This document shows positions 1 to 64,000 of a stretch of DNA of 64,000 bases, piece by piece. The stretch spans positions 186,001 to 250,000 of the forward strand of contig NZ_SOCA01000003.1 of NCBI RefSeq assembly GCF_004364345.1, in the 5' to 3' direction. The DNA is from Prosthecobacter fusiformis (GTDB taxonomy: Bacteria; Verrucomicrobiota; Verrucomicrobiia; Verrucomicrobiales; Verrucomicrobiaceae). The notes below the pieces were generated by a model, which was given only the letters and a program-made list of their open reading frames with translations, had not been told where the DNA came from and did no database searches. Each line of letters begins with the position of its first letter. Position 1 is the stretch's first letter. Made by a program: the position numbers and the translations under genes.

Positions 1-1
1 C

Positions 2-679
2 ATTGATGTGCGCGATGAGGAACGCGGTCTCGCAACCATGAAAAAGCTGGGGCTGGAGGATCGGCAGTTCATCACTCTGCAACTGCGCACGCACACAGCT
101 AAGCACCCAGGGGTGGACAATCCGCCGCTGAATCCTCTGAACCCGACGCCGCAGATGGTGGCCGATGATGAAAGGCGCGCGGCGAAGTATCGTGAACTGG
201 TGACGATGTGGGTGCAGAAGACCGGCAAGAAGGTGCTCATCGCCCCCGAGGTAAAGAAGGAGATGGTGCATAACAAACGATTGATCTACGACCTGCTGCC
301 GCCAGAGATCCAAAAGAACGTATTGAACCTGGAGACCTTCTGGAATGCGGATGAGGCGGCTTCCGTTTTCGCTCGTGCTCACACCATTGTCTGCCATGAA
401 CCGCATTCGCCGATCATCGCACTGGCGAATGGTACGCCGATCATTCACACCTACTCGGAATTTCACAGCCCCAAGTGCTGGATGTTCAAGGACATCGGTT
501 TGGGTGAATGGCTGCTGGAGTTTGATGAAACGCCCGTGGAAAAAATGGCGGAGACGTTGCTGGCCATTGATTCGGATTACCCGGCTGCGCTCGCCAAGGT
601 GAAGAAGGCGATGGACTTTGTCCACGAGCGCCAGGGCGCGACAATGAAAGTGGTGGGCGAGATCACGGGCGCTGCCTGA
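2..679 (+). CDS. Polysaccharide pyruvyl transferase family protein, 3' part
   Basis: The reading frame is open to the left edge, so the gene begins outside the window; the GTG at 8 is only an internal codon. The visible 226 residues resemble the C-terminal half of the polysaccharide pyruvyl transferase family: a segment where the protein is treated as hidden (VFARAHTIVCHEPHS), then IALANGTPIIH, then a tail with GLGEWLLEFDE. Family members transfer pyruvate ketals or act as GT-B-like enzymes on surface polysaccharides. The substrate cannot be told. A perfect inverted repeat lies just downstream. Family call is from pattern recognition and moderately sure. Confidence 0.7.
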   Translation: MDVRDEERGLATMKKLGLEDRQFITLQLRTHTAKHPGVDNPPLNPLNPTPQMVADDERRAAKYRELVTMWVQKTGKKVLIAPEVKKEMVHNKRLIYDLLPPEIQKNVLNLETFWNADEAASVFARAHTIVCHEPHSPIIALANGTPIIHTYSEFHSPKCWMFKDIGLGEWLLEFDETPVEKMAETLLAIDSDYPAALAKVKKAMDFVHERQGATMKVVGEITGAA

Positions 680-700
680 TGATGAAGTGGCGATGATGGT

Positions 701-748
701 TTTTCCCGATCAAGTTAGGATTGATGAAATCCAGCCTGATCGGGAAAA
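701..748. repeat. Nested inverted repeat between genes
   Basis: TTTTCCCGATCA at 701-712 is the exact reverse complement of 737-748, and the loop holds a second stem, GGATT (718-722) with AATCC (728-732). The whole 48 bases can fold into one nearly continuous hairpin. The U-tract lies inside the stem rather than after it, so it is not a standard intrinsic terminator, but it could end transcription of the upstream gene on either strand. Confidence 0.6.
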
Positions 749-787
749 CAGCCGCTGAGGGACTTTGCTACGTATAGTGAACGGTGT

Positions 788-1273
788 ATGAATTCCTCCT
801 CCAAGCTCCGCTCTGTTCTGGCTCTGATAGGCTTCCTGGTGATCACCTTTTGTGCTCCGGCTTTCGGGGCTTTTGCGCCGCCGGGAGAATGGTATGCGGG
901 TTTGGTAAAACCGTCGTGGAATCCGCCCGCGTGGGTCTTTGGGCCGGCCTGGACCCTGCTTTATACTCTGATGGCGGTTGCAGCCTGGTTGGTGTGGAAG
1001 CGGGGTGGGTTTGGCGGGCAGAAGGGGCCGCTGACGCTCTACTTTATTCAATTGGCACTGAATGCTGTGTGGACGCCTGTTTTCTTTGGCGCGCATGAGC
1101 TGGGATGGGCGCTCGTGGTCATCCTGATGCTCTGGCTGGCCATTTTTGCCACGCTGCTGAGCTTCTGGCGGGTGCGGCAGATGGCGGGGCTGCTTTTTGT
1201 GCCTTATCTGGCGTGGGTGAGCTTTGCGACGGCACTGAATTTCATGCTTTGGCGGCTGAATCCTGCGGCCTGA
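788..1273 (+). CDS. tspO: TspO/MBR family tryptophan-rich sensory protein
   Basis: 161 residues, the usual TspO length, with five predicted membrane helices. Family signatures are clear: WYAGLVKPSWNPPAWVFGP near residue 40, the ALNAVWTPVFFG segment near 90, and the final helix with FATALNFMLWRLN. TspO proteins bind porphyrins and other hydrophobic ligands in the outer or cytoplasmic membrane and modulate stress responses. The ATG at 788 gives a compact first helix; the preceding bases show no clear Shine-Dalgarno. It stands alone, convergent with yaeQ, whose stop codon directly follows its own. The family is sure; the ligand is unknown. Confidence 0.93.
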   Translation: MNSSSKLRSVLALIGFLVITFCAPAFGAFAPPGEWYAGLVKPSWNPPAWVFGPAWTLLYTLMAVAAWLVWKRGGFGGQKGPLTLYFIQLALNAVWTPVFFGAHELGWALVVILMLWLAIFATLLSFWRVRQMAGLLFVPYLAWVSFATALNFMLWRLNPAA

Positions 1274-1837
1274 TCAGGCATCGGGATTTCCGTAAAGGCA
1301 GCTCAGGGTGATTTCGACAGAGTCCGTGCCATCGCCGACCCAGAGTGCGCCGTCTTGAAGAGTGAGTTGCAGGCTCATGGAGCGCTTGCACATCGCGGCG
1401 AGTTGCTGGCTTTGTTCGGCAGGCACCTGCCAGACGGTGAGGTTGCGCAGGCGCGTGAGCTTGCCTGCGATGCCACTCCACCAGGTGGCGGTGCTGGAAC
1501 TGAAGCTGTAAACGGAAACTCGGGCAGCGCGGCTGCACAGGCGGGTGATGCGTTTTTCATCCGGCTGACCTACTTCGATGACGTGCACCAACAGGCCAGT
1601 GAGGTCTTTTTGCACCAAGCAGGGCTCATCCGGCTCCCACATGTCCTTGCCAAATTCGAGCAGGCCCTGGTCATTGTTAGGCGGTGCATTGAGGGCAAAG
1701 GCGAGCAGGCGGATCATCATCCGCTCGTCCGTTTCAGAAGGGTGCCGTGCCAGGGTGAGGTTGTGATCGCTGTAGAGATTGCGATCAATGTCGGAGATAT
1801 TGAGACTGGCTTTGTGGATGGTGGCTTTGAGTGCCAT
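1274..1837 (-). CDS. yaeQ: YaeQ family protein
   Basis: 187 residues matching YaeQ: the N-terminus MALKATIHKASLNISDID, then YSDHNLTLARHPSETDERM and a C-terminal beta-rich part. YaeQ has a restriction-endonuclease-like (PD-(D/E)XK) fold and was once reported to suppress loss of the antiterminator RfaH in enteric bacteria; its cellular job is not established. The frame is open 50 codons further upstream (to 1987), but family members start at MALKAT, so the ATG at 1837 is chosen. The 3' end abuts tspO on the opposite strand. Family assignment is strong. Confidence 0.9.
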   Translation of the reverse strand: MALKATIHKASLNISDIDRNLYSDHNLTLARHPSETDERMMIRLLAFALNAPPNNDQGLLEFGKDMWEPDEPCLVQKDLTGLLVHVIEVGQPDEKRITRLCSRAARVSVYSFSSSTATWWSGIAGKLTRLRNLTVWQVPAEQSQQLAAMCKRSMSLQLTLQDGALWVGDGTDSVEITLSCLYGNPDA

Positions 1838-1949
1838 AAGGGGATGAGACCTTACCGCATCTGGGAGCAGGAACAAGATGACGCTAAGGGTTTTGAGAAT
1901 TCTCTTTAAAGGTGATGGGAAAGGCGTTGCCAGATGAGGAATGGATTCG

Positions 1950-3131
1950 ATGCTGGAAGGCGCTCTTTCCATTCTTATGAAATGCACTGCCTTATTCCTC
2001 GCGGCGATTTGTTCCCTTGGCCTCCTCCATGCTCAGGAGGATACCTCTGGTGATGCAGGCAGGCGCTTTGAAGGTACGATTGGTGAGAACCTGAAGATTA
2101 CGCTTCTTTTGGAAAGCACTTTGGATGAGGACGGTGAAACCAGCTACGACGGAGCTTATCATTACCACAAGACGGGCATCCCCATCAGCCTCACCCAAGT
2201 GCCGGATGCAGGGGAGCTGATCCGCCTACGCGAAAATGAAGGCAGCGATGCCGAAGGCCGGGAGACCTTCACCGGGCAATGGGCGGTGAAGCTGGATGGC
2301 ACGGACATCACTGGAACGTGGTCCACTCCAGATGGAAAAAAGAAGCTGCCCATCAGCCTGCGGGAGAGCTATCCGGCAGGGTCCGTGAGAGTGGTGACGA
2401 CTCAACTGGAGTCTGTGCAGACGCTGCGGAAGAATGGAGGAAAGCGGGGCTTTGAAATCAAGGTGCGCTATTTGCAGCTCGCTTCCCGGACGGCGGCAGC
2501 GGCGGAGATTAACCGGGTGTTACGGCAGGATGCGCTGAATGTGCCCGTGAATGAAGATGAAGACCCGACGCACATTCCCGAAAATCCCACGGAAAAGGAC
2601 ATCCTGGCGGCCATGGTCATGAAGGAGGAGGCAGGAGAGGATGAGGACTGGGAGGCCGCTTTTGTGGAGTCGGTGGATGACAGCCAGAGCGTGATGATGA
2701 ACGAGAGCGGATTCCTGACGGTGGAGTATGTCACCTGGACCTACACGGGAGGAGCCCACGGAAATTATGGCAGCAGCTACCGCAGTTTTGATCTGGAGAG
2801 TGGTCAGGAACTGCTGCTGGAGGATCTGGTAAAAACTGGTTACGAAAAACGCTGGGCGACACTGGGGGCTGCGGAATTGCTTTTGCAACAAGGCCTGAAG
2901 CCGGATGCACCATTGACTGAAGTGGGCCTGTTTGAAGATACGCTGGAGTTGAATGAAACCTGGTTTCTCACGCCTGGAGGCATCGGGTTCAGTTATGATC
3001 CGTATGAGATCGGACCTTATGGCCGGGGAATGATCCAGTTTGTGCTGCCGTGGAAGGACATTTTACCGGACCTGAAGCCCGGCAGCCGGATCTATGATAT
3101 GGCCAGCCGTTTGGGAGCAAAGACGAAGTAG
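1950..3131 (+). CDS. Secreted DUF3298/RsiV-type domain protein
   Basis: About 393 residues. A hydrophobic signal segment (KCTALFLAAICSLGLLHAQ) is followed by a beta-rich N-terminal region and, from about residue 180, a DUF4163/DUF3298-like arrangement: a helix with INRVL, then GGAHGNYGSSYRSFD and a final PYGRGMIQFVLPW. Similar domains occur in RsiV, the lysozyme-sensing anti-sigma factor, and in many secreted proteins. The ATG at 1950 has TGAGGA nine bases ahead; ATG 1977 (MKCTAL) would give a more standard signal peptide and is a fair alternative. No sigma factor is adjacent, so a sensing role is only a guess. Confidence 0.7.
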   Translation: MLEGALSILMKCTALFLAAICSLGLLHAQEDTSGDAGRRFEGTIGENLKITLLLESTLDEDGETSYDGAYHYHKTGIPISLTQVPDAGELIRLRENEGSDAEGRETFTGQWAVKLDGTDITGTWSTPDGKKKLPISLRESYPAGSVRVVTTQLESVQTLRKNGGKRGFEIKVRYLQLASRTAAAAEINRVLRQDALNVPVNEDEDPTHIPENPTEKDILAAMVMKEEAGEDEDWEAAFVESVDDSQSVMMNESGFLTVEYVTWTYTGGAHGNYGSSYRSFDLESGQELLLEDLVKTGYEKRWATLGAAELLLQQGLKPDAPLTEVGLFEDTLELNETWFLTPGGIGFSYDPYEIGPYGRGMIQFVLPWKDILPDLKPGSRIYDMASRLGAKTK

Positions 3132-3217
3132 TATTGGACGATGTTTGTAAAACAGGATGACAGGTCAGGGGTGACATCGCGTTGACGGGGGTTCGCTTTG
3201 CCGCGTATTGAATCGGG

Positions 3218-5566
3218 ATGAAAAAACGCCGTCAGGAACCCAAGAGAGCGGAGACTCCGCCGACGCCTTCAGAGGAGGCGGGGAAGGAGCGTGGCGGCAT
3301 GGGAGCGGTGGGTCTGGTTTTGGGAATGGTGGTATTGATCGGGCTGATCGGCTGGGGAATGTGGCCGAAGAAGAAAAACTATACTCCCGTGCCTGTGGCG
3401 GTGGTTCCCACGAAGAAGGTGGAGCCCTATGTGATGCCGGATGAGAAGGCTGCGTATGCGGAATATGCGGGCTCGCAGTCCTGCAAAGAATGCCATGCGG
3501 CGGAATTCGGGAAATGGGAAAACTCGCATCATGGGTTGGCGGAGCGAAAGCCGGATGACAAGCTGGACCTGGCCGGGTTTCACCCTCCGCAGATTTTCAA
3601 GCATGGCACGCAGACGACCGAGGCGCGGAAGAAGGATGGAGTGTATGAGCTGATCTCGCTCGGGTTTGGCGGCAAGAAGGAGGCTTATTCGGTGGAGAGG
3701 GTGATCGGTCATGCGCCGCTGCGGCAGTTTCTCGTGCATGGGCAGAATGGCCGGTTGCATGCGATGGAGGCCTGTTTTGATCCGAAAAAGGGAGACTGGT
3801 TCAATGTTTATGGGGATGAGGACCGCGTGCCGGGGGAGTGGGGACACTGGACGGGACGCGGCATGGTGTGGAACCAGATGTGCGCGAGCTGCCATAACAC
3901 ACGAGTGCGCAAAAACTATGACATGGAGACGGACAGCTACCGCACCAGTATGACAGAGCTGACCGTGAGCTGTGAATCCTGCCACGGTCCCATGAAGGCT
4001 CATGATGACTGGCAGCGTGAATACAAAGGCAGTGGGAAAAAGGATCCGACGGTGGTGAAGTGGACACGCGACCAGCAGGTGGAAAACTGCGCGGGATGCC
4101 ATGCGCGGCGCGGGGAGATCACGGGGGATTTTGTGCCAGGGGATTCATTTTGGGATCACTATCTGCTGACCATCACAGACCACACGGATATCTATTATCC
4201 AGATGGCCAGATCCGGGATGAAAACTATGAGTTCGCCAGTTTCTTCAGCAGCCGCATGTATCACTCCGGGGTACGGTGCATGGACTGCCATGACATGCAT
4301 AGCATGAAGACGATCCTGCCGGGCAACCAGCTTTGCATGCGGTGCCATACACCTGGCGGTTTCCCGAATGCGCCCGCGATCCTGCCGGAGATGCATAGCT
4401 TTCACCAAGCCACGAGCACGGGCAATGAATGCATCAACTGTCACATGCCGCAGACGACGTATATGCAGAGGCATCCGCGACATGATCATGGGTTCACCAT
4501 TCCTGATCCGCTGCTGACGAAGGAATACGGCGTGCCGAATGCCTGCAACAAATGCCACACGGATCAAACGGTGGACTGGGCCCTGGCAGCGACGGACAAA
4601 TGGTACGGTGAGCGGATGAATCGCAAGACACGCAGCCGGGCAGTGGCCATCGCCAAGGCACGCCAGGGAAACCCTGAAGGACGTGACGAACTGCTGAAAC
4701 TGCTCGAGAGTGATGAAACACCGCATTGGAAAGCCAGCGCGACTTTGTTGCTGGACCGCTGGGTGGCCGAACCACAGGTGCAACAAGCCTTGGCCAGGCA
4801 GATGGAGCATGAGCATCCGCTGGTGCGGCAGTCCGCCGCCCGCATCCTGGAGCCTGCCCTGCAAAACAGCGCTATACGTAGCGCTACTGAAAAGCTGCTG
4901 GAGGATCCATCCCGCAGCGTGCGGGTGACGGCGGCTTGGTCACTGAGGGATAGCCTGAATCTGGACAGCGCAGCCGGGAAAGACCTTCAGCACATGCTGC
5001 GGCTGAATGCGGACCAGCCCAGCGGGCAGATGCAGATGGGCCAGTTTTATTATGCGCAGCGGGATGTACCCAGCGCCATCCGACACATGGAAACGGCCAT
5101 CCGCTGGGATCCCAATTCGCCACCTTTTCACCATGATCTCGCACTGCTGTACAGTGCTGCTGGGAATACACCGAAGGTGATCGAGAAGCTGCGCGATGCC
5201 ATCCGACTGGCTCCTAACGAAGGTCAGTTTCACTACGAGCTGGGCCTGGCATTGAGTGAAACAGGTGACATGGAGGCCACCATCGCCGCCTTGAAGGAAT
5301 GCGTACGCGTGGCACCCCAATTCGCCCGAGCTTGGTATAATCTGGGCCTGGCTTTCAATGGTCAGGGCCGCACGGCTGAGGCAATGGATGCCCTGCGGCG
5401 GGGTGAAACGGCAGACCCTACGGACCCAGGCATCCCCTATGCACGCGCTACCATTCTTGCCCAGCTAGGGCAAAAGCAGCAGGCCATGGATGCCGCCCAA
5501 AAGGCTCTATCGATCAACCCCGGTTTTCAGGAAGCACGCCAGCTCCTGATGATGCTCAATCGGTAA
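3218..5566 (+). CDS. Octaheme c-type cytochrome with HEAT-like and TPR domains
   Basis: 782 residues. A basic N-terminus and one membrane helix (about 28-48) anchor the protein so that the rest faces the periplasm. Eight CxxCH haem sites follow between residues ~88 and 450: CKECH, CASCH, CESCH, CAGCH, CMDCH, CMRCH, CINCH and CNKCH. After them comes a helical HEAT-like stretch (~460-590), then four or so TPR units to the end. The cytochrome part resembles the cytochrome c554/NrfA-like multihaem superfamily, so electron transfer to a periplasmic acceptor is likely; the substrate is not visible. No maturation or oxidoreductase partner is next to it, although two envelope genes follow. Confidence 0.85.
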   Translation: MKKRRQEPKRAETPPTPSEEAGKERGGMGAVGLVLGMVVLIGLIGWGMWPKKKNYTPVPVAVVPTKKVEPYVMPDEKAAYAEYAGSQSCKECHAAEFGKWENSHHGLAERKPDDKLDLAGFHPPQIFKHGTQTTEARKKDGVYELISLGFGGKKEAYSVERVIGHAPLRQFLVHGQNGRLHAMEACFDPKKGDWFNVYGDEDRVPGEWGHWTGRGMVWNQMCASCHNTRVRKNYDMETDSYRTSMTELTVSCESCHGPMKAHDDWQREYKGSGKKDPTVVKWTRDQQVENCAGCHARRGEITGDFVPGDSFWDHYLLTITDHTDIYYPDGQIRDENYEFASFFSSRMYHSGVRCMDCHDMHSMKTILPGNQLCMRCHTPGGFPNAPAILPEMHSFHQATSTGNECINCHMPQTTYMQRHPRHDHGFTIPDPLLTKEYGVPNACNKCHTDQTVDWALAATDKWYGERMNRKTRSRAVAIAKARQGNPEGRDELLKLLESDETPHWKASATLLLDRWVAEPQVQQALARQMEHEHPLVRQSAARILEPALQNSAIRSATEKLLEDPSRSVRVTAAWSLRDSLNLDSAAGKDLQHMLRLNADQPSGQMQMGQFYYAQRDVPSAIRHMETAIRWDPNSPPFHHDLALLYSAAGNTPKVIEKLRDAIRLAPNEGQFHYELGLALSETGDMEATIAALKECVRVAPQFARAWYNLGLAFNGQGRTAEAMDALRRGETADPTDPGIPYARATILAQLGQKQQAMDAAQKALSINPGFQEARQLLMMLNR

Positions 5567-5651
5567 ATAGACGTCTGTTTTCGTAAAAATGCACGGTGGG
5601 AGTTGCCGCGCAGGGCTGGGTCCGTTAGACTCAAGGGAATTCCTAAAATAC

Positions 5652-6050
5652 ATGGCAAGACGCGCTCAATCCGGACTCAAACCCATGCACCTTATCGGCC
5701 TGCTGGCCCTGCTGGGGGCGGGCATTGGCGGAGGTTATGCGCTGCTGAATCGGTCCACCGATCCCATGACCGGTATCACCCCTCTGAGCACCGAGGAATA
5801 CCTGGAAAGCTCGACAGCGCTGAGCGGGAATACTTATAAAATCGAAGGCACGGTGGATGACCGGCTGGACAACTGGCGCGCAGCCGATGGCCGCCTGTTC
5901 AGTGTCCAGGTATCTGAAGCAGGTTCTTACATGCCCGTCTGGGTGCCGGCAGGCATGGAGACAAACATCCAGCGCGGCCAGCGATATGTTTTTAAAGTCC
6001 GCGTACTGGAGACGGGAGTCCTGGAAGTGTTGGAATTGTTCAAAGCCTGA
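5652..6050 (+). CDS. Small membrane-anchored protein of unknown function
   Basis: 132 residues. I do not recognise a family. The start at 5652 (MARRAQSG) gives a basic N-terminus and one membrane helix at about 11-32 (HLIGLLALLGAGIGGGYALL), with AAGGGAA-like bases about a dozen upstream. The remainder (~85 residues) is a small beta-rich domain, possibly OB-like, with the pattern YKIEGTVDDRL and YVFKVRVLETGVLEVLELF. The frame is open 21 codons further upstream. It precedes the next gene by seven bases, so the two are probably cotranscribed. Confidence 0.65.
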   Translation: MARRAQSGLKPMHLIGLLALLGAGIGGGYALLNRSTDPMTGITPLSTEEYLESSTALSGNTYKIEGTVDDRLDNWRAADGRLFSVQVSEAGSYMPVWVPAGMETNIQRGQRYVFKVRVLETGVLEVLELFKA

Positions 6051-6057
6051 AGCCTTT

Positions 6058-7992
6058 ATGAAAAAGCTGATTTTCACCGCTGCCTGCCTTGTCACTGGCT
6101 CCCTGGGAGCCCAGGTCCTGCCTTCGCCAGGAGCCTCACCGGCCCCACAATCTGCTCCGGCCAGTTCATCTCCTTCCGGGGGAGGTGGTGGCGGTGGCGG
6201 TAGCGGTAGCTCGCAAGGAGGAGACAACTCCATCTTTGGTGGCCTGATGCCGCATGTGGATGGCGGCAGCGAGACCGTGACCTGGGATGGAAAAATGTGG
6301 AACATGAACAACAACCGCATCGCGCGGGCGAAGTTCGAAATTTACCTGGCCACTCCAGAGGCTAAGAGTGCCGAAGATCAGGCGTATCGGGATATCATCG
6401 CCCAGATCACTCTGCTGCTGGCACCCACCCGCCAGGGCGGACCGGATGTGTCCAAGGCCTTTGCCCTTTTGCCAGAAGCCGGGGCTTATCCGATCGATGG
6501 CGGGATCTGCAACACCATTGCTAACGGCGTCTGGGACGTTTGGCTGGCCCAGCGGAAGGTGACCAACCTGCGTCAAGCCAATGACGCGATGCTGAAACGC
6601 CGCAAGGACCTGGAATGGAATACGGAGCAGGGCATGAACACGGCTCCCTTAACGCCCTCCACCTCCGGCGGCCCCACTAAAGGCAATGCCAACCAGCGCC
6701 AGCAGGCGGTTCAACAAGTGCAGACAAACAACACGACCTTTGGCCGCGTTTCCGGTTACATCAAAAGCATCGCTGAGATCGAAGGCCGCATGAAGATGAA
6801 CGAGACGGCCATCGGCCTGTCTGAGGTCACCAGCAAGACACAATTCCAGGCGCTGATGGTGCAGCTTTTCATGCAGCGTCGTTTTGAGCATGCCATCATC
6901 GCCTGCCGTCTTTATCCACATATGTTTCGGGATGGCGACAGCGTGTTGCAACTGGATGATAACTCAGATTTGAAAAAGATGTTCTCCGCCAGCATGGGCA
7001 TGCCGCCGACGGTGAGCCTGATCGATGGCTTTGCGTCCGAGGCCATCCGTGGGGTGGATGAAGCCGTGGTGGCCTTTGAGCAACTGGTGCTGCGCCAGGA
7101 CTATGACAGCGCCAGCAAGCGCCTCATGGAGGCCTATGCCGTCGGCGAGTTTCTGCCCCGCATCCGCCGTCTTCCCATGGCCACAAAGCTGAAGGTCCTG
7201 GATTATGTCCGGGATGGCAACCAGCTCATCAATGCCCTGGAGATGCGGGATTTTGGGCTGGCGGAGGAGCTGGTGAAAAAGCTGCGCCTTTCCTCCAGCG
7301 ACTTTGATTATTCCAAGCCCCTGGCCGCCATCGAAACGGCGCGGACACTCAGTGACATGCGCCTCACCGCGGCCCGCGCAGCCGCCGTCAAAGGGGATCA
7401 GGCCGGAGTCGCCGCAGAGCTGAAAGGCGCTGCGGAGATCTGGCCAACCAACCCAAAGCTGCGTGAAGTTTCCAACATGATCGGCCAAAACAGTGATGTG
7501 CAGGCGCAGGCCTTGCTGGATCTGGACCGTCTGCTCAGCCAGCGCAATTACCGTCAGGTATTCAATGATCAGGGCCGTTTCCTGGCCTCGGCCATCAATG
7601 ATCCTCTACGGCAGGAGCAGCTCAAGAAAGTGCTCACGGATATGAACCGGGTGAACATGGTGGTGCACGCCGCCGGAGAATCTGCCCGCAATGGTAACAG
7701 CTTCGGGGCCTGGGAGGCCATCGAGCGTGAATACGAGCAGTTTCCAGATGATCCTGAGATCACCAAATTGCGCTCGGACCTCAGCGTCAAAGCCAGCGAA
7801 TTTGTAAGCGCCATCGAGAAGGCGAAGCAGCATGAGCAGCGCAAGCAAAGCGGCTCCGCCATTGCCTGGTACCTGAAGGCCCGCCGTTTGTATCCGCCGA
7901 GTGAATTTGCCCGCAATGGCATTCAGCGTCTGGTGGCCGGGCTGAACGCCACGGGTGAAACATCCGTGGACGGTAGCAGCACCAATCCTTGA
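6058..7992 (+). CDS. Secreted helical-repeat protein, function unknown
   Basis: 644 residues beginning with a signal peptide (MKKLIFTAACLVTGSLGAQ), a proline/alanine/serine linker and a nine-glycine run near residue 42. The rest is almost entirely alpha-helical with repeat-like pairs (QALLDLDRLLSQRNYRQVF, AIAWYLKARRLYPPSEFARNG) typical of TPR scaffolds. The frame extends far upstream inside the previous gene, but the signal peptide fixes the start at 6058. It lies seven bases after the small membrane gene and probably works with it in the periplasm, perhaps as a protein-binding scaffold. No enzymatic motif is visible. Confidence 0.75.
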   Translation: MKKLIFTAACLVTGSLGAQVLPSPGASPAPQSAPASSSPSGGGGGGGGSGSSQGGDNSIFGGLMPHVDGGSETVTWDGKMWNMNNNRIARAKFEIYLATPEAKSAEDQAYRDIIAQITLLLAPTRQGGPDVSKAFALLPEAGAYPIDGGICNTIANGVWDVWLAQRKVTNLRQANDAMLKRRKDLEWNTEQGMNTAPLTPSTSGGPTKGNANQRQQAVQQVQTNNTTFGRVSGYIKSIAEIEGRMKMNETAIGLSEVTSKTQFQALMVQLFMQRRFEHAIIACRLYPHMFRDGDSVLQLDDNSDLKKMFSASMGMPPTVSLIDGFASEAIRGVDEAVVAFEQLVLRQDYDSASKRLMEAYAVGEFLPRIRRLPMATKLKVLDYVRDGNQLINALEMRDFGLAEELVKKLRLSSSDFDYSKPLAAIETARTLSDMRLTAARAAAVKGDQAGVAAELKGAAEIWPTNPKLREVSNMIGQNSDVQAQALLDLDRLLSQRNYRQVFNDQGRFLASAINDPLRQEQLKKVLTDMNRVNMVVHAAGESARNGNSFGAWEAIEREYEQFPDDPEITKLRSDLSVKASEFVSAIEKAKQHEQRKQSGSAIAWYLKARRLYPPSEFARNGIQRLVAGLNATGETSVDGSSTNP

Positions 7993-7995
7993 GCC

Positions 7996-8706
7996 TTAAG
8001 CGCGGGGAGATTCTTCTTCCACAGGAGGCTCCTCTTCGGCCGCCGTTGCCTCCTGCAGCTCAGCCGGGTCAGATTCTGGCACTGCTTCCTCAGGCTTTTC
8101 TGAGGCCGGGGCGTCAGGGGCAGCTTCGGCCGTATCGGTTTTTACCAGCTTGCCGTCAGGGCCGAATTTCATTCCCGCCGCCTTGGCTGCTTCTGCCGCC
8201 GGGCCGCCGAAGCCCAGGAGCATGGCCACTTCATCCTGCATCTGCGCCAGTTCATCCAGGCGCAGCTCAGGGTCGCGGATCATGAAGACTTCTCCCGTCT
8301 TTTTGTTTTCGTAAAACATCATCCGGCCCTGCTCCGTCTCCTTGGTGGCCGTGGGGGAAAGGATGCGTTTGCGCTCCAGCATCAGGGCCAGGATGTAGCG
8401 GGCATCTTCGGTCTGCGGTTCATCTTCCTCCACAAAGCGCTGGAGCAGGGCCATGGCGCTTTCTTTGCTGGTCACTTCGGGACGTTGTTCGACGATTTGT
8501 GGGGAGTAAGTCGTGCGCCAGTAGGCCACAGGAGTCCGCTCTGCCAGCTCCTCTTTCCAGGCATCCAGGCCCACATCCCGGCGCAGGTAGCCGCCCGTTT
8601 CCGGGTCAAAGTAAATCGCGGTATGAAACACCTCTCCTTCCACAAAAGAGCGGCCAGAAAGGGCGCATTGATGAGCACGGGAGCGGATGGACCAGTTTTG
8701 GATCAC
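7996..8706 (-). CDS. Conserved-looking protein of unknown function
   Basis: 236 residues, no signal peptide or membrane segment. The N-terminal ~95 residues contain an ordered pattern, CALSGRSFVEGEVFHTAIYF followed by YLRRDVGLDAW and AYWRTTY. This resembles a small domain I associate with proteins of planctomycetes and verrucomicrobia that lacks an assigned function. The middle is helical (ILALMLERKRIL, MMFYENKKTGEVFMIRDPEL), and the last ~50 residues are an acidic, proline- and alanine-rich tail. It follows the LptF/G-like gene by 18 bases on the same strand, so it may be the last gene of that envelope operon. I infer no function. Confidence 0.7.
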   Translation of the reverse strand: MIQNWSIRSRAHQCALSGRSFVEGEVFHTAIYFDPETGGYLRRDVGLDAWKEELAERTPVAYWRTTYSPQIVEQRPEVTSKESAMALLQRFVEEDEPQTEDARYILALMLERKRILSPTATKETEQGRMMFYENKKTGEVFMIRDPELRLDELAQMQDEVAMLLGFGGPAAEAAKAAGMKFGPDGKLVKTDTAEAAPDAPASEKPEEAVPESDPAELQEATAAEEEPPVEEESPRA

Positions 8707-8724
8707 GGATGCAGATGGGCTGAG

Positions 8725-10446
8725 TTAGGAAACAGTCTGCGCATTGCGGGGCCGGGAGATCTGAGCCTTGCGTTTGGAAAACATGGACAGGGAAAGCCGG
8801 GGAAGGTCTTTATTCTGCGACCGGTAGTGCAGCAGCAGGACTCCTAGCACCCCGAAGATGAGATGGGGGATCCAGGGGCTGAGCCAAGGCGGGACATGGC
8901 CCCCTTTGCCCAGATTCAGGCACAGGTTATTCAGGAACAGGATGCCGAAAAAGATGAAGATGGAACCTGCGATGCCGCCCACGGCTCCACGTCGTGAATA
9001 GGCGATGCCCAGGGGCGCGGCCACCAGTGCCAGGGCAAAGCTCTGCCAGGGCAGGGCAAAGCGCTGGTAGTAATGGGTGTAAAAAGGTGCCAGCCGTTCC
9101 TTGGGATCTTTGGGATGCGCTTTCAGATAGGAGACAATCTCCGGCACGCCCATGTAGTCCGGCTGGAGAGCATAGCTGACCATGCCCCAGGGAGTCTCTT
9201 CAAAGTCTTGCACGTCCAGGGACAGACGGCCTTCGGCATCTTTTGAAAAGGGCCGCACGCTGGTCGGCTTGCCGTCGCTGTAGTCCACTTCCTTGCCATC
9301 GTAAAAGCGCCACAGGCCGCTGGGCCACCACATGGCGGAGTCGGCATGGATCACATGGCTTAATTTCCCGTGCTTATCCATCTCCCGCACCTGCACACCG
9401 CGCAGCCGCTCACCCCGGAGGGAGAAGGGCAGAGTGGAGACATACCAGATGCGGTGCGTAATGGGGTCATTGTAAAGGACGGAGGACGCCATGATGGAGT
9501 CCTTTTGCTTGGCACCCAGGGCGCGCATGACGGCTTCCCGGTTGCCCTCGGCTCGCGGTGCCCAGTGATAGTTGGCCGCCAGGCTCATCATCGCAACGGT
9601 GATGACCACGACGAAGATGGGCTGAAGGATCTGGATGACGCTGCGCCCGGCGCTGAGCATGGCCACGATCTCGTTGGCGCGGGACATTTTGGTTAGGGTA
9701 TAGAGCACCGCCAGCAGCAGGGAGGCTGGCATGACAGAGACAAAAATGAAAGGAACCACACTGAAGTAAAACTTCACCACGCGGCCAAGGCCCGAATTGG
9801 CCTCCTGGAATTCCTTCAAATTATCCAGCAGATCCATGATGATCCAGAGGGAGCAAAAGGCGACAAAGCAGAAGACGAGCGGCGCCAGGAAGGTGCGCAT
9901 GGTGTAGCGCTCCAGTGCACCGCACCGCACATAGTAGTGGACCAGCAGCGGCACGCAGATGCAGGCCAGGTAGATCATGACCATCTTGATCCAGTAAGCG
10001 GTCATGGCCAAAGGCTCCCCGAGCTCCGTCATCTGCATGGCCCCAAGCTGATGGGCGATGTCCGATGAGATGGCCCATGCTGCCACGGAGAGGGCAGCCG
10101 CCCAGGTGGGAAAAACAAGTTTGGGTGGATTTCCCCAGCGCCGCAGCAGGACAAAAAGATAGACCGCACCGCCGACCAGGATCCAGATATCCAGGTAGGG
10201 CAGCATCAGGGATACAGTTTTTAGGATGGGGCCTGCGGGTTGCACCCCCTGCTGGGCCACCAGCTTGCCAGACTGGATGTCATAGCCCACCACCTCTGGC
10301 GGGTGGTCCAGGTGATGTCCCTGCGTGGCCAGCAGGATCATGATCAGCAGGGCCAGCGAAAAAGCAGACCGACCTAAAAAAGGCCATACGCGCACCCGGT
10401 GGGCGATAAGGCGCAGCTTTTTAAGGAGTGTTGGAAGCCAAGTCAT
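8725..10446 (-). CDS. LptF/LptG family lipopolysaccharide export permease with N-terminal extension
   Basis: 573 residues, well over the ~360 usual for LptF or LptG. From about residue 180 the protein follows the family: RYTMRTFLAPLVFCF, two helices, a periplasmic jellyroll domain (~310-430), and three C-terminal helices with PLGIAYSRRGAVGG. LptFG with the ATPase LptB extracts LPS from the inner membrane. The first ~175 residues add four predicted membrane helices not found in typical members. ATG 10446 has AAGGG eight bases upstream; the frame is open 14 codons further. The acyltransferase-heptosyltransferase gene lies just upstream on the same strand, supporting an LPS role. LptF versus LptG cannot be settled. 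Confidence 0.85.
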   Translation of the reverse strand: MTWLPTLLKKLRLIAHRVRVWPFLGRSAFSLALLIMILLATQGHHLDHPPEVVGYDIQSGKLVAQQGVQPAGPILKTVSLMLPYLDIWILVGGAVYLFVLLRRWGNPPKLVFPTWAAALSVAAWAISSDIAHQLGAMQMTELGEPLAMTAYWIKMVMIYLACICVPLLVHYYVRCGALERYTMRTFLAPLVFCFVAFCSLWIIMDLLDNLKEFQEANSGLGRVVKFYFSVVPFIFVSVMPASLLLAVLYTLTKMSRANEIVAMLSAGRSVIQILQPIFVVVITVAMMSLAANYHWAPRAEGNREAVMRALGAKQKDSIMASSVLYNDPITHRIWYVSTLPFSLRGERLRGVQVREMDKHGKLSHVIHADSAMWWPSGLWRFYDGKEVDYSDGKPTSVRPFSKDAEGRLSLDVQDFEETPWGMVSYALQPDYMGVPEIVSYLKAHPKDPKERLAPFYTHYYQRFALPWQSFALALVAAPLGIAYSRRGAVGGIAGSIFIFFGILFLNNLCLNLGKGGHVPPWLSPWIPHLIFGVLGVLLLHYRSQNKDLPRLSLSMFSKRKAQISRPRNAQTVS

Positions 10447-10546
10447 TCGTTCAGCCCTTAGAGATGGCGAGGATGCACCGGGTGGCAAGGACGGAGGATG
10501 CCCGGATGTGGGTCGAGGGCAGGCAATGTTTTATATACAGGCAAAA

Positions 10547-12520
10547 TTAGTTTTGCCTGGCTAGCCTGTCCTCCACCGCTGCGGCGACCTGGGCCGGGGT
10601 CACGCGGGTCATGCATTCGTAATGGCCGAAGGGGCATTCGCGTTTAAAGCAGGGGCTGCAGGGGACGTGGTGGCGGATGACGGTATGCTGGGGGCCGAGC
10701 GGGCCGGTCAGCACGGGTTCCGTGGAGCCAAAGATGCTGACGGTGGGTACTCCCAGGGCAGCGGCCAGATGCATGGTGCCGGTATCGTTGGTGACTAGCA
10801 GATGGCAGCTGCGCAGTTCCGTGATGAGGCCGGAAAGCCGCGTTTTACCAACGAGATTGCGGTGCTTCACTTCACCCACCATTTGGGAAAGCTGCTCCCC
10901 CATGGCCGCTTCACCCGGCGCGCCGAAGAATGCCCATTCGATTTCTGGATGGCCTGCGGAGACTTGTTTCATCACGTCGGCAAAGCGGTCCATGGGCCAG
11001 CGTTTGGCCTGGCCGTATTCGGCTCCGGCACAGATGCCGATGCGGATGGGGCTGCCCGCCGGCGGTGTGTTCACGGGTAGAATGGCGTCCCAGCCTTCGA
11101 TGTCGGCTCCGCATGTTTTGGCCACGTGCAGATATCGTAAAGTGTGGTGCATCGGCGGCCCCAGTGTTTTTGGGGGTTCTTTGATGATCTGGGTCAGGAA
11201 GCGGGATCGCAGGGAGCCTTTATACCCGACCAGTCGGGGAATGCCCGCGAGCCAGAATTCCAGGGTACTGCGGGTGGAATTGGTCAGCAGAATGGCGGCA
11301 TCAATGCGCACGCCTGTTTTCTTGATGCGACGCGCGACGCTGAACAGCCCCTCTTTGTTTTCTTTGCCGATATACCGGTCCACTTCGGGCTGGGATTCCC
11401 ACAGCTCGCGCAGCTTTTCAGGTCCGAAAACGGTTATCTTGCAGTCAGGTCGCCCAGCTTTCATGGCACGTACAGCGGGAAAGGCCATGCAGGCATCTCC
11501 CAGCCAGTTTGGAGAGCGGACAAGGAGCTCAAAAGGTTGCAGTTTCGAGGGATCGTAGTCCGTTGGGAAGGCGATGCCGCGTTTGTAAGGCTTCAGCAGG
11601 AAGCGGGGTTTGGGCAGCTTCCAGCGGTTGTGTACCCAGAACCAGTTCTCCGGCTGCCGACGAACCATCTTCTCCAGCCTCTGGTTCATCGCCAGGGTCA
11701 GTCCTTCGACCGTTTGTTTACTTTCTCCGGTTTCGACAGGAGCACCGAAGACCATGCGCCAGCGGCCAGGACCGTCATCATAAATGGCGACAGGCACCAG
11801 AACGCCGCGAGCACGGTGGGTCATCATGGCAGCGATTGGGGTGGTGGAGGCCAGGCGGTCAAATAAGGGGCACCAGATGCCGTGATCACCAGCGTGTTGA
11901 TCCACCAGAATCCCCAGGCAGCCGCCTTCCTTCATGTGTTTCATCGGCCCATTGAAGCCGTCCTGGCGGTTAAAAAGGGTGAATCCTTGCAAGCGCCGCC
12001 GCCGGATGAGCAAGGCATTGAGAAAGGGATTCCGCAGCGGCTGGTACACGGCTGCTGGAGTGCGCCCGAAAGCAAAAAGCTGGGGCACTTGCGTGATGAC
12101 CTCCCAGCAGCTCAAATGGGCGACCATGTAGAGGATCGGCTTGTTTTGGGCCATGGCTTCATGGTTATACTCGTTGCCCTCCACGGTGACCCGGCGCTCC
12201 ACATCTGCCGTTTTCATCATGGGCAATTTGAAGCCGCACAGGATATTGGAAAAAAGGGATTGGAAGTGGGCCTTCGCCGTGTGGTGGATCCAGTGTTCCG
12301 TTCTTTGGCTGCCAAAGGCGATGCGCAGATTATGCTTGGCCAGCCGCCGGTATTTGGGAGCCAGGTAAAAGCCAATGCTGCCCAGGATACGGCCTAGATA
12401 CCAGACGAGTGCCAGCGGCAGCAGCCAGAGCACGCCCTCTATGCAGCGAAACAGTGCATACACCAGCCAGTGGCTGATGAGCTGAAGAGTTTTGTTTTTC
12501 GGGGGGGAGGCCTTGCCCAT
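10547..12520 (-). CDS. Fused lipid A acyltransferase (LpxL/HtrB-like) and heptosyltransferase II (WaaF-like)
   Basis: 657 residues in two parts. Residues 1-310 form an LpxL/HtrB-type late acyltransferase: a membrane helix near 27-50, the HX4E catalytic pair (H135, E140, in AHLSCWEV), and ILVDQHAG near 204. Residues ~329-657 form a GT9 glycosyltransferase like WaaF: LLVRSPNWLGDACMAFPA, the donor-site region VTNDTGTMHLAAALGVPTV, and the Cys-rich end CSPCFKRECPFGHYECM. Together they predict secondary acylation of lipid A and addition of core heptose by one membrane-bound polypeptide. No stop or frameshift separates the halves. It is followed by the LptF/G-like gene on the same strand. Confidence 0.9.
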   Translation of the reverse strand: MGKASPPKNKTLQLISHWLVYALFRCIEGVLWLLPLALVWYLGRILGSIGFYLAPKYRRLAKHNLRIAFGSQRTEHWIHHTAKAHFQSLFSNILCGFKLPMMKTADVERRVTVEGNEYNHEAMAQNKPILYMVAHLSCWEVITQVPQLFAFGRTPAAVYQPLRNPFLNALLIRRRRLQGFTLFNRQDGFNGPMKHMKEGGCLGILVDQHAGDHGIWCPLFDRLASTTPIAAMMTHRARGVLVPVAIYDDGPGRWRMVFGAPVETGESKQTVEGLTLAMNQRLEKMVRRQPENWFWVHNRWKLPKPRFLLKPYKRGIAFPTDYDPSKLQPFELLVRSPNWLGDACMAFPAVRAMKAGRPDCKITVFGPEKLRELWESQPEVDRYIGKENKEGLFSVARRIKKTGVRIDAAILLTNSTRSTLEFWLAGIPRLVGYKGSLRSRFLTQIIKEPPKTLGPPMHHTLRYLHVAKTCGADIEGWDAILPVNTPPAGSPIRIGICAGAEYGQAKRWPMDRFADVMKQVSAGHPEIEWAFFGAPGEAAMGEQLSQMVGEVKHRNLVGKTRLSGLITELRSCHLLVTNDTGTMHLAAALGVPTVSIFGSTEPVLTGPLGPQHTVIRHHVPCSPCFKRECPFGHYECMTRVTPAQVAAAVEDRLARQN

Positions 12521-12592
12521 GCGTTTTGCCTCCTATGGCTCAACGCATTGAGTTACGCAACCTCTCCCCTCATCTGGCGGCAAAGGGGGAGC

Positions 12593-13498
12593 TTAGCTCC
12601 AGCCCATCCATTCTTTCAGCACCTTCAGGTCGCGCACATGGGCTTCGCGGCATTCTTTGATGTAAGCTGGATTTTTGATGTCCCCTTTTAGGTACTCCAG
12701 ATGCAGGGAAATGGGGCCGGAGTAATTGTTTTTGACCAGCATTTTCGCAAAGGCGGGATTCACCTGACCGGTGCCCAGAGGGCAGGTTTCGGATTTCCGG
12801 CCTATCCATTCGAAGTCTTTGAAATAGACGCCGCCCCAGTGTTCTTCGGTCAGCTTGGCATTGATGGGCCAGGCTGAGCCGCCTTCCACGGTGGCGTGCA
12901 GGATGTCAAAAACGAAGGCGAACTGCTCCGGTTTGTATTCGCGCATGATGGAATACATGTCCCAGACCGGGGCCGCCACATAGTCCTTGCCGGAGTGGTT
13001 TTGAAACAGGGGCTGGATGCCGATCTCCTGGCAAAGCTGCACCAGATCCTTGATCTTCGGTTTGATGTCCTGGAGCTGCGGCCAGATGGGCTTATCCAGG
13101 TCATATTTGAAATAGCTCATGCGGAAGCGCTTCACACCCAGGGCGGCGGCCGTGCGCAGGACTTTTTCGGTGTGTTGCTCAGCGCTCACTTCATTGATCC
13201 CGGACGTCATGATGGTCAGCTTCAGGTCCTGTTTTTTCAGGGCCTCGATCATCTTCGGCAGTTCCGTTTCGATGGCTTCTGGCTCGATGTGGCCTTTGGG
13301 ACGGATAGGTGCTTCAACACCGTCCACGCCCATTTCTGCGGCTAAGCTGGCGATTTCATCATAGGGCAGGCCTTGGAGATGCTTGGTGAAAAAACACAGT
13401 TCATTGGCCCGGGGTTTGGCCGCAAAGGCCGGGGCGCTGAAGGCGAGGGAGCCACCGATGAGGGCGGCATTTTTCAGAAAGGTACGGCGGTCAGACAT
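12593..13498 (-). CDS. Twin-arginine-exported sugar isomerase/epimerase-like TIM barrel protein
   Basis: 301 residues. MSDRRTFLKNAALIGGSLAF is a typical Tat signal (RRTFLK). The mature part fits the xylose-isomerase-like TIM barrel (AP endonuclease 2 fold): LCFFTKHLQGLPYDE, EMGVDGVEAPIR, LKLTIMTSGI, PLFQNHSGKDY, FVFDILHATVEGG and ISLHLEYLKGD, with His, Asp and Glu residues positioned as metal ligands. Such secreted proteins are abundant in planctomycetes and verrucomicrobia; the substrate is unknown. ATG 13498 is preferred over an upstream GTG because of the Tat motif. It precedes the LPS acyltransferase fusion by 72 bases on the same strand; cotranscription is possible. Confidence 0.85.
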   Translation of the reverse strand: MSDRRTFLKNAALIGGSLAFSAPAFAAKPRANELCFFTKHLQGLPYDEIASLAAEMGVDGVEAPIRPKGHIEPEAIETELPKMIEALKKQDLKLTIMTSGINEVSAEQHTEKVLRTAAALGVKRFRMSYFKYDLDKPIWPQLQDIKPKIKDLVQLCQEIGIQPLFQNHSGKDYVAAPVWDMYSIMREYKPEQFAFVFDILHATVEGGSAWPINAKLTEEHWGGVYFKDFEWIGRKSETCPLGTGQVNPAFAKMLVKNNYSGPISLHLEYLKGDIKNPAYIKECREAHVRDLKVLKEWMGWS

Positions 13499-13573
13499 GG
13501 TGGGAAGAAAACCCACCAGGAAGGCGAATCTTGCAAGCCATCATTCGGCAGAGATGCTGAGCGGGATGGAATC

Positions 13574-14494
13574 CTATTCCATCACCGGGTTGCTCTCCAC
13601 CAGTGCATACACTTCCACCGGTTCAGGCTGGCCCTTCACCGCATGAATGCCGACGTTTTTATAGTCTTTCATGCCATCAGCCCAGCCCTCCAGGAAGGAT
13701 GAACCAGCAAGGACGGGTACCTGGAGCTTACGGGTGAGACTTTCGATGCGGAAGGTCACGTTCACCGCTTCTCCCACGGCGGTATTCACGCCACGGCCCA
13801 TGGCACCCAGCGCCACACCGCCGATGTTTAGACCCACATGGCAGTAAACTTCCATGTCCATCTCATCACGCATCATTTTGCGCACGGGGGATTCGCTGGC
13901 TTCGGGGCTGCTGAGCAAACGGGCGGCTTCTGTGGCTTGTTCGCGCATTTCAATGCTGTCTCCCACCCAGTAGGCGAAGACGCCATCGCCAATGAATTTG
14001 TCGATGATGGCACCGCGAGGTTTTAGGATGCGTTCACAGTCCGCATACCATTCACGTAGCATCGTGGCCACTTGCTCAGCACTGAGGCGGGCAGAGATGT
14101 TAGTGAAATTGCGCAGATCCCCGACGAGCAGTGTCGCCCGGACGGTGCGCATGGGCAGGGCCACGGTATGCAGCATCTGGGTGCCGCTGCCTGCTCCCTG
14201 GGCATTATCGCCCTCATCAGTCTCAAAAATAAAAATGCAGGTGCCTAACTGGATGCGGTCTCCATGGCGGAGGGCACGTGCGGTGGTGACGGCCACGTCA
14301 TTCACAAAGCTGCCATTGGCACTGCCCAGGTCCGAGACCCAGTAGAGGCTGCCATCGCGGCGGATGGTCGCATGCTGCCGGGATACCCCCGCATCCGTCA
14401 GGCGGATGGTGGCATCCGGGCTACGGCCCAGAAGGGTGAAGTCCTCGAGAGAGTGCTCCACTCCTTTATCGTGAGCTCTGAGAAAGGCAGGCAT
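13574..14494 (-). CDS. FHA domain-adenylate cyclase (class III) fusion protein
   Basis: 306 residues from ATG 14494. An FHA domain (about 10-95) has LLGRSPDATIRL, GVSRQHATI and LGSANGSFVND, the phosphothreonine-binding loops. A class III nucleotide cyclase domain follows (about 120-300) with the two metal-binding aspartates in VGDLRNFT and IGDGVFAYW, the lysine in IIDKFIGDG, and the end GEAVNVTFRIESL. It should be soluble and make a cyclic nucleotide, probably cAMP, in response to a phosphoprotein. A TTG at 14524 would add ten residues. No kinase or cyclic nucleotide receptor is adjacent. Confidence 0.88.
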   Translation of the reverse strand: MPAFLRAHDKGVEHSLEDFTLLGRSPDATIRLTDAGVSRQHATIRRDGSLYWVSDLGSANGSFVNDVAVTTARALRHGDRIQLGTCIFIFETDEGDNAQGAGSGTQMLHTVALPMRTVRATLLVGDLRNFTNISARLSAEQVATMLREWYADCERILKPRGAIIDKFIGDGVFAYWVGDSIEMREQATEAARLLSSPEASESPVRKMMRDEMDMEVYCHVGLNIGGVALGAMGRGVNTAVGEAVNVTFRIESLTRKLQVPVLAGSSFLEGWADGMKDYKNVGIHAVKGQPEPVEVYALVESNPVME

Positions 14495-14774
14495 GATGAT
14501 TTTGTCGAACAACTCTTGAAGCAACTAGCGCCAGGAAGTCAAGCGCCCAGCGAAAAGTTTTCCGAAATACACTTCATGCTGGGGCGATTGAGCCATGAAA
14601 TGACGGATATCACCCTCAAATTCTTCGAAAAAACGCGCTTTTCCGTGGATTTTGCCCGTTCTGACCCTCGTCTCATTAAATGGAAGCTCAAAAAATTTCG
14701 AAATGATCAGATTCCAGCCAATGGGATTGTTGATGAAACCCAATCGCTGTGTCTAGTGCAGAGGAGGTGAGCAA
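14495..14774. other. Long gap upstream of the kup leader, no confident gene
   Basis: The 404 bases between the divergent cyclase and kup genes hold the leader ORF and hairpin listed separately. The rest has no tRNA-like fold or terminator that I can see. A plus-strand frame starting at ATG 14575 could encode 65 residues (ending 14770) with a protein-like composition, but it lacks a visible ribosome site or recognisable motif, and an overlapping minus-strand frame is equally open. I leave both uncalled. Confidence 0.4.
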
Positions 14775-14837
14775 GTGAAGTCGCCGGATTGTCCGCCAGC
14801 GCCCCACTCACCAATGCAATTTCCGGCTTTAGTTTAA
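14775..14837 (+). CDS. Candidate proline-rich leader peptide upstream of kup
   Basis: A 20-codon ORF starting with GTG at 14775 and ending in TAA. Its support is the sequence AGGAGGTGA at 14762-14770, almost the full complement of the 16S rRNA 3' end, seven bases before the GTG; most start sites in this window have weak or no such site. The predicted peptide, MKSPDCPPAPHSPMQFPALV, has six prolines including a PP pair, which can slow ribosomes. It ends 61 bases before kup. Proline-rich leaders are known to control the Mg2+ transporter gene mgtA in Salmonella; any similar role here is inference. Confidence 0.45.
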   Translation: MKSPDCPPAPHSPMQFPALV

Positions 14838-14873
14838 CACTGCTACTTATCCGGCCTCCCTGTTCCAACTGGT

Positions 14874-14890
14874 CTCCGGCATTCTCGGAG
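14874..14890 (+). promoter_or_regulatory. Hairpin covering the kup Shine-Dalgarno
   Basis: CTCCG at 14874-14878 can pair with CGGAG at 14886-14890 across a seven-base loop. GGAG at 14887-14890 lies eight bases before the kup ATG and is the obvious ribosome-binding site, so folding would hide it. The stem is only five base pairs but all but one are G-C. Lying after the leader ORF, it is placed to let upstream translation affect kup translation. Confidence 0.4.
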
Positions 14891-14898
14891 TATCCAAA

Positions 14899-16782
14899 AT
14901 GTCCGATCACAAACCGTCTAATAATTGGTCCCTGGCCCTCGTGGCTTTGGGTGTCGTCTTTGGGGATATTGGAACCAGCCCTCTGTATGCACTGCGAGAG
15001 TGCCTGGATCACGCGGGGTATGACCCCGCCATCCATGGGGTGGAAATGGTCTATGGCCCCATCTCTTTGATGTTCTGGTCTTTGAGCATCATGGTTTCTG
15101 TCAAGTATCTGAGCTTGCTCAGCTATGCGACGGCCCAGGGGGAAGGGGGCATGTTTGCCCTGCTGTCCTTGCTGAAATCCAAAAAGGAAGTTTTGACCCC
15201 TAAAAGCATGGCCTTTGTGCTGCTAGTCGTCCTGTTTGGAGCTTCGTTGCTTTATGGCGATGGCATGATCACGCCGGCAATCTCGGTGCTTTCCGCTGTC
15301 GAAGGCCTCAAGCAGATCAATCCTGACCTGGCACATTGGGTGGTGCCGATTTCGGTGACCATTTTGATGGGGCTGTTCATGGTGCAGAAGCACGGCACGG
15401 CCAAAATCGGGGTCGCCTTTGGCCCGATCATGATCGTGTGGTTCCTGGCGCTTGGCGGGCTGGGGCTGTATCGTTTTCTAGAGCATCCAGAGGTCATTCA
15501 GTCTCTGTCTCCACACTGGGGACTGCTGTATCTTTGGGATCATGGGTATCATGGCATTGTCATCATGGGCATGGTGCTGCTGGCGGTGACTGGTTGTGAG
15601 GCCCTGTATGCGGACATCGGCCATTTTGGTCATAAGCCGTTGCAGCGTTCCTGGTTCATCATGGTCTGGCCTGCGCTCACTTTAAATTACCTGGGTCAGG
15701 GAGCTTTGGTGGTGAATGATCCGGGTGCTCTGGAACATCCGTTTTTCAAGCTGGTGCCGCAGGCGCTTCTGGTGCCAATGATTATTCTGGCGACTGGGGC
15801 GACCATCATCGCCTCCCAGGCGATGATTACGGGGGTATTTTCACTGACGCAGCAGGCGGTGCAACTCGGCTACCTGCCCCGCTTGCGTATTGTGCATACG
15901 AACCCGGATGTGCGCGGCCAGATCTACATGCCACAGGTCAATTTTCTTCTCATGGCTGCATGCATCGCCCTGGTGATCGGTTTCCAGACCTCCAGCGCAC
16001 TGGCGTCCGCATATGGGTTGTCCGTATCCATGGAAATGCTGCTGACCAGCATCCTCTTTTACTATGTAGCCCGGCGTGTGTGGGACTGGCCTTTCTGGAA
16101 GGCATTTCTGCCCGTATTCGTATTCATCAGCATTGAGGTGGGTTATGTGGCGGGCAGTCTGGTGAAGTTCATGCAGGGTGCCTGGTTCCCGCTGGTGGTG
16201 GCTGCTGGTATCTGGATCGTGATGAAAACGTGGATGGACGGGCGGGCAGTGCTTTTTCAGGCGATGCAACGCGGGCGTCTGCCAGTCAGCTTCCTGATTG
16301 AGGAGATTCAAAAGGACCGCATTATCCGGGTGCCGGGTACCGCGGTGTTTATGTCTGCCAGTGCGGATGGCCTGCCACTGGCGCTGCTGCATCATTTGAA
16401 ACACAATAAAGCCCTGCATAAGCAGGTCGTGCTGCTGACCGTCCGGTTCGAAGACGTGGCCCATGTCGGGCGGGATGCGCGGCATGAAATTGAGCAGCAT
16501 TGCGATGAGTTTTACAGGGTGGTGCTGCGGTATGGATTTGCTGAATCCCCACGGGTCTTTGATGACCTGTGTGATGCCCTGAGTGAGAAGACCCAGCTCA
16601 AACGGGCCAGCATTACCTTCTACCAAAGCCGTGAGATCCTGCTGACCAACGGCCCTGGGAAAATGGCGCGCTGGCGGAAAAATCTTTTCGTCACTCTCAG
16701 CCGTATGTCGCGGCCGGCCACGGGTTACTTTGAACTGCCTCCTCGTCAGGTTTGTGAACTGGGTATCCAATTAGAGGTTTAA
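14899..16782 (+). CDS. kup: Kup family potassium uptake protein
   Basis: 627 residues, standard for Kup/HAK/KT transporters, which bring in K+ with protons through the inner membrane. The N-terminus LALVALGVVFGDIGTSPLYA is the family hallmark, followed by about twelve membrane helices (GDGMITPAISVLSAVEG, GCEALYADIGHFG, YLGQGALVV) and a soluble C-terminal domain from about residue 450. CGGAG is placed eight bases before ATG 14899. A leader ORF and a small hairpin lie upstream, and a small soluble gene follows 23 bases downstream. Family assignment is very secure. Confidence 0.96.
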   Translation: MSDHKPSNNWSLALVALGVVFGDIGTSPLYALRECLDHAGYDPAIHGVEMVYGPISLMFWSLSIMVSVKYLSLLSYATAQGEGGMFALLSLLKSKKEVLTPKSMAFVLLVVLFGASLLYGDGMITPAISVLSAVEGLKQINPDLAHWVVPISVTILMGLFMVQKHGTAKIGVAFGPIMIVWFLALGGLGLYRFLEHPEVIQSLSPHWGLLYLWDHGYHGIVIMGMVLLAVTGCEALYADIGHFGHKPLQRSWFIMVWPALTLNYLGQGALVVNDPGALEHPFFKLVPQALLVPMIILATGATIIASQAMITGVFSLTQQAVQLGYLPRLRIVHTNPDVRGQIYMPQVNFLLMAACIALVIGFQTSSALASAYGLSVSMEMLLTSILFYYVARRVWDWPFWKAFLPVFVFISIEVGYVAGSLVKFMQGAWFPLVVAAGIWIVMKTWMDGRAVLFQAMQRGRLPVSFLIEEIQKDRIIRVPGTAVFMSASADGLPLALLHHLKHNKALHKQVVLLTVRFEDVAHVGRDARHEIEQHCDEFYRVVLRYGFAESPRVFDDLCDALSEKTQLKRASITFYQSREILLTNGPGKMARWRKNLFVTLSRMSRPATGYFELPPRQVCELGIQLEV

Positions 16783-16805
16783 GGTGCCGCTGTGGAGTCA
16801 GACTA

Positions 16806-17234
16806 ATGGATCAAGAACTGCTGGAAAAGCTGCGTAAAATCGAGCGTCTCTACGCTGGGGCTACTTCACCTGGGGAAAAGAATGCCGCCGCCGATGCCAT
16901 GGCACGCATCACCCGCCGCCTCCAGGAAACTGTGAGGACTGAGCCCGCCATCGAATACAAATTCACCCTGACCGACGCTTGGTCCAAGAAGCTGTTTATT
17001 GCTCTTTTGCGCCGGTATTCCCTCCGCCCATACCGCTATTCCCGGCAGCGGCGGACCACTGTCATGGTACGGGTGCCGCGTAGTTTTGTGGATCAAACCC
17101 TATGGCCGGAATTTTTGGAACTCAGCACGGTTCTGAAAAACTATCTGGATGAAATGACGGATCAGGTCATCCGCCAGGGGGTGCATGAAAACGATGCGGA
17201 CGAAGATGTAATCCTAGGAGAGTACCTCGAATGA
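16806..17234 (+). CDS. Small protein with DUF2786-like N-terminus
   Basis: 142 residues, no signal or membrane segment. The first ~38 residues (LLEKLRKIERLYAGA, then EKNAAADAMARITRRL) look like the short helical DUF2786 motif found in phage and bacterial proteins of unknown role. The remainder is basic then acidic, with RRYSLRPYRYSRQRR, suggesting nucleic-acid or protein binding. GGAG sits eight bases before ATG 16806. It lies 23 bases after kup on the same strand, so it is probably cotranscribed. Function unknown. Confidence 0.75.
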   Translation: MDQELLEKLRKIERLYAGATSPGEKNAAADAMARITRRLQETVRTEPAIEYKFTLTDAWSKKLFIALLRRYSLRPYRYSRQRRTTVMVRVPRSFVDQTLWPEFLELSTVLKNYLDEMTDQVIRQGVHENDADEDVILGEYLE

Positions 17235-17325
17235 TTCAAATTCTTGTATTTAACGAGGAAAAGAACGCGAAAAGAGATGTGTAATTCTAATACGCCTGCT
17301 AAACTTTTTACGTGCCTCCCCCGTC

Positions 17326-18462
17326 ATGCGCCAAAAAACTTCGGACCTTCGTCAGCTTCTTGCCTCCACCATACTGCATGTGAGGAGCGGCCGGGCGACT
17401 TCCCGGACGGGTCTGGCGCGCTCGCTGGAGATCTCTGCTTCCACCGTAGGGATCTATGTGGATCAGCTCATCGCCACGGGGCATCTGGATGAATCTGGCC
17501 TGGAGCACGGCTCCATGGGAAGGCCCAAGAGGCGGATTCAAGTCAGCGGCTCTCTCGGTTGGTTTGCCGGCGTGGAGTTCACAGCAAGCCGCGTCCAGCT
17601 CATCGGGCTGGATTTCTCCGGAAAGATGATTGAGATGGAAGAGATCAGGCTTCCTGAGGATCCTTCCATCGCCGAGGTTAAGGAGATCATTTGTGCCGGG
17701 CTGACCCGTTGGCAGAGCAAGCAAGCCCTGCCGCTCCTCGGTATCGGTGTCGGTGCGCCTGGGCTGGTGAATTCTCAGGAGGGTATCTCCCTGCGCTACG
17801 CCTTTGTCCGTGGTTGGGAAAATGTTCCGGTCCGGGATCTTCTGGTTCAAAAGTTCGGTGTGCCGGTGATGGTGGAAAATAACCTGCGAGCCATCGCCCT
17901 GGCTGAGCGTTGGTTTGGCAGTCACCGGGAGGAGAGCAACTATGTGGTTGTGGGGGCGCGCAGCGGGTTCGGCATCGCCTGTGTCCAGGGAGGAGTTCTT
18001 ATCCATGGCGCAAATCATGCGGCTGGCGAGGTAGGGCTATGGCCATGGCCGCTGGCAGGAGAATGCACGCGGGGGGAGCTGCATCACTGGCTGAATGCGC
18101 CGATGGCTTATCGTCGGCTGGCAGGCATCAGTGAAACGGCCCCGGTGCCTGAAGATCTATACACAGCCATGTCAAGCCTGGTGAATGACCGGGGAACCTT
18201 GTGGGATGAAGTGGTGATGGATTATGCCCGTGTGCTCGGCTGTGTGCAGTTGTTGATGGATCCGAGTGTGTGCCTGCTGCACGGCCCGCTGACTGCTTTG
18301 GGTGACCGCTTTTGTCAGGCCATCATGGATGCTTCGCTGAAGATCGCCCCGGCTTTGGGGGATCTGCGTCTGCAATTGGTGCGCTCTCAGTTAGGGGATA
18401 ATGCCGGGGCGCTAGGGGCAGCCAGCCTGGCCATGGAAACGTGGATGCCGACCTTTATTTGA
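17326..18462 (+). CDS. ROK family transcriptional regulator
   Basis: 378 residues. An N-terminal winged helix-turn-helix (about 8-65: TSRTGLARSLEISASTVGIYV) is joined to a ROK sugar-kinase-like domain (VGAPGLVNSQEGI, VMVENNLRAIALAE, HAAGEVGLWPW). NagC/XylR-type members repress sugar-use genes and release DNA on binding a sugar or sugar phosphate. The usual zinc motif CxCGxxGC is reduced to a single Cys (GECTRGELHHW), and the kinase catalytic acid region reads VENNL, so kinase activity is unlikely. No clear target operon is adjacent. An AT-rich stretch at 17235-17325 probably holds its promoter. Confidence 0.9.
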   Translation: MRQKTSDLRQLLASTILHVRSGRATSRTGLARSLEISASTVGIYVDQLIATGHLDESGLEHGSMGRPKRRIQVSGSLGWFAGVEFTASRVQLIGLDFSGKMIEMEEIRLPEDPSIAEVKEIICAGLTRWQSKQALPLLGIGVGAPGLVNSQEGISLRYAFVRGWENVPVRDLLVQKFGVPVMVENNLRAIALAERWFGSHREESNYVVVGARSGFGIACVQGGVLIHGANHAAGEVGLWPWPLAGECTRGELHHWLNAPMAYRRLAGISETAPVPEDLYTAMSSLVNDRGTLWDEVVMDYARVLGCVQLLMDPSVCLLHGPLTALGDRFCQAIMDASLKIAPALGDLRLQLVRSQLGDNAGALGAASLAMETWMPTFI

Positions 18463-18470
18463 TGGCGGGT

Positions 18471-20000
18471 TTATTGACCCAGCAGGCCGCTGCTGATTCC
18501 TTCCAGAAGTTTCACGCCTGTGTCCACTGCCTTGCCGGTGGTGTCCGTGGCTCCTTTGATCGCTTCATTAGGCAAGGCTGCCGCATCTTTGCCAAGGACA
18601 GGCGCAATCAGCAGTTCGCTGCCTTTGTTCACCACCTGACCGGGTGCGTCCAGAAGGACTTTCCCGACCGCCGCTGCCAAGCGGGTGCTAAGGTCTTCGC
18701 GCGGAGCCTGCAGGGTGCCAGTGATGCGGAGTGGGGTCCACATCATGCCGACAGGGCCGGTGGGGTGGGTGGCGGTGAAAACATGCTGACCGGCCCCGGG
18801 AATCCACTTCAAGGTCTCAGGGGTTACGCCTAACATAAAGTTACCGTCGATTTGATCTCCTTCCACCTTGAGGTTTCCATTCAGATACAACAGGCCGTTG
18901 GATTGCAGGATGACCTTTTCAAACTGCCGTGTGCGGCCAGTGATGCTGACCTGGGAAGTGGCTACATCCAGCACCAGTCGCTTGAAGCGCTCTACTCCTG
19001 TATAAGATGCCAGTTGATCCAGCACGGGCAGGGCCGTGAGGATGCCCTGACGGATGTCCACTTGGCCGGTGATTACCGGGGTCGCAGTCCGTGAGCCACG
19101 GGCTGTTAAATCTCCTTCAATGAAGCCGCTGAGGCGGATGCGCCAGTCCTCCGTCAGGCATTCCTGAAGGGGGATGCCCGCGATATGAGTGGATACCTCC
19201 CAGGTGCCTTCCTGGGGGCGCAGATGACCGCGTGCGGTGATTTCCCCGGCATCCAGCCACTTCAGACTGGCCTCTTTCAACTGGAGTTCTTCACGGCTCA
19301 GGCGTACGGAGGCGCGAGTGAGATTCAGCTTCACGGGCTGCAACTGGGCTGGCAGCATAATCGGGGTTTCTACAATCCCGTCTTCGGCGGTGACCTGGAT
19401 GGAGGTCTCCCCCTGACGCCAAGTGGCGGCACGCACTTTGGTGTTTCTCACATTCCAGGGACCTGGGTGGAGAAGGGAAAACCGCTCCACACTCACCCCA
19501 TCCACTTCAGTTTCCGTCGGCAAATACCGGCGCAGCCAGATAGGAATCGAACTGCCGGTAGAGCCTAGAGGCGGGGCCGAAGCGACGAAGACCACGGGTT
19601 TGGCTATCGGGGAGACAACCTTCTTTTCCAGCGTGATGGAGTCTATGCCCGCCCCCACCGTACGCCATTTGCCCTGACGGAAGGCGTTCCAGTCCAGCAT
19701 TAGATGCAGCCCGTCCAGATTTGCCTGCCAGCCCTGGGTCGTGGTGACGGAGGCTTGCGCGGAGGTCACTTCATCACCTGTCCAATGCAGCGGGGCCAGG
19801 GTCACTTCTCCGCGCATCTGGGTGCCAAAAAGCTGTTCCATTCTGCCGCGAAAGGCCTCCTCTTGAAGGTAACTGCGCACCCAGCCCATCACCAGCATGG
19901 GCATGACGAGGAGGATCACGATGCATACCACTAACAGACTGCCCAGGGCATAAAGCCAACGGGGTCTTTTACCGGAACGGAGACGGGTACGAGTGCTCAT
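18471..20000 (-). CDS. AsmA-like envelope protein
   Basis: 509 residues from ATG 20000 (MSTRTRLRSGKRPRW), with a basic cytoplasmic N-terminus and a single membrane helix at about 18-40. The periplasmic part is beta-rich, and its C-terminal half (TGQVDIRQGILTALPVLDQL, ILQSNGLLYLNGNL) resembles the C-terminal repeats of AsmA/YhdP-type proteins, elongated bridges involved in phospholipid or LPS transport to the outer membrane. The frame is open 41 codons further upstream into the divergent promoter region, which is unlikely to be coding. Exact family membership is moderately sure. Confidence 0.7.
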   Translation of the reverse strand: MSTRTRLRSGKRPRWLYALGSLLVVCIVILLVMPMLVMGWVRSYLQEEAFRGRMEQLFGTQMRGEVTLAPLHWTGDEVTSAQASVTTTQGWQANLDGLHLMLDWNAFRQGKWRTVGAGIDSITLEKKVVSPIAKPVVFVASAPPLGSTGSSIPIWLRRYLPTETEVDGVSVERFSLLHPGPWNVRNTKVRAATWRQGETSIQVTAEDGIVETPIMLPAQLQPVKLNLTRASVRLSREELQLKEASLKWLDAGEITARGHLRPQEGTWEVSTHIAGIPLQECLTEDWRIRLSGFIEGDLTARGSRTATPVITGQVDIRQGILTALPVLDQLASYTGVERFKRLVLDVATSQVSITGRTRQFEKVILQSNGLLYLNGNLKVEGDQIDGNFMLGVTPETLKWIPGAGQHVFTATHPTGPVGMMWTPLRITGTLQAPREDLSTRLAAAVGKVLLDAPGQVVNKGSELLIAPVLGKDAAALPNEAIKGATDTTGKAVDTGVKLLEGISSGLLGQ

Positions 20001-20067
20001 GAGAATAGAATAACAACAAAGGAACCCGGAATACGCGAAAAAAATAGGGGAGAAGGGCCACTTTATC

Positions 20068-20098
20068 TTGTCATACTTATCTCCTTTACCAGTATAAC
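20068..20098 (+). promoter_or_regulatory. Candidate promoter placing transcription start at the ABC gene ATG
   Basis: TTGTCA at 20068-20073 and TATAAC at 20093-20098 resemble -35 and -10 boxes with a 19-base spacer, slightly long. The -10 box ends eight bases before the ATG at 20107, so a transcript from it would begin within a few bases of the start codon. No Shine-Dalgarno is present. Confidence 0.4.
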
Positions 20099-20106
20099 AA
20101 ACGGGT

Positions 20107-21891
20107 ATGCTCGAAGCAATCAACGTTGGTCTCGAAGTGGATGCCCCTCCTGGCTCGGAGCAGGAAAGTCTTTACCTGCTGCGCGAGGTGAGTCTGAGCG
20201 TGCCCCAGGGGCATCTGATGGCCATCGTCGGACCTTCCGGGTGTGGCAAGACGACGCTGCTGAAGGTCATTGCAGGTATTCTGGAACAGACAGACGGAGC
20301 CCTGAAATGGGAGGAAAGAGACCTCAAGGAGGAAGAGGATCTGCATCCGGGGGAGCTGGGGTATGTCCCTCAATTCAGCGTGGCGCATGATCTGCTGACG
20401 GTGGAAGAATGCGTGGCCAGCAGCATGGCCCTGCGCACCCAGCTTCCCGGCACGGATGACTTTGAACCGAAGCTGGATCACATCCTGTCCATCACCGGGC
20501 TGACGGACTTGGCGGATCGCCGGGTGAAGGTGCTTTCCGGGGGGCAAAAACGACGTCTGGGGCTTGCCTTGGAACTGGTCACCAATCCATGCTTGCTGCT
20601 TTGCGATGAAGTCACCAGCGGGCTTGATCCCAAGTCTGAGCATGAGATCACGGAGCTGCTGCGTGTGCTGGCCCGGGAAAACAAAAGGCGGGTGGTCATC
20701 AATGTCACCCACAGTCTGGCCAGCCTGGAGGCCTTTGACAGTGTGCTGGTCATGTATCAGGGCCATCTAGTTTATCATGGTCCGCCGAAGCTGCTCACCC
20801 ATTACTTTACGGTGGAGCATCCAGAGGATGTGTATCGCCGCCTGACCATGCGAGAGGCACAGGCATGGCATGAATCCTGGCAGAAGAAGCGCAGCTATTA
20901 CGAGGCGATGCTTTTGGAAAAAAAGGATGAGGAAGAGCCTGGGGCCGATGCAGCGAAGACCGCATCCGAAGAAGACGAAGAAACGGCCAGTGACGGTAAA
21001 AAGGATGAGCATCATCCTCTGGCCTCCGAAGAACTGCCGGGCCTTTTCAGCCAGGTCTTCACCCTGCTCTCCCGGCGTTGGACCATCTTCCGGCGGGACA
21101 GAGGCCAAGTATGGCTGCATCTGGCCATGCTCATCGGTTTTCCTCTGCTTGTTGTTATCTTCGCTCTGGACGGCATTAAGCCGCTGAAGCAGCTCAACCA
21201 GCGGCAGGACAGTGACATCGTTTACGAAATGCAGCGGCAGGCGCAGCATCAACTGGACCAGCTTCAGGCTGGCAGCATTGTCAGCGGGCTCATCATGCTG
21301 CAAGTTGTGCTCGTCACGCTCATGGCTAGCAACAACGCGGCGCGTGAGATCGCTGGAGAGCGGCTGATCCTTGAGCGTGAGAAACTGGGGGGGCTTAGCA
21401 CGCTGGCGTATGTGATCAGCAAGGTGCTCTTTCTCGGTGTGTTTGTCCTGGCCCAGAGCATCTGGATGGGTGTTTTTGTGGACATGGTCGTCGGCGGTCT
21501 GCCGGGGGATCTGATCGTGAAGCTGGCCCTTCTGGTGCTGGCCTCCGCTGCCATGACCAGCGTCTGCCTGGGCATCAGTGCGCTGAGCCGCACGCCGGAA
21601 AAGGCTACCATTTTGAGCATCTACCTTGTCGGTTTTCAGCTCCCACTTTCCGGGGCTGTGCTGACTCTCCCCGACTGGCTGGAAGGTGCTGTGAATCCTT
21701 TCATCGCCGCCTTCTGGTCCTGGTCCGGCAGCCTCCGCAGCATGAGCGACACCTCCTTTTACGATGCCGTGAAACAAGTCACTGAGACATCCCTGGTCAC
21801 GCCGGAGCTGGCCGGTTTTGTCCTGCTCGCCCATGTCATCATCGGTCTGTGCATGACTTATGTGGGCAGCAAGGGCAGCCAGTGGGAGTGA
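20107..21891 (+). CDS. ABCG-type half transporter (ATPase and ABC-2 permease in one chain)
   Basis: 594 residues. The nucleotide-binding domain comes first (about 1-230): Walker A GPSGCGKTTLLK, signature LSGGQKRRLGLAL, Walker B CLLLCDEVTSGLDP. A charged acidic/lysine linker follows (~275-305), then an ABC-2 type permease domain with six or so membrane helices (about 335-594), including the AAREIAGERLILEREKLGGLS amphipathic segment. This domain order is that of ABCG/White transporters, which export lipids or hydrophobic compounds as dimers. Substrate unknown. The divergent AsmA-like gene may hint at an envelope lipid role. The start is firm because strand one of the ATPase begins at residue 2. 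Confidence 0.9.
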   Translation: MLEAINVGLEVDAPPGSEQESLYLLREVSLSVPQGHLMAIVGPSGCGKTTLLKVIAGILEQTDGALKWEERDLKEEEDLHPGELGYVPQFSVAHDLLTVEECVASSMALRTQLPGTDDFEPKLDHILSITGLTDLADRRVKVLSGGQKRRLGLALELVTNPCLLLCDEVTSGLDPKSEHEITELLRVLARENKRRVVINVTHSLASLEAFDSVLVMYQGHLVYHGPPKLLTHYFTVEHPEDVYRRLTMREAQAWHESWQKKRSYYEAMLLEKKDEEEPGADAAKTASEEDEETASDGKKDEHHPLASEELPGLFSQVFTLLSRRWTIFRRDRGQVWLHLAMLIGFPLLVVIFALDGIKPLKQLNQRQDSDIVYEMQRQAQHQLDQLQAGSIVSGLIMLQVVLVTLMASNNAAREIAGERLILEREKLGGLSTLAYVISKVLFLGVFVLAQSIWMGVFVDMVVGGLPGDLIVKLALLVLASAAMTSVCLGISALSRTPEKATILSIYLVGFQLPLSGAVLTLPDWLEGAVNPFIAAFWSWSGSLRSMSDTSFYDAVKQVTETSLVTPELAGFVLLAHVIIGLCMTYVGSKGSQWE

Positions 21892-21981
21892 ACGAAACGC
21901 TGGGGCGAACTAAACCTTTGGGATACTTTGGTGGGCTTGGTCTATGCGGCCCTCTCCCCATTTTCACTTTTGGTAATCATT

Positions 21982-22632
21982 CTAACTGCGTAGGGCCATC
22001 ATGCGATAGCCGCCGAAGAGGGTCTCGTGAATGGTGATTTCCCAGTTGTTTTTGAGGCCTAGGGAATGGGGGAGCTCTTGGCTGCGAAAGCCGGCGCGGA
22101 TGCTGACTTGCATGTCGTAACGGGTGACGGGATGAAGCTCTGCGAGGATGCAAAAAAACCGGCCTAGGAAGGTATGGATGCGGTAACGGGCGGGCTCTGC
22201 GGCAAGGATCAGTTTTGCCTCAGGCGGGATGCGGCTGCCTAACAGGCTGAGCTGGGCTGGCTGGAAGTGGTGCAGGAAAAGATTGGCGATGAGGACCTGC
22301 GATGGAGGCATGGGATGGGCGAAGAGATCCCCCTGGGTCCAGGCGGCTGCGGGTGGCCAGGAGGCGGGGCGTGGGGCGAGGTCGAAGGCGTGGAGGTCCT
22401 GGGCGCGGCAGAGTCCTTTTTCGGCCAGCTGCAGGGAGAGGGCTCCGTCCCCGGCGCCGATCTCGGTGATTTTCCAGCCTGGGGCGGCATGACGGCGGAG
22501 CATGCGGGCGATCCAGCGATGGTTGCCCATGATGCCATTGACCTGCAGCAGGTCCTGCCGACTGCGGAGGGCATCGGGGTGATCGTGAGGGAGGGACTCC
22601 AGGAGTTCCGGCTGGATGTCGCGCTGCTGCAT
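21982..22632 (-). CDS. Class I SAM-dependent methyltransferase
   Basis: 216 residues. The SAM-binding motif I is ITEIGAGDGALSLQL (about 54-68), with the acidic residue of motif II in LHAFDLAPRP and motif III/IV near VLIANLFLHHFQP. The protein begins with a helical cap (ELLESLPHDHPDALRSRQDLL). It is a soluble small-molecule or lipid methyltransferase of uncertain substrate; the LHHF segment is common in UbiE-like and polyketide-associated members. AAGG lies eight bases before ATG 22632. It follows the membrane-anchored gene by 58 bases on the same strand. Confidence 0.82.
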   Translation of the reverse strand: MQQRDIQPELLESLPHDHPDALRSRQDLLQVNGIMGNHRWIARMLRRHAAPGWKITEIGAGDGALSLQLAEKGLCRAQDLHAFDLAPRPASWPPAAAWTQGDLFAHPMPPSQVLIANLFLHHFQPAQLSLLGSRIPPEAKLILAAEPARYRIHTFLGRFFCILAELHPVTRYDMQVSIRAGFRSQELPHSLGLKNNWEITIHETLFGGYRMMALRS

Positions 22633-22690
22633 GGGGATGCCTTAGCTCAGGCGTGTGAGTTCAACCAGGAGCTGATTTCTTGGGGAGGCT

Positions 22691-23647
22691 TTATTTTCCG
22701 CTGCCACTTTGGAGGATCATTTTGGAAACGCCGAGGCTGGAGCGGGACATGGCTTTTACCTGATCCAGGTAAGAATTCAGGGTCTGCCGCTGGTTGGGGG
22801 TGAGGAAGGATTCAGCCCGTTCTGCAATGATGCGGTTATTGGATTCGATCTGCTGTATCTGCTGCTCAATGACTTGATCGGTAAGCTGGTTGGGATCGGC
22901 ACCGGTCTGGTCATTGAGACCGCCAACTGAGTAGGGGCTTTTTCTGACCTCGGCCATCAGGGACAGAAGTTGTTGCTCCTGGCTGGAGGAAAGAGGCTCG
23001 CCAGAAGCGCCGAACAGGCTGCGGCCCAGGGTATTGTAGTTGGTGCGTTCGGGCTGGGTGTCCTCCCAGTTGCGGAAGGTATTCCAGTCCGCAGTTTCAT
23101 TGAGGAATTCCTTGATGGAGGCATCATAGAGGGAGCGCTGGCGCTTGGTTTCAGCCAGGAGCTCCTGACGTTTTTCAGGAGTGATGTTTGGATCCATGAG
23201 CTGGAGGCTCATGTCGGTAAGGATTTTTTGGCGGGAGGTGAGCAGCTTTTTGAAATGCTCTTTTTCCTCAGGGTTGAGCTGGAGGTGCTCAAACAGTTCT
23301 GCGTAACCGACTTCGATCTGGGCTGCCTGCTGCTGATCAATGATGGTGCGCATGGCCGGTGAGCTTAACATTTGCCGCAGGTTGCCCTGGTTGGGGGCGG
23401 CGACCTCGGCAGGAGGTGTTTCCATGGTGGGGCCGTCCGGCTGGGTGGTGGCAACGGGGGCAAGGGCCGCAGGTTTGCGGGCTAGCTCAGCCTTGAGGCG
23501 GGCGATGGTCTGGCGGGCGGCTTGCAGTTCTGACTCCAGCTTTACGGCCCGAGGATCCACGGACGCCGGGGTGGCGAGCAGCCAAGCGACGGCAGCCGTC
23601 GAGATGAGGCTGACCGCGCCGAGTATGGGGATGAGGATGTTTTTCAT
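22691..23647 (-). CDS. Membrane-anchored helical protein, function unknown
   Basis: 318 residues. One N-terminal membrane helix or uncleaved signal (IPILGAVSLISTAAVAWLLA, residues 5-24) is followed by a short coiled coil (~36-57), a proline-rich linker and an almost wholly helical domain with two similar segments (QRQELLAETKRQ, PNQRQTLNSYLDQVKAM). Helical periplasmic proteins of this sort recall Spy/LTXXQ chaperones, but I see no true signature. ATG 23647 directly follows a long hairpin and overlaps the stop of an eight-codon leader ORF (ATGA). There is no ribosome site at usual spacing, so translation may depend on the leader. Confidence 0.7.
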   Translation of the reverse strand: MKNILIPILGAVSLISTAAVAWLLATPASVDPRAVKLESELQAARQTIARLKAELARKPAALAPVATTQPDGPTMETPPAEVAAPNQGNLRQMLSSPAMRTIIDQQQAAQIEVGYAELFEHLQLNPEEKEHFKKLLTSRQKILTDMSLQLMDPNITPEKRQELLAETKRQRSLYDASIKEFLNETADWNTFRNWEDTQPERTNYNTLGRSLFGASGEPLSSSQEQQLLSLMAEVRKSPYSVGGLNDQTGADPNQLTDQVIEQQIQQIESNNRIIAERAESFLTPNQRQTLNSYLDQVKAMSRSSLGVSKMILQSGSGK

Positions 23648-23670
23648 GGATAAAAAGGGGCTGTAGCCAT
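23644..23670 (-). CDS. Candidate eight-residue leader ORF
   Basis: ATG at 23670 opens the peptide MATAPFYP, ending in TGA at 23644-23646, which overlaps the next gene's ATG as ATGA. AAGGGGA lies about five bases upstream of the leader ATG, a better ribosome site than anything at the downstream ATG. The whole ORF lies in the loop and 3' arm of the hairpin, so ribosomes translating it would have to open the structure. Confidence 0.45.
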   Translation of the reverse strand: MATAPFYP

Positions 23671-23689
23671 CACAGTCCCCTTTTTATCC
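23648..23689 (-). promoter_or_regulatory. Long hairpin directly abutting a start codon
   Basis: Bases 23672-23689 are the reverse complement of 23648-23664 with one extra base, giving a 17-base-pair stem and a seven-base loop (23665-23671). In the minus-strand mRNA the 3' arm ends in ATCC immediately before the ATG at 23647. The 5' arm carries the purine-rich AAGGGGA. This could act in translation control of the downstream gene; it is not a terminator for it because it lies in the 5' leader. Confidence 0.6.
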
Positions 23690-23757
23690 AAGAGCGTTCA
23701 TTTTGACCAGTTGAAAAAGAAGGGCAGGTCTCTCCCGAATAAGCCCGGGGAGTGCTT

Positions 23758-25602
23758 TCACTCCTTCCACAAGATCCGCGCTGCATACACGCTGTTGTCC
23801 GCACCGAAGGCATTGTCGGGCGTGACGATATAGTTCGGGGACATGTTTTGCATCCACTCGGCTACAGTCACCCAGGTCTCGTTTTCACTCACTTCGGTGA
23901 TGGCGAAATTGCCCAGGCGCACGCCGCGCTCGGGCACTAGAATGCGCTCGGTGGCGCGGATGACTTTCAGGGTTTCTGGATTCACCTGGGCCATGACCAG
24001 AGGCGCACGATGACGCACAATATGATCATTGTTCAGCCCCCTGCGGTTATAGACGAGATACAATCCTTTGTTATGCGAGACCCAGTGCTGCTGCGTGTTG
24101 TAGTTGCCCAGTTCACTGCCGTCCTCGAACTGCCAGGGCTGGATGGGGCCGAAGTGCAGGCCGTCATCGCTGGTGGTGACATATGCAGCGGTGTCGTTGC
24201 GGAGAGTCAGGTAAAACTTGCCCTGGTAACGGGTGAGCGAGGGTTCATAGACTCCACGCCCAGACGCCAGCTTCACATCATTGCCCTGGCCCAGATACTT
24301 CAGTGTCTGTCCGTCAAAGGAGCAGCGCAGCACGGTGACACTGTAATATTTCTCCCCTTGTCCTTTGAAGTAAACAGGAAGCAGGATGTCGCCATTCTCC
24401 AGGTCAAAGCGCTGCACGCAGCCTGCTCCTGAGTTGAAAAACTTAGCTTCATCGGGCATCTCCAGTGTGGCCCAGGCGGACCAGGTACGGGCCTTTTCGT
24501 CATAGACGGCGTAGCTGGTGCCGCGCCTCTGGTCATGCATCACTTTGTCATTTTGATAATGCACTGTGTGGCCTGTGCCCAGCAGCTTGCCGCTCTTGGC
24601 ATGCCATTTGGGAGTGAAATCACAGGCGGCGACGATGATCCCATCGGGCTTGTTGCGTCGGCCCAGTGTCTCATCATACGGGGTGATCTTGCTCCAGGTT
24701 TTGCCCAGGTCATCGGTGCGCACATCATTGAGGGCAAAGAAGATGTCGCTGCCAGTGAGCAGCAGTTTTTGCATCGTCATCACCACGGTCGGCGTGGGTC
24801 CGGGGATGGCTCCGGCGCGGGGATGCACCCAGCAAGTTTTGCCATCATAGCCGCTGGTCACCGTCTCCAGCTTCACTTGATAAGGCAGACCTGCGGGCGG
24901 TTGCGGCAGCAGTTGTACCTGCTCGCGGATTTCAGGCACTTCACGCACCAGCCCTTCAGCCACCAGACGTGCCATCATGCGGGCGCCTTCTTTGTTAAAA
25001 TGGGTGCGGTCCGTCTCGGAGGCACCGTAGGCCACGCCGAATTTCTCTCCCATTTGGCGGAAGAAAGCGAAGCTGCGATCATGCAGATCAATGACTGGAA
25101 CCTGTGTTTCTGCGCCCACGGCCTTCATCGCCTCCACATAGGGACCGAGCGTGGAGGTCAGTTGGCCATCCACATAAACCCGGCGCGCGACGGAGGTCAC
25201 CAGCACCGGCTTGCCACCTGCCGCTCGCACCTCGTTGATGAACTGGCGCAAGTTATCCCGATACTCACCTTTCGGGTCCGTGGTGCGCTCACCTTTGCCG
25301 GGCTGGTCATTGTGGCCAAACTGGATCAGCACGTAGTCTGGCTTTTCGGCGATGACCTTGTCCCACAGCCCCAGGCTGCGAAAGCTTTTCGTGCTGGCAC
25401 CGCTGCGAGCATGATTGATCACTGTGGCCTGTGGCAAAAATTCACTCAGCATCTGCCCCCAGCCTGCCATGTTGGGCCGGTCCTTTGGCGGTTTAGGGTA
25501 ATTGGCCACGGTAGAATCACCTGCCAGGATCACACGCGGCCCGCTCTGGGCGGGGGCCAGGACACAGGATACGAGAGACAGAGCAAAAATCAGAAAACGC
25601 AT
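23758..25602 (-). CDS. Secreted SGNH acetylesterase fused to a sialidase-like propeller
   Basis: 614 residues from ATG 25602, with signal peptide MRFLIFALSLVSCVLAPAQ. Residues ~22-235 form an SGNH esterase of the rhamnogalacturonan acetylesterase type: block I AGDSTVANY, block III QFGHNDQPGKG, and catalytic Asp-His in DRTHFNKEG. Residues ~255-614 form a six-bladed propeller with Asp-box-like turns (TDDLGKTWSK, TTSDDGLHFG) as in exo-sialidases and GH-like proteins. It probably deacetylates and binds or cleaves a plant- or animal-type polysaccharide outside the cell. The frame is open 24 codons upstream, but the signal peptide decides the start. Confidence 0.85.
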   Translation of the reverse strand: MRFLIFALSLVSCVLAPAQSGPRVILAGDSTVANYPKPPKDRPNMAGWGQMLSEFLPQATVINHARSGASTKSFRSLGLWDKVIAEKPDYVLIQFGHNDQPGKGERTTDPKGEYRDNLRQFINEVRAAGGKPVLVTSVARRVYVDGQLTSTLGPYVEAMKAVGAETQVPVIDLHDRSFAFFRQMGEKFGVAYGASETDRTHFNKEGARMMARLVAEGLVREVPEIREQVQLLPQPPAGLPYQVKLETVTSGYDGKTCWVHPRAGAIPGPTPTVVMTMQKLLLTGSDIFFALNDVRTDDLGKTWSKITPYDETLGRRNKPDGIIVAACDFTPKWHAKSGKLLGTGHTVHYQNDKVMHDQRRGTSYAVYDEKARTWSAWATLEMPDEAKFFNSGAGCVQRFDLENGDILLPVYFKGQGEKYYSVTVLRCSFDGQTLKYLGQGNDVKLASGRGVYEPSLTRYQGKFYLTLRNDTAAYVTTSDDGLHFGPIQPWQFEDGSELGNYNTQQHWVSHNKGLYLVYNRRGLNNDHIVRHRAPLVMAQVNPETLKVIRATERILVPERGVRLGNFAITEVSENETWVTVAEWMQNMSPNYIVTPDNAFGADNSVYAARILWKE

Positions 25603-25796
25603 GGGGAAATAAAACGTCACTCGAGAGAGCTTGCTCTCAACGACATTGATTTCCACGCCCTCTCCAGGGTTCATCCCTGAAGGCTTAAATGAGCCTCGTT
25701 TCAGGGGCAGGGGACCTGCGGCGGTTTTTCTTATGGCCCAGCACTTTCTGTGCTGTGGGTTGCCTTTATCTCACACCGTGCCATCATGGAGGCCTG

Positions 25797-26603
25797 ATGG
25801 ATGTACTGCTTGGATTCCTGGCTCTACCTGGACGCGCTTTTTTAAACTACCTGGGCTACTTGGGACAGTTGGGGGCGCTGATGGGAGAATTGTGGGAGTC
25901 ATTGACGAAAGGCACCCTGCGCCTGCGCTTGATGGCAGAGCAGATGGTCATGATCGGCTACGGTTCCCAGGCGGTGGTGCTGGTGACCGGGGCCTTTACC
26001 GGGGCTGTTTTTACCGCCCAGTCTTATTTCAAATTCAAGGATTTCGGCATCGAGTCCACGGTGGGTGGCATAGTCAGCGTCTCTCTCTGCCGGGAACTTG
26101 GTCCTGTGCTGGCCGGCCTCATGGTCACAGGCCGTGTGGGAGCCTCTATGGCGGCGGAGATTGGTACGCTCAAGGTCAGCGAGCAGATCGACGCGCTGCG
26201 TGTCATGGGCGCGCATCCGGTGGATTACCTCGTCCTGCCACGGTTTCTAGCCATGGTCATCTCCATGCCTCTGCTCATTGCAGAGTGCATCGTTTTAGGT
26301 CTCGTCGCCTCAGTTCTTGTGGCCACCTGTGTTTTTGAGATCCCCTTTGCTTGGTTTTGGGAACATGTGCGTGACCATACCAACCTGGAAGACCTCAGCT
26401 TTGGCATGATCAAAGGTTTCGTCTTTGGCATCCTCATCGTCGTTATCTCATGTCACCAGGGACTCATCGCCTCCAATGGCGCGGTCGGCGTCGGCCTGGG
26501 CACGACCCGTGCCGTGGTTTATTCCTCCCTGGCCCTGCTCGTAGCCAATTTTTTCCTCACCATGTTCCTCAATTACTTCTTCCCCCTGGGGACTGCCTTG
26601 TGA
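25797..26603 (+). CDS. mlaE: MlaE-type ABC permease of the MCE lipid transport system
   Basis: 268 residues from ATG 25797 with GGAGG four bases before it. The family core is clear: GAFTGAVFTAQSYFKF, CRELGPVLAGLMVTGRVGASMAAEIGTLKVSEQ spread over about residues 95-130, EQIDALRVMGAHPVDYLV, and final helices. MlaE is the inner-membrane permease that moves phospholipid between inner membrane and MlaD hexamers. Its stop overlaps the mlaF ATG (TGATG), a sign of translational coupling. The frame could begin 36 codons earlier, but that adds an unlikely N-terminus. Confidence 0.93.
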   Translation: MDVLLGFLALPGRAFLNYLGYLGQLGALMGELWESLTKGTLRLRLMAEQMVMIGYGSQAVVLVTGAFTGAVFTAQSYFKFKDFGIESTVGGIVSVSLCRELGPVLAGLMVTGRVGASMAAEIGTLKVSEQIDALRVMGAHPVDYLVLPRFLAMVISMPLLIAECIVLGLVASVLVATCVFEIPFAWFWEHVRDHTNLEDLSFGMIKGFVFGILIVVISCHQGLIASNGAVGVGLGTTRAVVYSSLALLVANFFLTMFLNYFFPLGTAL

Positions 26604-27373
26604 TGAAAGAGACTGCTGCCACACCTGAAGTCCCCTTCATCCGCATCACGGGGCTGAGGAAGACCTTTGGTACCCAGAAGACCCTTCAGGGCGTGGATCT
26701 GACCATCAAGCATGGGGAAACGCTCGTCCTCATTGGCCCCAGCGGTGAGGGCAAAAGCGTACTGCTGAAGCACATCATCGGTCTTCTTCATCCTGACGAG
26801 GGGCGCGTGGAACTGGACGGGGTGGACCTTTGCAGCCTCAATGAACGCAAGCTGGTGAAATTCCGCCGTCGCATGGGATACCTTTTCCAAAACGCCGCCC
26901 TTTTTGACAGCCTCACCGTCGCGGAAAACGTGGCCTTCCCCCTCAAAGAAGCCGGCGTCACAGACCGTAGCGACATCGACCAGCAAGTGCATGAGGCCCT
27001 CGAACTCGTTGAACTGGTCGAGCACAAAAACAAGATGCCCATCAATCTCTCCGGCGGCATGCGCAAGCGTGTCGGCATCGCCCGCGCCATCATCTGTCGG
27101 CCTGAGTGTGTGCTCTATGATGAACCCACCGCCGGCCTGGACCCCATCGTCACCGACGTCATCGACCAGATGATCATCCGCCTCCAAAAACGCTTCCGCG
27201 TGACTAGCATCGTCATCACGCATGACATGAGCAGCGTCTTCAAGATCGCCGACCGTGTGGCCATGCTGAAAAATGGCGTCATTTCATTCCTGGGCACTCC
27301 GGACGAACTTCGCCAGTCTCCCAATCCTGACATTCAAAATTTCATCGGCGGCCACTCTGGCCTGCGTGCATAG
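26603..27373 (+). CDS. mlaF: MlaF-type ABC ATPase
   Basis: 256 residues. Walker A GPSGEGKSVLLK, Q-loop in YLFQNAALFDSLTV, signature LSGGMRKRVGIARA, Walker B VLYDEPTAGLDP and switch His in VITHDMSS are all intact. With GLRKTFGTQK and the GLLHPDEG region it fits MlaF/MkL, the ATPase that drives phospholipid transport by MlaE and MlaD at the inner membrane. The ATG at 26603 overlaps the mlaE stop. mlaD follows after six bases. Confidence 0.93.
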   Translation: MKETAATPEVPFIRITGLRKTFGTQKTLQGVDLTIKHGETLVLIGPSGEGKSVLLKHIIGLLHPDEGRVELDGVDLCSLNERKLVKFRRRMGYLFQNAALFDSLTVAENVAFPLKEAGVTDRSDIDQQVHEALELVELVEHKNKMPINLSGGMRKRVGIARAIICRPECVLYDEPTAGLDPIVTDVIDQMIIRLQKRFRVTSIVITHDMSSVFKIADRVAMLKNGVISFLGTPDELRQSPNPDIQNFIGGHSGLRA

Positions 27374-27379
27374 ACCTGT

Positions 27380-28408
27380 ATGAACAAAGATCGTAAAACA
27401 GAAATCCTGGTCGGCCTTTTCCTTTTCATCGGCCTGTTGATGCTGGGGGGCATCATCCTGGAATTTGGCAGCCTGCGCACCCTTTTCCGTGACACTTATC
27501 ATCTGAAGGTAGCCTTCCCAAACGCCTCCGGCATCAAGGAAGGATCTCCCGTTTTCCTCGGTGGATCTAAGGTGGGAAAGGTCATCAAACACCCGGAACT
27601 TAACGAAACCTTCTCCGGTGTGGTCATGACCCTGGAGATCTTCGACAGTGTGGACATCCCCCTGGATGCCACCTTCGGCATCGGCTCCAAAGGTCTCATG
27701 GGAGATGCTCTGGTGGAGATCAAACCCAGTGGCCTCCTTTCCAATGAATTCCTGCCGCATGATTACAGTGTGGTGATTGAAGGCTCGAAATCCGGCGGCC
27801 TGTCAGATCTCCAGGGTCAGGCCGAAGTCGTGGCCAAAAAAGTGGACCTCGTCCTCGACGATGTCCGCACGGCCCTGGTGGATGTGAAAGCAGCCATGGA
27901 AAAGGTGAACAAAGGTGCCCTCTCAGACACCACCATCACCGACTTCAAGGAGAGCATGCAGCACCTGAACAAGACCATGACCCGGGTGGATGAAAACGTG
28001 CTGGGGGATGAAAATGCCGCCAATCTCAAAACTGCCATCGCTGATATCAAGGAGGCCGCTGCCAGCTTCAAGACCTCCGCCAAAAATGTCGAGACCACCA
28101 CGGAGAAGCTCGGCCCCATGATCGAGAAACTGGACCCCGTCATCGCCAAAGCAGACAAAGCCATGGCCACGGCAGATGAATCCCTGAAATCCATCAAGAC
28201 CGCCGCAGACAGCTTCTCTGTCGCCGCCCGCAATATCACCTCCGGTAAAGGTCTCCTCGGTGCCCTGATGAATGATCCGGAACTGAAAAACGAATTTAAA
28301 GACCTCATCTCCAACCTGAAGCGCAACGGCGTCATCTTTTACCGCAACAGCGCAGATAAAGAACGCGTCCGCGAAGAGGCTCCCCCTCAGTCACCCTTCC
28401 GCCGCTAG
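27380..28408 (+). CDS. mlaD: MlaD-type MCE domain protein
   Basis: 342 residues. A membrane helix (about 9-30) anchors an MCE domain (~38-115: YHLKVAFPNASGIKEGSPVF, GIGSKGLMGDALVEIK), followed by a long helical, coiled-coil-prone tail (~140-310) with repeats of KMA-like heptads. MCE proteins form hexamer tubes that carry phospholipids across the periplasm; the long helical tail is like the extended needles of PqiB/LetB-style or mycobacterial MCE proteins rather than short E. coli MlaD. It completes the mlaE-mlaF-mlaD operon. No mlaC, mlaB or mlaA is visible nearby. Confidence 0.9.
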   Translation: MNKDRKTEILVGLFLFIGLLMLGGIILEFGSLRTLFRDTYHLKVAFPNASGIKEGSPVFLGGSKVGKVIKHPELNETFSGVVMTLEIFDSVDIPLDATFGIGSKGLMGDALVEIKPSGLLSNEFLPHDYSVVIEGSKSGGLSDLQGQAEVVAKKVDLVLDDVRTALVDVKAAMEKVNKGALSDTTITDFKESMQHLNKTMTRVDENVLGDENAANLKTAIADIKEAAASFKTSAKNVETTTEKLGPMIEKLDPVIAKADKAMATADESLKSIKTAADSFSVAARNITSGKGLLGALMNDPELKNEFKDLISNLKRNGVIFYRNSADKERVREEAPPQSPFRR

Positions 28409-28419
28409 CTTCCGCGCTC

Positions 28420-28468
28420 TGTAGTCCCGGCTTCAGCCGGTAAGGTTCCATTCCACGGACTGAAGGCA
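28420..28468. repeat. REP-like palindromic element after mlaD
   Basis: CCGGCT-TC-AGCCGG (28427-28440) is a short perfect palindrome embedded in TGTAGTCCCGG...TAAGGTTCC, followed by a degraded partner (CGGACTGAAGGC) at 28455-28466. This arrangement resembles REP elements that occur in many copies between genes in planctomycetes and verrucomicrobia. Only this copy was noticed here, so dispersal is not shown. Confidence 0.45.
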
Positions 28469-28479
28469 TTCTGCCATCC

Positions 28480-28716
28480 TCACGTCAAATCTGAGCTCAG
28501 CACCGAATGCGCGGTGCGCATCGCCAGGTCCTTGGCTTGTGCTACTACACGGATCGCCGTGGCATCAAATTTATAGGCATGGCAGCTTGGGCATGTTACC
28601 GCGCGGGTGACCACGATGGAGCCGCAACCTTCGCAGACTTTATACTGCTCAGGGTGGTTGCTGATCTTCTCAGCCTGTTTCAGCCGTTGATCTTTGGACT
28701 CGTCGGGGGCGCTCAT
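28480..28716 (-). CDS. Small zinc-ribbon protein
   Basis: 78 residues from ATG 28716. Two CxxC pairs, CEGCG and CPSCH, separated by ten residues, form a zinc ribbon at about 31-50; a helical tail (IRVVAQAKDLAMRTAHSVL) follows. No signal or membrane segment. It is probably a small cytoplasmic metal-binding or nucleic-acid-binding protein; the C-terminal helix might contact a partner. The start could also be at 28770. It lies just after the OmpA-like gene on the same strand. Confidence 0.65.
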   Translation of the reverse strand: MSAPDESKDQRLKQAEKISNHPEQYKVCEGCGSIVVTRAVTCPSCHAYKFDATAIRVVAQAKDLAMRTAHSVLSSDLT

Positions 28717-28775
28717 GGGTGTGTTATCATCTACGTCGCTGCGGGTGAAAGCGCAACGTTCGTGCCTCATGATTT

Positions 28776-29861
28776 TTAATTTCGCTGACGGACCTTGATT
28801 TCCACCCGGCGGTTTAGGCCTTGTTCTTCCACACTTCCCGCCGTGCTGACCAGGGGTTTGCTTTTGCCCATGCCAGCCGCCTGGATGCGGTCCGTCCCCA
28901 GCCGGAGTGAATTTTGCAGCCATGCCACCACGGCATTGGCCCGGCGCAGGCTTAGCTGAAGGTTGAAGTCATCCCCGCCGAAGCTGTCTGTATGGCCTTC
29001 GATGATGAAAAGGGAGTTTGGATTCTTCTGGATCAGGAAACCCAGCTTCATCAGGCTCAGTCGGGCCCCTTCAGCCAGTTGGTCGCTGCCGTATTCGAAG
29101 AGCAGATCAGTCGGCATCAGGATGGGAGCCGTACTGCCACCCATGCTGCCGCCACCGCCCAGCAGATCATCCAGATTGCTGAAGCCCTTCACCCGCTTTC
29201 CGGCACCATCACCGTCACCCTGCGCCTTCACCTGATCCAGCAGATTCATGTCAACCTTGCCGCTGTCCGCAGGGTCCAGCCCGCCTGAATCCAGTAGCAT
29301 CTGTTTTTCAGAAACTGGCCGGGACAGCACGTCACGCCGCATGCGGGACATCTCCTCAGCCAGATCCGGCGTGGCGATGGCCTGCGGTGCCAGCAGTGCC
29401 GCCATTTCGGGCATTTTGCCACCGGGAGTCCGGTCATCGCCCATCTCATTGGCGCGGATGAAATTGGTCACCTCCTTCACATTCGGTGTCAGGTCGATCT
29501 CCTGGTTCTCTGGGATCATTTGCGCCTTGTCGAAGTTGTCCAGATCCGGCTCAAAGGACTTGATGTCCGGCTGATCCCCAGGGGCGAGTATCTCCGGGAT
29601 CTCCTGGATGGCCTTTTGCTCCTGCAGCAGTTTAGGGTCAATTTTCATCCGCTCAGGCACCTTTTCGGCCACCTTTCCCTGCGGAACGCTGTGCCCCATC
29701 AAGCGGCTGATTTTGTCAAAACTGACGTAAAGGAACCCGTGCAGTAAGAAAGACAGAATCAGGGCAAACATGGTCCACCACTTCAGGCTCCAGTCCTCAC
29801 GGGACCGGAATGAGGAGCGGGGTGTGCTGCTCCAGGTGGAGGATTGAGGGACGTTAGCCAT
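28776..29861 (-). CDS. OmpA-like domain protein anchored in the inner membrane
   Basis: 361 residues. A Ser/Arg-rich cytoplasmic start is followed by one membrane helix (about 28-48: WWTMFALILSFLLHGFLYV), a long proline- and acid-rich linker (~60-240), and a C-terminal OmpA domain (~250-361) with DLLFEYGSDQL, IEGHTDSFGG, LSLRRANAVV and NRRVEIKV. The OmpA fold binds diaminopimelate of peptidoglycan through the Asp and Arg seen here. The layout resembles MotB/TolR-like wall-anchoring subunits but without an adjacent MotA/TolQ gene. The linker could span the periplasm. Confidence 0.85.
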   Translation of the reverse strand: MANVPQSSTWSSTPRSSFRSREDWSLKWWTMFALILSFLLHGFLYVSFDKISRLMGHSVPQGKVAEKVPERMKIDPKLLQEQKAIQEIPEILAPGDQPDIKSFEPDLDNFDKAQMIPENQEIDLTPNVKEVTNFIRANEMGDDRTPGGKMPEMAALLAPQAIATPDLAEEMSRMRRDVLSRPVSEKQMLLDSGGLDPADSGKVDMNLLDQVKAQGDGDGAGKRVKGFSNLDDLLGGGGSMGGSTAPILMPTDLLFEYGSDQLAEGARLSLMKLGFLIQKNPNSLFIIEGHTDSFGGDDFNLQLSLRRANAVVAWLQNSLRLGTDRIQAAGMGKSKPLVSTAGSVEEQGLNRRVEIKVRQRN

Positions 29862-29979
29862 GGGGCGGGAGACAGTAACACGCTTTCAGCGTTCAGGAAA
29901 ATTCAATCTCGGATCACTAATCACAGCAAAATGAAGGCCGATGTGAACTCTTTGACCCTCTGAGACGTCAGATAACTCA

Positions 29980-31287
29980 ATGCCCCCCTTTTTTCGTCCG
30001 CTGCTCCTGCTGCTGGGCCTGCTCTGCCTGCCCCTGCGGGGAGCGCAGTGCGTGGTCCTGGGGGACAGCCTTACCAAGGAATATCAGGTGGAATTTCCCC
30101 TGCTGTTCCCTCAAAATCCTGCTTCCTGGTCTGCTCGCAACTGGATCGAAATCCTCGATGAGCACCGCCATGCCTGGTTTGATATCGGTCGTTTCTCCAC
30201 CTACTATCCTCCGGATCCACGCCTGACTGGGCATGAGCACAACTGGGCTTTTCCGGGTGCTAAAACAACCGAGATCGCCGCCCAGCTCCGCCTTTACGAT
30301 CTCTTCCCCTGGTCCACAGAACTGGATGACCAGCTGAAGGATTCCGCCGAGCGCGTCGTCATCTTTGCCGGTGGCAATGACGTGGATGAATACTACGGCC
30401 CCATCTACAACGGCAGCAGCGCCACTTCCTACATCAATGGTACCGTCAGCAACCTGAAGGCCATCGTCAATTACGTGCGCGATGTGAAGTCCTCCCTGCC
30501 TATTGTGCTCGTCTCCGTGCCGCATCTCGGCTGTACTCCAGACATCCAGCGCCAGTATCCTACGGACCCCATCAAAACCGCGCGCGTCACTTCCGCTCTC
30601 GATAGCCTGAATGCCCAATTGGCCATGTTCGCGCAGAGCAAGGGCATCGGTTTTGCGCCCGGCGTATACCAGCTCACCAAGGACCTCATCAGCTCGCCCT
30701 TCCGCATTCGCGGCATCGAATTTTATAAAGAGGCCGACCCCGATTCCCGTGCCCGCTACGTCTTTTCTGGAGATGGTTTCCACCCCGCCACCAGTGCCCA
30801 TGCCAAGATCGCTCAAATAGTCGTCGAAGCCTTCCTCACCAAGTACCCTTCCGTCCAGATTCCACCCCTGACCGATTCAGAAATCCTTTCCGATGTTCTC
30901 GATCTGAACCCCAACCTCCCTTTCCAGGAATGGATCGCCGCCTTTGGTCTCCCCAGTGGGCAAACTGGACTTCAGGATGACCCCGATGGCGACGGCCTAA
31001 CCAACGAAGCTGAATTTTATATCGATGGCTCATCGCCAGCTGTCGCCTCACCAGGCCTCTTCCAGCCTTCTGTGGAAACCGCAGGGCCGGTTAAATCTCT
31101 CACCTGGACCTATCGCCTCAACCCCCTCGCCATGGAATGGGCTCCCGCAAAGCTGCAACATTCAACCAACTTGCGCATCTGGTCAGACGTGACTACGGAG
31201 CAGATATCTGCCAATGCTGACGGCTCTAGTACCGTGCGCTTACCTCTCATTGACCGGAGCTTTCTCCGGGTAAAAGTGGAGCATTGA
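29980..31287 (+). CDS. Secreted SGNH/GDSL hydrolase with calcium-binding-type tail
   Basis: 435 residues. Signal peptide MPPFFRPLLLLLGLLCLPL, then an SGNH fold with block I VVLGDSLTKEY, block III FAGGNDVDEYY and catalytic Asp/His in DGFHPATSAH (about residue 265). Near residue 330 a thrombospondin-type-3-like motif, DDPDGDGLTNEAEF, begins the tail, which ends in a beta-rich ~90-residue domain common in secreted verrucomicrobial proteins. An acetyl- or lipo-esterase on extracellular glycans is likely. It opens a group of three secreted carbohydrate-active proteins on the same strand. Confidence 0.85.
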   Translation: MPPFFRPLLLLLGLLCLPLRGAQCVVLGDSLTKEYQVEFPLLFPQNPASWSARNWIEILDEHRHAWFDIGRFSTYYPPDPRLTGHEHNWAFPGAKTTEIAAQLRLYDLFPWSTELDDQLKDSAERVVIFAGGNDVDEYYGPIYNGSSATSYINGTVSNLKAIVNYVRDVKSSLPIVLVSVPHLGCTPDIQRQYPTDPIKTARVTSALDSLNAQLAMFAQSKGIGFAPGVYQLTKDLISSPFRIRGIEFYKEADPDSRARYVFSGDGFHPATSAHAKIAQIVVEAFLTKYPSVQIPPLTDSEILSDVLDLNPNLPFQEWIAAFGLPSGQTGLQDDPDGDGLTNEAEFYIDGSSPAVASPGLFQPSVETAGPVKSLTWTYRLNPLAMEWAPAKLQHSTNLRIWSDVTTEQISANADGSSTVRLPLIDRSFLRVKVEH

Positions 31288-31408
31288 ATCTACAGCCTTG
31301 GAAAAATGAACCGGGGAGGGTTGGTTAATTTTAGGTACCCTGTTCCTGGCATCAAGGTTTCCGATTTTTTGGTGTTAGGTGTAAAATCGCGCTGCGTTTA
31401 CCCTCCCC

Positions 31409-32656
31409 ATGTCTCATCCTTTATTGTCCTTCATCGCTGCCTTCAGCCTGCTCTGCGGCACAGTCACCGCCAGGGAACTCGCCTTTGATGGGGCCACAGG
31501 ATTTGGTGCCTATGCTCAAGGTGGCAAAGGCGGCCATATCCTCGAAGTCACTCGCTTGGACGACGATGTAAAATCCCCCCAGCCCGGCATGCTGCGCTGG
31601 GCCCTCACACAAAAAGGCCCCCGCATTATCAAATTCCGCGTCGGCGGCACCATTCTCCTGCACGATACCCTGGAGGTGAAGGAACCCTTCCTCACCATGA
31701 ATGGTCAGGATGCCCCCGGGCAGGGCATCTGTATCCGTGGCGGCACCCTGGATTTCGAAGACACGCATGACATCATCCTTCGTTACTTTCGTGTGCGCCT
31801 CGGTGATGAAACCACCCAGCGCCGCAACAAAGAACAAGGCGTCAAACGTCCCAAAAACTCCAGCGGCCTCGATTGCATCTCCCTCACCCGCTGTCGCGAT
31901 GTCATTGTGGATCACGTCTCCACCTCCTGGTGCTGCGACGAGCTCTTTAGCGTCGTGCATTGCCAGGGCATCACCGTCCAGTGGTGCCTGCTGGCTGAAC
32001 CACTGACGAATCCCGCCCTCCATCCCTACGGGGACAACCACGCCTTCTGTTTCAATTCCAGCGCCAATACCCTCAGCGTTTACCATTGCCTCTTCGCTCA
32101 TTACGTGATGCGTGGCCCCCAGTTCGAGGCCAACGACATGCGCCGTGAAGATACGTACGATGTCCAGATGGAAGCCGTGAATAACGTCATGTTTGACTAT
32201 CAAAAATCCGGCTCCCGCTACACCACCGGTGTCGAAGACCATCGCGATGAAACCGAGGGCAAAAACTACGCCTTTCAGTTCATCGGCAATGTTTACCTGG
32301 GCGATCCTAAACGCCCCGCCATTGAGGCCGTCATGAAGCACGATGTCCACCCTGGCGTGAAAGCCTTTGTGGATGATGCCCGGCATGTGAAACTGAGCGA
32401 TACCAAGGGCCGTGAAGAGAAGATGGAAAGCGCCCGCCAGCAGCTATCCACCAAAACTCTCTTCACCTCACCCATACCCATCAAGCCACTGGCCCCCGAT
32501 GCCGTCCTCAAAGAAGTCCTTGATCACGCTGGATGCTCCCATGCTCGCGATTCTGTGGACCAGCGTATCGTCACAGAAGTGCGTAACAAAAAGTTTGGAA
32601 TCACCCTCCGTTCCCAAGCCGACGTCGGCGGTTGGCCCATCCTGAAAGGAGAGTGA
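31409..32656 (+). CDS. Secreted pectate lyase-like polysaccharide lyase
   Basis: 415 residues with signal peptide MSHPLLSFIAAFSLLCGTV. The mature protein is a right-handed parallel beta-helix resembling PL1-like lyases: AFDGATGFGAYAQGGKGG, LTMNGQDAPGQGICIRGG, DIILRYFRVRLGDE, DCISLTRCRDVIVDHVSTSW and a conserved SVYHCLFAHYV ladder. Such enzymes cleave pectin-like acidic polysaccharides by beta-elimination; the exact polymer is not certain. It lies 121 bases after the SGNH gene. Codons strongly favour C endings, as in its neighbours. Confidence 0.82.
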   Translation: MSHPLLSFIAAFSLLCGTVTARELAFDGATGFGAYAQGGKGGHILEVTRLDDDVKSPQPGMLRWALTQKGPRIIKFRVGGTILLHDTLEVKEPFLTMNGQDAPGQGICIRGGTLDFEDTHDIILRYFRVRLGDETTQRRNKEQGVKRPKNSSGLDCISLTRCRDVIVDHVSTSWCCDELFSVVHCQGITVQWCLLAEPLTNPALHPYGDNHAFCFNSSANTLSVYHCLFAHYVMRGPQFEANDMRREDTYDVQMEAVNNVMFDYQKSGSRYTTGVEDHRDETEGKNYAFQFIGNVYLGDPKRPAIEAVMKHDVHPGVKAFVDDARHVKLSDTKGREEKMESARQQLSTKTLFTSPIPIKPLAPDAVLKEVLDHAGCSHARDSVDQRIVTEVRNKKFGITLRSQADVGGWPILKGE

Positions 32657-32768
32657 ACTGGCAGTTGCCACCCACCTCCTCGGCGGAGTCCCTGGTCGTG
32701 GCTCACTCTCATTCCCTGACAGACCTCGCCTCGTACCGTCGTTCCACGCTCGCACCTATCCCATCACC

Positions 32769-33734
32769 ATGACCCGCATCTCTCACTGGCTCAGCCTCGC
32801 CGCTCTCGCCCTGCTTACCCTTCCCACCGCCACCCGCGCGCAGGATGAAAAAAAGACGCTCAACGTCCTCTTCATCGGCAACAGCTACACCGCCCGGCAC
32901 AATCTCTCCACCGTCGTCAAAGCCATGGCCGAGGCCGGAAACCCAGGCCTCACCTTCAACCGCACCGACGTCATCTATGGCGGCCGCACCTTAAAAGACC
33001 ACTGGCAGTTAGGCACCCAAAACATCGTCAGCCAGTCCACCCTCACCAAGGCCGAGGCCGAAGCTACCATCGCCGCCCTGGAAAAAGCCGCCGCCGATCC
33101 CAAGGACAAATACGCCAAAAGCGCCCTCGCCCGCCATCGTAGCTTGCTGCCTAACATGGAATCCAACCGCCAGCCATGGGACATCATCGTCCTCCAGTCC
33201 TATCGCGATGACCTCACCGGAGATCCCACCCTCTACGCCGAATACGCTCCCAAATTCGCCGCCCTGGCCAAAGCCCAGGGTGCCCGCGTGGTGCTCTACG
33301 AAACTACCCCCACCACCCAGAACGAAAAACCCCTCACCACAGCACCCGATCCTGCCCCTGTTCTAGCCAAAGAGCGCGCCATCGCCGCCCTCGCCAACCG
33401 CATCGCAGCCTCCGTCGCCCCCATGGCCCTCGTCGTCCAGCGCTGCCAGGAGCAGCGCCCAGACATCACCCACCGCTTCATCAACGACGCCCACCTCAAC
33501 CAAAACCTCGCCTACCTCACCGCCTGCACCCTATACGCCGCCATCTTCGAAAAAAGCCCCGTCGGCCTCCCCATCGACTCCATCACCGACATCCGCACAT
33601 TCGAAGGCAAACCCGCCGATAAAACCAAAGATCGCGACGGCCTCCCCCTCACCCGCACCTTTTCAGATAAAGACCGCGCCGACCTCCAACGCATCTCCTG
33701 GGAAGCCTGGAACGAATTTCAAAAAATACGTTGA
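32769..33734 (+). CDS. Secreted SGNH-fold hydrolase (DUF4886-like)
   Basis: 321 residues. Signal peptide (MTRISHWLSLAALALLTL) then VLFIGNSYTARHNL as block I, an amide/Gln-rich middle (DIIVLQSYRDDLTGD), and a C-terminal acid-His pair in NDAHLNQNLAYL. This fits the SGNH superfamily, close to DUF4886-type proteins of polysaccharide-degrading bacteria. Likely an esterase acting outside the cytoplasm, paired with the lyase upstream. The ATG at 32769 is the only one that gives a signal peptide. Confidence 0.78.
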   Translation: MTRISHWLSLAALALLTLPTATRAQDEKKTLNVLFIGNSYTARHNLSTVVKAMAEAGNPGLTFNRTDVIYGGRTLKDHWQLGTQNIVSQSTLTKAEAEATIAALEKAAADPKDKYAKSALARHRSLLPNMESNRQPWDIIVLQSYRDDLTGDPTLYAEYAPKFAALAKAQGARVVLYETTPTTQNEKPLTTAPDPAPVLAKERAIAALANRIAASVAPMALVVQRCQEQRPDITHRFINDAHLNQNLAYLTACTLYAAIFEKSPVGLPIDSITDIRTFEGKPADKTKDRDGLPLTRTFSDKDRADLQRISWEAWNEFQKIR

Positions 33735-33827
33735 GGCATCAAATGTTCAGCTGAGCCACGATCCTTCGTAACTTCTTCGATTGTTCAGGCAAACTCCTTT
33801 GTTGATTAAGCGAGAGGTAGTGCACCG

Positions 33828-35432
33828 TCATTTTTTGGCTGGACCTGCTGGTTTTTTTTCTAAATCTTTCGGAGATAGTTCTTTGGTGACAGGCTTCGCT
33901 TCCGCCTCACCCTTTGATATCTCAGTCTTTGGAGATGTCTTGGATGCACTTTTGTCCGTCAGTAAAGGTGACGCAGACGATTTGGATCCAGACTGCTGCT
34001 GAAGGATGGGAGAAATATCGGAATAAATGCCGGCTTCGCGTCTTGGGGAGTAAGAATATGCAGATGATAGCCCTGCCTTATACTCCTCGGGATAGTCTCT
34101 TTTTATGGCAGCCAGGGATTCTGCAATTTTGGTTGTGGGGATAAGTTGTGAACCGCTCCTGAGAACGGTTATATAAACCGCCACTGCATCGGCATGCTGT
34201 TGAGCCTTTTCCAGATTGATAGCGCCCAAAAATTGTTTGAATACCGCTTGATCGGAACTGCTGATGGCCGTGTGGATTTGCATGGTTTGAAGGATTTCAA
34301 GCAAACGGGCCAGCAACGGCCAGTCCTCTGTCGCAATGGCCTCTTTCAACACTCTCTGTAAAAAAGTGCTAACGCTTTCATTGTCTTTATTTGACGGGCT
34401 TTCTGGAACATTGAGCAGGCGGGCTATCGCGTATCTCGTAAGCATGTCCTTGACGGCAAAGAGGGTTTCGGAACTGGCAGAATTGTACTCGCTGTAATTA
34501 AAGCGCGAAGTTATCACCGAACCCCTTTTAAAATTTTCATACACCATCTGGTAGTTGCGTAACTGAGTTGCCAGGGGGTAGTTGCCTGAGAAATTACCAT
34601 CTTGCTGCTGCTTGCTCAAATCCTCGGCCTTTTTTGTTACCTCAGAGAGATCATCCAGGCTTTTGATTGCCAAAATCCATGGTTTCACATGCTCCTCAAA
34701 CTCTATAGTTGTCAGGGGTTTGCTTCGCGATTCTGGTGAAATGCGTATCAGCTGCCTGTTAAGTTTTTCAATAAACTCTGAGCGTGGGATTATAGAGTTG
34801 AGACTTTTGCTATAGGTGTTGATGGTCGAATATTGAAAGCGGTCAGCAAACTCGCCTTGGCGTTTAACCAATGGATTCTCCTTTTCAAGCATGATATCTT
34901 GGATCGATGTCAGTAATAAAACAAGGGTTTGTAATGCTTCCTGATTGTATCCAGATGGCAAATCCTCCGTACTGCGTTTTTTGACAATATCCTTCTGCAT
35001 CTTTTCCAAGGTGCTTATGGAGGCATCCAGTTCCCTGGCGGTAGTCGCAGTGAATGCATCTTGTAAAGAGGCTAGCAAAGTGCTGTCGTAGTTTGCCAGC
35101 CACTCTTCATTTTTTCGGGCCGTGCGCGCTTTGATTTCAGCAATGAGTTCAATGCACATCCCATCGATCTTTTCAGAAAGTGGCACGGCACGTATTTTCT
35201 CGATTCGCGAGATGATAATGTACTCCCTCTCAGATAGCAAATCATCGAAGCTGAATGAACTGAGCAAGGTTTCAGCTTGAAGTGCCTTCACTCGGTCCGT
35301 CTGATTTTTGCTTTCTCGAGCGGTTTTGATCACCGCAATAATCTCGTTTCGCAACGACTCTAATAATACCGCTGGTTCTGCGGCTATGGCTGTGAATGCA
35401 ACAAACGAAAAGATCACGATAAGACGTTTCAT
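33828..35432 (-). CDS. Secreted helical protein, unknown, AT-richer than neighbours
   Basis: 534 residues from ATG 35432 (MKRLIVIFSFVAFTAIAAE, a good signal peptide). I recognise no family. The mature part is almost all helical and repeat-like, and ends in a Lys/Ser/Pro-rich disordered tail (~470-534) with KSSASPLLTDKSASKTSP. GGA lies four to five bases ahead of the ATG. The gene is visibly richer in A and T and uses A/T-ending codons, unlike its neighbours, hinting at transfer or weak codon selection. It is flanked by gaps of 93 and 447 bases. Confidence 0.7.
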   Translation of the reverse strand: MKRLIVIFSFVAFTAIAAEPAVLLESLRNEIIAVIKTARESKNQTDRVKALQAETLLSSFSFDDLLSEREYIIISRIEKIRAVPLSEKIDGMCIELIAEIKARTARKNEEWLANYDSTLLASLQDAFTATTARELDASISTLEKMQKDIVKKRSTEDLPSGYNQEALQTLVLLLTSIQDIMLEKENPLVKRQGEFADRFQYSTINTYSKSLNSIIPRSEFIEKLNRQLIRISPESRSKPLTTIEFEEHVKPWILAIKSLDDLSEVTKKAEDLSKQQQDGNFSGNYPLATQLRNYQMVYENFKRGSVITSRFNYSEYNSASSETLFAVKDMLTRYAIARLLNVPESPSNKDNESVSTFLQRVLKEAIATEDWPLLARLLEILQTMQIHTAISSSDQAVFKQFLGAINLEKAQQHADAVAVYITVLRSGSQLIPTTKIAESLAAIKRDYPEEYKAGLSSAYSYSPRREAGIYSDISPILQQQSGSKSSASPLLTDKSASKTSPKTEISKGEAEAKPVTKELSPKDLEKKPAGPAKK

Positions 35433-35879
35433 TAGTTCCATATTAAGCACGGATCTTCGGGGGTCGATCTAAATTTATGCACACATTTTCATCTAGACTC
35501 CCAGAGCATTTAGTGTGTAAACCAGATTATGGGCCACGCCAAGATCCCTCGTATTTGTTGGGGGACTCTGGGACGAGTTCCTCAAATACGCTGATGGATA
35601 TGCCCCCGAAAGCTTGGGTTAACCACACAGAGGTGCAAAGGGAAAGTAGGCTAATTTTCTTAACCTATTCACCCGAATTTTCTGCCTCCTCCGCTTGTCC
35701 GCCCTCCCGACTAAACCACTGATATGATTCCGCGGGAATTGGGCGAGGGCGAAGATCCAAGGCTGAAGGTTACTTGCTCAAGACGGGCCGTAGCGGCGTT
35801 GAGTTTTTTGGGGTGAGCTTGAAGGCTGGTTGCTTACATTAGCGGTATCTAGCCGCCTTAAGTTCAGATGCTCTATAGC
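35433..35879. other. 447-base gap, no confident gene
   Basis: Several frames are open for up to 80 codons, but none has a credible start, composition or motif. CGTATTTG at 35550-35557 and its reverse complement CAAATACG at 35583-35590 could pair with a 25-base loop. No tRNA, terminator or mobile element end was identified. Confidence 0.4.
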
Positions 35880-36875
35880 TTACTTGGCTGTGGGTGCTTT
35901 GAGCTTGGCGATGAGGTATTCGTAAGCCTGGGAATGTTTCACATCAGGGGCACCGGGATAGACGAGTTCGCAAGGAACGCCGACGCTTTTGAGTTTCTCT
36001 TCAAGTTTTACGCCGAAGTTGGCACTGTGGGTGGGGTCTTTCTGAATCTGGCCCAGGGCTGGGGGGGCGCTGTAGATGAGGTAAATGGGGCAATCGTCAC
36101 TGGTGACGTTGGCATAGGGGGAGTATTCCTGGATCCAGGGAAGGATGCCTTCCCGCCCGGCGAGGAATTCGCTGAACTGCTGGCCGCGCTTTTTGGGGTC
36201 GGTGGTGATGAAACCGAAGGCGTGACCGCCATAGGAGCTGTTAGGGGTCCATTCTTTCATCTGCTGAGGGTCCAGGGTGGTCTGTGCGCCACTGACGGCG
36301 GCACACCAGAGGCGGGTGGACTCCTGAGAGATCGGATCGCTGCTTTTCGGATCTGCCAGGTCATCGTGAAAGGCGAGCCAGAGGCTGGAGCAGGCTCCGG
36401 CGGAGCCGCCAGCAGCACCGATGCGCTCTTTGTCGATGTTCCACTCCGTTGCTTTGCTGCGCACAAATTGCAGTGCACGGGCGGCATCTTCCAGGGGGGC
36501 TTTGACGGGAGGCTTGATGCCTGCGGCGTGGGCCTGGGACACGTAGCGGTAATTGATGGAGACGACGGAGATCCCGGCTTCCAGATATTTTTCAAGGGAA
36601 GCGAGGCGGTTTTTATCTCCGCCCATCCAGCCGCCGCCATGGATGAAGAAAAGCAGGGGGGTGGGCTTGGCTGATTCCACTTTCCAGAAGTCCATCACCT
36701 GGCGCTCGTGGGTGCCGTAGGGGACATTGGCCTGGGTGGGCGTCGGCAGCTTGGGAGCGGGCTTGGCTGCGGTTTTCGGTTTCGCGGGGGCTTTGGTTTT
36801 AACGGGAGTATCGGCAGCGATGAGGGCTCCGCTGAGGGCGCAAAGAGCGCAGAGGGTCAGGTAGGTTGGGCGCAT
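35880..36875 (-). CDS. Secreted alpha/beta hydrolase (BD-FAE/lipase-like)
   Basis: 331 residues. A signal peptide (MRPTYLTLCALCALSGALIA) and a Lys/Pro/Ala linker are followed by an alpha/beta hydrolase: oxyanion HGGG in FFIHGGGWMGGDK, nucleophile elbow GGSAGAC, and C-terminal His in DVKHSQAYEYL. These features are shared with the hormone-sensitive-lipase and bifunctional deacetylase-feruloyl-esterase families that deacylate xylan or pectin. No other enzyme is immediately adjacent. Family is clear; substrate is not. Confidence 0.85.
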   Translation of the reverse strand: MRPTYLTLCALCALSGALIAADTPVKTKAPAKPKTAAKPAPKLPTPTQANVPYGTHERQVMDFWKVESAKPTPLLFFIHGGGWMGGDKNRLASLEKYLEAGISVVSINYRYVSQAHAAGIKPPVKAPLEDAARALQFVRSKATEWNIDKERIGAAGGSAGACSSLWLAFHDDLADPKSSDPISQESTRLWCAAVSGAQTTLDPQQMKEWTPNSSYGGHAFGFITTDPKKRGQQFSEFLAGREGILPWIQEYSPYANVTSDDCPIYLIYSAPPALGQIQKDPTHSANFGVKLEEKLKSVGVPCELVYPGAPDVKHSQAYEYLIAKLKAPTAK

Positions 36876-36951
36876 GGTGGAAGGTATAGGCGGGTAAAAA
36901 CGGCACGGAGGCCGTGTTTCTTCCCGCTAAAGCCTTTTGCCGCACCTGCCT

Positions 36952-37458
36952 TTAGGGCTGCCAGTTGCCATCCCGCACGCCTTTGTCCGTAACCTTATAC
37001 TTTTCATCTTCCTGGATGACTTCCCATGTTTTGCGCTGGAAGTGTTTTTTATAGGACCAGCCTGCCTCGTATTCCCAGGAGGCCGGGCCGGTGGTTTTCA
37101 TCAGGCGGATTTGAATCACGTAAACGGCGATACCTCGTTCTGGGTCCACGATGAGGTTATCCGGCTGGGCTGTGGTGAGCACACTGGCGCTGATCATGCG
37201 CAGGTTGAGATCATCGAAACGCCTGAGAAACGGGACGGTGGCTGGGGTATAGTCACGGTTGGGGACGATCTCCCCCAGGGAGATGGAATAGCTTTTCGGC
37301 ACGCCTGGATTGGGGTCCGGGAGTGTCCGGATGATCTCGCGCACCAGGGCCTCGGTGGCATCGGTTTCATAACTGTCCAGCCGGATGCCTTCACGATCTA
37401 CGGGCCCGCAGGCGGCGAGAGTGGCAAGGCAGAGGCAGGTGAAAAGGCGGCGGATCAT
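36952..37458 (-). CDS. Putative lipoprotein, unknown
   Basis: 168 residues. [18 protein letters not shown] gives a lipobox (LAAC) with acylated Cys at residue 17, so it is probably anchored to a periplasm-facing membrane. The mature part is a small alpha/beta domain with [14 protein letters not shown] and [13 protein letters not shown]; no family recognised. The frame is open far upstream, but lipobox geometry sets the start at 37458. It is divergent from hflX with 78 bases between. Confidence 0.72.
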
Positions 37459-37536
37459 GGAGGCGGTCTGTGCCACGGAATACGCATGAGAGCAACTGGC
37501 GGTGCTTGGCAAGCGTTTCTCCCTCGCTATACTTTG

Positions 37537-38880
37537 ATGATGTTCGATATTCGTGAAAAGCCTCAGCATGTGGATCGTGCCTTCCTTGTGGGTGCTTATT
37601 TTGACCGCCGTAAGGCTCAGGAGGCTACTGATTTGCTCGAAGAGCTCAATGAACTCGTCGAGACTTTGGGGATCGAAGTCGTCGGGTCCGAGCTTGTGTA
37701 TGCCCGTGAACATACGGCCCGGCACCTCATCGGTAAAGGCAAGGCGAAGGAGCTGATGGATGCGGCGAAGGAGGCAGGTGCTGAGTGCATCGTCTTCGAC
37801 AATGAATTTTCCCCTGGCCAGCAGCGTGCCTGGGAAAGCGAATCCGGCCTATGCGTCATTGATCGGCATGAGGTCATTCTGGACATCTTCAACATGCGCG
37901 CCAAGACGCGGGAGGCCCGCCTCCAGGTGGAGCTGGCGCGCATGGAATATTCCATCCCACGTCTGACGCGCATGTGGGCTCACCTTGACCGTCAGGGCGG
38001 TGGTGCTGGCGGTGGTGTCGGTGGTGCAGGGGCGGCTCGTGGTGAAGGGGAAACCCAGCTGGAAGTGGACCGGCGCATGGCTTATAAAAAGCTGGACCGG
38101 GTAAAGGCTGAGCTGGAGGAAGTGAAAAAGCAGCGGGATACGATGCGCAAGGAACGTAGCCGCGTCCCGGTGCCCCATGCCGCTATTGTTGGTTATACCA
38201 ATGCAGGGAAGTCCTCTCTGCTGAATAAGCTGACGGATGCGGATGCTTATGTGGAGAACAAGCTCTTCGCGACCCTGGATACGACCACGCGCCGGATGGA
38301 TCTGCCGGATGGCCAAGCCATGCTCGTGACTGATACGGTCGGTTTTGTCCGTAATCTTCCGCATGACTTGGTGCAAAGTTTCCGGGCGACATTGGAAGAA
38401 GCCGTGCTGGCGGATTTCCTAATTCACGTGGTGGACGCGAGCTCCCCCCATGCCTACAACTTTTATCAAACCACGACTGAGGTGCTGGCAGAACTGGGTG
38501 CCGGGGACAAGCGTGTGCTCCTGGCCCTGAACAAGGTGGACCTAACGGATGATGTGCGTCAGACCGAGCTCCGACGTCAGTTCCCTGAAGGTGTCTTCAT
38601 TTCCGTCAAGACCGGCCAAGGAATGGACGATTTGTTTCACCGCATCCACGATATGCTCATCGACCGGGTGGTGCGCCTGGACCTGTGTATTCCCCTGGAC
38701 CGCATGGATCTGGTGGCCCTGGCGCATCAAGAGGGCAAGGTGCTGTCCGAAGATTACGAGCGTGGCGTGGCCGACATTCAATGTGTGGTGCCGAAGCGCT
38801 TCGAGTCCAAATTCACCTCCTTCGTGCGTCCGGTGAAGAAGAAATCAGCCCGTGCTGAAGCTGCTGCTGCTGCCAAATAA
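37537..38880 (+). CDS. hflX: GTPase HflX
   Basis: 447 residues. An N-terminal HflX domain ([33 protein letters not shown]) and glycine-rich loop with [12 protein letters not shown] near residue 155 precede a GTPase domain: G1 [11 protein letters not shown]3 [11 protein letters not shown]4 NKVDL. HflX binds the 50S subunit and helps rescue or split stalled ribosomes under stress. The start is ATG 37537 ([12 protein letters not shown]), with no ribosome site; the second ATG at 37540 is equally possible. A much longer upstream open frame antisense to the lipoprotein is not used. Confidence 0.95.
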
Positions 38881-38924
38881 AAAAGCGGAGCGAGTCTGAC
38901 CGTGATATTTCTCACCCCTGAAGT

Positions 38925-39890
38925 ATGTGCTGGCGTCTAACAATCTATTGTTTTCTCGCCTGCCTGCCAGTGTTCGCTGTGGAGGCGCATCACGAAGTGG
39001 TGACCGGCTGGCCGCAGTTGCCTGCGGATCATCAGCTAGGCCTCTGCGCGGGGGTGGATGTGGATGCGCAAAATCGCGTTTTTGTGTTTCATCGCAGCGG
39101 CAGGAAGTGGTCGAATCCCTTTCCGAAAGAACCTATTTCTCAACCTACGATCAGCGTGATTGATGGCAGTTCCGGCAAGCTTTTGCAAAGCTGGGGCGCA
39201 GGCCGGTTCATCATGCCGCATGGGCTTACGGTGGATCAGGAGGGGCATGTCTGGCTGACAGATGTGGGGCTGCATCAGGTATTCAAATGCACGGCTGAAG
39301 GGCAGGTACTGCTGACGCTGGGCCAAGCGGGTGTGCCTGGGAATGATCAGACTCATTTCAATCTGCCCACGGATGTGGCTGTCCTTTCTGATAGGTCCTT
39401 CTATGTCAGCGATGGCTACAAAAACACCCGGGTGATGAAATTCAGTGCGGATGGCCAGTTCGAATTTGAATGGGGCGCCAAGGGGAAGGGCGATGGCCAA
39501 TTCAATTTGCCGCATGGGCTGGCGGTGGATTCCAAAGGCCGGGTGTATGTCTGTGACCGTGAAAACCACCGCCTCCAAGTTTTCGATGCGCGAGGCAACT
39601 TCCTCCAGGTGTGGGAAGGGGAACACGTTGGAAAACCCTACGGGGTGGCCGTGAGTCCCGAGGATGACGTTTTCATCATGGATGGCGGCATTCCTTCGTT
39701 AAAATCTGCTTCCCGAGGTAAAGCGGTACAATTGGATGCAAGTGGGCAGGTCCGGGATACCTTCGGCAGCTTTGGCAGTGCGCCAGGGCAGTTTCAGATG
39801 GGGCATGACATTGCCATCGGGCCGGATGGGGCCGTTTACACGGCTGAAGGAACGGGAGCTCGAGTGCAGAAGTTTGTCCTCAAGAAGTGA
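38925..39890 (+). CDS. Secreted NHL-repeat beta-propeller protein
   Basis: 321 residues. A weak signal peptide (MCWRLTIYCFLACLPVFAVEA) precedes repeated NHL units: MPHGLTVDQEGHVWLTDVGL, FNLPTDVAVLSDRSFYVSDG, FNLPHGLAVDSKGRVYVCDR and HDIAIGPDGAVYTAEGTGARV. These build a six-bladed propeller. Relatives include the lyase domain of peptidylglycine amidating enzymes, but catalysis cannot be assumed. It follows hflX by 44 bases, though unrelated in role. Confidence 0.8.
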   Translation: MCWRLTIYCFLACLPVFAVEAHHEVVTGWPQLPADHQLGLCAGVDVDAQNRVFVFHRSGRKWSNPFPKEPISQPTISVIDGSSGKLLQSWGAGRFIMPHGLTVDQEGHVWLTDVGLHQVFKCTAEGQVLLTLGQAGVPGNDQTHFNLPTDVAVLSDRSFYVSDGYKNTRVMKFSADGQFEFEWGAKGKGDGQFNLPHGLAVDSKGRVYVCDRENHRLQVFDARGNFLQVWEGEHVGKPYGVAVSPEDDVFIMDGGIPSLKSASRGKAVQLDASGQVRDTFGSFGSAPGQFQMGHDIAIGPDGAVYTAEGTGARVQKFVLKK

Positions 39891-39905
39891 GGCAGAGTCT
39901 GTGGC

Positions 39906-40847
39906 TCAGGCGATTTGGTCGGCAGCCAGAGCTGCATTGCCGATGATGCCGGATTCATTGCTGAAGCGGGCGGGAACGATCTGAAGACGCTCCCAGACAA
40001 CAGTGCTGAGCATGGACTGTACCTTGCGCTTGAGGGGATCAAAAATGAGGTCGCCTGCCTGGGCCACGCCGCCGCCGATGACAAAGGCATCCGGGTTAAG
40101 AAGCCAGGCGATGCTGGAGAGGGAGGTGCCCAGCCATTCGGCGATTTCTTCCCAAATCTGGCGGGCTATGTCGTCACCGGCCTTGGCGGCATCGGCGATT
40201 TTTTTTGGAGTGCATTCTTCGATGGTTTTTTGCACATGGGCCTCGGCATAACGCTGGACGGCATGCTCGGCGATTTCCTTGTTTCCGGTGTATTTTTCCA
40301 GGGCACCCAAGTTGCCGTAATGACCGGCACGGCCGTCGCATTCAATGCTCATCTGGCCGATCTCCCCGGCTGCACAGCCGCTGCCGCGATAAAGCTGGCC
40401 GTTTAAAATGAGGCCGCCGCCGATGCCGGTGCCCATGGTCAGGGCCACCACGTTTTTCAGTCCACGAGCGGCACCATAACGGAATTCTGCATAGGCCATC
40501 GCATTGGCATCATTTTCGACAGTGACGGGAAGGCCGCTTTTTTCACCCAGGATGGTTTTCAGCGGGACGTGCTTCCAACCGGGGACATTGGTGAGCACAT
40601 GGACGAAGCCGTGGTCAAAATCCACGAGTCCTGGAACGCCTACGCCGATGGCGGCGATGTCTGGATAAGTTTCGCGCAGTTTGGCCACCCGGTTGGCCAT
40701 CTCAGTGATCAGCGCCGCAGGGCCTGCAAAGTCAGCGGTGGGAATGGGGGCATCGGTAGTGAGCAATTCACCGCCACGGCAGACACCGAGTTTGACCGAG
40801 GTGCCGCCGAAATCAATGCCGACTGAGGTGATGGAACTTTCAGACAT
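39906..40847 (-). CDS. ROK family sugar kinase, glucokinase-like
   Basis: 313 residues from ATG 40847. SVGIDFGGTSVKLG is the ATP-binding phosphate loop, GVGVPGLVDFDHG and VTVENDANAMAYAEF the sugar-binding site with the catalytic Asp in ENDAN, and TMGTGIGGGLILNGQLY the second phosphate loop. ROK kinases phosphorylate glucose or related sugars. The zinc site is unusual: GQMSIECDGRAGHYGNLGALE-type residues replace the GH...CxCGxxGC ligands. It lies 75 bases after coaX on the same strand, so both may form an operon. Confidence 0.85.
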   Translation of the reverse strand: MSESSITSVGIDFGGTSVKLGVCRGGELLTTDAPIPTADFAGPAALITEMANRVAKLRETYPDIAAIGVGVPGLVDFDHGFVHVLTNVPGWKHVPLKTILGEKSGLPVTVENDANAMAYAEFRYGAARGLKNVVALTMGTGIGGGLILNGQLYRGSGCAAGEIGQMSIECDGRAGHYGNLGALEKYTGNKEIAEHAVQRYAEAHVQKTIEECTPKKIADAAKAGDDIARQIWEEIAEWLGTSLSSIAWLLNPDAFVIGGGVAQAGDLIFDPLKRKVQSMLSTVVWERLQIVPARFSNESGIIGNAALAADQIA

Positions 40848-40922
40848 GAGAAGGGGCGCGGAGGATGCGCGGGCAGCAGGAGGGTGCAAGGGCAAAGGTT
40901 GAATGAGGAGGAGGCTGGTCTA

Positions 40923-41687
40923 TCAACCAAAGGGTGGTTCTAAGCCGTCGGAGGGGGGAATTGGCAGACTGGCCACGAGCCGCAGGCCATGGAGGGTGAG
41001 GTCCGCATCCACAGAAATTTCCTCGTCCATGCCGGCGATGATCCAGCCCGCATCACCCCCTGTGGCGACGATGTGGAGAGGACCGGGGGGCAGCTCTTTT
41101 TTCAGGGCTTCGAGGATGCCTTTGATCATGCCACGATAACCAATGGCTGCGCCGGCCTGAATGGCCCCGACGGTACTTTGACCAATGGCTGTTTCGGGTT
41201 CCATCAGCTCCACCTGGGGCAGCAGGGCGGTGCGCTCGTGTAGATAATCGGTCATCAGGCGTAGACCTGGGGCGATGACGCCGCCAATGTAGTGACGGTC
41301 AGCAGAAAGGATGTCGAAAGTCACGGCGGTACCGAAATCGATAACGATACCCGGTGCCCCGTGGAGGTGTGCCAGGGCGACGGCATTGGCCAGGCGGTCT
41401 GCGCCGATGCTTTCCGGCTTCGGATAGCGGATGCCGATGCCCATGGAAGTTTGATGATTTAGGACGGTGAGGTTGGGCAGGGCATCCCGAAAGGCCTGAA
41501 CGGCAGCCGGGACTACGCTGCAAATGAAGGCGGATTGAAAGGTCCAACCAGCTACGGTTTGCCTGACCAGATCAGGCGTTGCCTCACGGGTCGGCAGCTC
41601 CCGGCGGTCCAAAATGGCCTCACGGGTGGCCAGGCCGAGCTTGGTGCGGCCATTGCCTACATCGATGAGGAGAAAATCAGCGGTCAT
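40923..41687 (-). CDS. coaX: Type III pantothenate kinase
   Basis: 254 residues. MTADFLLIDVGNGRTKLGLA carries the first Asp of the ASKHA phosphate loop; IGADRLANAVALAH is the pantothenate/dimer motif; and IDFGTAVTFDILSADRHYIGGVIAPG the second phosphate loop. CoaX performs the first step of coenzyme A synthesis and needs a monovalent cation. The start ATG 41687 begins the family's usual N-terminus; the open frame extends 37 codons more. rplS is divergent, with 149 bases between. Confidence 0.93.
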   Translation of the reverse strand: MTADFLLIDVGNGRTKLGLATREAILDRRELPTREATPDLVRQTVAGWTFQSAFICSVVPAAVQAFRDALPNLTVLNHQTSMGIGIRYPKPESIGADRLANAVALAHLHGAPGIVIDFGTAVTFDILSADRHYIGGVIAPGLRLMTDYLHERTALLPQVELMEPETAIGQSTVGAIQAGAAIGYRGMIKGILEALKKELPPGPLHIVATGGDAGWIIAGMDEEISVDADLTLHGLRLVASLPIPPSDGLEPPFG

Positions 41688-41836
41688 GGGCGTGCATATG
41701 GACGGGAAGAAAGATCTGGGCAAGCAAGATGGAAAAACTGGTTGCGAAAGAAGAGAAAGCATCCACAATCCCTGCCCCTCGCCCGGTTCGCCTCTCATGG
41801 GATCTGACTCCGAAGGATAAATTCGCCCCGCACATT

Positions 41837-42202
41837 ATGAGCAACATCATCGCCAACATTGATTCTGAACAACTCAAGAAGGAAGTCGCTTCCTTTCATG
41901 TGGGTGACAGTGTCAAAATCCACACCCGAGTCATTGAAGGCGACAAAGAGCGTATTCAGATCTTCGCGGGCATCATCATCTCCCACAAAGGTGCGGGGCT
42001 GAACGAAGCTTTCACGGTCCGTAAAATCTCCTATGGTGAAGGCGTGGAACGTGTGTTCCCAGTCCACAGCCCAAAGGTGGCCAAGATCGAAGTCGTCAAA
42101 ATCGGTAAAGTCCGCCGTGCCCGTCTTCACTATCTGCGCGGCCGTAAAGGCAAGCAGGCCATGACGGTCAAGGAACAGGCTTACAACAGCAACGAAGCTT
42201 AA
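41837..42202 (+). CDS. rplS: 50S ribosomal protein L19
   Basis: 121 residues, standard for L19 at the 30S-50S interface. FHVGDSVKIHTRVIEGDKERIQ, SYGEGVERVFPVHSP and RARLHYLRGRKGKQA are hallmark segments. ATG 41837 (MSNIIANIDSEQL) is chosen over an open upstream frame, although no Shine-Dalgarno lies at proper distance. Two tandem intrinsic terminators follow the stop codon, consistent with a strongly transcribed monocistronic gene. Confidence 0.97.
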   Translation: MSNIIANIDSEQLKKEVASFHVGDSVKIHTRVIEGDKERIQIFAGIIISHKGAGLNEAFTVRKISYGEGVERVFPVHSPKVAKIEVVKIGKVRRARLHYLRGRKGKQAMTVKEQAYNSNEA

Positions 42203-42212
42203 TCCGCTTCGG

Positions 42213-42228
42213 AACCCTTCGGGTTTTT
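42213..42228 (+). terminator. Intrinsic terminator after rplS
   Basis: AACCC (42213-42217), loop TTC, GGGTT (42221-42225) and a T-run through 42228, ten bases after the rplS stop codon. Confidence 0.65.
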
Positions 42229-42244
42229 CCTCCATTTTCAAATT

Positions 42245-42274
42245 CACCTCAGCATGATCTGCTGGGGTGTTTTT
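42245..42274 (+). terminator. Second intrinsic terminator after rplS
   Basis: CACCTCAGC (42245-42253) pairs with GCTGGGGTG (42261-42269) with one U-G pair, a seven-base loop, and TTTTT at 42270-42274. The stronger of two tandem terminators after rplS. Confidence 0.8.
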
Positions 42275-42345
42275 GCGTGGAGAGGAGAAGGCCCCAGAAT
42301 CGAGGTTGCTCTGCTTCGAGCCGGATCATTTGCGTTGCAGCAAGA

Positions 42346-42819
42346 TTACTTTGCTGCCGACTCGTAATAGCGAAATTCGAGAGCGTCTGTTGTTTCCAAG
42401 ACTTCCTTCAGGGTGAACAGGTGCTCAAAGGGCGGCAGGAAGGTATCGCCTTCGTGGGCTTCTTTGACGAGGGTGAGGTAGAGGCCATCGCATTGCGGTA
42501 GCAGCTCGGCATAGACTTGGGCACCCCCGATGATGAAAATGGTCTCTGCATCTGGGCAAACGGAGGGCAATTCTGACACATTGCGGATGACGGTGAGGCC
42601 TTCGAGCGGTTCCATGTTGCGGCTGAGCACGATGTTTTGACGCCCGGGAAGGGGTCTGCCGATGGACTCATACGTTGTGCGACCCATCAGGATGGGGTGT
42701 CCCAAGGTGGTGCGCTTGAAGAACTTTAAGTCCTCCGGGAAATGCCAGGGCAGGGTGCCGTCGCGGCCAATGACGCGGTTGCTGGCCATGGCGACGATGG
42801 CGATGAGACGGGCTGGCAT
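42346..42819 (-). CDS. folA: Dihydrofolate reductase
   Basis: 157 residues, typical length. IAIVAMASNRVIGRDGTLPW, HFPEDLKFFKRTTLG, PILMGRTTYESIGRPLPG and IFIIGGAQVYAELLP are the classic FolA motifs, with catalytic Glu in PEDLK position. It reduces dihydrofolate with NADPH to provide tetrahydrofolate. Its ATG overlaps the stop of the upstream sialidase-like gene (TAATG), an odd partner, implying shared transcription and perhaps translational coupling. Confidence 0.96.
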   Translation of the reverse strand: MPARLIAIVAMASNRVIGRDGTLPWHFPEDLKFFKRTTLGHPILMGRTTYESIGRPLPGRQNIVLSRNMEPLEGLTVIRNVSELPSVCPDAETIFIIGGAQVYAELLPQCDGLYLTLVKEAHEGDTFLPPFEHLFTLKEVLETTDALEFRYYESAAK

Positions 42820-43847
42820 TACGGTGCTTTCACCCCCGGCAGTTTCACTTTGGCCACATAGATGGCGGTTTTGCCTTCGTGGCTGGAGTAGTAGCTCACA
42901 AAGAGATGCCCCTCATGCCAGCATAGGCCGGGATAGCTGCAATCACCCCCGCTGGGGAGTTCAAGTAGCGGGACGAGGCTGGTCGGCGTCATGGTATAAA
43001 GGACCATGTGGGGGCCGGGGGTTTTGCCAAATCCGCGTGAGCCGGCGATGAGGGTGCCATCCGGTAGCTCGATAAAATTGGGTCCTCCCAGGGGGACGGG
43101 GAGTTGAGTCCAGGTCCATTCACGATAGGGGGCTTTGGCCACGCCGATGGCTCCTTTGCGGTCACCGGCTTCACGGCGTACCAGGGCTACGGCACTGCCG
43201 TCTTTGAGGAAACGCAGGGTGGTTTCATTTGGCTGACCGGGCACCTGCATGATGGAGGAGAGTTGCCATACGCTGCCATCGGCGCTGGTATATGATTTCA
43301 AGGACCATTCGGGTTCGAACTTGGGTCCGCCTGTTGTCGGATAGACATTGAAGGAGACACCGTAGAATTTTTGGTCGGCAGGATTCACTGTGGTACGCCA
43401 GAGAGAGTCCCCTTCGGCCAGCAGTTTTTGGGGAGGCGTCCACACTTTGCCATCAATGGAGGTGGCATAACGCGGGCGGCGGCTTTTGAGTTGAGCGCCG
43501 TCATAAACGGAACCTCCGCAGATAAGGTAAAGGCGCTTGCCGTCTGGGGTGATTTCCAGTTTGGGGTCACGCAGGTCGGTCCCTTTTTCGGAGATGGTCG
43601 CATAGTCCACCCAGTTGTCCCCGGAGGCAGAAATGAGGATACGAACGATGCCCTCGCCCCCCATGCTGGCGCTGCCTTCGCGAAAGCAGCAGAAAAACAG
43701 GTTTTTGAAGCGGACCAGATCCGTGAAGGCCTGATGAGGTGCTTTGTCCCAGATCTTTTGGACGGCGACGATCTCCGCCTGAGGGGCCTGGGCAGCCGCA
43801 CTGAGGGTGAAGATGGATGAAAGCAGGAGTGCGGGGACAAACTTCAT
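42819..43847 (-). CDS. Secreted sialidase-like/BNR-repeat glycosyl hydrolase
   Basis: 342 residues. Signal peptide MKFVPALLLSSIFTLSAAA, then a propeller with CFREGSASMGG, DPKLEITPDGKRLYLICGG, ATSIDGKVWTPPQ and LRFLKDGSAVALVRREAGDR. Arg residues in R-rich loops and a Glu in FEPEW fit exo-alpha-sialidase-like folds, although the catalytic Tyr-Glu pair cannot be confirmed by eye. It would act on extracellular sugars. It overlaps folA by one base and shares the theme of sialate esterase about 0.8 kb away. Confidence 0.8.
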   Translation of the reverse strand: MKFVPALLLSSIFTLSAAAQAPQAEIVAVQKIWDKAPHQAFTDLVRFKNLFFCCFREGSASMGGEGIVRILISASGDNWVDYATISEKGTDLRDPKLEITPDGKRLYLICGGSVYDGAQLKSRRPRYATSIDGKVWTPPQKLLAEGDSLWRTTVNPADQKFYGVSFNVYPTTGGPKFEPEWSLKSYTSADGSVWQLSSIMQVPGQPNETTLRFLKDGSAVALVRREAGDRKGAIGVAKAPYREWTWTQLPVPLGGPNFIELPDGTLIAGSRGFGKTPGPHMVLYTMTPTSLVPLLELPSGGDCSYPGLCWHEGHLFVSYYSSHEGKTAIYVAKVKLPGVKAP

Positions 43848-44075
43848 GACCTTTCAACGTGCCTTGTTTACGCCCTCCTTCAAATATCAAAAGCGGATGT
43901 TGAGTGTGAGAGTGATGACCATGACGAAGGGTGCTGCCGCTGATCCTGGCGGATGTGATGGTGGGAATATGGTTTTAACCAAGCCTTTGTATTGGGGGGG
44001 TGCCTCTAAAAAAGCAGTGCCAAGTCGTGGCATTAAATGTTGCTCATGGAGCCGGGCCGCTGCATTTTATGGCTC

Positions 44076-44615
44076 ATGTTTTCCGACCAACCCGCCTGGT
44101 ATGTGATCCATAGCAAGCCGAAGTGTGAACATCTGGCAGCATCCATGATGCTTGGACTGCCTGATGTGGAGACTTACTGTCCGCGCATCCGGTTCCAGCG
44201 CAATACGAAGCGGGGGAAGGTGTGGTTCGTCGAGGCCCTTTTCCCAAGTTATTTCTTTGCCAGGTTTGCTCCTGCGAATTCTCTCCGCGCCGTCAGATAT
44301 TCTCAAAACGTCATTCGTATTGTCGCGTTTGGAGATCAACTAATCTCAGTCACGGATGAAACCATCCGGCTGCTTCGTGAGGAGATGGAAGGGCAGGACG
44401 TCAAAATTGTCCAGGTGGGGATGAATGTGGGTGATACGGTGGAGCTGACAGAAGGGCCGCTGCGGGGTCTCAAAGGCATCGTGAACAGCATTCATGATGG
44501 CCAGGAACGAGTGAAGATCTTGATGGAGTTCCTGGGGCGTGAAAGCCTGATCGAAGTGGATGCGACAAAACTTCTCACCGATCACACGCCTCGCGACGTG
44601 TTCATTGAGCGATAA
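44076..44615 (+). CDS. Specialised NusG paralogue (RfaH/UpxY-like)
   Basis: 179 residues. An NGN domain (about 6-100: WYVIHSKPKCEHLA, PRIRFQRNTKRGKVWFVEAL, FPSYFFARF) is joined to a KOW domain (~125-179: VGDTVELTEGPLRGLKGIVNSI). NusG paralogues such as RfaH, LoaP and UpxY act in antitermination of selected long operons, often for polysaccharides. The sequence has NusG folds but differs from ordinary NusG by missing the long insertion or acidic start, and lies alone. ATG 44076 is chosen for family length. Sialate O-acetylesterase follows 55 bases downstream. Confidence 0.85.
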   Translation: MFSDQPAWYVIHSKPKCEHLAASMMLGLPDVETYCPRIRFQRNTKRGKVWFVEALFPSYFFARFAPANSLRAVRYSQNVIRIVAFGDQLISVTDETIRLLREEMEGQDVKIVQVGMNVGDTVELTEGPLRGLKGIVNSIHDGQERVKILMEFLGRESLIEVDATKLLTDHTPRDVFIER

Positions 44616-44670
44616 AAAAGCAGATATGGGCGAAGGGTTCGTGGGATCTCTGCGTACTCATGTGCTCTTT

Positions 44671-46224
44671 ATGCGCCCATTCGCAATCACTTCACTTCTT
44701 ACCAGCCTGGCCTTTCTGGCGCAGGCGGAAATCAAGCTCCCTTCCATCATCGGGGATAACATGGTCCTGCAGCAGAAGCAGGCCAATCCAATCTGGGGCT
44801 GGGATACGCCTGGGGCGGAGGTGACCGTCAAGTTTGCTGGCCAGACGAAGACGGCCAAAGCAGGAGCGGATGGCAAGTGGACGGTGAAACTGGATGCTGT
44901 GCCTGCGAATGCGCAACCGGCGACGATCTCTATCCAGGGCACGACGGCCAAGGAAGTGAAAAACGTCCTGGTGGGTGAGGTGTGGGTTTGCTCGGGCCAG
45001 TCCAACATGCAGTGGTCCGTCAATGGCTGCTGGGATGCAGATCTGGAAATGGCCACGGCGAAGTATCCGAACATCCGCCTCATTTCTGTGCCGCAGATTG
45101 GTACACAAGAACCGCAGCAGGACTTTAAAGGCGCATGGAAAGAGTGTTCACCAGAAACTGTCGGACCCTTCACGGCCGTCGGATACTTTTATGGTCGTAT
45201 CTTGCACCGCATGCTGGATGTCCCTGTCGGGCTCATCAACAATGCCTGGGGCGGCAGTGCAGCGGAGGCCTGGGTACGGCGGGATGTGCTGGAAAATGAT
45301 GCGCGTTTCAAGGGACTGATGGCTGACTGGGTGCAGCGTGAAAAAGATCTGGAGACCGACAAGGTCCGTCAGGACCATGAGAAGGCGATGGCCGACTGGA
45401 ATGCAAAGAAGGACGAAGCTGATAAGGCCAAGCAACCCTTCGCCACGCGTCCACCAAAAGGCCCGCAGGAAATTTTGAAGGGCAACGCGCGTCCGGGTAA
45501 TATTTATAACGGCGTGCTCCTGCCCACCATCGGATATGGCATCAAAGGCGTGATCTGGTATCAGGGGGAAACCAATGCTGGGCGCGGGTATGAATACTCA
45601 TATCTGTTCCCGCTGATGATTGAGCATTGGCGCCAGGAATGGAAGCAGGGCGATTTCCCATTTTACTGGGTGCAACTTGCCGACTTCATGGGTGAAGTCA
45701 GCACTCCAGAAGAAAGCTCCTGGGCCGAACTGCGGGAAAGCCAGACAAAGACTCAGGCAGCCATCAAGAACGGCGGTCAGGCAGTCATCATTGACCTGGG
45801 GGATTCCAACGACATCCATCCCAAAAATAAACGCGATGTGGCTGAGCGTCTGGCCCGCCACGCGCTAGTCAATGACTACGGTTTCAAGCTGCCATCTCGC
45901 AGCCCTGAATACAAATCCGTCGCCATTGAAGGTAGCAAGGCGGTTGTCACCTTGGACAATTTCGGATCCAGCCTGAGGACCGTGGATGTGAGCGAGGTCA
46001 AAGGATTCGCCATTTGTGGTGAAGACCGCAAGTGGGTCTGGGCCACTGCGAAAATCATTGGGCGTGATAAGGTGGAAGTCAGCGCGGCCGAGGTGGCTAA
46101 GCCTGTGGCCGTTCGTTATGCCTGGGCCAACAATCCGGTGTGCAATCTCTACAGCGTGGACGGTCTGCCGGTCACTCCTTTCCGGACGGATGACTTTCCG
46201 ATGACGACGAAGCCCAAGGAGTGA
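44671..46224 (+). CDS. Sialate O-acetylesterase (SASA domain)
   Basis: 517 residues from ATG 44671 with signal peptide MRPFAITSLLTSLAFLAQA. A beta domain (~22-110) precedes an SGNH-type catalytic domain with GQSNMQWSVNG (nucleophile Ser), NNAWGGSAAEAW, WYQGETNAGRGYEYS and the Asp/His pair in DSNDIHPKNKRD. A beta tail ends the protein. It should remove O-acetyl groups from sialic acids or related sugars outside the cytoplasm. Close to the sialidase-like gene, although on the other strand. Signal peptide decides the start; the open frame begins inside the NusG paralogue. Confidence 0.92.
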   Translation: MRPFAITSLLTSLAFLAQAEIKLPSIIGDNMVLQQKQANPIWGWDTPGAEVTVKFAGQTKTAKAGADGKWTVKLDAVPANAQPATISIQGTTAKEVKNVLVGEVWVCSGQSNMQWSVNGCWDADLEMATAKYPNIRLISVPQIGTQEPQQDFKGAWKECSPETVGPFTAVGYFYGRILHRMLDVPVGLINNAWGGSAAEAWVRRDVLENDARFKGLMADWVQREKDLETDKVRQDHEKAMADWNAKKDEADKAKQPFATRPPKGPQEILKGNARPGNIYNGVLLPTIGYGIKGVIWYQGETNAGRGYEYSYLFPLMIEHWRQEWKQGDFPFYWVQLADFMGEVSTPEESSWAELRESQTKTQAAIKNGGQAVIIDLGDSNDIHPKNKRDVAERLARHALVNDYGFKLPSRSPEYKSVAIEGSKAVVTLDNFGSSLRTVDVSEVKGFAICGEDRKWVWATAKIIGRDKVEVSAAEVAKPVAVRYAWANNPVCNLYSVDGLPVTPFRTDDFPMTTKPKE

Positions 46225-46269
46225 AAGAAAAGTGCTTCGGATCTCTAGCCAGCGAGGGGCCGATAAACA

Positions 46270-47976
46270 TTATTTTTCAAAGACCACATTTCCGCCTAAC
46301 CAGGTTTTCAATACCGTCGTTTGCGGCAGGTCATCAATGGGGCAGGTGAGCGGATCGCGGTCCACCAGGATCAGATCCGCCAGCCTGCCTTTTTCAATGG
46401 AGCCGGTTTCTTTTTCCAGTTTCAGCAAATAGGCGTTGTTGGTGGTGTAAAGGCGCAGCGCTTCCTCACGTGTCAGGGCGTTTTCAATGTGTACAGGTTT
46501 GTCCAGCTTGCGGGCTTTGCGGGTGATGGCGGTCCACATGCCTAACCAGGGATTGTATGGATTCACGCTGCGAAAGGAGCCGATCTTTTGCATGTGGTCG
46601 CTGCCTCCGCCCACGATGACTTTTTGATCAAAGCAGGCGCGCAGAGGCTGGAACATGGCCATGCGGTCCTCGCCAAAATGACCGGTCAGGGTGCGGCCAT
46701 CCATGTGCAACCAGATGGGCTGAAGATCAATGCAGACGCCCAGCTTGGCAGCCTTGGCGATGGATTCCGGCTGCATGAAATTGCAATGAGTGATGGAAGC
46801 ACGCGCAGCCCGTACGGAATGGCGCTGGTTCACTTCTTCATAAGTGTCCACCAGCAGCTTCACCGCTCCATCACCCACGGAGTGAGCGGTAAACTGGAGG
46901 CCGGCAGCGGTCACTTTTTCAACCAGTTGCTTCAAGCGTTCAGGGGTGATTTTTTGCACACCACGATATTGTGGATCGCTGATTCCATAGGCTTCACTGA
47001 TGCCCCATGGCTCTGACATGAGTGAGCTGCCGGTGAGCATGCCGCCATCCAGATAGACCTTGGTGCCGATGATCTGGAGCTGGGGGTCTGCTTTGGCCAG
47101 AGGGCTGTTGATAACTTCTTCAATGGCGTTTTCAGAGGCAGGCCACAGGCTCATGGCGGGGATGCCCATGGAGACACGCATGCGCACGGTGAGATCTCCT
47201 TTTTGGCGCAGTTCCTCATACAACGCTGTCTGGCCAGGGCTGGAGTCGCGGTCAGCGACGGTGGTTAGGCCGACGCTGTTGTAATCCCTGAACAGTTCCC
47301 TGGTGCGCCGGTACTTGTCTTCTGCTTTGGGAGATTGGGTAATGGCCTTGGCGGAAAGCTTCGGGCTGAAACTGCGCAGAAGCCCGGTTGGTTCTCCTGT
47401 GGCGGGATCTTTTTCGATCTTTCCGGCGTGGTCCTTGGGCAAAGCGAAATCCCGGTCGATGCCTGCCATTTTGAGGGCAAGGCTGCTGAGCATCGCATCG
47501 GGTCCGGTGGAAAAGACCACCGGATTTTCCGGTGCTACGGCGTCCAGTTCAGCGCGGGTGGGATAACGTTTTTCCTCCAGCCGTGTGATGAAAACCTGGC
47601 GCAGGGCGATGAGGTCGCCCGGTTTGGAAACTTTCACCCGGGAAGCAATGTAGGCCAGCACCTCGGCGATGGTTTCCATGGTGGGAATTTCATGGTCGAA
47701 CTCCACCATGGCTGCGGACGAAGGGTGGACATGGGAGTCCATGAGCCCTGGCATGAGGGTCTTGCCGCTGAGATCCAGGAGTTGGGTCTGATCATTCTTC
47801 AGCGCCAGAACCTCCTCGTTGCCTCCCACTGCGACGATGCGCCCCTCTTCGACCGCCACGGCCTCAGCAAAGCTTAGCTTTTCATCCATGGTGATCACAC
47901 GGCCATGATGCAGGATGAGATCCGGGGCTGCATGTAGGGGCAGTGTTAGGGCAATGAACAGGGCTGGAATACGCAT
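46270..47976 (-). CDS. Secreted amidohydrolase, YtcJ-like
   Basis: 568 residues. A short signal peptide (MRIPALFIALTLPLHAA) is followed by a metal-dependent amidohydrolase barrel: LMPGLMDSHVHPSS (HxH metal site), VYLDGGMLTGSS, FTAHSVGDGAVKLLVDTY, VGGGSDHM and GSIEKGRLADLILVDRDPL near the end. This is the YtcJ/NfdA subgroup, which hydrolyses N-formyl or N-acyl substrates; the specificity is unknown. It converges with the sialate esterase gene across 45 bases. Confidence 0.88.
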   Translation of the reverse strand: MRIPALFIALTLPLHAAPDLILHHGRVITMDEKLSFAEAVAVEEGRIVAVGGNEEVLALKNDQTQLLDLSGKTLMPGLMDSHVHPSSAAMVEFDHEIPTMETIAEVLAYIASRVKVSKPGDLIALRQVFITRLEEKRYPTRAELDAVAPENPVVFSTGPDAMLSSLALKMAGIDRDFALPKDHAGKIEKDPATGEPTGLLRSFSPKLSAKAITQSPKAEDKYRRTRELFRDYNSVGLTTVADRDSSPGQTALYEELRQKGDLTVRMRVSMGIPAMSLWPASENAIEEVINSPLAKADPQLQIIGTKVYLDGGMLTGSSLMSEPWGISEAYGISDPQYRGVQKITPERLKQLVEKVTAAGLQFTAHSVGDGAVKLLVDTYEEVNQRHSVRAARASITHCNFMQPESIAKAAKLGVCIDLQPIWLHMDGRTLTGHFGEDRMAMFQPLRACFDQKVIVGGGSDHMQKIGSFRSVNPYNPWLGMWTAITRKARKLDKPVHIENALTREEALRLYTTNNAYLLKLEKETGSIEKGRLADLILVDRDPLTCPIDDLPQTTVLKTWLGGNVVFEK

Positions 47977-48115
47977 GGGCTACCAACGGACCTGGCGTTT
48001 AAAATCCTGCGCCATTGTCACTTCGCAGCCCATATCCTGTGTTGGGAATTAACGGTTTGACTATGTTTGTATTAATGGATTAGATGGGGTGGAACCATCA
48101 AAACAATTATTACTC

Positions 48116-49282
48116 ATGATCATCTGGAAAGGACGGGGCATACTCATTTTGTTATTCGTGGTAGGCGGCTTTATGCTGGGCCTGGCCTTTGATTCTGTGG
48201 TCCTTGCAGCTTGGGGTGCGGTGGCTGGAGCATGGTTATTTGCGCTTACGGTGGGTAAAACCACCCAGCGGATTTTGGTGGACCCCCAAACACAGCGGCC
48301 GGTGGTCTTCAAAAACGCGCACACCCTCTACTTCATTCCTCCCAAAGGCTGGGCAGTGTTGCTCACCATCCTGGCTTTGTTCATCAGTTTCATACCCAGA
48401 GACAAACTGTCTGAAGACAGCGGGCCTGCGCAAACTGCATTCAAAAAAGCGGACAGCCTGATCACGTCTTCAGGCAAAGGGACGGTTCATGGCAATACAC
48501 CCCAGGCCGTAAGTCTGGCCAAAGACTTTGCCGCTGCATCCAAAGAGTTCCGGGATCTTTTCATCGAAAAGGGCAAGGATAGTGAATTCCTGACCTATGT
48601 CTATTTGACCCCCACACGCTGCGTTTTTCTGCTGCACGTGCCTCAGTTGAGGAAGTTTTCGAAAGAGGCCAAAGATACCATGTCGGAAATCGCGTGGTTA
48701 AGTGCACAGGGACTTGCCGCCAAACTAACTCCCAAGCCTTCCAAGGTGGCCCTGGGAATCCGAGGCAACATTTTGTATGACCGTGCCTACATTGGCCACC
48801 CCGTGAGTAACGAAGAGGACTCCAAAGGCATTGACCAGGAGGTGAAGGGTATGGACGCTAGAGAGGTTCTCGCACTTCTCTTTGAGCCGGAAACTGAGAC
48901 TCCCGACCTGGCGGCTGTGGCTGAAGAAACCCCTGCTCTTACGGAAGAATCCGAAACGCCGACCAGCACTGCCGCTCTTGAAGCAGAACCTGCGCCCTCA
49001 AACTCCCCTGCTGTGGAGCTTGCTTCTTCAGAGGCCCCTCCTGCTGTGGAGCCGACGTCCTCGACAGTGCTTGTGGAGGCCCCTGTCAGTTCTCTGCCCA
49101 CACCTGTCAGAGATTGGAAAGATTCGTCCGGCAGGCCGATGCGTGCTGCCATGATTCGGTTCACGAATGAGGAGCGCAGCACGGGCGAATTCAAACGTGA
49201 AGATGGCCAGGTCTTTGAAGTGCCCCTGGACCGCTTTTCTGATGAGGATAAACAATTCATCCAGTCATTGTCCGATCAATAA
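48116..49282 (+). CDS. Membrane protein with C-terminal SHD1 domain
   Basis: 388 residues. Two membrane segments (about 7-45 and 79-97) flank a short loop; a soluble middle (~100-250) is followed by an Ala/Glu/Pro-rich linker and a C-terminal SLA1 homology domain 1 (DWKDSSGRPMRAAMIRF, then FEVPLDRFSDEDKQFIQSL). SHD1-type domains are common in planctomycetes and verrucomicrobia secreted or envelope proteins and may bind peptides. The start is uncertain: GTG 48089 would add nine residues. Function unknown. Confidence 0.75.
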   Translation: MIIWKGRGILILLFVVGGFMLGLAFDSVVLAAWGAVAGAWLFALTVGKTTQRILVDPQTQRPVVFKNAHTLYFIPPKGWAVLLTILALFISFIPRDKLSEDSGPAQTAFKKADSLITSSGKGTVHGNTPQAVSLAKDFAAASKEFRDLFIEKGKDSEFLTYVYLTPTRCVFLLHVPQLRKFSKEAKDTMSEIAWLSAQGLAAKLTPKPSKVALGIRGNILYDRAYIGHPVSNEEDSKGIDQEVKGMDAREVLALLFEPETETPDLAAVAEETPALTEESETPTSTAALEAEPAPSNSPAVELASSEAPPAVEPTSSTVLVEAPVSSLPTPVRDWKDSSGRPMRAAMIRFTNEERSTGEFKREDGQVFEVPLDRFSDEDKQFIQSLSDQ

Positions 49283-49356
49283 CGACGACTCGATGAATGG
49301 ATGATTTGGAAACGGTCCTTGCACCCTGTTTGCCCATGACGCTAGTCTGGAAGGAC

Positions 49357-50334
49357 ATGCAAAAACTCGTCCTTAGCATTCTTTTACTCGCTTCACCCTG
49401 CTCCTTTGCCGCCGATGCGGCTCCAGAGTTTAGAGGTGGCATCGAGCGATTTGACCCGGCTTTTGACAAACTCATTGCTCCAGATGCGAAGATTGAGATC
49501 CTGGCGACTGGCTTCAACTGGTCAGAAGGACCGGTGTGGAAAGATTGGCAGATTCTCTTTTCGGATGTGCCTGAGAATACGGTCTTTGGCTGGAAGGAAG
49601 GGGATACCAGTGCCGCCAGTTTCTTGAAACCCAGCGGTAGTCTGAGTGGAGAAGGTCAGGGGTCCAATGGGCTGGCGGTGGATGCGAAAGGCAGCCTGAT
49701 TCTTTGCCAGCATGGGGAGCGTAGGGTCGCGCGATTGGAGAAGGACGGCAGCTTCACCTCCCTGGCGGACAAGTTTGAAGGAAAGCGTTTCAACAGCCCC
49801 AATGACCTCGTCATCGCTAAAAATGGCAGCTTATTTTTCACTGACCCACCTTATGGGATGAAGAAGGGGACGGAACCTGATGCGCCCTATCATGGCATCT
49901 ATCGAGTGGATGCAGGTGGCGAGGTGAGCCTGATCATTGAGGACATCCGCTGGCCTAACGGAATCGCTCTCAGTCCGAATGAAAAGACGTTGTACATTGC
50001 TGTGTCGGACAAGGATAACACCCGGCTCATGGCCTATGATCTCCAGGCAGATGGCAGTGTGAAAAATGGCCGTCAGTTTTTCCATGCGCAGCCGCTCAAG
50101 TCCGAATCCCGCAAAGGCGGCTGCGACGGCATGAAGGTGGATGCTCAGGGAAATATCTGGACCACAGGTCCTGGTGGAGTGCTGGTCATCAGCCCTGAAG
50201 GCAAGCATTTGGGCTCCATTCTTACCGGTGTTCCCACGGGGAACTGCGCCTGGGGCGGTGAGGACAAAGGTACGATGTATGTCACTGCGGACATGTTTTT
50301 GCTGCGTGTGAAGACGCTGGTGAAGGGGTATTGA
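49357..50334 (+). CDS. Secreted SMP-30/gluconolactonase family protein
   Basis: 325 residues from ATG 49357 with signal peptide MQKLVLSILLLASPCSFAA. It is a six-bladed propeller with the metal-binding residues of the family: Glu in WSEGPVWK, Asn in FNSPNDLVIAKNG, Asn in WPNGIALSP and Asp in ISVSDKDN-like YIAVSDKDN. Such enzymes hydrolyse sugar lactones with Ca2+ or Zn2+. The open frame begins 20 codons earlier, but the signal peptide sets the start. It lies 9 bases from a convergent gene. Confidence 0.88.
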   Translation: MQKLVLSILLLASPCSFAADAAPEFRGGIERFDPAFDKLIAPDAKIEILATGFNWSEGPVWKDWQILFSDVPENTVFGWKEGDTSAASFLKPSGSLSGEGQGSNGLAVDAKGSLILCQHGERRVARLEKDGSFTSLADKFEGKRFNSPNDLVIAKNGSLFFTDPPYGMKKGTEPDAPYHGIYRVDAGGEVSLIIEDIRWPNGIALSPNEKTLYIAVSDKDNTRLMAYDLQADGSVKNGRQFFHAQPLKSESRKGGCDGMKVDAQGNIWTTGPGGVLVISPEGKHLGSILTGVPTGNCAWGGEDKGTMYVTADMFLLRVKTLVKGY

Positions 50335-50343
50335 GGAGATTGA

Positions 50344-51399
50344 TCATGCCTTGTTCAGGAGCAGGACCCTGAAAAGTCTGCCCATGAAGGCTGGGTGTGT
50401 CAGGGAGTGATACTGGCGTAAGAGAGCCTGGGTTTCTGAATCCATCTTTCCTTCCAGCCCTGCCAGCCAAGGGAGGCCTAGTTTGCCCAGGAAGCGGCCT
50501 TGCAATTCATACGTCTGCTGTTTCATGCCGGAGGATTCGGCAACTTCGATGAGGCGGGTGAAATTGACATGGGTTGTGAGGTCGCATTCACCTAGATCTT
50601 CCAGCACCCGATCATCGGTCTGGTGATTTCGATAACGGCGTATAGTCCCGGTATTGCGCTCAGGGGAATACAGTTCTGCTGCATCGTATCCATAATCAGC
50701 GATGTAGATGGTTCCCCGGAAGGGGGAGGCTGCCAGCTCAACTATCCAGTCCATCGCGGCCAGATTCACCTCGGTTGTGTATCCGGCAGGTAGGTCTTGG
50801 GGCAGGCCAGTTAGCTCTCTGGCCAGTCTTTCTGTGGAGGGTGGGCCGGGTATCAACCCAGGGCGATGATCTTCCTGCGCCTGCACATACAGCTCCTTCC
50901 AGGCTGTACCGTCCCACTGCACCAAGTGTACCGGCATGGCATCCGGCAGTTCATTGCAAAGGTAAAAGGCAGTTACGGCAGGCACTGCGGATAGGGAGGA
51001 GACCCATCGGACCCGGTCGCCAAAAGGGGCAAGACGTTGACGCTGAACAGCTTCGTAGCGTGGATTGGGTTCAACGATCAGATAGGGCTTATCCACGGTG
51101 GAGAGGATATCCTCCGCTAGCTGTCCATCGTGTGCGGCCTGTTCGATGATGACAAAGTCTGCCGGATGGCCCATCTCCTGGTACGTTTGTTCAGCCAGGT
51201 GCCCCAGCAGTTTTCCATAAAGAGGGCCGACGGATACGGCGGTGTAAAAGTCTCCCCCTCGTCCTATTCGGCGGGGCTTTGGGCCATAGTATCCCTGAAC
51301 AGGGTGATAAAGCGCCTGTTCCATGACATGGGCAAAGGTAAGTCCGCATGCTGATGACGCTGAAATTTCATCGTGCAAAATGCGAGTCAGTGAGGTCAT
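50344..51399 (-). CDS. SAM-dependent methyltransferase, MidA/NDUFAF7-like (DUF185)
   Basis: 351 residues. The N-terminal signature PVQGYYGPKPRRIGRGGDFY, then SVGPLYGKLLGHLA, VIIEQAAHDGQLAEDIL (SAM site), YLCNELPDAMPVHLVQW and GTIYIADYGYDA define the MidA/NDUFAF7 family, whose human member dimethylates an arginine of complex I. In bacteria a protein-arginine substrate is possible but unproven. Convergent with the SMP-30 gene, and upstream of a divergent class A PBP gene. Confidence 0.88.
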   Translation of the reverse strand: MTSLTRILHDEISASSACGLTFAHVMEQALYHPVQGYYGPKPRRIGRGGDFYTAVSVGPLYGKLLGHLAEQTYQEMGHPADFVIIEQAAHDGQLAEDILSTVDKPYLIVEPNPRYEAVQRQRLAPFGDRVRWVSSLSAVPAVTAFYLCNELPDAMPVHLVQWDGTAWKELYVQAQEDHRPGLIPGPPSTERLARELTGLPQDLPAGYTTEVNLAAMDWIVELAASPFRGTIYIADYGYDAAELYSPERNTGTIRRYRNHQTDDRVLEDLGECDLTTHVNFTRLIEVAESSGMKQQTYELQGRFLGKLGLPWLAGLEGKMDSETQALLRQYHSLTHPAFMGRLFRVLLLNKA

Positions 51400-51469
51400 G
51401 GGGAAACAAGTGGCGGAACAGTGGCAGAGCCGTTAGATTACCATCCCTTGGAATCAAGGGCATCTCCTC

Positions 51470-53995
51470 ATGTTCGGCAAAGATTCGGAAACTAAACCCC
51501 AGAAGAACTGGCGCGGCGAGTCCGGCCTGAAGCTCCCATTTTACCGCCGAGTCTGGTTCAGTGCCCTCATGGCGTTGATCATTTTGATCGGGTTGGCAGG
51601 CCTGGGGACGTATTCCATTATTGTGGCACCTTTGCATGTGAAGGCGCAGACGTACGACCTTGAAGAGATCCGCAAACTGGAAGCTGCGAGCATTATTTAT
51701 GACCGGAATGGAGAGGAACTCTCCCGCATTTATGTGCTGAACCGTACTCCGGTTCCCATCAAGGATGTGCCGCAGCATTTTATTGATGCTTTGACCGCCC
51801 AGGAAGACAGCCGCTTTTTTCAGCATGACGGGGTGGATTACATTGGTCTGACCCGTGCTGTGCTGGAAAACTTGAAAGCTGGCCGAACAACCCAAGGCGC
51901 TAGCACCATTACCCAGCAGCTGGCCCGGCAGACTTTCGGGCTGATGGAAAAAGACTATAAGCGCAAGATTGTAGAAGCGTTTGTGGCCCAGCGAATCGAG
52001 AAAAAATTCAGCAAACCTGAAATTCTGGAGCTTTATCTGAACCGCATTTTCTTCGGTAAAAACTTCTACGGCATTCAGGCAGCGTCGCTGGGTTACTTCG
52101 GCAAGGATGCCAAAGACCTCAGTGTGGATGAAGCCGCCACCATTGCCGGTCTGATCAAGAGCCCCAACAACATCGAGCCGATCCGGCACCCTGAGCGTGC
52201 TGTGAAAGAACGAAACTACGTGCTGGAGCGCATGGTCATTGAAGGCACCCTGAAGCGGGATGAGGCCGAGCGCCTGAAGCTGAAGCCGATGGTGACTACG
52301 CCGCAGACGAGTGATCCCAGGCTAAGCTACGTGTTTGACGAAGTGCGTCAGGAAGTGGTGTCACTGGTCGGTGAAGAAAGGGCCTCCATTGGCGGATTCC
52401 AGATTTATACCAGCATTGACAGAGACCTCCAAAAAGCGGCGGAGGAAGCGATGAAGAAACGCCTGGCGGAGGTGGAAACACGTGCGGGATATCCCCATCA
52501 GACCTATACCCAGTTCCGTGGCATTTTGGGCGACTGGTTTGGGCTGAAAACGAAGGGCCTGTTGACGGCAGACATGCCCCGCCCGGTGCCAGAGTATTTG
52601 CAAGGGGCTGCTATCGTGATGGATAACACGGATGGCTCCATCCTGGCGATGGTCGGCGGGCGTGATTTTATCGACAGCCAGTATAATAGGGCGACGGACG
52701 GTGTGCGCCCAGTGGGCACCGCCTTCACCCCGTTTGTTTATGCTGCTGCGTTTTCCAAGCCAGGATATTTTCCGATGACGCCGCTGGCGGACGAGCCGCT
52801 GGATAACAGGCGCGTGATGATCGGCGGTCTGACCGGGATTTTAGGCGAATGGGGGATGGAAGTGGCGGATCCGAAATGGTCCCGCAATCCCATCAGCGCA
52901 CGGGAGGCTTTGGTCGGTTCTCATAACTCCGCCACCGTGCGATTGGGTGAGCGCATCGGCCTGGAAGGTGGACGAGTGAGGCAGGATTTCCGAGATTTTG
53001 CGAAAAGTGCTGGGATTCGCACACCCCTTCGTGAATTCCCTTCCACCTTCCTGGGTGCAACGGAGGCCCGACTGGATGAAATGTGCCTGGCTTACTCCTG
53101 CTTCCCCACGCTGGGCAAGCGCCCGGCCAAACAGCATCTGATCCAACGCATCACGGACTTCCGGGGTAAAACGGTTTTCCAACTGGACGAAAAGACACTG
53201 CAACCCGTCCGTGCGATGGATGAGATTGCCGCTTATCAAACGCATACCTGTCTGAGTGAAGCTCTTCATCGTGGGACGGGAGCAACGTCCATCGAATACG
53301 GCTTGGGTGATTTCCCTGCGGGTGGCAAAACTGGAACACACTACGAATCCAAGGATCTATGGTTCTTGGGATATACTTCCGCCGTCACCTGCGGCGTCTG
53401 GGTCGGGTTTGACCGGCAGAAGACGATCTATCCTGGAGCATTTTCCAATCAAATCGCCCTGCCGATCTGGACGGACGTCATCAATGCATCCACAAAGGTG
53501 CGGACCCCCCAGGAGATAACTCCTCCCGAATCGGCAGAAAGGATTGAGGTCTGCCGGGTCAGTGGCCTGCGTGCGACGGATTTCTGCTATGACAAGATCA
53601 AGGGGTCAGATGGTGTTGAGCGCTCTGTGCGCAGCACCTATTTCGAGTTTCTGCGCCCAGGGACCAGCTTCAACAATACCTGCCCTGTCCATACTGGAGA
53701 AGGATTGCCTGCGGATCTGGCTGCCTTTCATCAGGCGATCACGCATACAACGGATACCGCCCTGTTGGCGGGATCCAGCAAATTTGTCAATATTGAGCCG
53801 GTTCATCTCCAGGATCCCATCATCATTGGAGATGACCCCTACAATTCTGAAAAACCCGTGCTGCGTGCCCGTCCTGTGAATGATGACGGCACCCCCATTC
53901 TGCGAGCCGTCCCTGTGGGTGTGGATGAAGGTGGTTTCTCCGAGCAGCCCGTGATCAAGCTGAAGCCGCCGCCGACGATGAAGATTGAGCTGTGA
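51470..53995 (+). CDS. Class A penicillin-binding protein with altered transpeptidase motif
   Basis: 841 residues. A short cytoplasmic start and membrane helix (~29-52) lead to a GT51 glycosyltransferase: EDSRFFQHDGVDYIG, GASTITQQLARQTFG, EKKFSKPEILELYLNRIFFG and YFGKDAKDLS. The transpeptidase domain keeps SHN (S484) and KTG (K620) but its SxxK reads TAFT (T417, T420), with no Ser or Lys in the expected positions, so penicillin-sensitive cross-linking is doubtful. A helical/Pro-rich tail follows. The glycan-polymerising half should be active. AAGGG is nine bases before ATG 51470. No partner gene is beside it. Confidence 0.92.
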   Translation: MFGKDSETKPQKNWRGESGLKLPFYRRVWFSALMALIILIGLAGLGTYSIIVAPLHVKAQTYDLEEIRKLEAASIIYDRNGEELSRIYVLNRTPVPIKDVPQHFIDALTAQEDSRFFQHDGVDYIGLTRAVLENLKAGRTTQGASTITQQLARQTFGLMEKDYKRKIVEAFVAQRIEKKFSKPEILELYLNRIFFGKNFYGIQAASLGYFGKDAKDLSVDEAATIAGLIKSPNNIEPIRHPERAVKERNYVLERMVIEGTLKRDEAERLKLKPMVTTPQTSDPRLSYVFDEVRQEVVSLVGEERASIGGFQIYTSIDRDLQKAAEEAMKKRLAEVETRAGYPHQTYTQFRGILGDWFGLKTKGLLTADMPRPVPEYLQGAAIVMDNTDGSILAMVGGRDFIDSQYNRATDGVRPVGTAFTPFVYAAAFSKPGYFPMTPLADEPLDNRRVMIGGLTGILGEWGMEVADPKWSRNPISAREALVGSHNSATVRLGERIGLEGGRVRQDFRDFAKSAGIRTPLREFPSTFLGATEARLDEMCLAYSCFPTLGKRPAKQHLIQRITDFRGKTVFQLDEKTLQPVRAMDEIAAYQTHTCLSEALHRGTGATSIEYGLGDFPAGGKTGTHYESKDLWFLGYTSAVTCGVWVGFDRQKTIYPGAFSNQIALPIWTDVINASTKVRTPQEITPPESAERIEVCRVSGLRATDFCYDKIKGSDGVERSVRSTYFEFLRPGTSFNNTCPVHTGEGLPADLAAFHQAITHTTDTALLAGSSKFVNIEPVHLQDPIIIGDDPYNSEKPVLRARPVNDDGTPILRAVPVGVDEGGFSEQPVIKLKPPPTMKIEL

Positions 53996-54083
53996 GACCT
54001 GCCAGCAGGGCTGGCGCTGAATCTGAAAACCCCTGCATTTTTGGGAAGAAAAGTGGCGTCATCTGGCTAGGCTAGGCAGGCCA

Positions 54084-57000
54084 ATGGCAGATTCTTTTGT
54101 CCACCTCCACGTTCACTCTGATTACTCACTCCTTGATGGTGCCTGCCGCATTGACGATCTCGTCAGCCGCACCCAGGAGCTGGGCATGCCGGCTGTGGCG
54201 GTGACGGACCATGGGAATCTGTATGGAGCCATTGATTTCTACATGGCGGCGAAGAAGGCCAAGGTGAAGTCCATCCTTGGCTGTGAGGTGTACCTGGCCC
54301 CAGGCTCCATGCATGACAAAAAGGAGGTTACAGGTCGCAAGCGTGCCTCACATTTGACCCTGCTGGCCTCGAGCAATGAGGGGTATGAAAACCTGTCCCG
54401 CATCGTCACGGAGGCGCATCTTTACGGGCAGTGGTATAGCCCCCGGATGGATAAGGAACTGCTGCGTAAGCACAGCAAGGGACTCATCTGCCTGAGCGGT
54501 TGCATCAATGGAGAGATCAACCAGCTCCTGCTGACAGACCGGAAGGATGAGGCCGAAAAAAGCCTCCTGGAGTTTCGCGACATCTTCGGCCCAGACAATT
54601 TTTATCTCGAGCTGCATAATCACGGGATGGAGCAGCAACAGACGGTGGCGCGCCAGCTCATCGAATGGGGGAAAAAGTACCAATTAAAAACGGTCGCGGC
54701 CAATGATGTGCATTTCATGAACCGCGAGGATCATGAGAGTCACGACATCATGATTTGCATCGGGACGGGTGCGAATGTCCACGATACCAACCGGCTCACT
54801 TATTCGCCGGAGGTCTATTTCAAGACGGCGGAGGAAATGCGTGCGCTTTTCCGCGAAAATCCCGAGGCCTGCGATGCCACGCTGGAGATCGCGGAGAAGT
54901 GCGATATCAACATCCGGCTGGATTCCACCAGCATTGACCGTTATCCCCAATATCCGCTGGAAGGGCAGTGGACGGACCGGGTGGTCTATCTGCGCCATCT
55001 TTGTGAAGAAGGTCTGATCCGGCGTTATGGGCGTGACCGCGCCCTCAATGATGAGTCCCTGCGCACTCGCATGGATTATGAACTGGCCTTGCTGGCGGAA
55101 AAGAACTTCACGAGTTACTTCCTCATCGTCTGGGATTTCATCAACTGGGCGCGTGAACATGGCATTCCGGTCGGGCCGGGCCGTGGCTCGGCGGCGGGTT
55201 CGGTGGTGGCATATGTGTTGGGGATTACGGACATTGATCCGCTGCGTTTTGAACTGGTGTTTGAGCGATTCCTTAACCCTGAGCGTGTGAGCCCTCCCGA
55301 TATTGACATCGACTTTTGCCAGACACGGCGTGGCGAGGTCATCCAGTATGTGCGTGAGAAGTATGGTGATCTCAGTGTCAGCCACATTATCACCTTCGGT
55401 ACCATGGGTGCAAAATCTGTGGTGCGGGATGTAGGCCGTGTACTCGGCTGGAGTTATGGGGATGCGGACCGCCTTTCCAAAATGATTCCCACGGAGCTGA
55501 ACATCACGCTCGCAGGTGAAGACAAGAAAGATAAGGCAACGGGGAAGATGGTCCACATTGACGGGGCCATTGACAAGAATCCTGAGCTGAAGGCCTACAT
55601 TGAGAACGACAGCAACGCGCAAGAGCTGTGGAAGCACGCCACCTTCCTGGAAGGTATCACCCGTGGCACGGGCATTCACGCGGCTGGTGTGGTCATTGGG
55701 GATCGGCCGCTTTATGATTTCATCGCTCTCACAAGAGGGAATGAGGAGGAAATCGTCTCCCAGTTTGCCATGAAGCCGCTCACTGAGCTGGGCATGCTCA
55801 AGATGGACTTCTTGGGTCTGAAAACGCTCACCGTCATTCACGAGGCGGAATACTGGGTGCAGAAGCGGGTGCCTGGATTCAATACCTCCGACGCACCGCT
55901 GGATGACGCCAAGACATTCGAGATGCTGCAACGCGGTGAAACGGTGGCGGTGTTCCAGATGGAATCTGGTGGGATGATCAATACCTGCAAGCAGCTCGGT
56001 CCGGACAAGATCGAGGAAATCATCGCTATTCTGGCCCTGTACCGTCCGGGGCCCATGCAGTTTATTCCAGATTACATTGCCCGAAAAAAGGGGCTGGAGG
56101 AGGTGGAGTATCCGCACCCCTTGCTGGAAAAGATCGCCAAGGAAACGTATGGGATTCTGGTTTACCAGGAGCAGGTGCAGCAGGCCGCCAACGTGCTGGC
56201 CGGATTCAGTCTGGGGCAGGCTGACTTACTACGGCGGGCCATGGGTAAGAAGGATGCGGCTGAGATGGCAAGGCAGCGTATCGCCTTCGTCGCCGGATGC
56301 AAAACGACCAATGACATCGGGGATAAGCAGGCGAATGCGGTGTTCGACTTGCTGGAAAAATTCGCCCAATACGGCTTCAACAAATCGCACTCGGCGGCAT
56401 ACGGGATTGTCACGTATCGCACGGCTTATTTGAAGGCTAATTTCCCGGTCGAATTCATGACTGGAGTGCTGAGCCTGGAAGTCAGCAACACGGACAAGAT
56501 TGCCAATTTTGTCAGCGAGTCTCTGCGCATGGGAATCCCGATTTTGCCACCGGACATCAATCGGTCGCTTCTCAAGTTTTCCCCGGAGCGCACGAAGGAT
56601 GCGAATCCGGAAATCGAGGGACCCAACGCGATCCGATTTGGCCTGAGTGCGGTCAAGAACGTGGGGGAAGCGGCCATGGCCACGGCCATCGAAGAGCGCG
56701 AGAAAAACGGTTTATTCAAGAGTCTGGAAGACTTTGCGGCGCGGATGGACACGCGGGCCGTGAACAAGAAGCTGCTGGAGGCGCTGGTAAAATCCGGAGC
56801 CTTCGACTTCACCAAGGAGCACCGGGCGTCTCTCTTCGCCAAGCTAGAACAGGTGCTGGCCTCAGCGGCCTCAGCACAGAAAGACAAAAAAGCCGGTCAA
56901 GGAGGGCTGTTTGATGACTTTGCCATGGCCCCGCCGAAAAAGGCGGCCGCTCAGGTGGAAATCACGCCATGGACGATGGACGAGACCCTGGCTTTCGAAA

Positions 57001-57662
57001 AAGAGCTGCTGGGTTTCTACGTCAGTGGACATCCCCTGGACAGCTACCGGGGCAACTTCGAATCCAGCAAGCTGACCAAGATCATCGCGCTGGAGGAAGT
57101 GGACACCAGTGGCAAGCCGCAGACGGTTTACATCGCCGGCATCGTCAACAGCCTGGACGTCAAATATTCAAAGAAGGACAACCGGCCTTTTGCCACCTTT
57201 ACCTTTGAGGATTTTACCGGGCAGATTGAAATGATGGTCTGGAGTGACGAGTATGAGAAATTCAAAGACGTACTCAAGGTGGGCCAAGTTTTAGGCCTGC
57301 GCTGCCGGTGCATGAAGGATCAGCGGACGGAAGGAAACCGCCTAACTCTAGGTGATGCGAAACCGCTCCTGCCGAAAAAGGCGCGTGTAGCCAATGCCGG
57401 GGAGGCAGGAGCCGAAACGCCCGCCAAGCCAGCCGCTCCTCCGGCTCCGCCGAAGCCTCTCATCCTGCGGCTGGATTGCAAGCGCCACAGCCAGATCGAC
57501 CTGGAGCGTATCCATGAGGTGCTGCTCCAGCATCCGGGAGAACTGCCGGTGATCTTTGACTTCGCCTATAACGGAGGCCGCCGTATCCGCCTGCAAGCGG
57601 GGGATGAGTATCGGGTCAGTCAGACCAAAGATCTGGTTCAACAGCTCATGATCTGGCTTTGA
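54084..57662 (+). CDS. dnaE: DNA polymerase III subunit alpha
   Basis: 1192 residues. The PHP domain opens with FVHLHVHSDYSLLDGACR; the palm follows with GPGRGSAAGSVVAYVLG and PDIDIDFCQTRRGEVI, which carries catalytic aspartates; fingers include HAAGVVIGDRPL, LGLKTLTVIHE, GETVAVFQMESGGM; then KSHSAAYGIVTYRTAYLKANF, a helix-hairpin-helix region, and an OB-fold (~1030-1100). The full length fits DnaE1, the replicative polymerase. The first ATG begins at residue 2 of the PHP domain. No clear ribosome site is present. Confidence 0.97.
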   Translation: MADSFVHLHVHSDYSLLDGACRIDDLVSRTQELGMPAVAVTDHGNLYGAIDFYMAAKKAKVKSILGCEVYLAPGSMHDKKEVTGRKRASHLTLLASSNEGYENLSRIVTEAHLYGQWYSPRMDKELLRKHSKGLICLSGCINGEINQLLLTDRKDEAEKSLLEFRDIFGPDNFYLELHNHGMEQQQTVARQLIEWGKKYQLKTVAANDVHFMNREDHESHDIMICIGTGANVHDTNRLTYSPEVYFKTAEEMRALFRENPEACDATLEIAEKCDINIRLDSTSIDRYPQYPLEGQWTDRVVYLRHLCEEGLIRRYGRDRALNDESLRTRMDYELALLAEKNFTSYFLIVWDFINWAREHGIPVGPGRGSAAGSVVAYVLGITDIDPLRFELVFERFLNPERVSPPDIDIDFCQTRRGEVIQYVREKYGDLSVSHIITFGTMGAKSVVRDVGRVLGWSYGDADRLSKMIPTELNITLAGEDKKDKATGKMVHIDGAIDKNPELKAYIENDSNAQELWKHATFLEGITRGTGIHAAGVVIGDRPLYDFIALTRGNEEEIVSQFAMKPLTELGMLKMDFLGLKTLTVIHEAEYWVQKRVPGFNTSDAPLDDAKTFEMLQRGETVAVFQMESGGMINTCKQLGPDKIEEIIAILALYRPGPMQFIPDYIARKKGLEEVEYPHPLLEKIAKETYGILVYQEQVQQAANVLAGFSLGQADLLRRAMGKKDAAEMARQRIAFVAGCKTTNDIGDKQANAVFDLLEKFAQYGFNKSHSAAYGIVTYRTAYLKANFPVEFMTGVLSLEVSNTDKIANFVSESLRMGIPILPPDINRSLLKFSPERTKDANPEIEGPNAIRFGLSAVKNVGEAAMATAIEEREKNGLFKSLEDFAARMDTRAVNKKLLEALVKSGAFDFTKEHRASLFAKLEQVLASAASAQKDKKAGQGGLFDDFAMAPPKKAAAQVEITPWTMDETLAFEKELLGFYVSGHPLDSYRGNFESSKLTKIIALEEVDTSGKPQTVYIAGIVNSLDVKYSKKDNRPFATFTFEDFTGQIEMMVWSDEYEKFKDVLKVGQVLGLRCRCMKDQRTEGNRLTLGDAKPLLPKKARVANAGEAGAETPAKPAAPPAPPKPLILRLDCKRHSQIDLERIHEVLLQHPGELPVIFDFAYNGGRRIRLQAGDEYRVSQTKDLVQQLMIWL

Positions 57663-57698
57663 GCTTGCCCTCGGCCCTGTTTTTGATGCATCATCCCT

Positions 57699-58271
57699 GT
57701 GCTTGTGAAATTTCTTCTCCAACTTCTGCTGCTTGCAGCTCTGAGTGCGCTGGCCGGTGCTGCCTGGGTGGCCCATCGTCCGGTGGACGTGGCACCCGTG
57801 GAGCCTCCAAAACCCGGTGCCCGGCAAAGAGAACTGGTGGATGATTTAAAGCAGGCCGCCATCAAGCGCTCCGCCATCTTTGAGATTGGTGAGGCGGAAC
57901 TGAACCGGCATCTTTCAAAGGCACTCGTGGGTACGCTGCCTGAACCTGCGGGAAAGTGGGCTCAGTTTGACCGTGTAGCACTGGAACTGGAGCCCGGCAT
58001 CGCTCATGCGACGCTGGTCTGGAATGTGCGCGGCCACCTGACGACGGCGACTGTGGATTTCCAAGTGGAGCGTCTGGATCAAACTTTCCGTGTGGAAGTC
58101 ATCGGGGGCAGTTATGGGCATCTGAAAGTGCCCCAGGGCATGCTCCGGCCACTGGCTCCGGCCCTCAAAAAAATAGCCGCTGCATTGCAGGAGGAGATCC
58201 ACGTTTTGTTTCAGATGAACCAGATCCAGATAGCCCAGGACAAGCTCCTGCTGGATCCTCGTTTCCCTTAA
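57699..58271 (+). CDS. Secreted or anchored protein, unknown
   Basis: 190 residues from GTG 57699 (or GTG 57705, giving MKFLLQLLL). A hydrophobic N-terminus (LLQLLLLAALSALAGAAWV) precedes a proline-rich linker and a compact alpha/beta domain with LNRHLSKALVGTL, FDRVALELEPGIAHATLVW and a helical end (KKIAAALQEEIHVLFQM). I recognise no family. It lies 36 bases after dnaE and 12 before the next gene on the same strand, so probably cotranscribed with the latter. Confidence 0.65.
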   Translation: MLVKFLLQLLLLAALSALAGAAWVAHRPVDVAPVEPPKPGARQRELVDDLKQAAIKRSAIFEIGEAELNRHLSKALVGTLPEPAGKWAQFDRVALELEPGIAHATLVWNVRGHLTTATVDFQVERLDQTFRVEVIGGSYGHLKVPQGMLRPLAPALKKIAAALQEEIHVLFQMNQIQIAQDKLLLDPRFP

Positions 58272-58283
58272 TTTCTACGTCCG

Positions 58284-60794
58284 ATGTCACGCGCTGCCGT
58301 TTTTGTCTCCCTCTTTTTCATCTCCAGCCTGGGTGCTCAGGAGACTGCGCCTGAGGTTCCGCAGTCCCCGCCACCGGTGCCGGGCTCTCCTACATTGAGC
58401 ACACCCGTGGCCCCACCTTTGCCTGGCCAGTTGCAGGCTTTGCCAGCCGCTGTGCCCCCTTCTGCGTTGGCCGCACTCCCCCCGTTAGGTGGCCCGGCTG
58501 CCTCTGCCATTCCGCCGCTGAGCAAGCCGAAATCCGGTTCCTCTACCAGCACCAGCGGCCAGTTTATCGTCCATGGGGATGACCTGACGCTGCGCAGTGC
58601 CCTATCCAGCAAATGTGAAGACATTTCCAAGGAATTACGCACCCTTTTGCATGACAAGCAGTCCTGGGCGCTGCCAGTCGTGGTTTTGGTGAATTCAGGT
58701 GAGGCTGCCCGGAAGGCGGATAAAACTGCCACCACGGTCATCTCCCAGCTCACGCATGGCGGGTTTCACATCCAGGTGAATGTCAATTTCCGTCCAGATC
58801 TGCGCCCGACGGATCTGCGTAAGGAAATCATCCGTGCACTTCTGGCGGAGCGGATCCTTCGGGATCAAAAGGAGATCACGGCCCAGCGCAAACTGCTGCT
58901 GCCAGACTGGCTATTTCTGGGGATCCTGGAAGCCTCCGATTACCGCCAGCGTGCCCGGCCCAGTACACTCTTCGCCGCCATTTTCAAAAGCGGCAAGATT
59001 TTCGGCATTGAGGAGATCATTGAAGCATCCGCTTCCGACATCGACGATTCGCTTTCTAAAACCATCTACCAGACCTCTTGCTGCGCCCTCGTTCTCGCCC
59101 TGCTGGACCAGCCGGAGAGCGGACTGCGGATGGGCAAATTTCTCAACGCCCTGGCTAGCGATCCCCGCAGTGAGCGCGAGCTCCTCAACCAATGGTTCCC
59201 CAACTTTGCGGCCAGCGATGCTAGCCTGAACAAATGGTGGGCGCTGCAACTCGCCACCCTGGCCAGCCCTGGCATGGGGGAGCCCCTCAGTCCGCAGGAC
59301 ACACTCGCAGCGCTGGAGGAGGCACTGACCTTTCGCATTCAGGCAAAGCCATCGGAGCTTCCCGCCACTTCCCGCCGCGTTGTTGCCACTGTAAAACCCA
59401 GCCCTCCCCGTGCAGCTGCGCCGGAGCCGCTTCGGGTGAGCCAGGCCGCTGTGGATGAACCTGTGCTGAAGCCTGAAGAGATCGGCATTCCTCCTGAAAT
59501 TACGGTTGAAGAAGGAAGTGAAAAGCGTGGCTTGATGAGCCGTCTGAATCCTTTCCCGCGGCGCAAAACTAGCGACGACGAAATCGATGCTGCCATCGAA
59601 GCCGCAGCCCGTGCTGAATCTGAAAGCAGCGCTGCTGCCCTGCCAGAAGACCTGCCGGAATCTGTAGAAACCGCACCTGAAGTGGGAACCGGATCGCCTG
59701 GAACCAGCAAGCGCAAGCCGCTGCTGAATCGCCTTTTCACAGAAGAGGGGAAAGCAGAGACATCCCCTGCTGAAGCTAAACCTAAGGCTGCCCCGGAAAA
59801 AAAGGCGGCTCCGGTGAAACCTGCTGAAGAATCTGAGGCAGAAAAGCCCTCAAACCTGAATCCGATGAACTGGTTTCGCGGAGGTAAAAAGGGCAAGGAG
59901 GAGAAATCCACTGAGGAATCCCCAGCAGAAGACAAGGATAAAAAGGCCTCGGTTTCATCCCCACGGGATCCTCTCGTCGCCGAACTCCTTTCTGACAATC
60001 CGGTCTGTGTTCTTGTGATGCAGCAGGTCGGCGCGGAGGCTGAAAAGGAAGAGTCGGCGGAAGGGAAAAAACGATTTTTCGGCATGTTCGGAAAAAAGAA
60101 AACGGAGGACGATCCTGCCGAGCCCGAAGCCCCTAAAAAAACTGAGGCTGCTGCTTCAGAAAATAAAAAAGCCGAGGCCGGCGAGGCTGTGGAAAAGGAA
60201 AAGCGTGGATTCCCCCGCCTGCCTTTCTTTGGTGATAAAAAGAATGAAAGCCCGGAGGAAACAACGGTCGAGGAACCATCCATCATGCTGCCTGTGGAGC
60301 CTGCGCCTGCCCCAAAAGCAAAAGCTCTTCAGCCTAAGGCTGCCGCCAAATCCCTTCCGCCAGAGGATGAGAAACCGATTGCAGCAACGATCCCTATTGA
60401 AGATTACGCGGTGATTCTGAAGCGGAAAGATTTGACCCAGATTCTGGAACGAAACGTCGTTTCCCTCGGGGCACTGCAAAACCGTGCTGCTGTACTGTTC
60501 CGCCCCATTATCGGTGACTACCTTTTGGTTATGCAGGACCTTCTCAAGGGTAAGACCAAGGGGCTGGATGATCGCCTGCGCACGCTGCGTACACGCACCC
60601 AGGAAGCACGGACGAAAACCGATGCCGTGCGTGACCTCCTGGACCTCCACGAGGCCAACGATACGCCTGCCATGTCAGGTCTTTTTGAAGATTATTTGAA
60701 ATTGCCGGAGACGATCCAAAACGAACTGCCTCCGCGGACGGACCCAATTTCCAAATATCTGGACGCTCTCGACAAAGAATTTTCTAAGGAGTGA
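58284..60794 (+). CDS. Large envelope protein with repeated aromatic-basic patches, unknown
   Basis: 836 residues. Signal peptide MSRAAVFVSLFFISSLGAQ, Pro/Ala-rich stretch (~20-85), a folded alpha-helical N-terminal domain (~90-350), then a long low-complexity region (~380-720) rich in Glu, Lys, Ala, Pro. In it short patches recur at about residues 421, 482, 525, 596 and 645: LNPFPRRK, LLNRLFTEEGK, NPMNWFRGGKKGK, RFFGMFGKKK, RLPFFGDKKNE. A helical C-terminal domain (~720-836) closes the protein. No family is recognised. It follows the previous gene by 12 bases. Confidence 0.75.
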   Translation: MSRAAVFVSLFFISSLGAQETAPEVPQSPPPVPGSPTLSTPVAPPLPGQLQALPAAVPPSALAALPPLGGPAASAIPPLSKPKSGSSTSTSGQFIVHGDDLTLRSALSSKCEDISKELRTLLHDKQSWALPVVVLVNSGEAARKADKTATTVISQLTHGGFHIQVNVNFRPDLRPTDLRKEIIRALLAERILRDQKEITAQRKLLLPDWLFLGILEASDYRQRARPSTLFAAIFKSGKIFGIEEIIEASASDIDDSLSKTIYQTSCCALVLALLDQPESGLRMGKFLNALASDPRSERELLNQWFPNFAASDASLNKWWALQLATLASPGMGEPLSPQDTLAALEEALTFRIQAKPSELPATSRRVVATVKPSPPRAAAPEPLRVSQAAVDEPVLKPEEIGIPPEITVEEGSEKRGLMSRLNPFPRRKTSDDEIDAAIEAAARAESESSAAALPEDLPESVETAPEVGTGSPGTSKRKPLLNRLFTEEGKAETSPAEAKPKAAPEKKAAPVKPAEESEAEKPSNLNPMNWFRGGKKGKEEKSTEESPAEDKDKKASVSSPRDPLVAELLSDNPVCVLVMQQVGAEAEKEESAEGKKRFFGMFGKKKTEDDPAEPEAPKKTEAAASENKKAEAGEAVEKEKRGFPRLPFFGDKKNESPEETTVEEPSIMLPVEPAPAPKAKALQPKAAAKSLPPEDEKPIAATIPIEDYAVILKRKDLTQILERNVVSLGALQNRAAVLFRPIIGDYLLVMQDLLKGKTKGLDDRLRTLRTRTQEARTKTDAVRDLLDLHEANDTPAMSGLFEDYLKLPETIQNELPPRTDPISKYLDALDKEFSKE

Positions 60795-60873
60795 AGGCAT
60801 CGAAAGTAGCTTTGCCTAGCGATCTATGGGCAGGGTAAGGGAGTCATGAAACACGGTGGCCTCAAAGTGCCAG

Positions 60874-60904
60874 TTGCGCCGTGGTAAAGTGCCAAGTGTC
60901 ACGC
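60874..60904. repeat. Two AAAGTGCCA direct repeats upstream of dnaK
   Basis: AAAGTGCCA occurs at 60874-60882 and again at 60896-60904, 22 bases apart (about two helical turns). They lie about 110-140 bases upstream of the TGGCAC-N5-GTGCCA dyad and share its GTGCCA half-site. Confidence 0.5.
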
Positions 60905-61011
60905 CAAATGTGTCTAAATGGCATTATTAGACTCGGTTATAGGGCGGAATATCAAGCGCTCTATTTTGTTACTCATTCATTATCAACGGATTAGGGCTTG
61001 ATGCTTCGTGC

Positions 61012-61028
61012 TGGCACGCTGTGTGCCA
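61012..61028 (+). promoter_or_regulatory. Candidate sigma-54 promoter or dyad operator of dnaK
   Basis: TGGCACGCTGTGTGCCA is a perfect TGGCAC-N5-GTGCCA dyad. It also fits the -24/-12 consensus TGGCACG-N4-TTGC at all but one base, with GG and GC separated by ten bases as required. A start about twelve bases downstream would leave a 45-base leader before ATG 61084. No CIRCE or HAIR element is visible. Confidence 0.45.
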
Positions 61029-61083
61029 TAGAAGATGCACCAGAACAGACCGTTTTCCCAACCCCCTTTTCTAAATACACACC

Positions 61084-63033
<1,950 letters not shown>

Positions 63034-63050
63034 ACGCTGACCTCCTGAAT

Positions 63051-63719
63051 ATGCGAAGCGTGATGACATCGCAGCCGAAAGGTTGCAGCAATTGTGAAAG
63101 CCCAGGAGGGTCCGCGAATCGTCGATTCATCCCAGGATTCGCGATGGCAGTTGTCCTCACGCTTCTCGTTTCATGTGGTCAAAAAAAGACGGTCCAGGTC
63201 CCTACACCGCCACCTTCTCCAAAACCTGTGGTCGTTTCCGAAGCTCAGATTGAGGCCGAGCTAAACAAGGCTTTGGCTGAAGATCCCAGGGATACACAGG
63301 CAATAAGAAATGATGAACTGGCCGATGAGGCCGATGACATCATCGCCCAATACCCTGACAAAAACGCTGCTGACTTGCTGAATACACCCGAAGTTAAACC
63401 GAGCCTGATGAAGGCGCTGGAAAAGCTAGGACAGGACAAGGCCCTGCAAGGCAAGATCAACTCCACCGTGGAGTTGGCGGCCCAGATGCAAGGTCTATCC
63501 GGTGAGCCCGGCTCTGTGCGTCTGGACATGGACATTTCGAAATACGATGACCAGCGCAAGTCCCACTTGTTGCAGGCTGTCCTTTCGGAAGACCCCAAAC
63601 GCATCGTCGGCTTCCTCGTCGAGGAGATCGGTGAAGCTACGCCAGAGCTGAGCTATGGCGGTGTCGAGCGCGCCAGTAATGGTGTCGCCATCAAAGAAAA
63701 TCAGCCTCCGGCGAAATAA
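63051..63719 (+). CDS. Putative lipoprotein, unknown
   Basis: 222 residues from ATG 63051, though ATG 63063 or 63144 are alternatives. A hydrophobic stretch with lipobox-like LLVSCG (Cys at ~43) follows RRFIPGFAMAVV, so the mature protein is probably lipid-anchored; starting at 63144 would leave almost no basic n-region. The rest is helical with charged heptads (QIEAELNKALAED, LADEADDIIAQYPDK) and no recognised domain. It follows dnaK by 17 bases on the same strand; a perfect inverted repeat lies right before ATG 63144. Confidence 0.6.
   Translation: MRSVMTSQPKGCSNCESPGGSANRRFIPGFAMAVVLTLLVSCGQKKTVQVPTPPPSPKPVVVSEAQIEAELNKALAEDPRDTQAIRNDELADEADDIIAQYPDKNAADLLNTPEVKPSLMKALEKLGQDKALQGKINSTVELAAQMQGLSGEPGSVRLDMDISKYDDQRKSHLLQAVLSEDPKRIVGFLVEEIGEATPELSYGGVERASNGVAIKENQPPAK
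63113..63143 (+). repeat. Inverted repeat inside or before the lipoprotein start
   Basis: CGCGAATC (63113-63120) is the exact reverse complement of GATTCGCG (63136-63143), which abuts ATG 63144. GAATC (63116-63120) can alternatively pair with GATTC (63124-63128), giving two mutually exclusive hairpins. Confidence 0.35.
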
Positions 63720-63775
63720 TTTCCGCCCGTCTTCGACTTCTCCTCTCCCGCAATTTTCCCCTCAAAAAAATTTCC

Positions 63776-63820
63776 GCCCGGCTGGCCGCCACACATGTCA
63801 TGCGTGACTGCGAGCCGGGC
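63776..63820. repeat. Inverted repeat upstream of groS
   Basis: GCCCGGCT (63776-63783) pairs with AGCCGGGC (63813-63820) around a loop that itself holds GTCA-TGCG-TGAC (63797-63808). No T-run follows, so it is not a clear terminator; a role in groS control is possible but unproven. Confidence 0.4.
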
Positions 63821-63874
63821 AGATGAACCAAACCAAACAGAACAACTAAACCGCTAGCAGAAAATAGACCAACT

Positions 63875-64000
63875 ATGGCTACCGCAATCACCCCGCTTGG
63901 ACGCCGCGTCCTCCTCAAGCGCTCCATCAGCGAAGAAAAAACCGCCGGTGGGATCTTCCTCCCCGACACCGCCAAAGAAAAGCCACAGGAAGCTGAAGTG
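63875..64000 (+). CDS. groS: Co-chaperonin GroES, 5' part
   Basis: 42 codons before the window ends, [20 protein letters not shown] and then [18 protein letters not shown], the classic GroES N-terminus with the flexible mobile loop (residues ~17-33) that contacts GroEL. The ATG at 63875 is preceded by ACCAACT without Shine-Dalgarno. groL is expected directly downstream, outside the window. Its location about 0.8 kb after dnaK forms a chaperone cluster. Confidence 0.95.

Follow-up and report, generated by a model that had tools for sequence, protein, structure and literature searches.

We asked what becomes of a class A penicillin-binding protein (PBP) when the SxxK motif of its transpeptidase domain is lost. 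The question is raised by an 841-residue protein of Prosthecobacter fusiformis, whose gene occupies 51470..53995 of the forward strand (the whole open reading frame, stop included) in the window, by which we mean the entire 64,000-nucleotide stretch analysed. Translation bore out the initial annotation, which had placed threonine at both catalytic positions of SxxK: residues 413-424 are RPVGTAFTPFVY, and the site reads GTAFTPF, with T417-A-F-T420 encoded on the forward strand at 52718..52729 (T417, codon ACC, 52718-52720; T420, codon ACC, 52727-52729).

The remaining parts of the protein, all on the forward strand, follow the plan of a class A PBP. An N-terminal membrane helix (residues 28-60; 51551..51649) is predicted from a hydrophobic stretch that is helical at 28-60 in the AlphaFold2 model. 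The GT51 glycosyltransferase domain (residues 81-255; 51710..52234) matched Pfam PF00912 (Transgly) with 210.4 bits and carries the catalytic glutamates. C-terminal to GT51 lies the transpeptidase domain (residues 379-638; 52604..53383), recognised by a weak PF00905 match (27.3 bits; cut-off 22.1) and by structural matches of the predicted model. Alignment placed the SxN motif, here SHN, at residues 484-486 (52919..52927) and KTG at residues 620-622 (53327..53335). Among the features that we used to define a class A PBP, GT51 with its glutamates, the C-terminal transpeptidase fold, SxN and KTG are present in the window protein, and TAFT stands in place of SxxK. The scores of two NCBIfam models were below their cut-offs (PBP_1a_fam, TIGR02074, 461.7 against 508.75; PBP1C/PbpC, TIGR02073, 306.1 against 494.2). 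Further downstream come a tail with C695, C706, C738 and H741 (53552..53692), whose columns are invariant or nearly so, and a C-terminal extension with conserved D789 and Y791 (53693..53992), where model confidence is mostly low. By eye, a Cys/His tail of similar kind is also seen in the SxxK paralogue of the same genome. The extension has a Pro-rich end beyond the cysteine tail in the window protein and its orthologues.

Threonine 417 is held across a group of Verrucomicrobiota orthologues

Orthologues were collected from two sources. Of 387 genomes sampled from the phylum Verrucomicrobiota, 53 gave a match at E <= 1e-60, and from these 51 orthologues (L011-L061) and 19 paralogues (L062-L080) were taken, and a scan of named genomes contributed the best 80 of 557 relatives (L081-L160), making 131 orthologue rows. 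Since both sets were retrieved with the window protein or its alignment A1, these rows are a non-random sample, biased towards likeness to the window protein. The sequences of L017 and L156 are the same, and those of L014 and L106 almost so. The GT and the codon counts are each out of 130 rows, since L097 is without the GT part and L096 is absent from the codon count. Frames were read from stop to stop, and some, such as those of L035 and L153, reach beyond the likely start.

In a profile search of the 387 genomes, the 51 Thr-type matches scored at least 1006.9 bits, and the next proteins at most 665.6. The Thr type was present in 6 of 6 listed genomes of one family (f1) and in 37 of 38 of a second (f2, the exception being G351), together 43 of 44, and in five other families of the class, with 8 genomes between them; no Thr-type match was present in most of the 387. 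Among the best 80 of the 557 relatives, all titles belong to Verrucomicrobiota or its subgroups, including Prosthecobacter, Verrucomicrobium, Brevifollis, Akkermansiaceae, Chthoniobacter and Terrimicrobiaceae, and the closest were Verrucomicrobiaceae and Prosthecobacter metagenome-assembled genomes (MAGs; L081, 86% identical; the partial L097, 87%). Several lake MAG titles are doubtful, such as Akkermansia muciniphila for L089, which is 67% identical to the window protein.

Position 417 was Thr in 130 of the 131 rows and Ser in one, and no SxxK was found in any of the 131, the alignment in which the initial annotation had proposed to look for it. The site reads as in the window protein in two genomes of the same genus (91% and 84% identical); these and the Thr417 count in practice rule out a sequencing error or a strain-level mutation. 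All four Thr codons are in use at 417 (ACC 50, ACG 46, ACA 23 and ACT 10 in 130 rows, with one Ser AGT), and we therefore take the residue, not the codon, to be under selection. The sole Ser417 row, L118 (L118:1061-3784), has Leu at 420 and KGG at the KTG site, and in L153, a near relative, the two positions are Thr and Leu; the serine is probably a Thr-to-Ser change in a Lys-less site.

The partners of residue 417 vary widely. Position 420 was Leu in 49 rows, Thr in 38, Lys in 19, Ile in 9, Phe in 5, Met and Val in 3 each, His in 2, and Gln, Ala and Ser in one each; Thr417 was present in 111 of the 112 rows without Lys420. The initial annotation had described the SHN motif as intact, which holds for the Prosthecobacter species of the window and fails for the group: only 56 of 131 rows have SxN, and the 75 that have lost it read mostly SKI or GxN. 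The motif was found in 17 of the 19 Lys420 rows against 39 of the 112 others (Fisher p 8e-6, kinship ignored), and TxxK, SxN and KTG occur together in 17 of the 131 rows. The KTG site, also described as intact, indeed reads KTG or KSG in 120 of 131 rows, with K620 and G622 in all 131. In GT51, likewise described as intact, E112, D113, H119, S145, Q150, E169 and K182 are present in all 130 rows holding the GT part, with R165, E177 and R192 less strictly conserved. The residues kept suggest that glycan polymerase activity is retained.

We consider it likely that the protein is an old peptidoglycan polymerase of the GT51 type, anchored in the membrane, and that its transpeptidase domain no longer forms an acyl-enzyme and is kept for binding or regulation. 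Retention of GT51, erosion of Lys420 and SxN, and a canonical paralogue in the same genome thus lend support, at the level of sequence, to the earlier suggestion of a glycosyltransferase whose second domain binds without catalysing. Against this reading, the 17 rows with TxxK, SxN and KTG have nearly the whole active site; a merely inert domain would not need the constraint seen on Thr417 and K620; and the gene is not universal, as G351 and the majority of the 387 genomes lack it.

Eight additional stretches of the phylum with weaker profile matches (L161-L168) were checked as further Thr cases. L162-L167 were rejected, having GS..K with SxN-type and KTG motifs, and L168 is a 357-residue frame without the motifs. 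L161 (L161:2-3499; genome G319, contig C113) was also rejected, as it has no Thr. It encodes in one frame a GT51 domain (209.5 bits), a degenerate stretch, a PBP_dimer domain and a transpeptidase domain (216.6 bits); the degenerate stretch reads NYLLSPF by eye at the SxxK site and gave no Pfam transpeptidase match. What L161 shares with the Thr clade is a transpeptidase-like stretch that lacks SxxK, placed after GT51; it differs in having neither the Thr nor GEWG (see below) and in being a class A plus class B PBP fusion, with PBP_dimer and an intact transpeptidase domain attached. Its N-terminus is cut at a contig edge, and it may be a rare fusion, because the full-length match occurs in 1 of 387 genomes, a single draft assembly. 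If real, it would be a second GT51 protein with a silenced domain, tied to an apparently working class B partner.

A single Ser-to-Thr change appears to have preceded repeated loss of the lysine

The order of these changes was examined on two trees, both built by a quick method. In a 71-row tree, the 51 Thr rows lie on one side of a branch with SH-aLRT 99 and the 19 canonical SxxK rows lie opposite; the root of this tree is unsure, because the PbpC-like outgroup and L078, both long branches, join. The depth of the Thr group and its single branch go beyond the earlier view, which was confined to one species. A second tree of 74 rows (68 from the Thr clade and 6 canonical, hand-picked for spread) requires at least 7 changes between Lys and not-Lys at position 420; such counts alone do not distinguish loss of Lys from regain. 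The Lys420 rows, among them L133 of Chthoniobacter flavus, are scattered over deep branches, with SxN and KTG mostly intact. Repeated regain of Lys in an otherwise complete site seems unlikely, and we infer from these sequences that Ser changed to Thr once and first, and that Lys was lost later, several times.

The same history has another possible meaning. The serine may have been replaced once by a catalytic threonine with Lys still in place, after which K620 and the glutamates of the GEWGxE motif described below took over the duty of the base and permitted repeated loss of the lysine; we think this quite unlikely. If true, it would give a threonine acyltransferase in a penicillin-binding fold, insensitive to beta-lactams.

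The transpeptidase domain is constrained and carries a clade-specific motif

Step counts per alignment column were made on a tree of 68 of the 131 rows, hand-picked for spread and representing 35.6 substitutions per site in all. The 287 transpeptidase columns had a median of 15 steps, and column 420 needed 23. In contrast to these, columns 416, 421, 460, 462, 464, 620 and 622 needed none and column 417 one; the SxN columns 484 and 486 needed 10 and 6. Nucleotide comparison of four pairs of close relatives (L011, L012, L013, L081) gave an NG86 dN of 0.028-0.072 for the transpeptidase domain, with dS at least 1.5 or saturated, so that dN/dS can be described only as 'well below 1'; dN was similar in two pairs of the canonical paralogue (0.040 and 0.067). 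Because the start of the helix (G416, T417, P421), K620, G622 and a new motif are held, the domain as a whole is not drifting. These substitutions indicate purifying selection on the transpeptidase domain; constraint has been lifted from the residues that partner the serine in acylation.

The new motif lies at residues 452-464 (forward strand, 52823..52861; GGLTGILGEWGME in the window protein), a segment of low model confidence that was defined from column counts. Of the 131 Thr-type rows, 126 fit the pattern GxxxG[ILV]LGE[WYF]GxE, and five depart from it at one position each; G459, E460 and G462 are present in all 131 rows and E464 in 130. The GxxxGILGEWGxE motif was found in 0 of 19 canonical paralogues, which instead conserve P463 and N465 in this region.

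These constraints bear on whether the domain could still be an enzyme. In a rebuilt active site, Thr417 would be the real nucleophile, activated by Lys420 in the rows that have it and in the others by K620 and/or a GEWGxE glutamate, and the protein would be a slow or differently specific acyltransferase or hydrolase. Few positions of the domain are conserved better than Thr417, K620, G622, E460 and E464, threonine persists in Lys-less rows through all four of its codons, as expected of selection on the residue, and some rows retain TxxK together with SxN and KTG. However, the Lys and SxN partners differ even among near relatives, and the motif loop, which may lie near the site, is of low model confidence (see below). 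In beta-lactamases and PBPs, a Thr in place of Ser at a site of this kind is usually inactivating, which also argues against a rebuilt enzyme. We regard it as unlikely, and keep it as a rival to the non-catalytic reading because Thr417, K620, E460 and E464 are so firmly held. H592 was considered as a new base and rejected: it is invariant in 30 rows, but in the 131 rows it is His in 112, Asn in 10, Ser in 7 and Thr in 2, and its column needs 8 steps on the clade tree.

An ordinary active class A PBP that uses another serine as nucleophile is scarcely probable. Ser484 of SHN is available for this in the window protein, but of the 131 rows 99 have Ser at position 484, 31 Gly and 1 Ala, the column needs 10 steps on the tree, and no Ser occurs among the 24 transpeptidase columns with at most one step.

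The mosaic erosion of catalytic motifs might also indicate a decaying paralogue on its way to a pseudogene. Against this stand the low dN, long conserved stretches, the near-constant presence of the gene in f1 and f2, and the lack of a stop in any of the 51 orthologue matches; we give decay almost no credence, and rejected a pseudogene on account of the low dN. When extended, one profile match, in genome G330, crosses a TAG.

The AlphaFold2 model, made from 49 rows, has a mean pLDDT of 82.9, with most of the transpeptidase core above 90 and the motif loop lower (55 for residues 451-460, 72 for 461-470). Its matches include Acinetobacter baumannii PBP1a (3ue1_B; Z 47.6, rmsd 4.1, 488 residues aligned) and Mycobacterium tuberculosis PonA1 (5cxw; Z 40.9, rmsd 2.3, 339 aligned), in a list from which the absence of a PDB fold does not rule that fold out. 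The transpeptidase domain is accordingly predicted, on the strength of the model, to keep the class A PBP fold.

The invariant new loop and the conserved C-terminal extension would suit a pseudo-transpeptidase domain whose main task is to dock a partner specific to the lineage, possibly a divisome protein or an activator from the outer membrane, with minor GT activity. The GT51 domain is, however, at least as conserved as the rest of the protein (mean top-residue fraction 0.642 against 0.587 in 66 thinned rows), and we judge this possibility to be very unlikely.

Thr-type genomes also encode a canonical class A paralogue

The genome of the window (5.8 Mb, nearly complete) has seven PF00905 and three PF00912 matches, with the window protein in both sets. 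By eye, each of the six other PF00905 proteins has a canonical Ser/Lys site; they were labelled, also by eye, as a PbpC-like class A protein (GSAIKPF), a class A paralogue (GSTVKPF, SRN, KTG), three class B-like proteins and one class D-like protein. The last of these, L004 on contig C1, is a 263-residue protein with STFK and KTG, resembling class D beta-lactamases by eye.

A second match of at least 537.8 bits was present in 50 of the 51 Thr-type genomes; the other genome, G330, contains a paralogue stretch that reads GSSAKPF, SRN and KTG. Paralogue motifs were read in this stretch and in the 19 canonical-type matches, two of which (L076, L078) come from genomes without the Thr type. All 19 canonical rows have Ser and Lys, 18 have SRN and one SNN, and all have KTG. 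The canonical Verrucomicrobiota paralogue (L075, contig C11, in the genome of the window) is thus co-resident with the Thr-type protein, and differs from it in having SxxK and in lacking GxxxGILGEWGxE, as does its whole group. In L072 (G251), also a canonical paralogue, one search gave an in-frame TGA, and the profile search gave a 799-residue open frame without it.

Upstream, on the reverse strand, the Thr-type gene has as its neighbour a Methyltransf_28 SAM methyltransferase gene (50344..51399; PF02636, 172.4 bits), which we take to be MidA/NDUFAF7-like and which is linked to it by position only. Of the 109 orthologue loci that extend 700 bases or more upstream, 87 have the divergent adjacent pair (84 by a distance rule, and L107, L112 and L132 by eye); a further 22 loci were too short, as were all 19 loci of the canonical paralogue. 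The arrangement was not found in the other 22 of the 109, including L029, L031, L036, L037, L039 and L040 of f2 and several loci with Chthoniobacter or Spartobacteria titles. Six other neighbours in the window were each found in few of the 80 named loci.

Relation to known penicillin-binding proteins

Class A PBPs of the PBP1a family are the best sequence and fold matches of the window protein. It shares with A. baumannii PBP1a (3ue1/3udf) and Escherichia coli PBP1b (5hlb) the membrane helix, GT51, the transpeptidase fold and KTG, and differs in having Thr for the nucleophile Ser, Thr for Lys and another loop before SxN.

E. coli PBP1c binds beta-lactams poorly. In PMC6131605 it is suggested to act where extra glycosyltransferase activity is needed, and is counted among the proteins with transpeptidase activity. 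The PbpC-like protein of the window's own genome, with GSAIKPF and a very long branch in the tree, is unlike the Thr-type protein.

Bacillus subtilis PBP 2B is a class B PBP, without a GT domain. Its S309A variant is described in PMC5656894 as having a structural role independent of catalysis; this is a laboratory mutant, whereas the Thr clade is natural. An inactive PBP with a role beyond catalysis is therefore already known from the laboratory. Among the titles and abstracts listed in searches of open-licence papers, none reported a naturally occurring class A PBP in which Thr replaces the catalytic Ser, or a clade of such proteins.

A paper on the loss of class A PBPs classes Akkermansia among the bacteria that have an aPBP (PMC8406291). 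The same paper lists Chlamydia as without class A PBPs, while a PDB entry named Chlamydia trachomatis Pbp1a (7u4h) matches the GT51 part of the window protein; the organism given for that entry may deserve a second look.

A probable glycan polymerase with a putatively silenced transpeptidase domain

Taken together, the preferred reading, that of a polymerase with a non-catalytic second domain, would proceed as follows. After the single replacement of Ser by Thr and the later, repeated loss of Lys, the GT51 domain would go on polymerising glycan strands from lipid II, and other enzymes, namely the SxxK paralogue and the class B PBPs, would cross-link the strands. The pseudo-transpeptidase domain would persist because it binds a stem peptide or a partner or gates the GT domain. 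Beta-lactams would not be expected to acylate the Thr-type protein, the loss that the initial annotation had foreseen. The protein thus probably makes wall strands without cross-linking them and without being blocked by penicillin, as far as its residues allow a judgement.

By definition class A PBPs combine two enzymes in one, and they are counted as penicillin targets; here a deep lineage keeps a class A PBP without the penicillin-reactive serine. If the preferred reading is true, annotation of the Thr-clade proteins as transpeptidases or beta-lactam targets would be wrong. The surviving TxxK forms look like intermediates, which opens the non-catalytic role of the transpeptidase domain to study, and the Thr clade offers a natural experiment in which glycan polymerisation is uncoupled from cross-linking.
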